Below, one piece after another: positions 1-44,286 of a stretch of 44,286 bases of DNA. Origin of the DNA: a bacterium (GTDB lineage Bacteria > Hydrothermota > Tepidihabitantia > Tepidihabitantales > Tepidihabitantaceae); assembly GCA_035505375.1 (NCBI GenBank), contig DATJQV010000038.1, forward strand, positions 1-44,286. Direction: 5' to 3'. The notes under the pieces are model-generated. The model was not told the origin of the DNA. It ran no database searches and was given only the letters and a program-made list of their open reading frames with translations. The first letter of the stretch is position 1. Each line of letters begins with the position of its first letter. A program made the translations under genes and the position numbers.

Positions 1-442
1 CTGCCGACCGGCCGAACCTGGCGAGATTCGCGTCCCCGGAGTTGAACGCCAGCAATCGTGCGCCCATCTGCGCCGACTGTACGTGCACTCCCCATTGTGC
101 GAGCAGCAGGCAGCAGAGAAACACGGCCCCGAGCAGCGACACGACGATTATCCCCTCGATCGATGCCACGCCCCGATGGTCCCGCCACCAGTCCCAGGCG
201 ACGAGCCGCAGGCGCGGAGTTCGTGGCTCGGAGCTTGGAGCCTGAAGCCTGGGGCTTGAGGCTTGCGGCCTGATGAAGCTCGCGGCCCTGAGCTTGCTGT
301 CCCCCACGTGCGGTAAACGGCGACGGCGGTAGGGCATCAGCGAACTCCAGGCATACCGGCCGGACCTGATGTAAGGGCAGTCGGCCCGCATCCTCTCAAG
401 CAGCGCCGCGGCCGGGCCCTGCCTCTCCTGTTTGAGCAACAT
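1..442 (-). CDS. TadE/TadG-like pseudopilin, C-terminus cut by window edge
   Basis: An open frame of at least 147 codons runs off the left edge. After about 85 polar residues comes a short GVASIEGIIVV segment that leads into one hydrophobic helix (GAVFLCCLLLAQWG), the layout of TadE/TadG pseudopilins that help assemble Tad/Flp pili. The ATG at 442 is the first in frame; an AAGGAGG lies 18 bases upstream and also suits an out-of-frame ATG that soon stops. The frame is open above 442 and overlaps the end of the upstream gene, so the exact start is uncertain. Residues about 58-75 (QASSPRLQAPSS and flanks) come from a tandem repeat (228-272) also present in the next gene. Family placement is by architecture only. 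Confidence 0.6.
   Translation of the reverse strand, partial: MLLKQERQGPAAALLERMRADCPYIRSGRYAWSSLMPYRRRRLPHVGDSKLRAASFIRPQASSPRLQAPSSEPRTPRLRLVAWDWWRDHRGVASIEGIIVVSLLGAVFLCCLLLAQWGVHVQSAQMGARLLAFNSGDANLARFGRSA
228..272. repeat. Degenerate ~7-nt tandem repeat (GCTTGAG family), in frame
   Basis: Imperfect units of GCTTGAG/GCTTGGAG/GCCTGAA follow each other for about 45 bases inside the TadE-like gene and are translated without a frameshift. The array closely resembles the one at 663-701. Confidence 0.75.
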
Positions 443-467
443 GAAGTCTTCATCCGAATCCTCCTTG

Positions 468-728
468 CTAAGGTATCGGCAGCGTGACCACCAGGTAGAT
501 ACGGTGGAGATACGGAATCAGCGCACCGGCAATCGCTCGTGACGCAGCAAGAGATGCGAAGGCGATGGCGAGCGTCGCGACCACATACTCAGTGGCCGTC
601 ACTGCCGTCTCGTCGCGCAGCACACGGCACGCAACGCGCCAGAGGCCAGCAGTCCGCGACTTCGAGCTTGGCGCTTGGAGCTTGAGGCTTGAGGCTTGCG
701 ACGGCATATTCCTATGGTAGTAGTGCAT
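468..728 (-). CDS. Minor Flp-pilin-like / TadE-like small membrane protein
   Basis: An 86-residue protein whose C-terminal half carries TATEYVVATLAIAFASLAA, a hydrophobic helix preceded by the Thr-Glu-Tyr typical of Flp prepilins (Gly/Ala, four residues, Glu-Tyr). Counting back from that Glu puts Ala where Flp pilins have Gly before the cleavage site. The start overlaps the end of the TadG-like gene by 17 bases, implying translational coupling; an ATG at 707 (residue 8) is an alternative. Residues 9-25 are repeat-derived (663-701). It probably acts as a minor pilin in the inner membrane; function is inferred from motif and context. Confidence 0.6.
   Translation of the reverse strand: MHYYHRNMPSQASSLKLQAPSSKSRTAGLWRVACRVLRDETAVTATEYVVATLAIAFASLAASRAIAGALIPYLHRIYLVVTLPIP
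663..701. repeat. Degenerate ~7-nt tandem repeat (GCTTGAG family), in frame
   Basis: GCTTGAG occurs twice in tandem, flanked by GCTTGGC, GCTTGGA and GCTTGCG variants, inside the minor-pilin-like gene. It is read as ASSLKLQAPSS, nearly the same peptide as that encoded by 228-272. Confidence 0.75.
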
Positions 729-2517
729 ACTTACGCAGGTTCTGTAGGTTACTGAAGCAATTATGGGTGTGGCCGGCGTACGCGGTATCGCTCATCATGA
801 GCGCGATCCCGGCCGAGTCAAGCGGATTGAGCTCGACGTCCCAGAACGGGGCAAAGAAGTGGACTTCCTGGGTGCATGGCGCCGTCCCGGAGTCGCAGTG
901 TGCGAGATTCCAGGTGGAAGGCGTGTAGGGCGCGATCCAACTGTCTCCCCTCATGTACGAATTCCATGTCGAACCCCCGGTTGAAGGAAAGTGCTTGTAC
1001 GCCGTGTCAGTACCGTGGCAGGATATGATTTGTGTGAAGACCTGCATGACGTAGCAGCTTTCATAAGACAAGTAGGGAGTGGACCGTGCAACCGCAAACA
1101 GCGGGCTTGGTGCTGCAACCTTACTTCGCGGAAAGAGCTTCCCGCCCAAGGCCGGACCCAGACCATACGGCGACGTCGTGGCTCCCTGGTACCAGACATA
1201 GGCGATGGTGTTGAACTCGCGGTTGGGATTCACCTGGCGGGGCCTGACCTTCGTTCCGACCAGGCCGCAGGTGGATTCAGCGCCGGTATAGCAACCGGTG
1301 GGCTTCCAATAGTGACAATGAATCGTGTCATGACGTTGACTGAGGCAGGACGATTCAGAGTGACATATCCAGTTCCGCATGGCGTAAGTGTCGGACCTCA
1401 AGGCGCAATGGTGGCAGCAGAAGATCGTGTCCCGCATCCAGTGATGATGATGTGTCCAGTTATTGTCCGTACGCGCTGAGATAAACTGCCAGGTTGGGCT
1501 GTTCTTGTACGGTGGCGTGGGCTTCCCGTTCGGCCATGTTATGGGGGTATGACCATCGGGTTCGCCGCAGTACACGACCGTGCTCCCCCAGCTATCGCCG
1601 TTCAGATACCAGTTCTGCCACCAGCCATAATTGGCCCTGCACTCCATGACGGTGTCGGTGTAGGTATACCACTGCCAGCCTTGATGGACGTACCTTTGGA
1701 ATGTCTGGTAGACAGCATACTGGCAATCACGATCCAAGGTGTCCACTCGGTCGAACCAGTTGCTCGTGTCGGAGCAGTACGCCCGGACGTTCCACGTCGA
1801 CGAGTCGATGACCACCCGGCCGCAGGCATTCGTGATGTTGACGTCAAGCGTGGGAATTGAGTTCAGGACCTGCCCGCACCGGCAGATTTCTGCATACACC
1901 AGGCTGTCGCCGGAGGCACTGGCTACAAGCAATGGTGTCGTGTCGTTGGTCGTGACGATTGCCCGACCGCCAGCGGACTGAGATGCCGGATACGCATGCA
2001 TGTTCTGACAGGCCGCCTGGGTACCGGCTGAGGCCGCGATGGACTGAAAGCTCGTGGCGATGCTGTTCTGCAGCGAGTAGAGCCACTGCGCGGTGGTGTC
2101 GAGCTTGCGGACAGAACCCGCGTACTCGTTGCTGTGCACGCTGACCGGGTTGGAGTTCCCGAACAGCGCCGACGTGATGTTCTGTCCCGTCGCCTTGACC
2201 GATGCGTCGTCCGTATCGGCGTAGAGGGTTCGCGCCAGGGCCTCGCTCACCGTCAGCACCGTCATCCAGGTGTAGACACTTCTGATGCCTTCGTTCATGT
2301 TCGTGCACAGGTTCAGCGAACGGGCCAGCCAGACCGAACCGGTATAGGCGCCGGCGTCAACGGCGTTCTGCACGCGCACCTTTTGGGTCACGGCCCGCGT
2401 GCCGACCGACATCGCCAGCATGAAGGCGAGTAGCGCGACCGCCAGGACAACCCCGAGCCACAGAACCTGCCCGCGGGTGTCGTGAAGCAGCCGCCGGATG
2501 AATTTAGTCACGAGCAT
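712..2517 (-). CDS. TadG-like pilus assembly protein, Cys/His/Trp-rich
   Basis: About 601 residues from the ATG at 2517, chosen because GGGGG precedes it and the upstream small gene ends 10 bases inside it. The N-terminus (RRLLHDTRGQVLWLG, then a single helix to about residue 45) matches the Tad/TadG N-terminal domain of Flp pilus assembly proteins, followed by a large extracytoplasmic part (AVDAGAYTGSVWLAR). The middle of the protein, roughly residues 270-430, is strikingly rich in Cys, His and Trp, including HHHHWMRDTIFCCHHC. Such content is not usual for TadG and suggests disulfide bonding or metal binding. No catalytic motif seen. Genes before and after overlap it, so it sits in a coupled pilus operon. 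Confidence 0.7.
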   Translation of the reverse strand: MLVTKFIRRLLHDTRGQVLWLGVVLAVALLAFMLAMSVGTRAVTQKVRVQNAVDAGAYTGSVWLARSLNLCTNMNEGIRSVYTWMTVLTVSEALARTLYADTDDASVKATGQNITSALFGNSNPVSVHSNEYAGSVRKLDTTAQWLYSLQNSIATSFQSIAASAGTQAACQNMHAYPASQSAGGRAIVTTNDTTPLLVASASGDSLVYAEICRCGQVLNSIPTLDVNITNACGRVVIDSSTWNVRAYCSDTSNWFDRVDTLDRDCQYAVYQTFQRYVHQGWQWYTYTDTVMECRANYGWWQNWYLNGDSWGSTVVYCGEPDGHTPITWPNGKPTPPYKNSPTWQFISARTDNNWTHHHHWMRDTIFCCHHCALRSDTYAMRNWICHSESSCLSQRHDTIHCHYWKPTGCYTGAESTCGLVGTKVRPRQVNPNREFNTIAYVWYQGATTSPYGLGPALGGKLFPRSKVAAPSPLFAVARSTPYLSYESCYVMQVFTQIISCHGTDTAYKHFPSTGGSTWNSYMRGDSWIAPYTPSTWNLAHCDSGTAPCTQEVHFFAPFWDVELNPLDSAGIALMMSDTAYAGHTHNCFSNLQNLRKYALLP

Positions 2518-2831
2518 GTTGACCCCCAGTTCCGGTGGTCCGAAAGAGAGTTGCCGAGTTGTGGAACGCAATTACCGGTCAGCGAATGAAGCCCCGGCCC
2601 TCGGCCGGAAACCGGGAGCCGGCCCGTGCTTGCATGGACCACCAACAGGGATGCGAGCAGGGCAACGGCAAGCGCCACGCTGACCCATAGACCGCTCATG
2701 TCGTGGCGCAGCGGCAGGCCGGCGTGACGAATAAGCCCGGCCCCCGAGCACCGCACTGTCCGACAGGCCCCGCCGAGGGCAACGCCTGGGTTCGGACTCT
2801 GGACGCCGCAATTCTGACCTTGTACTTCCAT
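2508..2831 (-). CDS. Small single-pass membrane protein of the pilus operon
   Basis: A 107-residue frame starting at the ATG 4 bases after the stop of the TadE-like gene and ending 10 bases inside the TadG-like gene. A GGGCGGGG stretch lies upstream as a possible ribosome site. One hydrophobic segment (LWVSVALAVALLASLLVV) lies near residues 46-63; the rest is Gly/Ser/Arg-rich with several Cys. I recognise no family. The tight overlaps on both sides argue that it is translated. A TadE/F-like pseudopilin is the most natural guess from context. Confidence 0.5.
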   Translation of the reverse strand: MEVQGQNCGVQSPNPGVALGGACRTVRCSGAGLIRHAGLPLRHDMSGLWVSVALAVALLASLLVVHASTGRLPVSGRGPGLHSLTGNCVPQLGNSLSDHRNWGSTCS

Positions 2832-2835
2832 GATG

Positions 2836-3522
2836 CTACCCCGCCCAGTAATCGGTGACGGCGTGGCCGTGCACCGGGACATTCCATTGCCAAGTGTTGC
2901 TGATTTGCGTTACGGAAGACTGAATCGTCGTGTAGAAAGGGAGTCCCTGTAGAGTGGCTATGTAGGAATTGAGTCCGGTGTGGCCCCAGAGTTTGCCGAA
3001 GGGAGTGAACGAACAACGATAAATGTAGGTGACGTCCACGGACACATACTTGTGCGTCTTGCCCGGAGCGGTGCCGACGGTGCAGTTCGGCTGGCTTGTC
3101 CTGATAAATGCGCTTGCCAGGCGCCCGAGCCAAGCGGCGCTGTCGCCCTGGAACCCGGAGATGCTGCAGATTGTGCCCACCGTCTGATTCGGATTCGACA
3201 GCCCGAAAGCACTGAGGACCGCCGAGCTGTTCGACACGGTCGGCGGGGCAATGGCGCTCATCGCCAACGCCGCCGCGAGGTGAGTATTTGTCGTAGAAGT
3301 GACTCCGTAGCACGCTGCCGTCCGCGCTGCGCAGAAGGCGGCGTAATTGGCAAGCTGCTTCGCATTGGCCAACAGGCACACCTCCATGATCACCATGATG
3401 AACAGCAGGAGCACCGGGAACGCGATAACGGTCTCGAGCATGGAAGTGCCGTCGGTATTGCGGCCCAGACACGACAGCCGCCGGCAGGCGGTCAATGGGC
3501 GACGAAGCTTAGTGGACTCCAT
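2836..3522 (-). CDS. TadE-like pseudopilin
   Basis: A 228-residue protein from the ATG at 3522, which has GGAGG 6 bases upstream; the longer frame above it is the shadow of the peptidase gene. Residues about 28-52 (GTSMLETVIAFPVLLLFIMV) form the Glu-containing N-terminal helix of TadE proteins, followed by NAKQLANYAAFCAARTAACYG, the usual small-residue amphipathic continuation. The rest is an extracytoplasmic domain with scattered Cys. It overlaps the peptidase gene upstream by 31 bases. Likely an inner-membrane pseudopilin of the Tad machine, processed by the neighbouring peptidase. Confidence 0.75.
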   Translation of the reverse strand: MESTKLRRPLTACRRLSCLGRNTDGTSMLETVIAFPVLLLFIMVIMEVCLLANAKQLANYAAFCAARTAACYGVTSTTNTHLAAALAMSAIAPPTVSNSSAVLSAFGLSNPNQTVGTICSISGFQGDSAAWLGRLASAFIRTSQPNCTVGTAPGKTHKYVSVDVTYIYRCSFTPFGKLWGHTGLNSYIATLQGLPFYTTIQSSVTQISNTWQWNVPVHGHAVTDYWAG

Positions 3523-4043
3523 GCGTAGCCTCCAATCATTGCAAAAACAGTACCAACCACTATGGCAAGTCCGAAAGGTATCTTCTGAGTCTCCTGTCGG
3601 TTGATGTCCTGCTTCGGAACCAGGCGCGACACGCGGGAACCCACGACGAAGAACAGGCTCTTGAACGTCCGCCATGCTTTGCGGTTCCATATCAACAGGA
3701 CGATACCGATCACCAGCGCCACGATGAGCGAGTAGAACAGCGCCGAAACCACGAATGGATAGCCTTTCAGTGCGCCGACTGCGGCCATCAGCTTGACGTC
3801 GCCTCCGCCCATCCAGCCCAGCACAAATAGCACCAGGAGCGACGCGAAGCCGAAAAGAAAACCGAGACCCGAGGCCTTCGTTCCGCCCCAGCCATGGAAC
3901 ATGCAGCTCATTCCGAACCCAAGGACGATGCTGGGCAGAGTAGCCCAGTTGGGAATCTTCCTATATCTAATATCCCAGTAAGCGCACAACACCAGCAAGA
4001 GGAGAGCGAAGACATCGACTGCGATGTAAGTCGTACCTGTCAT
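3492..4043 (-). CDS. tadV: Type IV / Flp prepilin peptidase (CpaA/TadV type)
   Basis: An A24-family aspartic peptidase of 183 residues that would cleave Flp prepilins and TadE/F pseudopilins at the inner membrane. Both catalytic motifs are visible: the first Asp in AYWDIRYRKIPNW near residue 24, and the GxGD motif as GWMGGGDVKLMAAVGA near residue 80. Several hydrophobic helices follow, as in short CpaA forms that lack the N-methylation domain. Start chosen at 4043 because AAGAGG lies 6 bases upstream. It lies 147 bases downstream of prepilin gene 1, its obvious substrate. Confidence 0.88.
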   Translation of the reverse strand: MTGTTYIAVDVFALLLLVLCAYWDIRYRKIPNWATLPSIVLGFGMSCMFHGWGGTKASGLGFLFGFASLLVLFVLGWMGGGDVKLMAAVGALKGYPFVVSALFYSLIVALVIGIVLLIWNRKAWRTFKSLFFVVGSRVSRLVPKQDINRQETQKIPFGLAIVVGTVFAMIGGYAWSPLSFVAH

Positions 4044-4044
4044 G

Positions 4045-4164
4045 TTATGCCTCTTCAGTTCGGACCGACCGGCCTTCGAACCAGACCGCATTAGCCGGGG
4101 ATGCCAGGACCACGAGAGTCCACCCCAAGAGGCTCGAACATTGCTCTCGTGATCCTGACATCAT
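4045..4164 (-). CDS. Possible 39-residue secreted peptide, doubtful
   Basis: A short frame fills the gap between prepilin gene 1 and the peptidase gene. It ends in TAA immediately before the peptidase ATG and contains a signal-like stretch (LLGWTLVVLASPANA). No convincing ribosome site. The same interval holds an 8-bp inverted repeat (CACGAGAG / CTCTCGTG), so the gap may instead be an mRNA structure between a highly and a weakly expressed gene. Confidence 0.2.
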   Translation of the reverse strand: MMSGSREQCSSLLGWTLVVLASPANAVWFEGRSVRTEEA

Positions 4165-4189
4165 ATTGGCTGTACCCCAGCTCGCCCGG

Positions 4190-4369
4190 CTACTGTTCGA
4201 TCGAGGCGGACGCCTTGTTGATGCTCTTCGAGACGATTCCCTTGACGAGCCTGAAGGCGACAATGGCAGCCACGACGACGAATACCACGATCACAACGTA
4301 CTCAAGCATCGTCTGGCCGCTCTCATCCGACAATAGGGCCCTGCCGGCCCCGAACGCTCTGCTCAGCAT
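4190..4369 (-). CDS. flp: Flp-type prepilin 1 (59 aa)
   Basis: A 59-residue prepilin. A basic, short leader (MLSRAFGAGRALLSDES) precedes G|QTMLEYVVIVVFVVV, the Flp cleavage signature with Glu at +5 and Tyr at +6; a short tail ends in SIEQ. After cleavage the mature subunit would be about 41 residues, a typical Flp major pilin. An AAGGGGG ribosome site precedes the ATG. Its own sigma-54 promoter lies at 4549-4564 and the transcript opens with the conserved hairpin (4503-4532). Very similar to prepilin 2; the two are recent duplicates. Confidence 0.92.
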   Translation of the reverse strand: MLSRAFGAGRALLSDESGQTMLEYVVIVVFVVVAAIVAFRLVKGIVSKSINKASASIEQ

Positions 4370-4502
4370 GATATGACCCCCTTAGGTCTACTCATGTTGC
4401 GGTTCTGCCACGTCCAGCCGCGTCCACCCCAGCGCGTCCACGTCAGCGGTGACTGGAACGTGGCGGCTCAGGACAGCAGACCCAGGTTTTGCGGTCGCAT
4501 CT

Positions 4503-4532
4503 CCACCCGCCGTGGTTAATCCAGACGGGCGA
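4503..4532 (-). promoter_or_regulatory. Conserved 5'-leader hairpin of prepilin 1
   Basis: In the minus-strand RNA, TCGCCCGTC pairs with GGCGGGTGG (9 bp, counting G-U pairs), then TGG pairs with CCA around the pentaloop ATTAA, with one bulged C on the 3' side. The hairpin should begin about 6 nt after the start site predicted from the -12 element. The same fold with compensatory changes precedes all four prepilin genes. Confidence 0.7.
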
Positions 4533-4548
4533 CGCTCGCTGGAGGTAA

Positions 4549-4564
4549 TGCACGTCGCGTGCCA
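4549..4564 (-). promoter_or_regulatory. Sigma-54 promoter of prepilin 1
   Basis: TGGCACGCGACGTGCA on the minus strand. The -24 GG and -12 GC are separated by exactly 10 bases, as sigma-54 requires. The -12 box is GTGCA rather than TTGCA. It lies about 180 bases before the ATG at 4369. Confidence 0.85.
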
Positions 4565-4739
4565 CCATGCCCCGGACCGCGCGTCCGCGGGGCTTTCCTG
4601 TTTCCGAACAGATACGGCCAGCAGCGGTAAGTGCACTCGTTTGTTGATGAATTCTGGTCGCCCTGTTCGAACCCATTGGAGCTAATTGCCGGCCCTGACA
4701 GGCGCGTTCGTTCGCTCCGGTCGCGTGGCGCGCAAGAAG

Positions 4740-4769
4740 CAGACGCAGCGCCGAGCGGCGCTGCGTCTG
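4740..4769 (-). terminator. Strong 13-bp hairpin between prepilins 2 and 1
   Basis: CAGACGCAGCGCC and GGCGCTGCGTCTG form a perfect stem around a 4-base loop, about 155 bases after the stop of prepilin 2. The minus-strand sequence continues CTTCTTGC, a weak T-run, so it is either a terminator or a 3'-end stabiliser of the prepilin 2 mRNA. Confidence 0.5.
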
Positions 4770-4844
4770 TCGGATTCGTAGGCTGCGGCTGCTAGTTATC
4801 GTCAGCAGCGAGGTGAACCATCATTCTGACCGAGAACGTGGTTT

Positions 4845-4880
4845 GTCTCTCCTGCGATACTCGTGTCTCCGACGGGAGAC
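4845..4880. promoter_or_regulatory. Tandem palindromes, putative activator sites (prepilin 1)
   Basis: Two copies of a GTCTCY-N4-RGAGAC-type palindrome. The first (4845-4860) is GTCTCT-CCTG-CGATAC. The second (4865-4880) is a perfect GTCTCC-GACG-GGAGAC. They start 20 bp apart, near two helical turns, and lie about 280-315 bp upstream of the prepilin 1 sigma-54 promoter. Confidence 0.55.
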
Positions 4881-4922
4881 GCGCCTCGTAGTTTCGCTGT
4901 CCCAGCCAACCCTGCCTCACGA

Positions 4923-5102
4923 CTACTGTTCGATCGACGTCGATGCCTTCTCGATGCTGCGGTGCACTGTGCCCTTGACCAGCCTGAAGGCGACGATCGC
5001 CGCGACAACGACGAAAACGACTATGACGACGTACTCGAGCATCGTCTGGCCGCTTTCATCCGAAAGCAGGGCCTTGCCTGCCTCGAACGCTCGGTTCAGC
5101 AT
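4923..5102 (-). CDS. flp: Flp-type prepilin 2 (59 aa)
   Basis: A 59-residue paralogue of prepilin 1, differing mainly in the tail (GTVHRSIEKASTSIEQ). It keeps the SG|QTMLEYVVIVVF cleavage and assembly signature. The same AAGGGGGTCATATC sequence precedes the ATG. It has its own sigma-54 promoter (5278-5293) and leader hairpin (5234-5263), so the prepilin copies are separate transcription units rather than one operon. A major Flp pilin subunit by family; whether copies are co-expressed or alternative cannot be read from sequence. Confidence 0.92.
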   Translation of the reverse strand: MLNRAFEAGKALLSDESGQTMLEYVVIVVFVVVAAIVAFRLVKGTVHRSIEKASTSIEQ

Positions 5103-5233
5103 GATATGACCCCCTTAAGGTCTCGTCTTGCTGCGATCCTGCCTCAGCCTCCCGCGTTTAGGACCGGCGCGTCTAGTACCGCGAGCCGGAACGCGTCCGC
5201 TCGGCGACAGAACCGGGCTTTCCGTTTGTGTCT

Positions 5234-5263
5234 TCACCCGCCACGGCTAGTCCGGGCAGGCGA
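5234..5263 (-). promoter_or_regulatory. Conserved 5'-leader hairpin of prepilin 2
   Basis: TCGCCTGCC pairs with GGCGGGTGA, then CGG pairs with CCG around ACTAG, with a bulged T on the 3' side. Compared with prepilin 1 the inner stem changes TGG/CCA to CGG/CCG, a compensated difference. Confidence 0.7.
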
Positions 5264-5277
5264 CACGCACGGAGTTT

Positions 5278-5293
5278 TGCACTTAGTGTGCCA
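5278..5293 (-). promoter_or_regulatory. Sigma-54 promoter of prepilin 2
   Basis: TGGCACACTAAGTGCA on the minus strand, with GG and GC exactly 10 bases apart. It lies about 176 bases before the ATG at 5102, the same geometry as prepilin 1. Confidence 0.85.
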
Positions 5294-5328
5294 CCGCGAC
5301 CCGGCCTGCGGGTCCGGTGACTTGACGA

Positions 5329-5344
5329 GTCTCCAACCAGAGAC
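5329..5344. promoter_or_regulatory. Palindromic site close to prepilin 2 promoter
   Basis: GTCTCC-AACC-AGAGAC, matching the recurring palindrome with one inner mismatch. It begins 36 bp upstream of the -24 box, closer than a usual enhancer. Confidence 0.4.
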
Positions 5345-5463
5345 GCCCGCGTCAGCGCTGCGACAGCCGCGCCGGTCGCACCCGGCGCGGAAATCTGATG
5401 CGGCGGCCGCTGGCCGCCGTCCCTCGCGGTCGGTCAACTGATCCTGACAAAGAGTAATGTTGT

Positions 5464-5499
5464 GTCTCACTCGGGTGACGCGAGTCTCCGCTGCGAGAC
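5464..5499. promoter_or_regulatory. Tandem palindromes, putative activator sites (prepilin 2)
   Basis: GTCTCA-CTCG-GGTGAC (5464-5479) and GTCTCC-GCTG-CGAGAC (5484-5499), starting 20 bp apart. They lie 171-206 bp upstream of the prepilin 2 sigma-54 promoter, a normal distance for a looping activator. The rest of the 5103-5631 gap holds the prepilin 2 leader and no gene I can see. Confidence 0.55.
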
Positions 5500-5631
5500 G
5501 AAAGGAACCGTCCAACTGCTTGCGAGTCTCGACCCAGGCACATCACCGCCCGCACCTCGCATCTGCCCGCTCTCCGGGTGCTTGACAGTCCTGCCTGCTG
5601 CAAACCGAGAAACCCGCCGTTTGCTACCGTA

Positions 5632-5811
5632 TCAGTCCGGCACGATCGACGTCGAAGTGGTCTGTATGCTTCGATGCAGAAGCGGTCCGACCACCCTTAG
5701 TGCAATGCCCATGACGATACACACGAAAACCACTATCACCACGTACTCGAGCATCGTCTGACCGTTCTCGTCCAGCAGAAGAGCCTTGCCGGTCCCCGTC
5801 ACTTTGCTCAT
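5632..5811 (-). CDS. flp: Flp-type prepilin 3 (59 aa)
   Basis: A 59-residue prepilin starting MSKVTGTGKALLLDEN with the NG|QTMLEYVVIVVF signature, then a tail unlike prepilins 1 and 2 (RVVGPLLHRSIQTTSTSIVPD). The ATG at 5811 is preferred over the one at 5832 because it has GAGGGAG upstream, gives the same 59-residue length as the others, and the extra seven residues match the ribosome-site region of the paralogues. It has its own sigma-54 promoter and leader hairpin. Presumably an alternative or minor Flp subunit. Confidence 0.9.
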   Translation of the reverse strand: MSKVTGTGKALLLDENGQTMLEYVVIVVFVCIVMGIALRVVGPLLHRSIQTTSTSIVPD

Positions 5812-5945
5812 CACAATGACTCCCTCGGCCATGCCATGTTGTAGTCCTCCGACCGCCGACTACGTCGCGCCCCGGTCTCTGCGACTGTCTCGCAGGCGGC
5901 TCGCACTCTTTCTCGACGGCGGGCTAAAGCCTTTCGTCAGTACCT

Positions 5946-5975
5946 TCACCCTCCGCGACAGGTTCGGGAGGGCGA
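5946..5975 (-). promoter_or_regulatory. Conserved 5'-leader hairpin of prepilin 3
   Basis: TCGCCCTCC pairs with GGAGGGTGA, then CGA pairs with TCG around ACCTG, with one bulged C. Relative to prepilins 1 and 2 the seventh pair of the long stem is T-A instead of G-C, and the inner stem is again rebuilt by paired changes. Confidence 0.7.
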
Positions 5976-5991
5976 TACTCGCCTCATACTA

Positions 5992-6007
5992 TGCACGCGG
6001 CGTGCCA
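5992..6007 (-). promoter_or_regulatory. Sigma-54 promoter of prepilin 3
   Basis: TGGCACGCCGCGTGCA on the minus strand; GG and GC are 10 bases apart. It lies about 180 bases before the ATG at 5811. Confidence 0.85.
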
Positions 6008-6086
6008 GGAGCGTGAGTGATGGATCGCGGGCTGTTGACGTACCTGTAGCTACTATCTACGCTCCCAGCCGGCACCGGCGGCAGCT

Positions 6087-6102
6087 GTCGCCATTCGGTG
6101 AC
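6087..6102. promoter_or_regulatory. Palindromic site upstream of prepilin 3 promoter
   Basis: GTCGCC-ATTC-GGTGAC, a variant of the GTCTCC-N4-GGAGAC palindrome with the same half-site spacing. It starts 80 bp upstream of the -24 box. No clear tandem partner was found. Confidence 0.4.
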
Positions 6103-6565
6103 AGCCCGGCGAGCATGCGGGCAAGTGCCGACGGGACGGCGAAAAGCTGCGACAACCGTGACGTCGCACCACTGAACGGAGGACCGTGTGTCGAACCACG
6201 CCGCCCCGCCGCGGGGTTGACTCTATCAAGATACTGCTCATAGGGTCGACATGGTTCTCGGTAATGAGTAGACCGTTGTATCGCTTTGGAGACAACCGGC
6301 CTACTATCGTAGGCAATCCGGGAGCCTGCCATTGAACGCTGTTGGCGGTCAACTCCTGCAAGCCGCCCGGGGCGACTGCGTGCGCAAGCGCCTGGGCCGA
6401 CCGCGGCCTGTTGCCGAACTGTTACAACTGCTCTCTTAGACTGCGACGCCAACCTTGTCGCGTTGCCGGCGGGATTGACGACGGTTGTGACAATGATATC
6501 TGTTCTGTATCACTTGAGAGAATCTGGTATCCGGCGGGCGACATGCCCGCCGAGGGTCGGGGAGC
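6103..6565. other. Noncoding gap downstream of the activator gene
   Basis: No frame here has a plausible start, ribosome site or recognisable protein; the longest minus-strand frame is Arg/Pro-rich and looks like chance GC-rich coding. I see no strong terminator after the activator gene. Confidence 0.5.
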
Positions 6566-7924
<1,359 letters not shown>

Positions 7925-8019
7925 GGCCTCTCTCCCGCATGTCCTCGGCGGTGAACCGCGGCTGCGGTGGAACCGGCGTCGTGTACCACGGGCTGGATTG
8001 CTCCTGTCACGAGTCCAGT

Positions 8020-8048
8020 AGTTTAGTGACCCCTGACGGGGAAGTCAA
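8020..8048 (-). promoter_or_regulatory. Sigma-70-type promoter of the activator gene
   Basis: TTGACT and TAAACT separated by 17 bases on the minus strand, about 95 bases before the activator ATG. The activator itself thus appears to be made from a housekeeping promoter, unlike its presumed targets. Confidence 0.6.
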
Positions 8049-8219
8049 GTGATAATTCTCTCTTCCCGGAGCCTTGCCACACGCCGCCGGCATGGCCGGG
8101 CGGCACGGATCGCCAACCGGCTCCCGCGGAAGGGCCCCGGCCGCGCACGCAGCCGTGCAGCAGTCCGCGATGCCTGAGCTGGATTGTGCTCGGGTGACAG
8201 GCTGCAAATCTCACACGGT

Positions 8220-8399
8220 CTATGGCTCGGGATAAACTGATGTTGGCGTGGCACCGCGGTGCACGCTGCTCCTTATCGTCCTGAAAGTGATGATCGACCC
8301 CAGGACGACGAAAACCACCAGCACGATCAACTCAATCAACTTCGGACCGTTCCTTTCCGACAGCAGTGACTTGACGCCACCGAGATCTCTACGCAGCAT
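8220..8399 (-). CDS. Divergent Flp-like prepilin 4 (59 aa)
   Basis: Again exactly 59 residues, from the ATG at 8399 with TGGGAG upstream. The overall plan is kept (LLSERNG then a hydrophobic helix), but the signature QTMLEYVV has become PKLIELIV: Pro sits directly after the Gly of the predicted cleavage site, Glu at +5 is kept and Tyr at +6 is Leu. Pro at +1 would be expected to hinder cleavage by prepilin peptidase. The gene keeps a good sigma-54 promoter (8577-8592) and the leader hairpin. It may be a non-processed regulator-type pilin or a decaying copy. Confidence 0.8.
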   Translation of the reverse strand: MLRRDLGGVKSLLSERNGPKLIELIVLVVFVVLGSIITFRTIRSSVHRGATPTSVYPEP

Positions 8400-8528
8400 G
8401 ATGACTCCCACTGGTCCCGTCATGTTGTGGTCCTGTCACGACCCGCAACTTCAGGCTCCACCGAATGCACACACGGGAGCTGAAGCGCGTCGACTCCGTA
8501 CATCAGACCAAGAACTTACACTCGTATC

Positions 8529-8559
8529 TCAGCCCGCCACGACTAGTACGTGAGGGCGA
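8529..8559 (-). promoter_or_regulatory. Conserved 5'-leader hairpin of prepilin 4
   Basis: TCGCCC pairs with GGGCTGA with one extra bulged C, and ACG pairs with CGT around TACTAGT. It is the least regular of the four leader hairpins, but position and loop sequence (ACTAG) match prepilin 2. Confidence 0.55.
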
Positions 8560-8576
8560 TACTAATCACAGCTAGG

Positions 8577-8592
8577 TGCATGCGGCGTGCCA
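8577..8592 (-). promoter_or_regulatory. Sigma-54 promoter of prepilin 4
   Basis: TGGCACGCCGCATGCA on the minus strand; GG and GC are 10 bases apart. It lies about 178 bases before the ATG at 8399. Confidence 0.82.
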
Positions 8593-8625
8593 GAGATTGG
8601 GGTCCAGTGGGCTGGCAACCAGTGT

Positions 8626-8664
8626 GTCTCCGGGCAGTTACAGGAACGCTCTCAAGGGTGAGAA
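8626..8664. promoter_or_regulatory. Degenerate tandem palindromes upstream of prepilin 4
   Basis: GTCTCC-GGGC-AGTTAC (8626-8641) and CTCTCA-AGGG-TGAGAA (8649-8664), both weaker than the other sites. They lie 34-72 bp upstream of the -24 box. Confidence 0.35.
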
Positions 8665-8826
8665 GCGCTTCACTGCCCGTGGCGCAGAACGCCGCAGCCT
8701 ATCAGCCCGTATCTTCGAATGTTAGATCGATGCGACAATCCGAGATGGTTTGCCCGGGTTCGAACGCGTGCAGCGATGGCTACGGAACTGGCGAGTGCGA
8801 TTCCTCGCCGAGTTCCAAGCCGCCCG

Positions 8827-9165
8827 TCATTCCGACGCCGTGACCAGCTCTGTCTCCACCGGGAGACTCACGGCCTCCGGCATGAGGTAGCCGTCGTCGT
8901 CATGCGGGGTGAACCAGCTCTTGGTCCGGGCATGAGTCGGCGGAACGATTCCGTGGCGCTTCATGATCCGGTAGAGGCTGGGTCGAACGACGCCCAGCAG
9001 TGCGGCCGCTTCCGCCACATCGTTGCCAGTCTGCTGAAGCGCGCGCTCGACGGTCTCGCGCTCGGCCCTGTCCAAGGCCGCCTTCAACGTCGTCTTCTCT
9101 ATTTCTCCTACCATGTTGCTGTCAATACTACTGGGAAGCCCGCTTCGTGCGCTCTTAACGTTCAC
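8827..9165 (-). CDS. Stand-alone Fis-type HTH protein, paralogue of activator C-terminus
   Basis: 112 residues from a GTG at 9165; an ATG at 9114 is an alternative. Residues 28-74 (ALDRAERETVERALQQTG onward to SLYRIMKRHGI) are almost identical to the DNA-binding end of the sigma-54 activator, but no receiver or AAA+ domain is present. A 35-residue tail follows. It could bind the same palindromes without being able to activate sigma-54, acting as a competitor, repressor or Fis-like architectural factor. The helix-turn-helix call is firm; the role is inference. Its 3' part contains a perfect GTCTCC-ACCG-GGAGAC palindrome (8852-8867). Confidence 0.75.
   Translation of the reverse strand: MNVKSARSGLPSSIDSNMVGEIEKTTLKAALDRAERETVERALQQTGNDVAEAAALLGVVRPSLYRIMKRHGIVPPTHARTKSWFTPHDDDGYLMPEAVSLPVETELVTASE
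8852..8867. promoter_or_regulatory. Perfect GTCTCC-N4-GGAGAC palindrome inside the HTH gene
   Basis: GTCTCC-ACCG-GGAGAC, within the coding end of the stand-alone HTH gene and 260 bp upstream of the prepilin 4 promoter. It could serve that promoter at a distance; being inside codons, it may also be chance. Confidence 0.4.
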
Positions 9166-9312
9166 TGCGGACGTCCCGCGTCATCCTTAATACATCCTGT
9201 CTGCCGGCCCCGCGTAGCTCGTCCCGTGTCATGCCATGCGGAAGCGCGGCAATTCTTCCAATTCACCTCTCTGCACCTTGACTGATCCAATCCATGGTCA
9301 CCTGAGGCCACG

Positions 9313-9348
9313 TGCAGCCGGACGTGGAGGTTGGCACGTCCGGCTGCA
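9313..9348. other. 14-bp perfect inverted repeat
   Basis: TGCAGCCGGACGTG and CACGTCCGGCTGCA face each other across an 8-base loop. No T-run follows on either strand, so a simple intrinsic terminator is unlikely. It could be a protein-binding palindrome or an RNA structure. Confidence 0.5.
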
Positions 9349-9620
9349 TGCTAAGGCGGCAATTGCCGGAGACCAAAGAGGCGAATCTCCCGCAGTCCGC
9401 GACGGTTCGCGATGTAACCCGTGGCTTGAGCATCAGGCTGGATGCACTTTATGATCCCACATCCCTTAACCCCGAGCAACTCGTACATTGCATCAATCGT
9501 GCCAAAGACAAGAGAATGCTGCAATTAAACGGGCCACCGCGCTATCAGGCAGAAGCCACTCGGGGCGAGGACTACTCAAGGCTGTTGTCGCCTGCAGAGA
9601 ATCACATCGGTACAGGTCTT

Positions 9621-9657
9621 GTCTCCCCTGAGATACTAGCCGTCTTCGGCAGGAGAC
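9621..9657. promoter_or_regulatory. Tandem palindromes like the prepilin enhancer sites
   Basis: GTCTCC-CCTG-AGATAC (9621-9636) and GTCTTC-GGCA-GGAGAC (9642-9657), starting 21 bp apart. The whole 40-bp stretch aligns closely with 4842-4882, including the CCTG spacer and GATACT. It lies 456 bases upstream of the stand-alone HTH gene. Confidence 0.5.
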
Positions 9658-9772
9658 ACGCTCGCTTGTGGTGAAGAGCGCGGTCACGACAGTCGCCGAT
9701 CGGAGACAAGTCAATAACCGGAAGCGCAGTCAGGTCGATGGGCTCGGACTACAATGGGCGCAGAAAGCCAGC

Positions 9773-9788
9773 AGCGCAGGGCGTGCCA
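9773..9788 (-). promoter_or_regulatory. Weak sigma-54-like match
   Basis: TGGCACGCCCTGCGCT: the -24 box is perfect and GC is correctly spaced, but the -12 box departs from the GTGCA/ATGCA seen in the prepilin set. No conserved leader hairpin follows. Possibly chance. Confidence 0.2.
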
Positions 9789-10221
9789 ACTGCATCGCGC
9801 CGGCGCTCGGAAGAGCACGTCCTGTTGAGACTGGACGGCTGGGTGTCGGCGACGAGAGCGTGCGGACACGTCACGACCCGGGCGACAGGATCCTCGGCTC
9901 GGGCACGTCCGGCAAAAGTGGCTGTCACCCAACGGCGACTGCCCGCGAAACGATGACGCAGTCGGATATCCCGGTGGACCCAGGTTCTGTTCTCGCGCAC
10001 CTGCAATTGAGACGATGGAGAGGAATCACTCGCAGATAACAGGGCGATGGTTGTACCGGAGGACCTCGACGGCGACTTTCAGGCCGCTACTGTCACCGCC
10101 CGCTCAGGCATTGGTCGGGTGGCTTCGCGTTCACGGGAATGTCGAACTGAGCCGGGATTTCCACTGTTCGGACAGGGTTGAAGACTCGATACCCGTACTC
10201 ATCAGCGCGTCACGGCTGCGC

Positions 10222-11682
10222 TCACGGCCATGTGACCGAGTAGAGCCTCACCGGCTGGTGGTCGGCATAGAAGTTGTCAAATACGTCCCATCTTCCGAGT
10301 TCCACGGCCTCCGCTCCCTCCCATTCCGCGACCTGCACTATGTTGGATGAAAGCACAATCATGTACCTGGGATGGCAATCCCCGATTCGTTTGGACTGGT
10401 CTGTGCCAGGCAGAGTGTTGACTCCGTTGGTGCCGGTCTCGAGCGACACGGAGCTCGCGATGTCTCCATACAACAGGACACCGCGGGAAGTGCCTTCCCG
10501 TTCTCTGATGATCTTCCCGACTGCCTGCGTCATGTTGTAAAAGGAATATCTCGGTCGTGCAAGATAGGACACTATCCGCCAGCCTTCTATTAAGGAAAGC
10601 GCCGCGAGAACAACGGCCGGTATGATTGCAGCGGCAGGACGCCTCGTTTGTCGCAACCGCTCAGCCAGGGCCGTGCACGCGGGCCCGCAAAGTCCGGCGA
10701 GCGGAACAAGCAACGGGAGGTAATAGCGCGGCGGCCCGTAAACGTGAAGCGTGAGCATGCCCGCATATGCTGCGACATAGCCGAGCAACAAGTGGACTAG
10801 CGGCTCCGAACGGAAGCGTTTCGAGAACGCAAAAGCTCCGAAGATCATGACCACAGCGATATCCACGAACCCCGCCCCGAGGTACTCGGCATCCGTGATC
10901 TTGCGGGGAAGGTGTCGAACAAAGGCATGAAAGCTCGTGTAGATGTCTCCGACAGTCTGTCGATTGTACCCGACGTACTCCCAGGGAAACGCCGCCACCG
11001 AGACCAACCGGTAGCCACCATAGAGCACCAATAGCGTCAGGCCTGAGACAGCGACGAAGGTAACGCGTTGTCGGATAGTGGAACCGCCGCGCCAGGCACA
11101 GAATGCAAGCAAAGGGATGGCAAAAACCGCAGTCAGCTTCGTCAGCATGCCGAGGACGAGCAGGAAGGAGGCAAGCACGAGTCTGAGCAGCGTGGTCCTT
11201 TGCCTCAGGCCTCCAGCGGCATAGAGACTCGCAACCACAAGGCAGGTCGCCACCAGGTCCATTGTCCCAAGGCGGCTATAGGCGAATCCGACGTAGTTGC
11301 TCGTCATCAGGAGGGCGGTCAGCAATGCCGCGAAGTCGCCGAAGCTACGACGGACCAACAATGCTGTCATGGTCACAAGGAGCAGGAATGCAGCTACAAT
11401 CGTGATGCGCACCGAGGTCAGGCTGAGTCCGAACAGAAAAAAGGAGATGCGATGGAGAATGTGGCCGATGGGCGCGTAGACCGCCGTATTTGCGTCTCCC
11501 GGCATGTACCAATGCCCGGTGAGCACATGTCGGATTGCCGAAGCCGCATTCTGTCCGTCATCCGTATATAGCTCGCCCGACCAGGTAATCCCACTGGGAA
11601 AGTCAGCGTTCAGATGCACCAGCCGCATGGCCGCGAAACCAAGAACGAGGAAAAGCAGCGCTATCTTCAGAATCCGCTTCAT
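10222..11682 (-). CDS. GT39/PMT-type multi-pass glycosyltransferase
   Basis: About 486 residues from the ATG at 11682 (AGGCGA upstream). An N-terminal helix is followed by a luminal loop with acidic YTDDGQN, the usual place of the catalytic Asp in ArnT/PMT-like transferases, and then about nine to ten hydrophobic helices and a soluble C-terminal domain. Such enzymes use polyprenyl-phosphate sugars to modify lipid-linked glycans or proteins outside the cytoplasm. It is the last gene of the glycan cluster in transcription order and stands after a 368-base gap. The substrate cannot be told. Confidence 0.75.
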   Translation of the reverse strand: MKRILKIALLFLVLGFAAMRLVHLNADFPSGITWSGELYTDDGQNAASAIRHVLTGHWYMPGDANTAVYAPIGHILHRISFFLFGLSLTSVRITIVAAFLLLVTMTALLVRRSFGDFAALLTALLMTSNYVGFAYSRLGTMDLVATCLVVASLYAAGGLRQRTTLLRLVLASFLLVLGMLTKLTAVFAIPLLAFCAWRGGSTIRQRVTFVAVSGLTLLVLYGGYRLVSVAAFPWEYVGYNRQTVGDIYTSFHAFVRHLPRKITDAEYLGAGFVDIAVVMIFGAFAFSKRFRSEPLVHLLLGYVAAYAGMLTLHVYGPPRYYLPLLVPLAGLCGPACTALAERLRQTRRPAAAIIPAVVLAALSLIEGWRIVSYLARPRYSFYNMTQAVGKIIREREGTSRGVLLYGDIASSVSLETGTNGVNTLPGTDQSKRIGDCHPRYMIVLSSNIVQVAEWEGAEAVELGRWDVFDNFYADHQPVRLYSVTWP

Positions 11683-12049
11683 CGCGTCGCCTCGGCGCGC
11701 CGGCTGGCCGGGCAGGCTGGCTTTCTCCATCTGCTAGGCATGCTAGGAAAACGCGGAAAGGAGTCAAGGTATCCGTTTCGCGTGCTACGCGACCGATCAA
11801 GGCGGGAAACCACCAGGGACTCGGATAAGCGAGCCGACGCCGAGTTCAGCTCCGGGAGGGATCTCCGGCAGGATCGTAAGAGAAGAATGGGGTCAAGTGC
11901 CGCAACGATTCCCGGTTCGGTCAGAGGACTCGTTCAGATCTCAGGCGTCGAAGCGATTGCCGGGCCGGTGCTCAATCAGCTTCATCGGTCAGGGACACAA
12001 TGAGAGGAACGCTGAAACACCGCGCCGGTGCCGTATGAGCGTCCACGCG
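11683..12049. other. Gap before the last glycan gene
   Basis: No gene seen. It contains AGAATGGGGTCAAGTG, a short motif reminiscent of repeats near REP-type elements in other bacteria; a related GCTGGGGTCAAATG occurs near 27200. Two occurrences are too few to call an element. Confidence 0.4.
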
Positions 12050-13063
12050 TCATCTCGACGCAGGTCTAACCTGCAGCCGCCACAGGCCAACCAGACCCCA
12101 GACGGTCACCATGACATAACCCAGCACCTGGGCCACGGTTATGTAGGCAAGCGCCCCGCTGCGCGCGTATCCGAGCGGAACAAGAACCGCCACCGCGACG
12201 AACTGATACACACCGACATAGCCGGGAGTCGAGGGGATGGCGCTGGATAGCCCGAGTCCGGCAAGCAGCATCACCGCTATCGGCAGCGTCAGGCTGAGGC
12301 CGAATGCCCGGGTCCCGATTATTGTGCCCACTGCATCGCAAAACCAGACAAGAACCGTCATCCCGGCAAAAGCGATGCCGCGGGACGGGTTGGCAAACGC
12401 GCGCATGCCGGAGAGGAACTGAGCCAACATCCCGAGCAAGCGTTCGCGGAACCGCGCCGGGCCGGGCACATGCCGCAGCACTCTCGCGAACTGCTGCTCG
12501 AAGCGTGGGGCTGCGAAGAGGACAACAACCCCCGCGACTCCGAAAATACCCATCACCTTCCATGCTCTCACCAGCCAGCCGGACGTCTGCCCCATCGAGA
12601 ATACGGCAATGAGGCTGAACAGGACGAGCGCGACGGCGTCGAGCAGCCGTTCAGTCAGGGCGGTGGCAAGAACCCAGCTCTTGCTCAGCCCGGCCTTGTG
12701 CCCGAGCGCTGCGGAACGGATCAGCTCGCCGGCCCGGGCAGGCAGGAAGTTGTTCCCCAGATAGCCGGCGGCCGTGGCCCAGAAAACCGTCAGCGGTGCG
12801 ACTCTCCTTTGGCCTCCGTCGGACGGCGCGGCTCCAAGCAGCACGCGCCAACGCAGGCTGCGGAAAACCAGAGTAAAATTGCCAAGCACAAATCCCGCCG
12901 CGAGCAGCATGAATTTCGCGTGCCTGACTGTCGCGAGGAATTCTCGCCAGTTGACGCCACGTATGGCCAGATAAAGCAGGACCGCGCTGAGCAGCACCGT
13001 GGCGACCGCAATCCAGCGCCGTCCCGATTTGGCGGATGGCGAGGTCCTGCCGCCCGATTCCAC
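12050..13063 (-). CDS. LPG-synthase-TM / flippase-like membrane protein
   Basis: 337 residues with about eight hydrophobic helices. It shows the family pattern NFTLVFRSLRWRVLLG near the second helix and GNNFLPARAGELIRSAALG near residue 112, which define the UPF0104 / lysylphosphatidylglycerol synthase transmembrane domain. No aminoacyl-transferase domain is attached. In glycan clusters these proteins are membrane components of uncertain biochemistry, often annotated flippase-like. The start is GTG at 13063; the frame stays open upstream through the repeat at 13066-13105, so the repeat may be partly translated. Confidence 0.8.
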   Translation of the reverse strand: MESGGRTSPSAKSGRRWIAVATVLLSAVLLYLAIRGVNWREFLATVRHAKFMLLAAGFVLGNFTLVFRSLRWRVLLGAAPSDGGQRRVAPLTVFWATAAGYLGNNFLPARAGELIRSAALGHKAGLSKSWVLATALTERLLDAVALVLFSLIAVFSMGQTSGWLVRAWKVMGIFGVAGVVVLFAAPRFEQQFARVLRHVPGPARFRERLLGMLAQFLSGMRAFANPSRGIAFAGMTVLVWFCDAVGTIIGTRAFGLSLTLPIAVMLLAGLGLSSAIPSTPGYVGVYQFVAVAVLVPLGYARSGALAYITVAQVLGYVMVTVWGLVGLWRLQVRPASR

Positions 13064-13065
13064 TG

Positions 13066-13105
13066 CCCTGGAATCCTTGATTCCTTGACCCCTCGAACCC
13101 TGTCC
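13066..13105. repeat. Degenerate tandem repeat (GGAATCC/TTGATTCC family)
   Basis: Variants of CTTGATTC, CTTGACCC and CTCGAACCC lie in succession between the GT2 gene and the flippase-like gene. Composition and period resemble the other text-like repeats in this window. Confidence 0.5.
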
Positions 13106-13108
13106 TTA

Positions 13109-14041
13109 TCAGTCGAAGTTGATGCGCTCTTTCTCAATAACCAACGGCATGTGACGGACGTACGTATGAATTGAGCCGACGTACTCCCCGACGATACCAA
13201 GGAAAAACAACTGGACCGATGAGAAAAAGAAGATGCCGACCACGAGCGGCGCGAGCCCGAGCTCGAAGCTCTTCCAGAATACCAGCTTGTACGCGAGGTA
13301 GAAGAGCGCCACGAGCAGGCTCAACGCTGCCGACGCGAACCCGAGCATCGTAGCCAGCCTTAGCGGTACCTTGGAGTGACTGGTCATACCAAGCAGGGCC
13401 ATGTCGAAAAGGGTATAGAAGTTGTTCTTGGTGAAGCCGCGCTTCCGGCGTTGCTGGGTGAACTCGACCCTCGCCACGTCGAACCCGATTTCGGCAATCT
13501 GGCCGCGGAAATACGGGTAAGGGTCATCGAGCTTCCGGAGGATGTCGAATATCTGCTTGTCATAGAGACCGAAGCCGGTGGCGTTCTCCACGAGTTCGAC
13601 GTCGGAGAGCCTGCGCAGCAGGCGGTAGTAGAACCGGCGGATGGCGTAGATGAGTGCTGGCTCCTCGCTCTTGCTCTTCACCGCCATCACTGCCTTGTAG
13701 CCCTGCTCCCACTTCGATACGAACTCCTTGATGAGCTCAGGCGGGTCTTGGAGGTCCGACGCCATGGTCACGACCGCGTCGCCGCGAGCCTGGAGCGCTG
13801 CGTGGTACCCGGAACGGACGTGCCCGAAGTTGCGAGCATTCACGATGACCTTGACCCGCTTGTCTCGCTTGCAGATTCCGCGCAGGGCCCAAACGGTGTT
13901 GTCCTGCGAGGCATTGTCCGCGCAGATCAACTCAAATTCGTAACCTGCCAATTGAGCAAAGACCTGCTTGATCCGCTCGTACAACTCACCCACGTTCGTT
14001 TCTTCGTTATAGCATCCCGTAACGATGCTGACTAGTTTCAT
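13109..14041 (-). CDS. GT2 glycosyltransferase, DPM1/ArnC-like, with two C-terminal helices
   Basis: 310 residues from the ATG at 14041 (AGGGAG upstream). The GT-A fold is clear: SIVTGCYNEE at the N-terminus, ICADNASQDNT, and ASDLQDPP as the DxD-type metal site near residue 90. Two hydrophobic helices near residues 227-285 anchor it. Family members transfer a sugar from a nucleotide donor to polyprenyl phosphate, supplying donors for GT39-type enzymes such as the one at 10222-11682; that pairing is inference from shared context. Confidence 0.85.
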   Translation of the reverse strand: MKLVSIVTGCYNEETNVGELYERIKQVFAQLAGYEFELICADNASQDNTVWALRGICKRDKRVKVIVNARNFGHVRSGYHAALQARGDAVVTMASDLQDPPELIKEFVSKWEQGYKAVMAVKSKSEEPALIYAIRRFYYRLLRRLSDVELVENATGFGLYDKQIFDILRKLDDPYPYFRGQIAEIGFDVARVEFTQQRRKRGFTKNNFYTLFDMALLGMTSHSKVPLRLATMLGFASAALSLLVALFYLAYKLVFWKSFELGLAPLVVGIFFFSSVQLFFLGIVGEYVGSIHTYVRHMPLVIEKERINFD

Positions 14042-14165
14042 GGGAACTCCCTGATGCCCGTTCTCGCTCATGCTCAGGAGCGACCGTCACACATGACTGC
14101 CGTCATAGCGTCGCCCGACGGATGGCGACGTGACACGTACCGGGATGACGGTGGCGGCACAGTTA

Positions 14166-15365
14166 TCAATACAGTGTGATTACTTCATTGTCCAGATGCA
14201 GTTCATCTCGTATCTGTCGCTCGATCTCCTGTTGATAGCCTCGCGACGAGATCAGGATCGGCTCGGTACGTCCCTTCAATTCAGCCGGAGCGACGATCGG
14301 GACGCTGCGCAGCAGTTTTCCCTGGCAGTGCGGGTTCGTGTCGACAAAGACCACAATCTGGATGTCACCCAACCGGCTGACCATCAACAAGCGTAGGGTG
14401 TGAAGTCCGGCGCTCCAGACGATGATCGGCGTTGCCCGGTCTGCAAGCCGGCTGATCGTGGCGAGAATCGGTTCGGCTCGCTGCTGTGACAGCTCAACAT
14501 AGCGCGTCAGGCTGGTTGACGTTTCCTCGTCTTGCGTCAGATCGCACGGGAGATCGTCGTCCGTCTTCTGAAAGACAGCGCGGATGGCAGGCCATGTGGT
14601 TCGGTATCCTAGTGGCAACGTGAGCTGTTCGACTACCTGTTCCCGGAAGCGACTGCGGCGCATCAGGTTGACAAGTGAGAACTGGCTGAAGAAGTTGATG
14701 TGCTCGACGCTGAACTCCTGGAACGGCGCGTTCTCGGCCTCCGCGAAGTGCGCCGCGTCAGGTACGACCACGAATACCTGTCCTCTATGGGTGAGCATTC
14801 GGCTCAGGCGCTGCAGCGCCGGTCCCGGTTCAGTGAGGTGTTCCAGCACGCCGGACACGATCACCGCATCTCTGGAACCGTCTTCAACGCTGACGTTCTG
14901 AATTGACCCGGTGAGGACCGGAATGCCGTACCAAGCGAGCGCCCGTTCTGCGCAGGTTTCAGACGGATCCACGCCGGCCACATTCTCATACCCCCGTTGC
15001 TTCAATTCAGCCAGCAATCCGCCCGTGCCGCAGCCGACGTCAATGATGCGCGCGTGACGGTCGCCCAGATGTTTCTGGATGAAGTCAGCCAGCGATCGGA
15101 ACCGAACGAGGTCGTCCGGTGATGGCTGCCCCTGTGGACTGGCATCCTCATATTTCGACATGTCGCGATAATAGGCATCGAATGTCGCCTGCTCTGGAAT
15201 GTGGTCGGCGAAGCCCATGCCGCACTCCGCGCACACCACTACGTCGTAGCTGGCCAGGAGGTTCCCCTCCGACATCTGGGCGAAGGACTGCCGGTACAAC
15301 TGCCGGCGCCCCATGCCGCCGCACACGGGGCACGGGCGCACATTCCTCGCGTTGTCATGCGCCAT
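14166..15365 (-). CDS. SAM methyltransferase with N-terminal zinc domain (sugar C-methyltransferase type)
   Basis: 399 residues. An N-terminal four-Cys zinc site (PCPVCGG near 12-18, VCAECGM near 44-50) is followed by a class I SAM fold (IIDVGCGTGGLLAEL near 100) and a C-terminal Rossmann-like region. This three-part layout is that of NovU/TylCIII-like sugar C-methyltransferases. It starts 4 bases after the FkbM gene ends, so the two are co-translated. A 3-C-methyl deoxysugar is the likely product type; the exact sugar is unknown. Confidence 0.8.
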   Translation of the reverse strand: MAHDNARNVRPCPVCGGMGRRQLYRQSFAQMSEGNLLASYDVVVCAECGMGFADHIPEQATFDAYYRDMSKYEDASPQGQPSPDDLVRFRSLADFIQKHLGDRHARIIDVGCGTGGLLAELKQRGYENVAGVDPSETCAERALAWYGIPVLTGSIQNVSVEDGSRDAVIVSGVLEHLTEPGPALQRLSRMLTHRGQVFVVVPDAAHFAEAENAPFQEFSVEHINFFSQFSLVNLMRRSRFREQVVEQLTLPLGYRTTWPAIRAVFQKTDDDLPCDLTQDEETSTSLTRYVELSQQRAEPILATISRLADRATPIIVWSAGLHTLRLLMVSRLGDIQIVVFVDTNPHCQGKLLRSVPIVAPAELKGRTEPILISSRGYQQEIERQIRDELHLDNEVITLY

Positions 15366-15369
15366 GCCG

Positions 15370-16605
15370 CTATCCGCTCTGCCGCTGTCCTTCGGATAAC
15401 GCGACTACGCGACTGGTGATGCTATCCCTGCGCCGCGCCGTCGGCACCGCGTAACAGACCAAGTCCCAGCCATCCACAAGATGCGTCTTCAGACTGAAGC
15501 GGTAGTCGGACGAATAGGAGTGTATCAAGAGCGGTATCTGCCAAAGGTGATCGTATTTGTGGTATGCACAGACTGCTAAAAGCGGACGCGCGTGCTCGAC
15601 TAGCCACGCCGCGCCGCGAATGGCCTCCAGCTCGGTACCCTCGATGTCGATCTTGATGAACGTCGGTTGGATATCGGATGGGAGCGAATCCAGCGGCATC
15701 ACGTCTACGTCGGCAGTACCTTCTGCGCTCACCGCGGAACCGGCGGTTCCCAGCGTGAGGAACCGGACGGTTTCTTCTCGAGAGCCAACCGCCTTGGGAA
15801 ACAGCGCGATTCGTCTCTGCGTCGCTGCCGGAAGACTCAGGACATAGTCGCGGAGTCGCGGGAAATTGAGGGGATCTGGCTCGAACGCTACTATCCGACT
15901 GAATGAATCACCTGCGATTTCCAGAAATTCCCGGATTGTGTCCCCGTCAAATGCGCCGCAATCAGCCAGTACTTCGCGATCGGACAGGACCACCAAATCG
16001 TGAGGAAAGTAGATCCGCTCGGCAGTTGGTGCCGCCAGACCGTCAAAGTCGGAAAGCATGCGCAGTCGGAGATGAGATATGTACTCCCGGCGCGAGACAT
16101 CGTCTGCCAACAACCCGTAGGCCTTGCGGACAAGGTCCGCTTGTTCGATCACACGGTGCGGCAGCTCCCACATGAAGTGAGGCAGGAATTCATCGGGGTA
16201 CTTCCAGAAAAGCGGTACGAAAGGGACCACGCTGGTACAACCTAGATTCATCAACTGCTGCTTGCGATCGACCATGGTGTCGGTCGCCTCACCAGTCCAG
16301 ATGGCAATCACGAAGGTCGCACGCTCCCGAAACCGCCGCGCGGCTTCGGCCGGTGGCAGTACCGCAACACCGTCGATCGTTGAACCCCACAGTGCCGGAT
16401 TGCTATCGGCTAGGGCCAGCGGCTCAATCCCCCTCCGGCGCAGGCCGGCCACGGTCTTGCGCCCGAGGCCACCCGCACCGAAGACTACGAGGGCATTGCC
16501 AAAGGGTGCAGTCAACTCATCAAACACGGACTGCTCCCATTGACGGACTGCGTCAGGGTCCCTCGCCAGCAGCGCATCGAGTTCGGCGGAGAGTAGTTCA
16601 CTCAT
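15370..16605 (-). CDS. FkbM-family methyltransferase with N-terminal nucleotide-binding domain
   Basis: 411 residues. The C-terminal half is the FkbM-type SAM domain: LADCGAFDGDTIREFL, IVAFEPDP and FIKIDIEGTELEAIRGA. The N-terminal 150 residues carry LVVFGAGGLGRKTVAGLRRRG, a Rossmann-like motif fused ahead of FkbM domains in some glycan clusters. It probably O-methylates a sugar of the nearby glycan. It is followed at once by the zinc-domain methyltransferase and preceded by neuC after about 90 bases. Confidence 0.85.
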   Translation of the reverse strand: MSELLSAELDALLARDPDAVRQWEQSVFDELTAPFGNALVVFGAGGLGRKTVAGLRRRGIEPLALADSNPALWGSTIDGVAVLPPAEAARRFRERATFVIAIWTGEATDTMVDRKQQLMNLGCTSVVPFVPLFWKYPDEFLPHFMWELPHRVIEQADLVRKAYGLLADDVSRREYISHLRLRMLSDFDGLAAPTAERIYFPHDLVVLSDREVLADCGAFDGDTIREFLEIAGDSFSRIVAFEPDPLNFPRLRDYVLSLPAATQRRIALFPKAVGSREETVRFLTLGTAGSAVSAEGTADVDVMPLDSLPSDIQPTFIKIDIEGTELEAIRGAAWLVEHARPLLAVCAYHKYDHLWQIPLLIHSYSSDYRFSLKTHLVDGWDLVCYAVPTARRRDSITSRVVALSEGQRQSG

Positions 16606-16695
16606 GTCGGTGCCGCCGATGCGTCATGCCGTCAGAAGTCACGCCGCTAACCGCCGGTTGACGCGATGACTATGGTGTCGCATGATAGTCTCCTG

Positions 16696-17868
16696 CTAGA
16701 ATGTCATCCGTTTTTGCACCAGTCCGGCCTCAAGCGGGACGCTCGCGAGCACTTCGGCGATGCATCGGCCGGCTTGGCCCTGGCCATACGGATTCCGGCA
16801 GGTCCGGACTCGCGCAAGAAAGCGTCGGTCATGGAGACAGCGCTCGACGGCTTTTCGGATCTGCTCCCGGTTGTAGTCGACGTCAAGAATGTTGCTGCTT
16901 CGCAGCCGTCCCTGCTGCCGACTGCCGATGTTGACGCAGGCACAGCGGAAAGCTGGCGTCTCCTTGATACCGCTGGAGGAATTGCCGACGCAGGCGGCGG
17001 CAACATTTAGAACCCCATGATAGAGATGGCGCCCCAAGCTGGGTATGAGGCGTACCGCCGACGGGTGGTCGGCTGCGAAACGCCGCATCTCAGCAAGCAT
17101 CCTTCGGCCCCCGGCGTCGTCGTTGGGATAGGTAATGACAACCTGACAGTCCCAAGCGCGGACGGCATCGGACAGGGCAGCGAGGGAAGGGCGGACCTGC
17201 GCCCGTCCGCGATCGAACTGGGTGGCGACTGAGTGCTGCGTGAAGACCAGAACCGGTCGTGATGGACTCAGCGACAGACGTCGGAAGACTTCGGCCGGCG
17301 GTGCGAAGGAACCAGCTGCTATCAGGTCGAGTGAAGGGAGACCCACTGTGTGGATCCGCCAAGGCTCTTCGCCCAGACGCCGGACGCGTTCGGCCGCCTG
17401 TCGATTGGTCGTGAAATGAAGGTGGGCCAACTTGGTGATCGCATGACGCACCGAATCGTCGAGCGCTCCGCCTTCGGTATAGTCGCCCCCTTCGATGTGG
17501 GCGATGGGGATGCCCAGCTGACTGCCAGCAATCACCGCTGCTAACGTTTCAAAGCGATCGCCGTGGACAAGAAGGAAGTGGGGACGGAGCCGGTCCAGAA
17601 TGGGAACCAGAGCCAGTATGCCCTTACCAACCGCCCGAGCCGTCGCGGGCAGAGAGTCGCCTGACGTGCTGACAGCAGCTCTTGCGTATACCAGGAATCC
17701 ATCGCCTCGTATCTCGCTGATGGTCCGACCGAACTGGGTTTTGAGGTGCGCGCCGGATACAATCAGATAATACTTGAGCTCCGGCCGGGCTGCGATTGCC
17801 GAGATGACCGGGTGGAGCAAGCCGTAGTCCGACCGGTTGCCGGTATAGATGGCGACTCGGCGCTTCAT
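16696..17868 (-). CDS. neuC: UDP-GlcNAc 2-epimerase, hydrolysing (NeuC/LegG type)
   Basis: 390 residues, the family's usual length. It begins VAIYTGNRSDYGLLHPV and carries LLVHGDRFETLAA and IAHIEGGDYTEGG, all hallmarks of the hydrolysing epimerase that gives ManNAc-type sugars for sialic or legionaminic acid. A Gly-Ser-rich GNSSSGIKE loop near residue 284 binds UDP. It starts 18 bases after neuB. Whether the donor is UDP- or GDP-linked is open; the PtmE-like neighbour favours a GDP route as in legionaminic acid synthesis. Confidence 0.9.
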   Translation of the reverse strand: MKRRVAIYTGNRSDYGLLHPVISAIAARPELKYYLIVSGAHLKTQFGRTISEIRGDGFLVYARAAVSTSGDSLPATARAVGKGILALVPILDRLRPHFLLVHGDRFETLAAVIAGSQLGIPIAHIEGGDYTEGGALDDSVRHAITKLAHLHFTTNRQAAERVRRLGEEPWRIHTVGLPSLDLIAAGSFAPPAEVFRRLSLSPSRPVLVFTQHSVATQFDRGRAQVRPSLAALSDAVRAWDCQVVITYPNDDAGGRRMLAEMRRFAADHPSAVRLIPSLGRHLYHGVLNVAAACVGNSSSGIKETPAFRCACVNIGSRQQGRLRSSNILDVDYNREQIRKAVERCLHDRRFLARVRTCRNPYGQGQAGRCIAEVLASVPLEAGLVQKRMTF

Positions 17869-17886
17869 CCAGCGTGTCCAATTCGG

Positions 17887-18864
17887 CTACTGAACATCAC
17901 TCCAACGCAACTGGCTGTTCTTCGCAATCCTGATGTGCGCCGTCCGACCGAGGAGTTCCTCGTAGTGGACGGCTTTGATCTCACCGGTGCCCGGTCGCTT
18001 GACCCAGATGTTATCTCCTGCAAGTGATTCACCCGGCTCTATGTCGCGAGTCGCTACAACGCAAGCATATGCGAAGTCGATTGTCGCTTGCTCTTCGGGC
18101 AATATGCGCTTGGTCCCGCCCAAAGACTGATGGATTGCCATCGAGCCGCGTATTAGATCGCCGAGTTCGGAAGGGTCAATTGATATGGGGACATCTGGAC
18201 CCGGCCAGGTCTTGTCGGAAGTGAAGTGTTTTTCCAGAATGCTCGCCCCGAGCGCCGCTGCCGCAAACGACGTGTAGTTGCCCAGGGAGTGATCGCTCAA
18301 CCCAACCACTGCGTCCGGAAAAGTCGCGGCGAGCTCGTTCAGCGCTCCCAGCCGCACTTTCTCGTAGGGCGTCGGGTACATCGACGTACAGTGAAGCAGG
18401 GCGAATCCCACATGCGCGGCCCGCAGAATCTCGACCGCGGGCCCTATCGAGTTCAGGTCGTTCATCCCGGTGCTCAATATGACCGGCTTATCGTAAGCGG
18501 CAATCTGCTTGATAAGAGGGTAATTGTTGCATTCGCCGGAACCGATCTTGTAGGCAGCTACGCCCATGCGTTCGAGTCGCACGGCTGCGGCGCGGGAGAA
18601 GGGCGTACAGAGGTAGAGCATCCCTTTGCTCTCCACATGCCGTTTGAGCTCCCGCTCCTGATCCTCGGAAAACGCACAGCGGGTCATGATGTCCCAAATG
18701 CTCTCGGTGGCATTGCCGGGAATCACTTCGTTCGGAATCATTTCGTCTTCAATGACATGGGACTGGAACTTGACGCACTCGCATCCCGCAACGGCAGCGT
18801 CGTCCACCATCTGGAACGCACGGTCCATTATTCCCTCGTGGTTGATACCGATCTCTGCGACCAC
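17887..18864 (-). CDS. neuB: NeuB-family nonulosonic acid synthase, true start probably upstream
   Basis: It condenses phosphoenolpyruvate with a ManNAc-type sugar. VVAEIGINHEG opens the TIM barrel; KFQSHVIEDEMIP, YKIGSGECNNYPLI, LLHCTSMYPTPYE and GLSDHSLGNYTSFAAAALGA follow. The antifreeze-like C-terminal domain ends at LRWSDVQ. The first conventional codon is GTG at 18864, but the frame is open to 18921 and encodes IRIGHRDIGPEYVPL, which matches the conserved first strand of NeuB. That stretch has no ATG, GTG or TTG; a GGGAG lies 6 bases before ATC at 18921. Initiation at a rare codon overlapping the end of the PtmE-like gene is likely. Confidence 0.88.
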   Translation of the reverse strand: MVAEIGINHEGIMDRAFQMVDDAAVAGCECVKFQSHVIEDEMIPNEVIPGNATESIWDIMTRCAFSEDQERELKRHVESKGMLYLCTPFSRAAAVRLERMGVAAYKIGSGECNNYPLIKQIAAYDKPVILSTGMNDLNSIGPAVEILRAAHVGFALLHCTSMYPTPYEKVRLGALNELAATFPDAVVGLSDHSLGNYTSFAAAALGASILEKHFTSDKTWPGPDVPISIDPSELGDLIRGSMAIHQSLGGTKRILPEEQATIDFAYACVVATRDIEPGESLAGDNIWVKRPGTGEIKAVHYEELLGRTAHIRIAKNSQLRWSDVQ

Positions 18865-18910
18865 GAGTGGTACGTATTCGGGTCCGATGTCACGATGGCC
18901 AATTCGTATG

Positions 18911-20017
18911 CTAGGGATGATCTACTTCTCCCTGGTTGGTCGCAGTCTCTGTGTTGCGTCCCTCGTAGCGCTGCGCCTGCAAGTAGTCGTCATGACGACC
19001 TATGTCCAGCCAATACTCGACTACCGGGAAACTTGCCACCCGATGCCCCATGTCCAGCAGTCGCTGTATCAAGTCAGTCATGTCCAGTCGTTCGCCCACG
19101 GGAATGTGCTGGTATACCGTGGGCTCGATCAAATAGATGCCTGCATTTACGAAGAGACTGAGCTTCGGCTTCTCCGACAATGCTTGCACCAAAGGTCCTT
19201 TGCACTCGACAACACCATAGGGGACCGCTATGTCGTAGTGGCGGACCGCCATTGTGAGTTCGGCTTCTGTCTCTCGGTGGTAGTCGAGCATTGCATCGAA
19301 GCTGACGTCGGTCAGGATATCGCCATTGATGACAAGCACCGTCTCGGTCGGCCGAGGCATTGTTCCGAGTGCGCCCGCTGTTCCGAGCGGCTGCTCCTCG
19401 TCCAGGTAGCTGAGTTCGACCCCGAACTTGCGCCCGTCGCCGAAGTGCTCGATGATCTTCTCCGGTTTGTAATGGGTCATGACGTGAATCTTGCGCACAC
19501 CGCCCTTCTCCAACCGGTTGATGATGTGCTCCATCACCGGCTTGCCCCCGACCGGCAGCATCGGCTTGGGCACGTCCTCGGTCAATGGCCGCAATCGGGC
19601 GCCAAATCCGCCGGCCATTACGACCGCCTGCAAGGGCCGAGCGCCCGGCTCTAGCAGGTCGGCGAGGATGACGACTTCCGTCGGCCGGCCTTCCGCATCA
19701 ACCAGCGGAACGTGGCGAACCGCCTTCTCCCGCATTAGCGCGAGCAGTGCGTCAGGCTTGGTGCCGACCGAAGCGGTCACCGGAGCATAGTGTGGCATCT
19801 TGGCCTTGCTGGAGAGCAGTCGCTCGGCGGGCGCGTTCATCGCCACGCCGGCGAGAATACCTCGGCGAATGTCGCCGTCGGTCAGTGTGTAGAGCAGACG
19901 GCCATTGTCATCAACCAATAGGGCAATACTCAGACGTCCGCTTCGGTCAATGCACTTAACGACTTCGTGAATCGGAGTGTCAAGCCGGACGAACAGTCGA
20001 TCGACGTCAGATCTCAT
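18911..20017 (-). CDS. CBS-domain nucleotidyltransferase, PtmE-like
   Basis: 368 residues from the ATG at 20017. Two CBS repeats (about 1-115; IALLVDDNGRLLYTLTDGDI and VRHVPLVDAEGRPTEVV) precede a sugar-1-phosphate nucleotidyltransferase with VVMAGGFGARLRPLTEDVPKPM and the LVINGDIL metal site. This layout is that of PtmE, which makes GDP-glucosamine at the entry to CMP-legionaminic acid synthesis in Campylobacter. It lies directly before neuB and neuC, supporting that role. The donor nucleotide cannot be decided from sequence alone. Confidence 0.82.
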   Translation of the reverse strand: MRSDVDRLFVRLDTPIHEVVKCIDRSGRLSIALLVDDNGRLLYTLTDGDIRRGILAGVAMNAPAERLLSSKAKMPHYAPVTASVGTKPDALLALMREKAVRHVPLVDAEGRPTEVVILADLLEPGARPLQAVVMAGGFGARLRPLTEDVPKPMLPVGGKPVMEHIINRLEKGGVRKIHVMTHYKPEKIIEHFGDGRKFGVELSYLDEEQPLGTAGALGTMPRPTETVLVINGDILTDVSFDAMLDYHRETEAELTMAVRHYDIAVPYGVVECKGPLVQALSEKPKLSLFVNAGIYLIEPTVYQHIPVGERLDMTDLIQRLLDMGHRVASFPVVEYWLDIGRHDDYLQAQRYEGRNTETATNQGEVDHP

Positions 20018-20140
20018 AGTCGGTACGCGGGACACGCACAATCAGTATACCCGAGGCCTGATGCCTGACAATGGTGCCAGCAAGGTGACAGGTGGTTTGG
20101 GTCTTTGCGAGCCGACCACCGGGCATCGTACTCCGGAAAC

Positions 20141-21940
20141 TCAATCATCGGAGATTCTGAGGTTATCGCTCAGCTCCTCGCGCGGAAGGAAGGGAGACAT
20201 ATCCTCGAGGGGCCGCGATTCCAAAGTGCCGTCGGGATGCTTGAATGTGGACGCCTTTGGAGTTATCCCTTGCTGTTCCGAGAGGTTCACCTCGCAGAGC
20301 GATGGGCCGGGAGTACTCAGGAACTGCCGCACCTTCCCAATCATCTCACCGTTGTTGAGTATGTGCTGGTAATCGAGGCCGTAGGCACGGGCAATGAGTG
20401 CGAAATCCGGGTTATCAACTCCAGACTCGGGGTCGGCGCCCACGAAACGCCCATCAAAGAGCGAGTTCTGCGTAGTGCGGATACAGGTGTAGCCGCGGTT
20501 GTTGAACACGAACGTCTTGATGGGGAGCGAGTAGTGCCTGATTGTCTGCAACTCCTGCACGTTCATCTGAATGCTGCCGTCGCCTGTAACGCAGATGGTG
20601 CGTCGCCTACCTGAACCGACGCACGCGCCCACGGCAGCAGGCAGATCCCACCCCATCGCACCCCAATTCCCGTTGATCATTGTTCGTTGGCCGCGCTTGA
20701 CCTTGAACGCCTGCCAGTAGCTGGCCGCCTCAACGCCAGCGCCGGCTACGACCACGTCGCTGGGCGCAAGCAAATCCGACAGCTTGTCCATGAAGACGTA
20801 GCTGTTGACATGCTCCCGATCGCCATCGTAGTCATCCAGGATGAGCGGGAAACGCTGCCTCCAGGCAGCGATGGCGTCAAGCCACCGGGTTCTTGGCCGG
20901 AGGGCGATGCCGGTGGTCTGGTGCAGAAGCTCGGCAAGAAAAGCCCGGATGTCGGCTTGAATTGCCAGGTCGGGTTTGATCGCCTGATGAAGTAGCTGTC
21001 CCTCGTCAATGTCAACAATGATCTTCCGCGCTCGGGATGCGAATCCCCGGTAGTCGAATCCGGTCTTGCTGACGCAGAGCCCGCCGGCGAGACTGATCAG
21101 GCAGTCGGAACACTGCACGGCGAAGTTTGCGCGGCGCTGGCCGGCCGGACCGAACACGCCGGCGTACCGTGGATGATCCTCAGGAACCAAGTCCTTCGCT
21201 GCATGGGATACAACGACTGGCACAGGCAACTGTTCGAGCAGACGCAACAGCAGGTCCTCGGATCCGGAAAGGTGAATCCCGTTTCCGGCGACGAAGATCG
21301 GCCGCCGGGCCGCTTGGAGTGCCTCGACTACTAGGCTCACATCGCGGGATAAACCCCGTACTCGTTGTTCGCCGTTCGTGCTGGCTAGAAGAGGCCCATG
21401 GGGTACCAGACCGGCCTCATCAATACGGCTGCCTTGTACATCCAGCGGGATATCGAGCCAGACTGGTCCCGGGCGGCCGCTGGTCGCGGTAATCAGTGCG
21501 AGTTCCAACTCCTGCCTTATTGTCTTAGGATCCCTGATCGTTCTGGCATACTTCGTCACCGACCGAGCCATCGCGACTATGTTACCCTCTTGTGGACCGA
21601 ATGAACGCAACTTGGAGTAATCGGCCATGAGGTCCGTTCTGACTTGGCCCGAAATCACGAGCACAGGAATCGAATCCACCCACGCGCCCGCGACGCCCGA
21701 GAGCGCGTTGGCACCTCCCGGACCAGTCGTGACAAGACATGCCCCTACGTGGTTCGTGGACCGAGCGTAGGCCTCTGCGCTGATCGCACAGGCCTGTTCG
21801 TGGTGGTTGCAGTAATAGTGCATACTCGGATTGCGCCCGACCGAATCGAGCAGGTGCATGATGCCACCACCCGACACGAGGAAGATATCATGGATGCCGT
21901 GGTCCACGAGGAACTGGACGACGTAGTCGGAGAGCTTCAT
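20141..21940 (-). CDS. ThDP-dependent acetolactate-synthase-like enzyme, YerE candidate
   Basis: 599 residues from the ATG at 21940, which overlaps the previous stop as ATGA. The ThDP fold is complete: the catalytic Glu lies in NHHEQACAISAEAY (near residue 48), and the GDG...NN cofactor motif begins CVTGDGSIQMNVQELQ near 445. The gene follows a CDP-dideoxyhexose set. In yersiniose synthesis the homologous enzyme YerE adds a two-carbon unit from pyruvate to C4 of CDP-3,6-dideoxy-4-keto-glucose, and the context fits that reaction. A plain acetolactate synthase is less likely because no small subunit or ilv gene is nearby. Confidence 0.82.
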   Translation of the reverse strand: MKLSDYVVQFLVDHGIHDIFLVSGGGIMHLLDSVGRNPSMHYYCNHHEQACAISAEAYARSTNHVGACLVTTGPGGANALSGVAGAWVDSIPVLVISGQVRTDLMADYSKLRSFGPQEGNIVAMARSVTKYARTIRDPKTIRQELELALITATSGRPGPVWLDIPLDVQGSRIDEAGLVPHGPLLASTNGEQRVRGLSRDVSLVVEALQAARRPIFVAGNGIHLSGSEDLLLRLLEQLPVPVVVSHAAKDLVPEDHPRYAGVFGPAGQRRANFAVQCSDCLISLAGGLCVSKTGFDYRGFASRARKIIVDIDEGQLLHQAIKPDLAIQADIRAFLAELLHQTTGIALRPRTRWLDAIAAWRQRFPLILDDYDGDREHVNSYVFMDKLSDLLAPSDVVVAGAGVEAASYWQAFKVKRGQRTMINGNWGAMGWDLPAAVGACVGSGRRRTICVTGDGSIQMNVQELQTIRHYSLPIKTFVFNNRGYTCIRTTQNSLFDGRFVGADPESGVDNPDFALIARAYGLDYQHILNNGEMIGKVRQFLSTPGPSLCEVNLSEQQGITPKASTFKHPDGTLESRPLEDMSPFLPREELSDNLRISDD

Positions 21941-23028
21941 GCCGGTTGGGTTGGGGTTAGTCCGCGCCACGCGGCGGTGCGGGCGATGGCATCTGGAAGT
22001 GATACGAAGACGTTGAGACCAAGTTCGGCGCGAGCGCGACGGATTGAAGGGACGTAGCGTTCGGCCGGTTTCCCCGGCGCCGGCGTCAGCGCGACCCGGA
22101 CTTCCGACCTCGGCGACACGACCTTCCTCACCAGATGCGCCAGATCAAAGACGGATAGGTCAACGTCAGAGCCGACGTTGTAGGCCCGTCCCGATTGTCC
22201 CCTTATCAGGATTGTCCAAAGCCATATGGCTAGGTCGGCGGCGTACAGGTATGAACGCCTTGACGTTCCGTCGCCGTTGACCTGAATCGGACCACCGTGT
22301 AGGGCATCCCGGATGAAGTTGCCCGCGGCGAAGTTGGCATCAAGAGGAAGATGCGGACCGACAAAAGCAAAACATCGAGCCACGACAACCCCAACTCCTT
22401 GTCTATCGCCGTGGGCGGCGCAAATGAATTCCGACACGCGCTTTGCCTGGCCGTAAGTTGTGAGCGGGTCAAGCGAGTCGGGCGCTCCCGCATACTCCTC
22501 GCCTACGTGGGTCATGTCTACGGGCTGCCGTCCGTAGACCGCGCCGGAGCTGACAAGCAGGAACCGGCGTGCCCCCCAACGGCGAGCCAGTTCGAGCATG
22601 TTCCTCGTGCCCGCAACGTTCTTTTCGAACACTGAGAGCGGGTCAGACGAAGAGGGGTTAGGAATGAGGGACGAGGGGCCGGGGACGAAAGACTCAACCG
22701 CGGCATGGATTACGTAGTCGAACCTCTCCCCCTTCAGGTCGCGCGTGCACATGTCACCCGCTGCCAGGCTGACTGACTCGTGCCTGGCGACGTGGGGCAT
22801 CTTTTCCTGGAATGCGACCGGATCGCGGGAAAGCACGGTAACCCGGGCGTCCAGGCCGAGCCGGTCGTTCGCCGCGATGAAGGATTCGAGCAACCAGCAG
22901 CCGAAGAACCCGGTGCCGCCTGTGATAAAGAGCCGTTTGCCGTGCAGTTCATCCCAGAGTCCGGCGGTCTTGTCCATGACATGGTCGAGGTCGGTGCGGT
23001 CAAGCGGCGGCAGAGGTTTCACTCCCAT
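21937..23028 (-). CDS. NAD-dependent epimerase/dehydratase (extended SDR)
   Basis: 363 residues. ITGGTGFFGCWLLESF is the NAD-binding motif; SSGAVYG and TYGQAKR supply the catalytic Ser-Tyr-Lys; RRSYLYAADLAIW is typical of sugar-nucleotide SDRs. It overlaps the reductase gene by 10 bases and the ThDP gene by 4. In a yersiniose-type pathway it could be the final ketone reductase (YerF role); in a plain dideoxyhexose pathway it would reduce C4. Between the second strand and VFEKNVAGTRN it carries a repeat-encoded insert (PGPSSLIPNPSSSD, 22648-22690). Confidence 0.82.
   Translation of the reverse strand: MGVKPLPPLDRTDLDHVMDKTAGLWDELHGKRLFITGGTGFFGCWLLESFIAANDRLGLDARVTVLSRDPVAFQEKMPHVARHESVSLAAGDMCTRDLKGERFDYVIHAAVESFVPGPSSLIPNPSSSDPLSVFEKNVAGTRNMLELARRWGARRFLLVSSGAVYGRQPVDMTHVGEEYAGAPDSLDPLTTYGQAKRVSEFICAAHGDRQGVGVVVARCFAFVGPHLPLDANFAAGNFIRDALHGGPIQVNGDGTSRRSYLYAADLAIWLWTILIRGQSGRAYNVGSDVDLSVFDLAHLVRKVVSPRSEVRVALTPAPGKPAERYVPSIRRARAELGLNVFVSLPDAIARTAAWRGLTPTQPA
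22648..22690. repeat. In-frame degenerate repeat inside the SDR gene
   Basis: Purine-rich units (GAGGGGTTAGG, AATGAGGGACG, AGGGGCCGGGGACG) add about 14 codons to an enzyme whose surrounding motifs are intact. It is probably a surface loop. Confidence 0.65.
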
Positions 23029-23726
23029 GCGTCGGTCCTGATTCTGTCACTGGCCACTCCCACGCTGGACAGCTCAGCCGTGAGGGTCTTGAGCATTGCG
23101 GGTGGGCCGGAGAGATAGCAGACGCATTTGTCCCGCTGCTCCCACTCGGGCCACACCACGTCGACTGAGACACGGCCGGTGGTTGTGCCCGGTGCCGGAG
23201 TTTCGCTGAAGAACTCCGCGCGAAGTAGCGCCGTGGATGAGGCGCGTCGTTCCAGCAGCTCGCGATAGAGCAGGAGTTCAGAGCGGCGGGCTCCGTAGGC
23301 CAGCAGCACCGGCCGGGCAAATGCCGCGCAGGACAGGAAAGCCGTGAAGGCGGTTATGCCCGTACCGCCGGCAAACAGGGCCGCCGCGTGCGTCGAGTCA
23401 ATCACGAAATCGCCGTATGGAAGCTTGACCCAGACGTCCATACCGCACGTCAGTTCCTTTTCCATCCTCGATGTGTATCGGCCGCGGACTGAGTAGGTGA
23501 TACGCAGCAACCCGCTCTCCTCCGGCGAGTTGGCGATGGAGAAGACGCGCGATTCTGGCCAGAACCGGGTCGGGTCCCAGTCGTCGAGCGCGAGGTGGAG
23601 GAACTGGCCGGGCAGGAACCGCGGTATCCGGTACCCGGCGTGCGGAACGAGCTCAAGCGTGTAGACGTGGTCCGCGTGCGCGGTTAGTGTTTGAACCCGG
23701 CACGGGAGTTTCTGGACCAGCGCCAT
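23019..23726 (-). CDS. FAD/NAD(P)H reductase, E3-like without ferredoxin domain
   Basis: 235 residues of ferredoxin-NADP-reductase type: the flavin motif RVFSIANSP (near 61), a second-strand GDFVIDS, and the NAD(P) motif LFAGGTGITAFTAF (near 117), ending YLSGPPAM and DAWE. In dideoxyhexose pathways the E3 partner (RfbI/AscD) feeds electrons to RfbH and normally has an N-terminal [2Fe-2S] domain; none is present and there is no Cys cluster. It starts directly after the rfbH stop, so a partnership with RfbH is very likely. Confidence 0.85.
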   Translation of the reverse strand: MALVQKLPCRVQTLTAHADHVYTLELVPHAGYRIPRFLPGQFLHLALDDWDPTRFWPESRVFSIANSPEESGLLRITYSVRGRYTSRMEKELTCGMDVWVKLPYGDFVIDSTHAAALFAGGTGITAFTAFLSCAAFARPVLLAYGARRSELLLYRELLERRASSTALLRAEFFSETPAPGTTTGRVSVDVVWPEWEQRDKCVCYLSGPPAMLKTLTAELSSVGVASDRIRTDAWE

Positions 23727-25088
23727 CTAGATCCTCTCCCCGGCCATGAAACGGCGAAACGCGTCCTCGATTGCGCCCAGTTCGGGTTCGCCGATTCCCG
23801 GATAGAGGCCGACGAAGAAAGTGCCTGACGTTATTGTCTCGGTGTTTTCCAGTCCGCCGACCACCCGGTGGTCAATGGCGGCGAACGCAGGGTGGCGCAG
23901 CAGATTGCCGCTGAAGAGGTTGCGGGTTTCGATACGGCGGGATTCAAGGAACCGGGTGAGTTCATTGCGCGTGAACCCGGCGTTCGGGCGAACGGTGATG
24001 ACGAAGCAGAACCACGATGGGTCGGAACCGGACAGCGCCTTTGGCAGCATCAACCTATCTTCGTATGGAACGAGCATCTCGGTCAGCCGGGCATAGTTCT
24101 GCTTGCGGCGGGCGATGAATCCATCCAGCTTGGCCAGTTGGGCGCAGCCAATCGCCGCCTGCAGGTCAGTCGGCTTGAGATTGTAGCCCAGGTGGCTGTA
24201 GACGTATTTGTGGTCATAGCCCGGCGGCAGGCTGCCGAACTGCTGGCTGAAACGCTTGCCACAGGTATTGCTCTCGCCGCCCGCGCAGTAGCAGTCCCTT
24301 CCCCAGTCGCGGATTGAACGCGCGATCTGCGCCAGTTCTTCGCGATCGGTCATCACACACCCGCCCTCACCCATTGTGATATGATGCGCCGGATAGAATG
24401 AACATGTCGAGAGGTGGCCGAATGTGCCGGTCAGCTTCCCATGCCACCTTGAACCAAGGGCGTCGCAGTTGTCTTCAATCAGCCAGAGATCGTGCTTGCG
24501 CACGAGGTCCATCGTCGTATCAAGGTCGAAAGGAACGCCCAGCGCGTGTGCCATCATTATCGCGCGGGTCCTGGGGCCAACCGCCTGTTGCAGAGCCTCA
24601 GGATTCGCGGTGTAATCGCCGAGGTTGACGTCAACAAAAACCGGGACGAGCCGGTTCTGAACTATCGGCGCGACCGTGGTCGGGAACCCGGCGGCGACGG
24701 TTACGACTTCATCACCGGGCTTCAGTCTGCGGTCGCCGAGCTTTGGGGAGGTCAGCGCGGTCAGGGCGACCAGGTTCGCTGAAGACCCGGAGTTGACCAG
24801 CACCGCGTTGGCAAGCCCGAGGTACTCGGCAAGAGAGGTCTCAAACCGCTCGGCGTAACGGCCCGTGGTCAGGTAGAAGTCAAGGCTTGCATCCACGAGG
24901 TAACGCAGTTCTTCAGCGTCAAAAACCCGGCCCGCGTAGTGCACCATGTCCTTCTCGGGGTCGAATGTCCTTCCCGCGAACTCGGCTTCGTAGTAGTCAC
25001 GTACGAGTGCCAGTATCTGCTGCCGGAGTTCGGCCGGTGCGTTGTTCGCGGCGCTTGACGTCTTATTCTCCACGCCGGAACGCAACAA
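23727..25088 (-). CDS. rfbH: CDP-4-keto-6-deoxyglucose 3-dehydrase (E1)
   Basis: 453 residues of the PMP-dependent DegT-like fold that removes the 3-hydroxyl of CDP-6-deoxy-4-keto-glucose. The aminotransferase Lys is replaced by His in SFYPAHHITMGEGG (His235), the defining E1 change. The four Cys of the [2Fe-2S] centre are present: Cys208 in EDNCDALGS, then Cys266, Cys268 and Cys276 in DCYCAGGESNTCGKRF. DHKYVYSHLGYNLKPTDLQA is also typical. The start is TTG at 25088 or GTG at 25073; neither has a good ribosome site. It sits between rfbG and its reductase. Confidence 0.95.
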   Translation of the reverse strand: MLRSGVENKTSSAANNAPAELRQQILALVRDYYEAEFAGRTFDPEKDMVHYAGRVFDAEELRYLVDASLDFYLTTGRYAERFETSLAEYLGLANAVLVNSGSSANLVALTALTSPKLGDRRLKPGDEVVTVAAGFPTTVAPIVQNRLVPVFVDVNLGDYTANPEALQQAVGPRTRAIMMAHALGVPFDLDTTMDLVRKHDLWLIEDNCDALGSRWHGKLTGTFGHLSTCSFYPAHHITMGEGGCVMTDREELAQIARSIRDWGRDCYCAGGESNTCGKRFSQQFGSLPPGYDHKYVYSHLGYNLKPTDLQAAIGCAQLAKLDGFIARRKQNYARLTEMLVPYEDRLMLPKALSGSDPSWFCFVITVRPNAGFTRNELTRFLESRRIETRNLFSGNLLRHPAFAAIDHRVVGGLENTETITSGTFFVGLYPGIGEPELGAIEDAFRRFMAGERI

Positions 25089-25093
25089 CGGCG

Positions 25094-26266
25094 CTACGTA
25101 CTGACAGCAGGTCGAACCGCCTCGTAGTCGGCGATGTCTTTGCGGCAGGCGTCATACATGGAGCCGGTCGGGTCACGATAATAGCTCCTGTACCAGGTTA
25201 CGGAATGATTGATTGCCTGTTCCAGATTCCAACGCGGACGCCAGCCCAGTTCGCGGACCGCCTTGTCGATGCTCAGCCGCAGAACGCCGGCTTCGTGAGG
25301 CTGGGTCGGGTCACTTGCATCCCGCCACTTGCCGCCTCCCCATGCGGTGCAGAACCGCTCGACCAGGTCTTTGACCGTGGCCTCGTCGTCGGGCCTTGGC
25401 CCGAAATTCCATGCCCCGCACCACTTCGGGTCTTCACTCGACAGCATCGCTGAAGCCAGCGCTAGATAGCCGCTCAGCGGCTCAAGTACGTGCTGCCAGG
25501 GGCGTACCGACCCGGGGTTCCGAACCGGAACCGGCTGCCGCTTACTCAGACTCAGGACCATGTCGGTCATGATCCGGTCCTTACCCCAGTCGCCGCCGCC
25601 GATGACGTTGCCGGCCCGGGCCGATGCGAGCCGCACCCCATGCTGAGCGAGCCGGTCGGAATTGAAGAACGAACGACGGTAGGACGCAACCAGCAGTTCG
25701 GCCGCGCCTTTGCTGGCGCTGTAGGGGTCATAGCCGCCCATCGGGTCGTTTTCACGGTAGCCCCACACCTGCTCGCGGTTCTCGTAGCACTTGTCACTGG
25801 TAATCACGACGACTACGCAGGGCCGCTTGAGCTCCCGCACTGCGTCCAGCAGGCTGGCAATGCCGATGACGTTGACCTCGAAGGTCTCGCGCGGAATGTC
25901 GTGGCCGGTCCGCACCAACGCCTGGGCCGCAAGATGAAAGACCACGTCGGGCCGGCAGGCAGCCAGTGCCGCGGACAGTCTCGCGCCGTCTCTGATATCT
26001 GCCTCGTAGTGACCGGCCAGTGACTCTCCCAGACGTGTAGCTTCGAAGTTGCTGGGTTGGGTCGGCGGAGCCAGCGAGTAGCCGGTCACACGCGCTCCAA
26101 GCTCGGCAAGCCAGAGTGCAAGCCATGACCCCTTAAAGCCGGTATGGCCGGTGACGAGAACCGAGCGGTCATGCCAGAACGAAGAATTGGCGATTGGCGA
26201 TTGGCGATTGGCGATTGGTGCTGCGCCCTCGGCTTTTGGCTTTTGACCTGGGGCCGCGGGTTTCAT
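25094..26266 (-). CDS. rfbG: CDP-glucose 4,6-dehydratase
   Basis: 390 residues. It makes CDP-4-keto-6-deoxyglucose from CDP-glucose. VLVTGHTGFKGSWLALWL binds NAD; HLAAQALVRTG, ITSDKCYENRE and YDPYSASKGAAELL carry the active-site residues of the RfbG subgroup, and RAGNVIGGGDWGKDR is diagnostic. The ATG at 26266 overlaps the rfbF stop as ATGA. About 30 residues precede the normal N-terminus; most are encoded by a tandem ATTGGCG repeat (PIANRQSPIANSS), a lineage-specific extension. Confidence 0.95.
   Translation of the reverse strand: MKPAAPGQKPKAEGAAPIANRQSPIANSSFWHDRSVLVTGHTGFKGSWLALWLAELGARVTGYSLAPPTQPSNFEATRLGESLAGHYEADIRDGARLSAALAACRPDVVFHLAAQALVRTGHDIPRETFEVNVIGIASLLDAVRELKRPCVVVVITSDKCYENREQVWGYRENDPMGGYDPYSASKGAAELLVASYRRSFFNSDRLAQHGVRLASARAGNVIGGGDWGKDRIMTDMVLSLSKRQPVPVRNPGSVRPWQHVLEPLSGYLALASAMLSSEDPKWCGAWNFGPRPDDEATVKDLVERFCTAWGGGKWRDASDPTQPHEAGVLRLSIDKAVRELGWRPRWNLEQAINHSVTWYRSYYRDPTGSMYDACRKDIADYEAVRPAVST
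26186..26255. repeat. Tandem ATTGGCG heptamer array at the 5' end of rfbG
   Basis: ATTGGCG occurs four times head to tail, then ATTGGTG, followed by degenerate CTTTTGG units up to about 26255. It is translated on the minus strand as part of the rfbG N-terminal extension. The 7-nt period cycles through all frames, which is why the peptide repeats every seven residues. Confidence 0.9.
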
Positions 26267-27123
26267 TTCCACACCTTCCAGGCTGCCTTGCCCGACTGCC
26301 AGAGGCTTTCGAGGTTACGAACGTCACGCAGGGTGTCCATGCACTGCCAGAAGCCTTCGTGGCGGTAGGCGACGAGTTGGCCATTGCCGGCCAGCCGCTC
26401 CATCGGTTCGCCCTCCCAGAGCGTCGAATCGTCCTTGATGTAGTCGACGGCTTCCGGCTCCACCACAAAGAACCCGCCGTTTATCCAGCCCTCACCGACC
26501 TGCGGCTTCTCGGCGAAGCGGGAAACGCTGTCCCCATCGAAAACGATGCCGCCGAAGCGTGCCGGCGGCCGGACGGCGGTGACCGTGACCAGGCTGCGGT
26601 GGCTGCGGTGGTACTCAAGCAAACGCCGCGCGTCGATGTCCGCTACTCCGTCGCCGTAGGTCAGCAGAAACGTATCCCGCCCGATGAATCCTGCTGCTCG
26701 CCGGATGCGACCGCCGGTATTTGTGTCAGGACCGGTGTCGAGTAGATGAACGGTCCAGTTGTCGCCGTCCTCGGTGTGAACGTCGATTTCGCCGGATGGC
26801 AGGCGCACGGTCAGGCTGCGAGAGCGGTAGCGATAGTTGACGAAATAGTCCTTGATGACCTCGCCTTTGTAGCCCAGCGCCAGCACGAACTCGTTGAACC
26901 CGCCGGCTGAGAATATCTTCATGATGTGCCAGAGGATTGGCTGTCCGCCGATTTCCACCATCGGCTTGGGCCTGACCGCGGTCTCTTCAGAGAGCCGCGT
27001 ACCGAGTCCGCCGCAGAGGATAACGACCTTGGGCTTGGGTGAATGGCGACTTGCGATTGGCGACCTGCGATTGGCGCTTCTCACAGTGTGGAGTATAGCC
27101 GTCAAGCTGCCAGCGTCAAACAT
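26263..27123 (-). CDS. rfbF: Glucose-1-phosphate cytidylyltransferase
   Basis: The first enzyme of the CDP-glucose pathway. The nucleotide-binding start VVILCGGLGTRLSEE, then RPKPMVEIGGQPILWHIM, TYGDGVADID and the metal-ligand region, ends QCMDTLRDVRNLESLW, as in RfbF. The conserved part begins about 32 residues after the ATG at 27123; an ATG at 27144 is also possible. The extra N-terminus (RSANRRSPIASRHSP) is repeat-encoded (27035-27081), as in rfbG. Co-translated with rfbG through an ATGA overlap. Confidence 0.95.
   Translation of the reverse strand: MFDAGSLTAILHTVRSANRRSPIASRHSPKPKVVILCGGLGTRLSEETAVRPKPMVEIGGQPILWHIMKIFSAGGFNEFVLALGYKGEVIKDYFVNYRYRSRSLTVRLPSGEIDVHTEDGDNWTVHLLDTGPDTNTGGRIRRAAGFIGRDTFLLTYGDGVADIDARRLLEYHRSHRSLVTVTAVRPPARFGGIVFDGDSVSRFAEKPQVGEGWINGGFFVVEPEAVDYIKDDSTLWEGEPMERLAGNGQLVAYRHEGFWQCMDTLRDVRNLESLWQSGKAAWKVWK
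27035..27081. repeat. Degenerate ATTGGCG-type array at the 5' end of rfbF
   Basis: GAATGGCG, ACTTGCG, ATTGGCG, ACCTGCG and ATTGGCG lie in tandem and are read in frame ahead of the conserved rfbF start. Same heptamer family as 26186-26255. Confidence 0.85.
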
Positions 27124-27173
27124 GACGCAGCGTCCCGCGACCATCCGATCATCTGATCAATTCGCCATAGGCG

Positions 27174-28874
27174 TTACTGAACCTGAAAAACTGACAGGCT
27201 GGGGTCAAATGCACGATACCGAAGAAAGGCATGCGCGTGATCGAACAGCAAGGAATCAGAGTAGTGCTGCGATTTCCAACCCACGCCCCAGACCGGTACC
27301 GTCGGTCCGAGTCCGTAGCGCTGCTTCATCGCTTCCAGCTCGGCGCAGAAATCGAGTGGCACGAAGTCACACAGCGGGGTGGCGAATACGCGATAGCCGC
27401 CGTAGGACAACTCAGTGAACTTCTCGTCGGACACCGAGGCATGAGAAGGAAACTGGTCTTTGCTCTCACAATCGCGTTGCAGGACCACAGTCAGGCTATC
27501 GATCTGGTCACGACCCAAGTAGTAGCCGAGCAGGTCTGCTGTCTGGCAATCAACAAACAGAATGCTGGCCCGGGGAATCGAGTCCTTGATGTACCTGATC
27601 GCTGCGCCCATGGCCGCTCTACTCTGTTCTTCCGGCTTGTAGTCCCATACAGCGCTCGCGCTAGTACTCTTGACCATGGGCACGATGACTGCGAACGCAA
27701 GCAGGACAGCGCCCGAGCGTCGTCCAGCCATGCGGCCGAACAAAGAGCTGACACCAGCGACCGCGAACAGGCCGAGAAAGACGTCGTGGCGATCGTACCC
27801 GAACGCGTAAAGCCCGGCGAGTGCGGCCAGGGCGTTGACCACGAACGCCGCGACTATCAGGACGCCGAAGCTCGAGTCTTCGACCCAGCGCCGGTCTTGA
27901 TTGCGTGTCGAGGTGTCAGGTTTTCTCCGATAGGGCACGAACAGTGTCACCACGCCGGCCAAGAACAAACCCAGTGCCACCAGCCCTGGAACGCGGGACC
28001 AAAACAGATACGTGAACAGCCAACTGAGATTCCGCGCGAGAAACGGCAGGACTTTGTCGCGTCCTGGATGGAAGTAGAACTCCTGCAGCCAACCATCCCG
28101 GGCATATCGCTCCATCCCGCTGCCGTGTATGGTCCTGACGTGGGTCAGGTACAAGACAATCAAGAGCGCAGCGATGCCGGCCTGAATCGCGACCCAAGCC
28201 CCGACCCATCTGCCGGGCAGACGTTCGCGCACGATGCGGACCAGTGCGTACAGCCCGACCGCAATCGTGAACCACACGGCAGAATAGTGTATCAGGTTCG
28301 CTACTAACGCAGCCACGCCGAACCAGAGCAGCATCCACCTTGACTTCTCGCGGAGAGCCCGCTCCAGGTAGTAGAGAGCAAGCATCATGGTCAGCAGGAG
28401 CGTAGCGTAACCGCGGACCTCAGCTGACATTGAAATCATGGTCGGGTTGAACGCCAGCAGGAGCAGGCCGACCAGGCCGGTTGTCGTGCCGGACCGATAG
28501 GCGAGCCAGTTGAACCCGACCCAGAGACCGGCAGTCCCGGCAAGTACCGAGATGAGGCGCAGGACCAGCTCGGAATTGCCAAGGAACCGCCAGAAGTAGA
28601 GCAGCATAAAGAAGAGCGGCGGATGGGCGGTAGTCAGGCTGGCTCTGTAGACCTGATCCAGACCGGCCTGATTGGCAATCAGGTAGTGCAATGCCTCATC
28701 CGGGTTGAAATACTGCTTGGTTGCGCACACAAGCCTGAGCACAAAACCGAGTGCGACAACGACCAGCACGGCCATGGCCATGTGCCGTTCGACCCAGTCG
28801 CTGATTGAAGACACGAGACTGCCGTCCGAAGAACCTCGGTACCCCATGTCGGCGCCGACGCGTTGACCCGGCAT
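27174..28874 (-). CDS. GT39-type multi-pass glycosyltransferase
   Basis: 566 residues. After a cytoplasmic N-terminus and first helix comes QYFNPDEALHYLIANQAG, the acidic loop of GT39/ArnT-like enzymes, then TTAHPPLFFMLLYFW and SAEVRGYATLLL, both typical, and about ten helices with a soluble C-terminal domain. It likely transfers a sugar from a polyprenyl-phosphate donor on the outer face of the membrane. Start at the ATG 28874; a second ATG at 28847 is possible. It is transcribed just before rfbF. Confidence 0.8.
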   Translation of the reverse strand: MPGQRVGADMGYRGSSDGSLVSSISDWVERHMAMAVLVVVALGFVLRLVCATKQYFNPDEALHYLIANQAGLDQVYRASLTTAHPPLFFMLLYFWRFLGNSELVLRLISVLAGTAGLWVGFNWLAYRSGTTTGLVGLLLLAFNPTMISMSAEVRGYATLLLTMMLALYYLERALREKSRWMLLWFGVAALVANLIHYSAVWFTIAVGLYALVRIVRERLPGRWVGAWVAIQAGIAALLIVLYLTHVRTIHGSGMERYARDGWLQEFYFHPGRDKVLPFLARNLSWLFTYLFWSRVPGLVALGLFLAGVVTLFVPYRRKPDTSTRNQDRRWVEDSSFGVLIVAAFVVNALAALAGLYAFGYDRHDVFLGLFAVAGVSSLFGRMAGRRSGAVLLAFAVIVPMVKSTSASAVWDYKPEEQSRAAMGAAIRYIKDSIPRASILFVDCQTADLLGYYLGRDQIDSLTVVLQRDCESKDQFPSHASVSDEKFTELSYGGYRVFATPLCDFVPLDFCAELEAMKQRYGLGPTVPVWGVGWKSQHYSDSLLFDHAHAFLRYRAFDPSLSVFQVQ

Positions 28875-28966
28875 CTCGTCAGGATCCCACGCTCTGGGCG
28901 AAGCAGATCACAGCAGCACGACCGTAATTCATCGCCAACGCTGCCCGCGTGCCGATCGCCGCTGAA

Positions 28967-30472
28967 TCAAGCACCGTCTCGCACTTCACTCCGGTGCCGG
29001 GCATCGGCCAGCACGAAGTCGACGTCGGGCGTACCGTCGGCGACTACGAACACTTGATAGGAAAAGAGCGTTTTGCTGACGCGGATCATGGCCAGATTGA
29101 CACCCAGCAGGAAACGGCTGAACCACCCGTCACCCAGTGCCTTGGGAAACGGCCCCGGTATTCCGCGGATCGTTCTGATCCGGAATCCGGCGTCGCGCAG
29201 TAGATGCCGAACACCACGGAACGTGTACAGGCGGCAGTGGGTCCGGTCGAGGATGCCGGCCGAGCCGTAGTTGAACTGGCCGAAGAGAAGCATGATCCGT
29301 TGGGCGAAGAAGGCGACATTCGGGGCCGTGAGAATGATCGTTCGCGGTGCGTAGTCAAACTGGCTGCGGAGCCGGTCCAGAAACAGCTCCGGATGCCGCA
29401 GGTGCTCGATGATATCGAGCATCAGGATGTAGCGGAATCGACGGGCATCGATATCCAGCGGACAATCCAGATCCTGAACGTGGAATTCGATTCCGGGCAG
29501 TCGCTCCGGCGGCTCGAACCGGTCGACGACCGCTACCATGCATCCCTTGTTCGCCAGCTCTCGCGCCATTCCACCCGGCCCCCCGCCAAGATCGAGAACC
29601 GAAACTCCGGTCGGAACCGCCTGCAACGCGTAGCTGTGGCTGCTCGGGTATCCCAGTTTCAAGTCGTAGCGGGTATTGCCGTCTCCGGTGCAGTCGAAGC
29701 GGCGCTCGTAGAAGATGCCGGACCGATGCGCTGCATTGCGCAGGACGGCCATCAACACGTTGCCCGCATAGCGAATGCCGTTGACCCGGCAGATTTCATC
29801 CCCGTAGTAGGTTGGTATCGGCAACTCGACTATCCGTGCGCCGGAATTCACCAGTTGGATGATGATCTCGGTGTCGAAGTGGAAGTCGTTCGTGTTTAGC
29901 AGGAACGGCAGCTTCGCCAGCATCGGAACCGAGTAGATACGATAGCCGCTGTGGAATTCCGACAGATGAGTACGAAGCAGTCGGTTCTCAAGCCAGGTCA
30001 GGATCCGGTTTCCGGCAAACTTGTAGAGCGGCATCCCTCCCTTAAGTGCGGCCCGCGGCGGCATCATCCGACTGCCGAAGACCGCGTCCGCCCGTGCCTC
30101 GCGAAACGGCTGCAGCAGACCGGGCAGAGCTTCGGGCGCATACTGCCCGTCGCCGTGAAGGACGGCGACGAGGTCGAAGCCCCCGCTAATCGCATAACGG
30201 TAACCGACCTTCTGGTTGCCGCCGTAGCCCTGGTTGTAGCTGTTGCGGAGGACTGTGACATTGAGCTCGGGATGGCCCCGCCGGTAGTCGTCACCAACGG
30301 CAAGCGTCCGGTCGTCGGACCCGTCATCAATGACAAGGACCTCGCAGTCGTAATCCCGGTGAACCTGGCTTGGGATGCGTTCGAGGACCGAACTGAGCGT
30401 GGATTCGGCGTAGTAGGCAACAACCAGTATCAGGAGCCGTGGGCGAACTGGAGGCTGCGCAGCGACTTCCAT
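28967..30472 (-). CDS. GT2 glycosyltransferase - SAM methyltransferase fusion
   Basis: 501 residues in two parts. Residues 1-240 are a GT2 domain: LILVVAYYAESTLSSVL, VLVIDDGSDDRT, NQGYGGNQKVGYRYA and LHGDGQYAPEALP (the DxD-type site). Residues about 285-460 are a class I methyltransferase: VSVLDLGGGPGGMARELANKG, LMLDIIEHLRHPELFL and ILTAPNVAFF. Both are usually separate proteins. Dolichyl-phosphate-mannose-type transferases with this sequence start many glycan clusters. Fusion suggests the added sugar, or its lipid acceptor, is methylated in the same step. Confidence 0.85.
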   Translation of the reverse strand: MEVAAQPPVRPRLLILVVAYYAESTLSSVLERIPSQVHRDYDCEVLVIDDGSDDRTLAVGDDYRRGHPELNVTVLRNSYNQGYGGNQKVGYRYAISGGFDLVAVLHGDGQYAPEALPGLLQPFREARADAVFGSRMMPPRAALKGGMPLYKFAGNRILTWLENRLLRTHLSEFHSGYRIYSVPMLAKLPFLLNTNDFHFDTEIIIQLVNSGARIVELPIPTYYGDEICRVNGIRYAGNVLMAVLRNAAHRSGIFYERRFDCTGDGNTRYDLKLGYPSSHSYALQAVPTGVSVLDLGGGPGGMARELANKGCMVAVVDRFEPPERLPGIEFHVQDLDCPLDIDARRFRYILMLDIIEHLRHPELFLDRLRSQFDYAPRTIILTAPNVAFFAQRIMLLFGQFNYGSAGILDRTHCRLYTFRGVRHLLRDAGFRIRTIRGIPGPFPKALGDGWFSRFLLGVNLAMIRVSKTLFSYQVFVVADGTPDVDFVLADARHRSEVRDGA

Positions 30473-30657
30473 GCTAGTTTGCGAAGTCTAGTCATTTCCT
30501 CAAGTCAGTCAATATCTCAGCGCAAGGCGTATCGGGTGCGGATTCGTTTTCGGTCCGAACCGTGGCGCCGGACGTAGTCCTGCTCCTGGGCAAGACGGGC
30601 GGCGACCGGTGATAATGCAATCAGCACACAGCAATCACGGCACGGGTGGCTCGGAGC

Positions 30658-31029
30658 CTATGGCGCGGTAGCGACGATATCGAAGACTTCAGTACGGATG
30701 CGCGCCAGGACGACCGGGTTCAAGCCGCGGTTCGCCCATTTGTCAAGCAGGACCTGGGCCACGAGCGCAAAACTCTCCCCGGAAATACCCTGCTGCCGCG
30801 AGAGCTTATAGAGCTGCCGTGCATAGTTAATGTACGGCACGTACATGATGGTGTGTACTCCAGCCGCATTAAGCGTCTGCCGTGCCTTTGTCTCCATCTC
30901 GCAGAGGCTGGCCACCGCCGCCTCGTAGTGTTTGAGCATGTCCGGCCTTAGGTCATCGAGTATCTGCTTCACCCTGCCGGTATCGGTCTTTATCTGCCAG
31001 TTCATCAGTCGCTGATTCGGGTCAAACAT
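30658..31029 (-). CDS. Conserved-looking hypothetical protein (123 aa)
   Basis: Starts at the ATG 31029 with a strong AAAGGAG 6 bases upstream. It is mostly helical, with no signal peptide or membrane helix: MFDPNQRLMNWQIKTDTGRV, then LRPDMLKHYEAAVASLCEME, a mid Gly-Val-His-Thr-Ile-Met segment and an amphipathic end. I do not recognise the family. It is separated from the GT2-methyltransferase gene by 185 bases and may be the first gene of the glycan transcription unit or an unrelated soluble protein. Confidence 0.65.
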   Translation of the reverse strand: MFDPNQRLMNWQIKTDTGRVKQILDDLRPDMLKHYEAAVASLCEMETKARQTLNAAGVHTIMYVPYINYARQLYKLSRQQGISGESFALVAQVLLDKWANRGLNPVVLARIRTEVFDIVATAP

Positions 31030-31052
31030 AGGAACTCCTTTACTGTTTACGG

Positions 31053-31241
31053 TCATTCACTCACAATCGGGGCCGGTTCGGTACCGGCCCTCCTATGGCC
31101 ATACTCGCCAGAAGGCACAACCTGTGAAGAGATCTTTGTCTTCCGGCCGAGCCGCACCGTTCGAGTGTGGCCCTTCATATAGTTATGTGTCCGCCAGAGA
31201 CCGATTTGCTCAAGAATCTTTATCTTCCCGTAACAGGTCAT
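31053..31241 (-). CDS. Possible 62-aa basic protein, doubtful
   Basis: A short Arg/Lys/His-rich frame (KGHTRTVRLGRKTKISS) that ends 23 bases before the ribosome site of the hypothetical gene. Its 3' part contains an 8-bp inverted repeat (31070-31090). There is no clear ribosome site. It may be noncoding. Confidence 0.25.
   Translation of the reverse strand: MTCYGKIKILEQIGLWRTHNYMKGHTRTVRLGRKTKISSQVVPSGEYGHRRAGTEPAPIVSE
31070..31090. other. 8-bp GC hairpin
   Basis: GGGCCGGT and ACCGGCCC around a 5-base loop, upstream of the hypothetical gene at 30658-31029. No T-run follows; perhaps a leader structure. Confidence 0.35.
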
Positions 31242-31299
31242 ACCTGTAACTCGTTGTAGGACTGCGTGTTAGTACGATTGTCCATTTGAAACTGGTCGA

Positions 31300-31600
31300 A
31301 GATGACGCCCTGCGAACCACCCCGGGAACCGTCCCGGGAACGGTTCTCGGAGTGGTTCGGACCGCGATTCATGCGGGCAGTCGGACGGCAATTTCGACGC
31401 CGACTCCCGGCTCGAAAACCGGAGGGGCTGTCGCGGCGATTGTCGGCATGACTTCTGAGGCCACAGGCAGACGGGATTGGAGTGCGACTTGGACGGGGAT
31501 TTGCGCCGTCACCCGCAGTGCGACTCTCACGGCGACTCTGACCGCGTCTCCGGTTGCGGTTCACGAGGCGGTTCGCAGCGCGATTCGTTGACTGACTTTG
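31300..31600. repeat. GC-rich degenerate repeat tract in the divergent gap
   Basis: The gap 31242-31631 holds no convincing gene. Much of it is built from variants of GCGAYT followed 3-5 bases later by GACGG or CACGG (for example GTGCGACTTGGACGG and GTGCGACTCTCACGG), plus two copies of CCGGGAAC. Both strands therefore show long open frames with Arg/Ser- or Thr/Ala-rich translation that I regard as spurious. Confidence 0.55.
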
Positions 31601-31615
31601 GCGGCTGGGTAGAAT
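31588..31615 (+). promoter_or_regulatory. Sigma-70-type promoter of the sirtuin gene
   Basis: TTGACT and TAGAAT with a 16-base spacer. The -10 box ends 16 bases before the ATG, leaving a leader of about 10 nt with no ribosome site. Confidence 0.55.
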
Positions 31616-31631
31616 CACTCCTCGACGCGCC

Positions 31632-32429
31632 ATGGCCGAAAACCCAAAAACCAAGACACCTTCTTCCCCGGTCTCTCTAGCTGGGGCCGAAGCAGCGCCA
31701 GAGCTGGACAATGGCATCGCGCTGGTGCGCGAGCGTCTCGCCAAGGCGAAGAATGTGATGGTCATCACCGGCGCGGGAATCTCGGCCGAGTCCGGGGTCC
31801 CGACCTTCCGCGACGAGAAAGGGTTGTGGAAGGAGTTCAACCCGCTCGATTACGCGACGCACGAGGCGTTCAAGCGCGACCCGGTGAAAGTCTGGAAGTG
31901 GTACGACGAGCGCCGGGTCAACATGGCAAAGGCCGAGCCCAACCCGGCGCACAAGACCTTGGCCGCGATGCAACGTCCGGGCCGGCGCGTGTTCATCGTG
32001 ACCCAGAACGTCGACGACTTGCATGAGCAGGCCGGCTCGAAAGAGGTCGTGCACATCCACGGTTCACTTTGGCGGATCCGCTGCGAGCGCGACGGCAATG
32101 TACTCGAGAACCGAGAAGTACCGCTGTCCGAGAACCCGCCATTGTGCATGTGCGGCGAAATCATGCGACCGGACATTGTCTGGTTTGGTGAGGAACTGCC
32201 CCGGCAACCAGTTGAGCAGATCGTTCACTACATGCTGGAGGGAGGAATCGACCTCTGCCTCATCGTAGGCACCGAAGCGACGTTCGGTTACATCGTGCAG
32301 TGGGCGCTGCTGGCGCGCGAGGCCGGGGCCTTGGTCGTTGACGTGAACCCGCGCGACACGGGACTCGGCTCGCTCGTGGACGTGCACCTGCGCGGCAAGG
32401 CCGGAGAGGTCTTGCCGAGACTGCTATGA
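31632..32429 (+). CDS. cobB: Sir2-family NAD-dependent protein deacylase, class III type
   Basis: 265 residues. GAGISAESGVPTFRD binds NAD, TQNVDDLHEQAG and IHGS carry the catalytic Asn, Asp and His, and VVDVNPR closes the fold. Tyr-x-x-Arg in KWYDERRVN is the class III (SIRT5/CobB) signature for acidic acyl groups such as succinyl. The zinc site is degenerate: only Cys in RCERDG and a Cys-x-Cys in LCMCGE are seen, where relatives have two Cys-x-x-Cys pairs. About 25 extra N-terminal residues. The ATG lacks a ribosome site and follows the promoter closely. Confidence 0.88.
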   Translation: MAENPKTKTPSSPVSLAGAEAAPELDNGIALVRERLAKAKNVMVITGAGISAESGVPTFRDEKGLWKEFNPLDYATHEAFKRDPVKVWKWYDERRVNMAKAEPNPAHKTLAAMQRPGRRVFIVTQNVDDLHEQAGSKEVVHIHGSLWRIRCERDGNVLENREVPLSENPPLCMCGEIMRPDIVWFGEELPRQPVEQIVHYMLEGGIDLCLIVGTEATFGYIVQWALLAREAGALVVDVNPRDTGLGSLVDVHLRGKAGEVLPRLL

Positions 32430-32434
32430 CAAGC

Positions 32435-32483
32435 GAAGTCAGATGTGAGAAGCTAGAAGCTAGAAGTCAGAAGTCAGAAGTAC
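32435..32483. repeat. Tandem AGAAGCT/AGAAGTC heptamer array
   Basis: AGAAGCT twice, then AGAAGTC twice and AGAAGTA, with degenerate flanks. It fills most of the 73-base gap between the sirtuin and nitroreductase genes, ending shortly before the latter's GGAGG ribosome site. Confidence 0.85.
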
Positions 32484-32502
32484 GGAGATCGGAGGACTAG
32501 TG

Positions 32503-33066
32503 ATGAATGATTCACAGTTCCTGAAGCTCTGCAGGAGCCGACGGTCGGTGCGCCGGTTCGCGGACCGGCCGGTGGAACGTGAGAAGATCGAGCTTTGTCT
32601 TGAAGCAGCCCGGCGCGCGCCTTCGGCCGACAACATGCAGCCGTGGCGGTTCATCGTGTTCGACGACGCGGAGAAGAAGGCGCAACTCGCCGAAGCGGTC
32701 TTTCATGGCGCCTACGCGCCATCGAAGCGGTTCGCCTCCGCTCCGGTCATTGTCTGCCTGATCATCAAAGAGAACCTGCTGGTCAACAAAGTCGCGGGCA
32801 TGATCCAGGGCACGCAGTGGCAACTGGTCGACGCGGGCATCGGTGGGGAGCACTTCGTGCTGGCCGCAGCCGAGCAGGGCCTCGGGACCTGCTGGATTGG
32901 CTGGTATGACGGCCGGGCCCTGCTCAAGCACCTTGGCCTGCGCGGCAAGGGGTACAAGCCGGTCGCGCTCATCGCGCTCGGCTACCCGGCCGCAGACGTC
33001 TCGACCAGCGAACGCCCCCGCAAACCGCTTTCCGAAATCGCGTCCTGGAACGAGCCCCCGCGCTGA
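32503..33066 (+). CDS. Nitroreductase-family FMN oxidoreductase
   Basis: 187 residues from the ATG at 32503, with GGAGG upstream. SRRSVRRFADRPV near the N-terminus binds the FMN phosphate; ARRAPSADNMQPWRFIV and the C-terminal GLGTCWIGWYDG and ALIALGYPA are family hallmarks. Members use NAD(P)H to reduce nitro compounds, quinones or flavins; the natural substrate here is unknown. No iron-sulfur or ferredoxin extension is present. It is separated from the sirtuin gene only by the heptamer array, so the two are probably co-transcribed. Confidence 0.85.
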   Translation: MNDSQFLKLCRSRRSVRRFADRPVEREKIELCLEAARRAPSADNMQPWRFIVFDDAEKKAQLAEAVFHGAYAPSKRFASAPVIVCLIIKENLLVNKVAGMIQGTQWQLVDAGIGGEHFVLAAAEQGLGTCWIGWYDGRALLKHLGLRGKGYKPVALIALGYPAADVSTSERPRKPLSEIASWNEPPR

Positions 33067-33159
33067 CGCGCGGTCTCCGCCACCCGTAGCCACGCCCATC
33101 TGAAACCTCGCTCGTTCATTTGACTTCCGTCACCGCCTGACCCTCGCTGCCCGGTCTGC

Positions 33160-33188
33160 TTGACATACCGCCTGATTCCGGCAAGACT
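33160..33188 (+). promoter_or_regulatory. Possible promoter abutting the TPR membrane gene
   Basis: TTGACA, a 17-base spacer, then a poor -10 box (AAGACT). The predicted start site is within a few bases of the ATG at 33197, and no ribosome site precedes that ATG. Confidence 0.4.
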
Positions 33189-33196
33189 TTGGGGCG

Positions 33197-34843
33197 ATGG
33201 GCCGCAGGTCCCTCCAGGAAAAATTGCGCACTCGTGCCGGCATGGCCGTCGTGCTGGCCGCAGTCGCGCTCTTCGCCGTGGCCATGTACCTCCCGGCCAC
33301 GCGTTTCAACTTCGTCTGGGACGACGCGTCACTCATCACCGGACACGGAGCCAGGGACCAAGGACCAGGATTCTGGACCCCGACCTCTGACTCCCGACTC
33401 CCATCCCCCGCCTACTACCGTCCGCTGGTAACGCTGAGCTTCCGACTGGACCGAATGCTCTCTCGGACCAACGCACACTGGTTCCACTTCGTCAACGTGC
33501 TGCTGTTCGCACTGGCCGCGGCGGCGGTCACCCTGGTCTTGTGGGAGTTGCTGCATTCCGGGGTCTGGGCGCTGCTGGGCGGCCTGCTTTTCACGGCGCA
33601 CTCGTCCCACGTCGAAACGGTCGCCTACGTCTCCGGCCGGACCGACATCATGCTGACCTTGTTAACGGCGCTGGCCGCTTTTGTGCTGCTCCGCTCCTTC
33701 CGCAAGCGCAACCGCTGGTGGCGGCTGGCAGTTCCGCCCATGTTCGGCCTCGCCCTGCTCAGCAAGGAGACCGCGGTCATGTTTCCGCTGCTTGTCGCTT
33801 TGACCCCACTCCTGGTCGGCGTCAGGTACGACCGTCGATACTGGTGGTTGGTGCTGGCTTCCCTGGCGGTCCTGGCGGGCTATCTGCTGCTCCACGTGGC
33901 GGCGGTCCGGTCGCCGATTCCGCTCGCGATCCAGGCCGGATTCGGGCGCCGGCTTCTTGCTGCGGCCAATACTTTCGGGCTTTACATCCGGATGTTCTTC
34001 TGGCCGCTCGCGCACCGCGTCAGATACCCGGCCAGCAACGTGTTCTTTACGCTGACTCCGAACCTGCTCTTGGCCCTGCTTTTCGCGGTCTCGGTGCCCC
34101 TGCTCTCGCTCCAACGCCGGTTCACGGCAACGCTTTGGGGCTACGCCTGGACGATCGCGTTTCTGCTCCCGGTCTTGAGCATCGCGACGCCTGGACCGCT
34201 CGCCGCGGAAAGACTGCTCTGCCTGCCTTCGGCGGGCATGGTGATGGTCCTGGTCACAGTGCTGTCGCGTCTACTCACATTCCGAATCACTGCTCGGAAG
34301 GTGGTCGGAATCGGGCTGGCCGCGATCGTGTTGTTCCTGGCTGTGGATACAATGGTCCGCTCGCGCATCTGGCGAAACGACGAAACTCTGTTCACGGCGA
34401 TGGTCCGCGAAGCTCCGGACGCGCCGACGGCCTACGCCGGCCTCGCTGACGCTATAGCCGCGCAGCGGCCGGATTCCGCACTCGCGCTGTACAATCACGC
34501 GCTGCGGCTGGACCAAGGCTATGTCCACGCCTACGTTAACTCGGCCAGGCTGCTGAGCGAGAGAGGCGACCATCGCCGCGCGATTCACCAGTTCCGTCTT
34601 GCCAGAGATCTGGACCCCAACTCGGCAATGGTACTGAATGACCTCGGCGTGGCGTTCACCGAGGCGGGTGAGCCAGACAGCGCGCTGGCAACTTTCGCGT
34701 ATGCGGTCGCCAAGTACCCCAACTCGCACACGCTCCGGCTCAACTATGCGAACTCTCTATCTGCAGCCGGCCGCACCGAGGAAGCAAACGCGGAACTCCG
34801 CAGCGCCGCAGCCCTCGACAGCGCTGCGCAGAACCGGCGCTGA
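33197..34843 (+). CDS. TMTC-like membrane protein with C-terminal TPR repeats
   Basis: 548 residues. The first helix is followed by FNFVWDDASLITGH, and later HSSHVETVAYVSGRTDIMLTLL, both typical of TMTC/PMT-type membrane glycosyltransferase-like proteins. About ten helices reach residue 390, then at least three tetratricopeptide repeats (AYAGLADAI, AYVNSARLLSERGDHRRAI, VLNDLGVAFTEAGEPDSAL). It may transfer sugar to proteins or organise envelope proteins. A 20-residue repeat-encoded insert (33348-33410) lies between the WDD motif and YYRPLVTLSF, the position of a luminal loop. Confidence 0.78.
   Translation: MGRRSLQEKLRTRAGMAVVLAAVALFAVAMYLPATRFNFVWDDASLITGHGARDQGPGFWTPTSDSRLPSPAYYRPLVTLSFRLDRMLSRTNAHWFHFVNVLLFALAAAAVTLVLWELLHSGVWALLGGLLFTAHSSHVETVAYVSGRTDIMLTLLTALAAFVLLRSFRKRNRWWRLAVPPMFGLALLSKETAVMFPLLVALTPLLVGVRYDRRYWWLVLASLAVLAGYLLLHVAAVRSPIPLAIQAGFGRRLLAAANTFGLYIRMFFWPLAHRVRYPASNVFFTLTPNLLLALLFAVSVPLLSLQRRFTATLWGYAWTIAFLLPVLSIATPGPLAAERLLCLPSAGMVMVLVTVLSRLLTFRITARKVVGIGLAAIVLFLAVDTMVRSRIWRNDETLFTAMVREAPDAPTAYAGLADAIAAQRPDSALALYNHALRLDQGYVHAYVNSARLLSERGDHRRAIHQFRLARDLDPNSAMVLNDLGVAFTEAGEPDSALATFAYAVAKYPNSHTLRLNYANSLSAAGRTEEANAELRSAAALDSAAQNRR
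33348..33410. repeat. In-frame degenerate repeat inside the TPR membrane gene
   Basis: CAGGGACCAAGGACCAGG, then GACCTCTGACTCCCGACTCCC-type units. It inserts about 20 residues (GARDQGPGFW and following) into a protein whose flanking motifs are intact. Confidence 0.7.
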
Positions 34844-34846
34844 AGT

Positions 34847-34887
34847 CACCCCAGTCCCCGGCCTCTGCCCTCTGGCCCCCGGCCTCA
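34847..34887. repeat. CCCCGGCCTCTGCCC-type repeat between convergent genes
   Basis: CCCCGGCCTCTG, CCCTCTGG and CCCCCGGCCTCAG follow each other in the 41-base gap between the TPR membrane gene and nadE, just touching the nadE stop codon. Confidence 0.6.
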
Positions 34888-36525
34888 GTACCGCGCAGCC
34901 ATCGGCATCCGCCAGCCCGTGCCGAACGCCCGGCTGGTCACTTTCAAACCGGGCGCGGCCTGCCGCCGTTTGTACTCGTTCCTCGTCACGGCCCGTATGA
35001 CCCAGTCTACCGTGTCGCGGCTGTGTCCGGTCGCCACGATCTCATCGGCCGAGCGGCCCTGATCCACGTAGGCCTCGATGATGGCATCGAGCTCCTCGTA
35101 GGGGGGAAGCGTGTCTTGGTCGGTCTGGTCAGGTCGGAGCTCGGCTGACGGCGGCTTGCGGATGATGGAATGAGGGATTACATCGCCCCTGCGGTTGATG
35201 TAGTTTGCCAGCGCGTAGACCGTGGTCTTGGGGACGTCGGCGATCACGCACAGGCCGCAGGCCATGTCCCCGTAAAGCGTACAGTACCCGACGGCAATCT
35301 CGCTCTTGTTCCCGGTCCCCAGCACCAAATGGCCGAGCTTGTTGGATATCGCCATCAGGATGTTGCCACGGACCCGGGCCTGAAGGTTCTCCTCGGTAGT
35401 ATCGGGTTTGCGCCCCGCGAAATCGCGCTCGAGCAGCGACAGGTAGGCATGATAGGCCTCGCTGATCCCTATCTCGCGGAGATCGATATCGAGGTTTGTC
35501 GCAAGCTGGCGCGAGTCCTCGACGCTGCCGCGGGATGAGTACTCGGACGGCATCGTGATTCCGAGAACGTTCTCCGGCCCCAGCGCCGCCACGGCAAGGC
35601 AGCACACGACCGCGGAGTCGATGCCGCCGGAAAGCCCGAGCACCACCTTTCTGAACCCGCACTTCCGCACGTAGTCGCGCACGCCAAGCACAAGCGCGTC
35701 GTGGATGGACCCAACCGCATCGATCTCAGCATAGTTGCTCTCCGCGCCGACCGTCTCGGTCTCAACCACGGTGAGCTCCTCCTCAAAGGACTTCAGCACC
35801 ATCTGGGGCATTCCACGCCGGTCGAACGCCATGCTCCGGCCGTCGAACACCAGGTCGTCGTTCCCGCCGACCTGGTTTACGAACACAAAAGGCAGCCCGT
35901 GCCGGGACGCGTGCCCGGAAACCAGCCGCTTTCTGACTGCCTCCTTGCCAACAGTGAACGGCGAGGCCGAGATGTTGATCAGCACTGTCGCGCCGGCTGA
36001 TGCGAGTTCCGCTATCGGGTCGCGATCATACAGCGTCCGCTCCCACATCTCCGGAGAATTCCACGCGTCTTCACATATCGTCATCCCAAGCATCTCGCCG
36101 CGGAATCTCACCGGCCGCACGTTATCGGCAGCGTCGAAGTACCGCGTTTCGTCGAATACGTCGTAGGTCGGCAGCAGTGACTTGGCCTGCCGGGACTGTT
36201 CCCTGCCTCCGGCCACGAGCACGGCGGCGTTCAACAGACCCTTGCCCGGGCTGCGCGATGAACGGACTGGGGCCCCGACGATGATCCCGATTTCGGGGGC
36301 TTGCTCGGAAATCCGCGCAACGTCGGCCAGACCGGATTCCACCCGGTCGATGAACCAGCTTCGGACCAGCAGGTCGCGCGGCGGATAGCCGGTCAGTACG
36401 AGTTCTGGGAAAACGACAAGGTCGGGTTTGATCTGACAAGCCCGGTGGAACAACTGCTGCACGCGCCCGACGTTGCCGGGCACGTCGCCAACTACCGGAT
36501 TCAGCTGAGCCAGAGCGACTCTCAT
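34885..36525 (-). CDS. nadE: Glutamine-dependent NAD+ synthetase
   Basis: 546 residues from the ATG at 36525, the usual length. The N-terminal nitrilase-type glutaminase domain has the triad Glu in VVFPELVLTGYP, Lys in the KSLLPTYDVFDE region and Cys in GMTICEDAW. The C-terminal synthetase has the ATP P-loop GLSGGIDSAVV and GTGNKSEIAVGYCTLYGD. It converts deamido-NAD to NAD using glutamine. The longer frame upstream is unlikely because the next 18 residues are unlike the family. It is divergent from the polysaccharide deacetylase gene. Confidence 0.95.
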   Translation of the reverse strand: MRVALAQLNPVVGDVPGNVGRVQQLFHRACQIKPDLVVFPELVLTGYPPRDLLVRSWFIDRVESGLADVARISEQAPEIGIIVGAPVRSSRSPGKGLLNAAVLVAGGREQSRQAKSLLPTYDVFDETRYFDAADNVRPVRFRGEMLGMTICEDAWNSPEMWERTLYDRDPIAELASAGATVLINISASPFTVGKEAVRKRLVSGHASRHGLPFVFVNQVGGNDDLVFDGRSMAFDRRGMPQMVLKSFEEELTVVETETVGAESNYAEIDAVGSIHDALVLGVRDYVRKCGFRKVVLGLSGGIDSAVVCCLAVAALGPENVLGITMPSEYSSRGSVEDSRQLATNLDIDLREIGISEAYHAYLSLLERDFAGRKPDTTEENLQARVRGNILMAISNKLGHLVLGTGNKSEIAVGYCTLYGDMACGLCVIADVPKTTVYALANYINRRGDVIPHSIIRKPPSAELRPDQTDQDTLPPYEELDAIIEAYVDQGRSADEIVATGHSRDTVDWVIRAVTRNEYKRRQAAPGLKVTSRAFGTGWRMPMAARY

Positions 36526-36539
36526 GGAGTGATAGGCTG

Positions 36540-37532
36540 ATGTCTCAAGGATACGCATGTCCGAGGCCAGAGCCACTGGCACCGGAAATCCTTGTGTCCG
36601 GTCATTTTCAGAACTCAGTCTGCCAAATCAGCAACCCTTGTCAACAACGGGCGCAGGGCTTATTATCTGTCGTAGTGTTCCCTTTAATATTGTTGCTGCT
36701 GCCGGCACAGCTGATGCGACCGGACATTGCGGTCCCGCCGGGGCTCGATACCTTTGACCTCTCGGACCACACCGTAGTCCTGTCGGTAGACGACGGCTAC
36801 CATTCTGTCTACGAGAACGTGTATCCCTTGCTCAAGCGGTATCACATGACGATGACGCTGGCACTCATCACCGGCTGCATCACCGAGGGTAAGCCGTCCT
36901 ACAGCCCTTCCGACCGATTCCTCAATGAGCGCGAGATTCGGGAGATGCTGGACTCCTGCGACATCGAAATAGCCAGCCATACTGTTACTCATGCCTGGCT
37001 GACTCGGATCAGCACTACGTCGGCATGGTGGGAGATAACCGAATCGAAGCGACATCTCGAGTCCATGTTCGGCAGACCGGTGATAACCTTTGTCTACCCC
37101 TACGGCGACATGAACGGCAGGATCCGCGACTTGGTCCGCCGCGCCGGCTACAAACTGGCCCGTGAAGTCGGAGCGGGAACACCGAACCTCTGGGTAGAAC
37201 CCTATCGAATTCCGGAAGTCGAACTCAGGATCGACGCCCGGCTGCCCGCTATCATGACCCACATCCGGCGAAACAAGACAACCGTCATCCTGCTGCACCG
37301 GATTGTCCAGAAGCCCCGCGTCTTCACAGAATGGCCGGTCACCGACTTTGCTGCCCTTCTGGACTGGATACACGAACGTCGGGTTCGCGTCGTTACGCTC
37401 GAGGAACTCTACCGCGAGTGGTGGCGGGACAAACTTAAGCGGACACTTCTGGGGGTTACTACGAAGTCGGACTCTGGCCGGCTATTCCAGGATGTAGACA
37501 TCGACGCCACTCGAACTACCCATCCCCGCTGA
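36540..37532 (+). CDS. Polysaccharide deacetylase (NodB/CE4 family)
   Basis: The NodB domain is clear: VVLSVDDGYHSVYENVYPLL contains the Asp-Asp motif, SHTVTHAWL the two metal His, FVYPYGDMN the third motif and TVILLHRI the C-terminal His. It would remove N-acetyl groups from a surface or wall polysaccharide. A hydrophobic segment (VVFPLILLLLPAQLM) near residue 45 acts as signal anchor. The ATG at 36540 has AGG nearby, but the first 45 residues look unusual; GTG at 36675, just before the anchor, is an alternative. Its last 51 bases overlap the convergent 3D-domain gene. Confidence 0.85.
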   Translation: MSQGYACPRPEPLAPEILVSGHFQNSVCQISNPCQQRAQGLLSVVVFPLILLLLPAQLMRPDIAVPPGLDTFDLSDHTVVLSVDDGYHSVYENVYPLLKRYHMTMTLALITGCITEGKPSYSPSDRFLNEREIREMLDSCDIEIASHTVTHAWLTRISTTSAWWEITESKRHLESMFGRPVITFVYPYGDMNGRIRDLVRRAGYKLAREVGAGTPNLWVEPYRIPEVELRIDARLPAIMTHIRRNKTTVILLHRIVQKPRVFTEWPVTDFAALLDWIHERRVRVVTLEELYREWWRDKLKRTLLGVTTKSDSGRLFQDVDIDATRTTHPR

Positions 37533-38129
37533 TGTAAAGGCGTCCATGTTCTGCTTCCGTCCCACGAATATGTCGATGTGCTTGCCTCTCACGGCAGTTC
37601 CCACGTCGTGGGCGTAGAAAACGCCGCCCAAGACCTGACCGTCAATTGAGACATTCTCTGCCTGAGGGATGTACACGATCGATCCCAAGGGTATGATACG
37701 GGGGTCGACCGCGATGGATCTGAGCTCCGTGAGTCTGTGCCCGCTGCAACCAAGATACTCATCCACTACCTGGGCTCGATTCGCCTGCTTGAGGTAGCTG
37801 ATACGACGCCCGTCCTTGAGACAGGCTGCCGCCTCCTCGCGGAAGGCCTTCACGAAGGCTGAGGAGAATCGGCCGAGAAGTTGGCCGTCGGCAAGGTAGA
37901 TTGCTGAAGATCTGCTGGTAGGGTACTCGGCTTCATCAACCGCCCAGTAGTAGGTGATCTTGAAGCGCCCCAGGTAGCGGGCCTGCGGCGTCCCAACGCT
38001 GTCCTGTCGACCCGAAAGCAGAAAATCAGGCGGCTGTACGCCGGTCCGAACGACGCCGCTTGTGGTCTGCGCCCTGGGCAGGAAACAGGTAGACACCAGC
38101 AGCAACAGGCCTACAGCCCATTTTCTCAT
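37482..38129 (-). CDS. Secreted 3D-domain protein (MltA-like double-psi barrel)
   Basis: 215 residues from the ATG at 38129, followed by a clear signal peptide (KWAVGLLLLVSTCFLPRAQ). The C-terminal 3D domain is visible in IAVDPRIIPLGSIVYIP and AHDVGTAVRGKHIDIFVG, where three Asp give the family its name. It is found in MltA-type murein hydrolases and resuscitation-type proteins, so a role in cell-wall or glycan cleavage is likely, but the catalytic MltA domain is not recognised here. It overlaps the deacetylase gene tail to tail. Confidence 0.82.
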   Translation of the reverse strand: MRKWAVGLLLLVSTCFLPRAQTTSGVVRTGVQPPDFLLSGRQDSVGTPQARYLGRFKITYYWAVDEAEYPTSRSSAIYLADGQLLGRFSSAFVKAFREEAAACLKDGRRISYLKQANRAQVVDEYLGCSGHRLTELRSIAVDPRIIPLGSIVYIPQAENVSIDGQVLGGVFYAHDVGTAVRGKHIDIFVGRKQNMDAFTSAGMGSSSGVDVYILE

Positions 38130-38133
38130 GATA

Positions 38134-38162
38134 TATAGTCCAAATCTCACCGTTCGTGTCAA
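38134..38162 (-). promoter_or_regulatory. Promoter directly before the 3D-domain gene, likely leaderless
   Basis: TTGACA, 17 bases, then ACTATA (with TATATA overlapping by four bases). The -10 box ends about 4 bases before the ATG at 38129, so the transcript should start at or beside the start codon. Confidence 0.65.
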
Positions 38163-38381
38163 GAAAATCCTTGGGGCGTGTTCGGGCAACTGAAACTCCA
38201 GGTGTGTAATCTATTGTGATAGCGCTACTTATCCATAGGCAACCTTGGCCACTGGCCAGACGATGGCCGTCGACAGTCGGTCAGAAAGCCGGCTGAGGCA
38301 TTTCAAACACGCAATCTGGCGCCTACGCATGCGGGACACGAGACTGGCAAGTGACAACCTGGGACATCTGTGGATCACACC

Positions 38382-39413
38382 CTATCCGAGGTCCAGCTCA
38401 CTCTGTTGAGAATTCGAAACCTTGCGGCTGAAGTGGTCATAGGCACGTTTCTGGGCGATGCGTCCCCGCGGAGTTCGCTGGATTAGGCCCTGTTGAACCA
38501 GAAACGGTTCGTAGACCTCCTCCAGCGTGCCAACATCTTCGCCGACTGCCACGGCCAGGGACGAGGCACCGACGGGCCCGCCGTTGAAGCGGTCTATGAT
38601 CGTGAGTAGTATCTTCTTGTCCATCTCGTCCAGTCCGAGCGTATCTACATCAAGCTGAGCCAGGGCGTAGCGAGTTATCTCCTTGTCCACCAATGCCTTA
38701 CCAGCGACTTGAGCAAAGTCACGGACGCGACGCAGCAGGCGGTTAGCTATTCGTGGCGTGCCCCGGGATCTTCTCGCAATCTCTGCCGCAGCGTCGTCCT
38801 CAACCTTCACGCTCAGGATGCGCGCGGTACGTCGGACGATGAGAACGAGGTCTTCTGCCGGGTAGTAGTCGAGGTGGAATGACATGCCGAACCGGGAACG
38901 CAGCGGCGCGGTGAGCAGGCCCGAGCGGGTCGTGGCACCGACCAACGTGAAACCATGGAGGCCGATCTTCTCTGACCTCGCTCCAGGCCCCTTGTCGATG
39001 AGAACGTCGAGTGAGAAATCCTCCATCGCGGGGTACAGGTATTCCTCCACCGACTTGTTGGTCCGGTGAATCTCATCGATGAACAGGACGTCCTTCGGCG
39101 CAAGGCCGGTAAGAATGCCGGCCAGGTCAACCGGCCGTTCGAGTATCGGGCCCGAACTCGCCCTGACCGCGGCGCCCATCTCGCCGGCGATGATGTAGGC
39201 GAGAGTAGTCTTGCCCAGACCGGGTGGGCCGAAAAGCAGAACGTGCTCGAGGGGCTCCCCGCGCAGCTTGGCCGCCTCGATAAATACCCGGAGGTTCTCC
39301 TTCAGACGGTCTTGGCCGATGAAGTCTTTGAGAATTCGGGGGCGGATCTCCTCGTCCAACGCCTCCTCTCCCCGCATCCGCTGGGGAGACGAAACCCGTT
39401 CGGCCTGAACCAC
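38382..39413 (-). CDS. ruvB: Holliday junction branch migration ATPase RuvB
   Basis: 343 residues, normal length. [18 protein letters not shown] is Walker A, LFIDEIHR Walker [10 protein letters not shown] sensor 1 and the arginine-finger region; the C-terminal winged helix holds [14 protein letters not shown] and TPRGR. It drives branch migration with RuvA and prepares junctions for RuvC. The start is GTG at 39413, 5 bases after the ruvA stop; together with ruvC and yebC it forms one minus-strand operon. Confidence 0.97.
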
Positions 39414-39417
39414 CCCG

Positions 39418-39978
39418 CTAGCCTCGCTGCGCCAGAGCCAGCTTCAGGAACTCCTGCAGGCTCAGGTTCTCGGCCGCACCGACCCGCCTCAGCCGGTCCC
39501 GGGCCTCGCGTCGGGTGAGGCCCAGCGAGACCAGCGCCGACTCCGCATCCGCCAGCAATTCCGAGCCGGCCTCGGGTGGCGTGGCCTCGGCCTGCAGCTT
39601 CTTGATGATGTTGTCCGCCTTGGTTGCCCCGATGCCGGGCACGGTTCGGAGCACATCGGCCTTGCCGTTGGCGATGACCGAATCTATCTCCCCGGGAGTG
39701 AATCGGGACAACAGGTTCAGGCCGGCCTTGGGCCCGATGCCCGAAACCGATGTCAGCCTTTGGAATGCGGTCATCTCTTCCTTTTCGAGAAACCCGAACA
39801 ACTGGACCCCGTCCCGGGTAAAATGAGTGTGCACCTGCAGGACCACCTCACCACCGACCTCGGCCAGCCGCCGTGATGTCGACAACGGGACCTTCAGGTC
39901 GAACCCGACGCCCTGGCATTCGACGACGACGCGCGTCGGCTCCTTCTCGACCAGGGCACCGCGCAGCCGGGCTAGCAT
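39418..39978 (-). CDS. ruvA: Holliday junction DNA-binding protein RuvA
   Basis: 186 residues. An N-terminal OB fold ([33 protein letters not shown]) is followed by two helix-hairpin-helix motifs ([15 protein letters not shown] and [14 protein letters not shown]) and a C-terminal RuvB-binding three-helix domain ([14 protein letters not shown]). It binds the four-way junction and recruits RuvB. Its start overlaps the ruvC end by 7 bases. Confidence 0.97.
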
Positions 39979-40451
39979 CGCCGTCCCGCCTTTGTCGGGA
40001 GCCTGCGGTTAAGGCAGTATGCGGCGGCCAGGGCATCGGCCGCGTGCTCGGAAACTCTCTCGCCCAGCGAGAGTAACCGTTTGACCATGTAGTTCATCTG
40101 GTGTTTCGACGCCCGGCCGCTCCCGGTCACGGACAGCTTGATGGTGGCAGGGGTCAATTCGGTCACCGGTATGCGGTTCCGGCCCAGAACATAGACAATC
40201 GTGCCGCGCGCTTCGGCTGAGCGGATGACGCTCCGCGCCCCGACCGACTTGAAGAAAAGCGTCTCCAGAGCGCAGTGCGTCGGCCGATTGCGCCCGACCA
40301 CCTCTTCGAGGCCATCACCGAGCGAGCGCAGCCGATCAGCAATGGGTTGGCGGGTATCGGTGGTGATGAGGCCGAACTCGGTGGCCTCGCCGTCTTCGAT
40401 TATCCCGTATCCGGTCGCGCCCAGCCCTGGGTCAATCCCCAGAATCCTCAA
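39972..40451 (-). CDS. ruvC: Crossover junction endodeoxyribonuclease RuvC
   Basis: 159 residues of RNase H-like fold. The catalytic acids are visible: Asp7 in LGIDPGLGATG, Glu in CALETLFF and the Asp pair region in SEHAADALAAAYC. The DNA-binding loop RASKHQM is present. It cuts Holliday junctions moved by RuvAB. It begins 6 bases after the yebC stop. Confidence 0.97.
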   Translation of the reverse strand: MRILGIDPGLGATGYGIIEDGEATEFGLITTDTRQPIADRLRSLGDGLEEVVGRNRPTHCALETLFFKSVGARSVIRSAEARGTIVYVLGRNRIPVTELTPATIKLSVTGSGRASKHQMNYMVKRLLSLGERVSEHAADALAAAYCLNRRLPTKAGRRC

Positions 40452-40457
40452 GTGAGG

Positions 40458-41213
40458 CTAGTCCTCGGCCGCTATCTTCTCCAGTATCTCGTCGGGGATG
40501 TCGGAATTGTCGTAGACCTGCTGGACCTCTTCCAACTCCTCAAGCATCTCAATCAGCTTGAGGACCTTGGGGGCATCCTGCTCTGACAGCTTGACCGAGT
40601 TGGCCGCAATCATGGTGAGTTCCGCGCTCTCGGACGCGATGCCGGCGTCCTTGAGCTGCTTCTTCACCTTCTCAAACGAGGAAATGGGAATCAGGATCGA
40701 GTAAGCGCTGGCTTCGGTCTGCACGTCGTCGGCCCCGGCCTCTAGCGCCGCGGTCAGCACCGCGTCCTCGTCCGCCTTGTCCTTGGATACGACGATCAGG
40801 CCCTGTGGCTTGAACTGCCATGCTACCGACCCGGCCGAGCCCATGCTGCCGCCATACTTGTCGAAGACATGCCGGATTTCCGCCGTACTGCGGTTCTTGT
40901 TATCGGTCAGTGCACGAATCATCAGGGCTACTCCACCCGGGCCGTATCCTTCGTAAATGGTCTCTTCGTAAGTAACTCCGGGCAGCTCGCCGGTGCCCTT
41001 CTTGATGGCGCGATCGACGTTGTCGGCCGGCATGTTAATCGCCTTGGCCGAATCGACCGCCGTGCGCAGCCTGGGGTTGGCGTTCACATCTCCGCCGCCG
41101 ATCCGGGCGGCGGTGGTGATTTCCCGAATCAGCTTGGAGAAGGCCGCACCGCGCGCCTGGTCGGCCTTGCCCTTCTTGTGCTTGATTGTTGACCACTTAG
41201 AATGTCCGGACAT
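40458..41213 (-). CDS. yebC: YebC/PmpR-family protein
   Basis: 251 residues from the ATG at 41213, with AGGAGG 6 bases upstream. It starts MSGHSKWSTIKHKKGKAD, the family signature, and contains NMPADNVDRAIKKGTGE and YEGYGPGGVALMI. YebC proteins have been described as transcriptional regulators and, more recently, as ribosome-associated factors that relieve stalling. It heads the yebC-ruvC-ruvA-ruvB operon, a widely conserved order. Confidence 0.95.
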   Translation of the reverse strand: MSGHSKWSTIKHKKGKADQARGAAFSKLIREITTAARIGGGDVNANPRLRTAVDSAKAINMPADNVDRAIKKGTGELPGVTYEETIYEGYGPGGVALMIRALTDNKNRSTAEIRHVFDKYGGSMGSAGSVAWQFKPQGLIVVSKDKADEDAVLTAALEAGADDVQTEASAYSILIPISSFEKVKKQLKDAGIASESAELTMIAANSVKLSEQDAPKVLKLIEMLEELEEVQQVYDNSDIPDEILEKIAAED

Positions 41214-41376
41214 AACTATCCTCCTCAGCAGCCGGCGCCGCGGCACCGGTTGTCGTCAAGTCGATTGGATGCCGGAACCCGCCGGGGAACCGTTCCGGGT
41301 TCGACGCCTGCAGTTCCAGACACTATTGTAGGTATGAAGACGCTGATGTCAAACATCGCACCGCCTGATGATTAGC

Positions 41377-41405
41377 TTGACAAGAACGTCAAACGAGCTT
41401 AACTT
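41377..41405 (+). promoter_or_regulatory. Sigma-70-type promoter of the PorV-like gene, nearly leaderless
   Basis: TTGACA, a 17-base spacer and TAACTT. The -10 box ends 9 bases before the ATG at 41415, so the leader would be 0-3 nt. No ribosome site is present. Confidence 0.7.
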
Positions 41406-41414
41406 AGAAGTACC

Positions 41415-42317
41415 ATGCTCGCGCTGACATTGGTTATCACCCTTGTCGGAATTGATCCAGATGCCGGCACTACCGGCTTCGATTTCCTCCGGCTGACTCC
41501 CACCGCCCGCGAAGCGGCGATGGGCGGGGCAGCCATCGGGAGCACGCCGAGTCCGATGGGCTTCTGGTACAACCCGGCGAACGTCTTGTCGGCCGGGAGC
41601 CCGCGAGCGCACGTCGGATACCTGAACTACGTCGCGGGCGTCCAGACCGGTTCCGCTGCGTACAGCCGGCCGGTCGGCAGCGACAAAGGCGTCGGGCTGG
41701 GCGTGACGTATCTGAACTCCGGTACCATGAAGCGCACGAACCAGCAGGGCGATGAGGAAGGCACGTTCGGCCTTTCCTATGCCGATCTGAACGTGAGCGG
41801 AGCAATGCGATTCGGCGAGGCGCTGGAGGTCGGAGTGGGAGTGCAGGGGCTATACGGCTCGATCGACACCTTTTTCGCGATGGGATTGGCCGGCAATATC
41901 GGCGCGAATTACAAGCTGCCGGTCAACGGCCTTACCGCTGGCATAGCTGTAGAAAACGTCGGGCGACAGCTCAAAGCATTCCAGAGCGGCATTGACCCCC
42001 TGCCCATGGATATCGGACTGGGAGTTGCATATCAGCCGAACCCATCGCTCAATCTGGTGCTTGACGTGCACAAACCGACCGCTGATCAAGTCAGGGTCCG
42101 TGCCGGCGTTGAAGGCTGGGTTACGGACGTCCTGTGTCTGCGCGCCGGGTACGACAGCTACGGCCCTGACCTCAAGTCGGGAGGTGGCACTGACATTCTG
42201 GCCGGGCTGACCACCGGACTCGGACTCCGCTGGCACGGATACGAACTGGACTATTGCTTCATCCCCATGATCGAACTCGGGGCCGCCCACCGCCTCTCGC
42301 TGGCGTTTTCTCTTTAG
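41415..42317 (+). CDS. PorV/PorQ-type outer-membrane barrel protein (UPF0164-like)
   Basis: 300 residues. A short signal peptide (LALTLVITLVG) precedes FDFLRLTPTAREAAMGGAAI, SPMGFWYNPANV and repeated amphipathic strands, ending in an alternating beta-strand (AHRLSLAFSL), as in barrel proteins of the PorV/FadL-like group. PorV serves type IX secretion in Bacteroidota; homologues are common in candidate phyla without that system. The ATG must be the true start, because the signal begins there. It heads a three-gene plus-strand run with the HD exonuclease and rsmG. Confidence 0.85.
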   Translation: MLALTLVITLVGIDPDAGTTGFDFLRLTPTAREAAMGGAAIGSTPSPMGFWYNPANVLSAGSPRAHVGYLNYVAGVQTGSAAYSRPVGSDKGVGLGVTYLNSGTMKRTNQQGDEEGTFGLSYADLNVSGAMRFGEALEVGVGVQGLYGSIDTFFAMGLAGNIGANYKLPVNGLTAGIAVENVGRQLKAFQSGIDPLPMDIGLGVAYQPNPSLNLVLDVHKPTADQVRVRAGVEGWVTDVLCLRAGYDSYGPDLKSGGGTDILAGLTTGLGLRWHGYELDYCFIPMIELGAAHRLSLAFSL

Positions 42318-42339
42318 GCCGGCACCTGCAGAGACTTAA

Positions 42340-43293
42340 GTGAAGAAACAATTCCTCAAGGACGTCAAAGCCGGTACGCAGGTTGACGACGTTTTCTACT
42401 GCTCGCGCCGGGACGTGAAAGAACGCCGTGACGGCGGCGCCTTTCTGACACTCGAACTGCGCGACAAGACCGGATCGGTCGCTGCCATCATGTGGGACAG
42501 GATCGACGATGCCCTGCGCTGCGTCGAGGTCGGCGGCTTCTACCGCGTCGTTGGCCGGATGGGTGATTATCAGGGCAAACCGCAGTTCACCGTCAGCCTC
42601 ATCTACCCTGCCGATTCGTCCGACATCTCGCGTGACGACTTCATCGCCGCCTCCCGTTTTGACCGAGGACAGCTCCTGACCGAACTCCGCGGCTATGTAG
42701 CCGCCGTGAAGAACCGCTACATTCGAGCGCTGCTCGAATCATTCTTCACCGACCCGGACTTCGCCGAGCAGTTCTCCCTCGCGCCGGGCGGGGCCCGGGT
42801 ACACCACGCCTGCCTCGGCGGGTTGCTGGAACACACCGTGATGATGTGCCGCGCCGCGCAGCCCCTGCCCGAGATCTACCCGGAGGTGGACCGCGACCTC
42901 CTTCTGGCCGGGGTCATTCTGCACGACGTGGGCAAGGTCAAAGAATACGTTTACGAAGTTGCTATCGACCACACGCCTGACGGCAGGCTCATGGGTCATC
43001 TGGTCATGGGTTCGAAGATGGTCGAGGACAAGATCGCGGCCATCAAGGACTTCCCGGCCGAGCTCTCGCGGATGATACGGCACATCATCCTCTCCCATCA
43101 CGGCGAACTTGAGTACGGCTCGCCGAAGACCCCGAAGTTCGCCGAGGCCTTCCTGGTATTCTCCCTCGACTACGCGGACTCGCGGCTGGCCATCTTCCGC
43201 GAGGTGGTTGAGAAAAACAAGAACGTCAAATGGACTGATTTCAACAACTACCTGGATACCAACGTCTACATAAAAGACCCGCCTGAAGCCTAG
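42340..43293 (+). CDS. YhaM-like 3'-5' exoribonuclease (OB fold plus HD domain)
   Basis: 317 residues from a GTG. The N-terminal OB-fold nucleic-acid domain (LELRDKTGSVAAIMWD, RMGDYQGKPQFTVS) is followed by an HD domain with HHACLGGLLEHTVMM, AGVILHDVGKVKEY and ILSHHGELEYGSP. This matches YhaM/CbpA-type exoribonucleases of about 315 residues, which trim RNA and sometimes single-stranded DNA 3' ends. It is 22 bases from the PorV-like gene and 9 bases before rsmG. Confidence 0.9.
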   Translation: MKKQFLKDVKAGTQVDDVFYCSRRDVKERRDGGAFLTLELRDKTGSVAAIMWDRIDDALRCVEVGGFYRVVGRMGDYQGKPQFTVSLIYPADSSDISRDDFIAASRFDRGQLLTELRGYVAAVKNRYIRALLESFFTDPDFAEQFSLAPGGARVHHACLGGLLEHTVMMCRAAQPLPEIYPEVDRDLLLAGVILHDVGKVKEYVYEVAIDHTPDGRLMGHLVMGSKMVEDKIAAIKDFPAELSRMIRHIILSHHGELEYGSPKTPKFAEAFLVFSLDYADSRLAIFREVVEKNKNVKWTDFNNYLDTNVYIKDPPEA

Positions 43294-43302
43294 TCCCGCG
43301 CG

Positions 43303-43953
43303 ATGAGCGCCGACCCGGACTTCCCGACCCTGCAGTCCGCCTGCAAACAATTCGACCTCGACCTGACCCAGTCGCAGTACGACCTGCTCACCCGCTACAC
43401 GCAGATCCTGCGGGATTGGAACCAGCGCATCAACCTCGTCTCCCGCCGCGATCCCGGCCGGATTCTGTCCTATCATGTGATTGACTCGCTGGCCGTGCAG
43501 CGGTTGCTGCCTCAAGACGCAAGGGTTTGCGATGTCGGCAGCGGCGCCGGCCTGCCGGGAATTCCTCTTGCCTTGGTTCGGCCCGACCTAAAGACGCTGC
43601 TAATCGAGTCTTCTCAGAAGCGAAGCCGGTTCCTGGCTACCGCAGTGTCCGAACTGGGACTCGGCAACGTCGAGGTACTGAACGAACGGGCGGAATCACT
43701 TTCACCGCTGGAATGTGACGTAGTGCTCAGCCGGCTTTCCGGCCCGCTGCCGGACGTGGTCAAGCAGGCCGGCAGACACCTGAAGGCTGACGGCAAGATT
43801 GTGCTGTACAAGATGCAGGACTGCGCGGCCGAACTGCGGAAAGCGGCGAGGCTGCTGGCGCGGTTCCGGCTACGTGTCGTCGGTTCACACGACGTGCTGC
43901 TCCCGCTGTCTGGTATCCCGCGCCGGTTCATCGTTCTCGCCTCCTCCCGCTAG
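43303..43953 (+). CDS. rsmG: 16S rRNA m7G527 methyltransferase RsmG
   Basis: 216 residues. RYTQILRDWNQRINLVSRRD and HVIDSLAV are typical of the N-terminus; VCDVGSGAGLPGIPLALV binds SAM; LLIESSQKRSRFL and VLNERAE follow. It methylates G527 (E. coli numbering) of 16S rRNA. It is the last plus-strand gene and converges on a 16S rRNA gene, its own substrate; that adjacency is probably coincidence. Confidence 0.95.
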   Translation: MSADPDFPTLQSACKQFDLDLTQSQYDLLTRYTQILRDWNQRINLVSRRDPGRILSYHVIDSLAVQRLLPQDARVCDVGSGAGLPGIPLALVRPDLKTLLIESSQKRSRFLATAVSELGLGNVEVLNERAESLSPLECDVVLSRLSGPLPDVVKQAGRHLKADGKIVLYKMQDCAAELRKAARLLARFRLRVVGSHDVLLPLSGIPRRFIVLASSR

Positions 43954-43971
43954 CCCAAGCCCGCCGGAAAA

Positions 43972-44004
43972 AAGAAAGAAGGCCGTGTCGGCCTTCGTTC
44001 TTTC
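43972..44004. terminator. Bidirectional terminator between rsmG and 16S rRNA
   Basis: AAGGCCG and CGGCCTT form the core stem around TGT, extended by GAAAGA against TCTTTC with one bulge. The plus-strand end is T-rich (GTTCTTTC) and the minus-strand end is likewise T-rich (TTCTTTCTTTTTT), so it can serve both convergent units. Confidence 0.75.
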
Positions 44005-44055
44005 AATGCAGGATGTAACAACAAAAAGCGTGCCCGGGTTCGTGCAAAACTCGTA

Positions 44056-44286
<231 letters not shown>

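What the first reader, a model, noticed from the sequence alone, without database searches (positions are those of the whole stretch)
8827..9165. Stand-alone DNA-binding domain duplicated from the activator
The 47-residue Fis-type core is nearly identical to the activator's C-terminus, yet no ATPase is attached. Such a protein could occupy the same palindromes without opening sigma-54 complexes, giving built-in repression or a threshold for pilus expression.
Basis: partly seen in the sequence, partly recalled or inferred. Interest (0 to 1): 0.6.

Follow-up and report, generated by a model that had tools for sequence, protein, structure and literature searches.

The report
Stand-alone activator DNA-binding domain, enhancer-controlled
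Next to a gene that switches on pilus genes in an uncultured WOR-3 bacterium lies a small gene that copies only the DNA-gripping end of that switch; it has been kept by natural selection in related species and carries the switch's own type of control site, so it probably acts as a built-in brake on the switch, although this is untested.

Summary
The observation largely holds. A 112-codon ORF (8827-9165, minus) encodes one Fis-type HTH and no AAA+ domain. It is 82% identical to the neighbouring sigma-54 activator (6566-7924) over the 45-residue core, with an identical recognition helix, and 72% over 58 aa; "nearly identical" overstates it. It is not a decaying remnant: at about one synonymous change per site the core differs at only 8 of 45 residues (29 expected if neutral), and orthologous or parallel solo HTHs occur in five of six available genomes of the genus. 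I identified the probable binding site, tGTCTCCnnnnGGAGACa, usually in tandem 21 bp apart, upstream of strict sigma-54 -24/-12 sites. The window has five such sites (0.11 expected): four precede Flp-like pilins, the fifth (9489-9504), with a tandem enhancer at 9621-9657, precedes the solo gene. Solo-activator homology runs past the stop codon into the downstream enhancer, so solos arose by duplication of [activator 3' end + enhancer]. Best model: an activator-induced, dimeric DNA-binding-domain-only competitor at shared enhancers (negative feedback). Origin, architecture and constraint are supported; competition is inferred. In relatives the same solos sit in a CsbD/KTSC envelope-type regulon without Flp pilins found, so the function is not pilus-specific.

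The parts
8827..9165 (-). stand-alone Fis-type HTH gene (solo), 112 codons from GTG; start uncertain
   Evidence: weak RBS
8956..9090 (-). HTH core (TLK...IMKR, 45 codons), purifying selection
   Evidence: structure
8852..8867 (.). enhancer palindrome GTCTCCACCGGGAGAC inside the solo's 3' tail; probably serves pilin 8220-8423
9489..9504 (-). sigma-54 -24/-12 site TGGCACGATTGATGCA of the solo gene
9621..9657 (.). tandem enhancer palindromes (9621-9636, 9642-9657; 21 bp apart), 117 bp upstream of the solo promoter
9692..9707 (.). third enhancer-like palindrome, 1 mismatch
6566..7924 (-). cognate NtrC-type activator: receiver, AAA+ with GSFTGA, Fis HTH
6608..6742 (-). activator HTH core, the duplicated parent segment
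8220..8423 (-). divergent Flp-like pilin, Pro at the predicted +1 position; probably degenerate
8577..8592 (-). sigma-54 site of pilin 8220-8423
5632..5832 (-). Flp-like pilin
5992..6007 (-). sigma-54 site of pilin 5632-5832
4923..5102 (-). Flp-like pilin
5278..5293 (-). sigma-54 site of pilin 4923-5102
5464..5499 (.). tandem enhancer palindromes (5464, 5484); a further single one at 5329-5344
4190..4369 (-). Flp-like pilin
4549..4564 (-). sigma-54 site of pilin 4190-4369
4845..4880 (.). tandem enhancer palindromes (4845, 4865)

Best explanation
The gene encodes a DNA-binding-domain-only paralogue of the neighbouring sigma-54 activator. It arose when the activator's 3' end was duplicated together with the enhancer lying just downstream of it (supported by sequence). 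The copy now has its own sigma-54 promoter and tandem enhancer, so it should be transcribed only when the activator is active (inferred from motifs). Its product should form a Fis/NtrC-type dimer that binds the same GTCTC-N6-GAGAC sites (inferred from the identical recognition helix and the predicted fold). Lacking the ATPase, it cannot open sigma-54 promoters, so as it accumulates it should displace the activator and damp the regulon: a delayed negative-feedback brake (inferred, not shown).
For: Only HTH_8, no AAA+. 82% core identity and identical recognition helix. AlphaFold core pLDDT above 90; nearest solved folds are E. coli Fis and the NtrC4 DNA-binding domain (3E7L, 0.7 A over 44-49 columns). 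Five sigma-54 sites in 44 kb versus 0.11 expected, all heading regulon units, one heading the solo gene. Ten of the 11 palindromes with at most 1 mismatch lie in 4.8-9.7 kb; 21-bp spacing in 16 of 20 tandem pairs, and no tandem pair for three control patterns. Enhancer pair, promoter, leader, HTH and 3' enhancer align with a relative, G004. Core omega 0.09 against the activator, 0.20-0.25 among type-1 solos, 0.08-0.37 among type-2 solos. A neutral solo would give about 29 rather than 8 changes. Type-2 solos lie between a CsbD gene and the same downstream gene in three genomes; in G004 C422 the contig begins too near to see CsbD. Solo-activator homology runs into the downstream enhancer.
Against: No binding or expression data. 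No convincing Shine-Dalgarno for the window copy, although the G004 copy has one. Leader of about 310 nt between the predicted start site and the GTG. Two relatives show decay: G002 solo1 has recognition-helix changes R to C and MK to TE, and only a fragment remains in G003. The HTH tree is too short to resolve the order of duplications. Tails outside the HTH are poorly conserved. Assignment of the palindrome to this activator rests on co-occurrence.
Confidence: 0.45

Rival explanations
1. Enhancer or promoter hitch-hiker: duplicating enhancer-promoter modules to control new genes carries the activator's 3' end along; the short ORF persists as a by-product with little or no role.
For: Homology extends through the stop codon into the enhancers; decayed copies in G003, G005 (L039 9889-10119) and partly G002; the pilin next to the window solo looks degenerate (position differences 23/21/26); weak RBS.
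Against: Strong purifying selection on the HTH only, with dS about 1; the adjacent pilin diverges equally at all three codon positions while the HTH does not; type-2 synteny across species.
Confidence: 0.22
2. Positive or architectural partner: the solo dimer binds the tandem enhancer as a Fis-like architectural factor, or heterodimerises with the activator, and helps rather than blocks enhancer function.
For: Closest fold is Fis; Fis is reported as NtrC-derived (Morett and Bork 1998, cited in PMC7166090); enhancers are tandem; in G004 the activator's own recognition helix is interrupted while its solo is intact.
Against: A domain without the ATPase at the same site removes an activator dimer from that site; no evidence for stimulation.
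Confidence: 0.2
3. Separate regulator with drifted specificity that controls other genes.
For: Type-2 solos carry a fixed P-to-T change at the start of the recognition helix.
Against: The window solo's recognition helix is identical to the activator's; the known palindromes cluster at this regulon.
Confidence: 0.1

Closest known systems
C-terminal DNA-binding domain of NtrC-family enhancer-binding proteins (e.g. Aquifex NtrC4, PDB 3E7L/4FTH)
   Same: Fold (0.7 A), family HTH_8, tandem palindromic enhancer upstream of sigma-54 sites
   Different: Encoded as a separate gene without receiver or AAA+ domain, and under its own sigma-54 promoter
Fis nucleoid-associated protein
   Same: Stand-alone small Fis-type HTH; literature derives Fis from an NtrC-type regulator (PMC7166090 citing Morett and Bork 1998); E. 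coli Fis is the top fold match
   Different: Far below NCBIfam Fis cut-offs (17 vs 122 bits); linked to a local regulon; its parent activator is still next door
PrsR (TIGR02915) sigma-54 response regulator of PEP-CTERM genes
   Same: Best NCBIfam relative of both activator and solo; sigma-54 promoters with an upstream, sometimes repeated motif
   Different: Activator scores 390 vs cut-off 502.6; the published motif 1 ends in TTTACA (PMC1569441), unlike GTCTC-N6-GAGAC; no stand-alone HTH mentioned in the passages read
SypG/LuxO pair sharing overlapping enhancers at qrr1 in Vibrio fischeri (PMC10162802)
   Same: Two related regulators using the same enhancers
   Different: Both are full activators with ATPase; neither is a DNA-binding-domain-only form

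Membership tests
HTH_8 (Pfam PF02954) domain | score above the gathering cut-off | tested here: met
   35.5 vs 22 bits
NtrC-type sigma-54 activator | AAA+ sigma-54 interaction domain | tested here: not met
   absent in the solo; present in 6566-7924
Fis (NF002517 / NF001659) | score above curated cut-off | tested here: not met
   17 vs 122 bits for NF002517; NF001659 not listed for the window solo, 24 vs 99 bits for the G004 solo
Fis | dimeric Fis-type fold | tested here: inconclusive
   monomer model matches Fis, probability 1.00 but E 0.03; dimer not modelled
PrsR (TIGR02915), activator | score above 502.6 bits | tested here: not met
   390.3 bits
PrsR | motif ending TTTACA before the sigma-54 site | tested here: not met
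   enhancer consensus is GTCTCC-N4-GGAGAC
Domain-only competitor of an enhancer-binding protein | binds the activator's enhancer and lowers transcription | not testable with these tools
   needs EMSA/DAP-seq and a reporter
Pseudogene / remnant | loss of coding constraint | tested here: not met
   omega 0.09; neutral simulation 0 of 5000

The most novel reading that the evidence does not exclude
A genus-wide circuit in which sigma-54 activators repeatedly shed their DNA-binding domain, through duplication of the enhancer-linked 3' end, as separate genes under the activator's own enhancers, giving auto-induced brakes: a present-day parallel to the proposed birth of Fis from NtrC.
Probability: 0.4. 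Interest if true: 0.66.

Novelty: new variant of a known kind. Interest (0 to 1): 0.52.

Why it matters
Sigma-54 promoters are usually thought to be controlled by the activator's signal domain and ATPase; a DNA-binding-domain-only paralogue induced through the same enhancers would be a simple extra control layer that could limit the response. It also shows a concrete route (duplication of an activator's 3' end with its downstream enhancer) by which Fis-like proteins can arise, with intermediate and decayed stages visible among related genomes.

Tried and rejected
Chance similarity: rejected. Recent copy or untranslated remnant: rejected for the HTH core. Pilus-specific role: weakened, since no Flp pilins were found in the relatives' fetched regulon stretches. 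Hidden AAA+ remnants upstream of the solo: tblastn found homology only from the linker/HTH on. HTH tree to date the duplications: unresolved. PDB sequence search of the solo: no hit; the fold search gave Fis and NtrC4 instead. Genome-contig scan: one WOR-3 activator locus and one distant one only. Class-wide search: no further solos of this kind outside the genus. Laying out the whole own genome was not available. Literature searches found no described stand-alone enhancer-binding-protein DNA-binding domain, but the library is partial.

Full report
WHAT IS THERE. The minus-strand ORF 8827-9165 (112 aa, GTG start) contains one Pfam HTH_8 (Fis-type) domain, residues 31-70, and nothing else. It is 72% identical over 58 residues to the C-terminus of the sigma-54 activator 6566-7924 and the DNA repeat is 175 nt at 75%. 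In the 45-residue core there are 8 differences (82% identity); the recognition helix RPSLYRIMKR is unchanged. The window comes from a candidate-division WOR-3 genome: a same-family genome in the set (G010) holds a contig of the same length and with the same activator match as JAFGQF010000247.1, a WOR-3 MAG.

THE REGULON. A strict sigma-54 pattern (TGGCAY-N6-TGCA) occurs five times in 44 kb, all on the minus strand between 4.5 and 9.5 kb, against 0.11 expected. Four sit about 170-195 nt before Flp-like pilin genes (4190-4369, 4923-5102, 5632-5832, 8220-8423). The fifth, 9489-9504, is upstream of the solo HTH. The palindrome GTCTC-N6-GAGAC is the probable enhancer: ten of the eleven sites with at most one mismatch lie in 4.8-9.7 kb; over six regulon loci its consensus is tGTCTCCC..gGGAGACA, and tandem pairs are 21 bp apart in 16 of 20 cases (20 bp in 3, 22 bp in 1), while three control patterns gave no tandem pair. 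Genome-wide exact matches concentrate on the activator contig in G000, G002, G003 and G005. The solo's own promoter has a tandem pair at 9621-9657, 117 bp upstream.

RELATIVES. Five of six genomes of the genus carry solo HTHs. Type 1 lies near the activator (window, G004 L038:8142-8456, G002 L036:8669-8950; a fragment in G003). Window 9720-8820 aligns with G004 over the whole unit: tandem enhancer, sigma-54 site TGGCAYGATTNNTGCA, a conserved leader block, HTH, and an enhancer in the 3' tail. Type 2 (ILRTSLYRIMKR) lies upstream of the same gene in four genomes, with a CsbD gene upstream of it in three (G002, G003, G005; the G004 contig starts too close, CsbD confirmed by Pfam for G002). In these relatives the regulon stretches hold CsbD, KTSC, DUF883-like and OmpA genes, with no Flp pilin found there. 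The activators' input domains also differ: receiver in G000, G004 and G010, PAS in G002, G003 and G005.

ORIGIN. DNA homology between solos and activators does not stop at the stop codon: the G004 solo and the G005 activator align over 308 nt (76%), and the G002 solo and the G010 activator over 246 nt (71%), into the downstream enhancer. tblastn finds no ATPase remnant upstream of the solos. The duplicated unit was therefore probably the activator's 3' end plus its downstream enhancer. The window solo's C-terminal tail contains such an enhancer (8852-8867).

IS IT FUNCTIONAL? Between window solo and activator dS is about 1.0 and dN 0.09 (omega 0.09); solo-solo values are 0.20-0.25 (type 1) and 0.08-0.37 (type 2), while the N-terminal regions show no clear constraint. 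With a neutral solo lineage, simulation gives 29 changed residues on average and never 8 or fewer in 5000 runs; even if the solo had been neutral for only a tenth of the divergence, P is 0.006. The adjacent pilin 8220-8423, by contrast, differs from its paralogues about equally at all codon positions and has Pro at the predicted +1 site. Against function: no convincing Shine-Dalgarno in the window copy, and decay in G002, G003 and one G005 copy.

MECHANISM. The predicted fold (core pLDDT above 90, tails disordered) matches E. coli Fis and the NtrC4 DNA-binding domain, both dimeric DNA binders by established knowledge. Shown: gene, fold class (predicted), constraint, motif architecture, origin by 3'-end/enhancer duplication. 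Inferred: expression from the sigma-54 promoter, dimerisation, binding to the same sites, and net repression. I judge negative feedback the most likely (0.45), ahead of passenger (0.22), architectural or heterodimer partner (0.20) and separate specificity (0.10).

KNOWN KINDS. It works like an isolated NtrC-family DNA-binding domain and resembles Fis, which has been proposed to descend from NtrC (Morett and Bork 1998, as cited in PMC7166090). It is not a Fis family member by NCBIfam cut-offs and not an enhancer-binding protein, lacking AAA+. The activator's nearest named family is PrsR, but it falls below the cut-off and the enhancer differs from the published PrsR motif. Searches of the held papers found no described stand-alone counterpart; that is weak evidence of novelty.

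Noticed in passing
L003 1507-1719 and 2383-3156 (own genome contig C41): A second, unrelated case: a 70-aa stand-alone Fis HTH (63 bits) downstream of another sigma-54 activator, with genes that look like an MNT nucleotidyltransferase/HEPN toxin-antitoxin pair between them; the HTHs share 86% DNA identity over 123 nt.
   Followed up: partly
L041 4557-6909 (G015): A third case: an HTH copy (78% DNA identity over 99 nt) downstream of an activator, with a HicAB-like pair between them.
   Followed up: partly
window 6566-7924: The activator's receiver has Asn (N53) where the G004 relative has the expected phospho-acceptor Asp; in three relatives the receiver is replaced by a PAS domain. The activator may not be controlled by phosphorylation.
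   Followed up: partly
L038 7300-7460 (G004): The G004 activator's recognition helix is interrupted by an insert of roughly 120 nt that looks repeat-like, while its solo HTH is intact.
   Followed up: no
window 8220-8423: Pilin copy with Pro at the predicted +1 processing site (GPKLIEL versus GQTMLEY) and no third-position excess: probably degenerate.
   Followed up: partly
window 9313-9348: Perfect 14-bp inverted repeat in the solo leader, without a T run.
   Followed up: no
L049 7302-8331 (own genome C75): Another enhancer cluster with a sigma-54-like site, upstream of a 1116-aa secreted-looking protein: a possible further regulon member.
   Followed up: no
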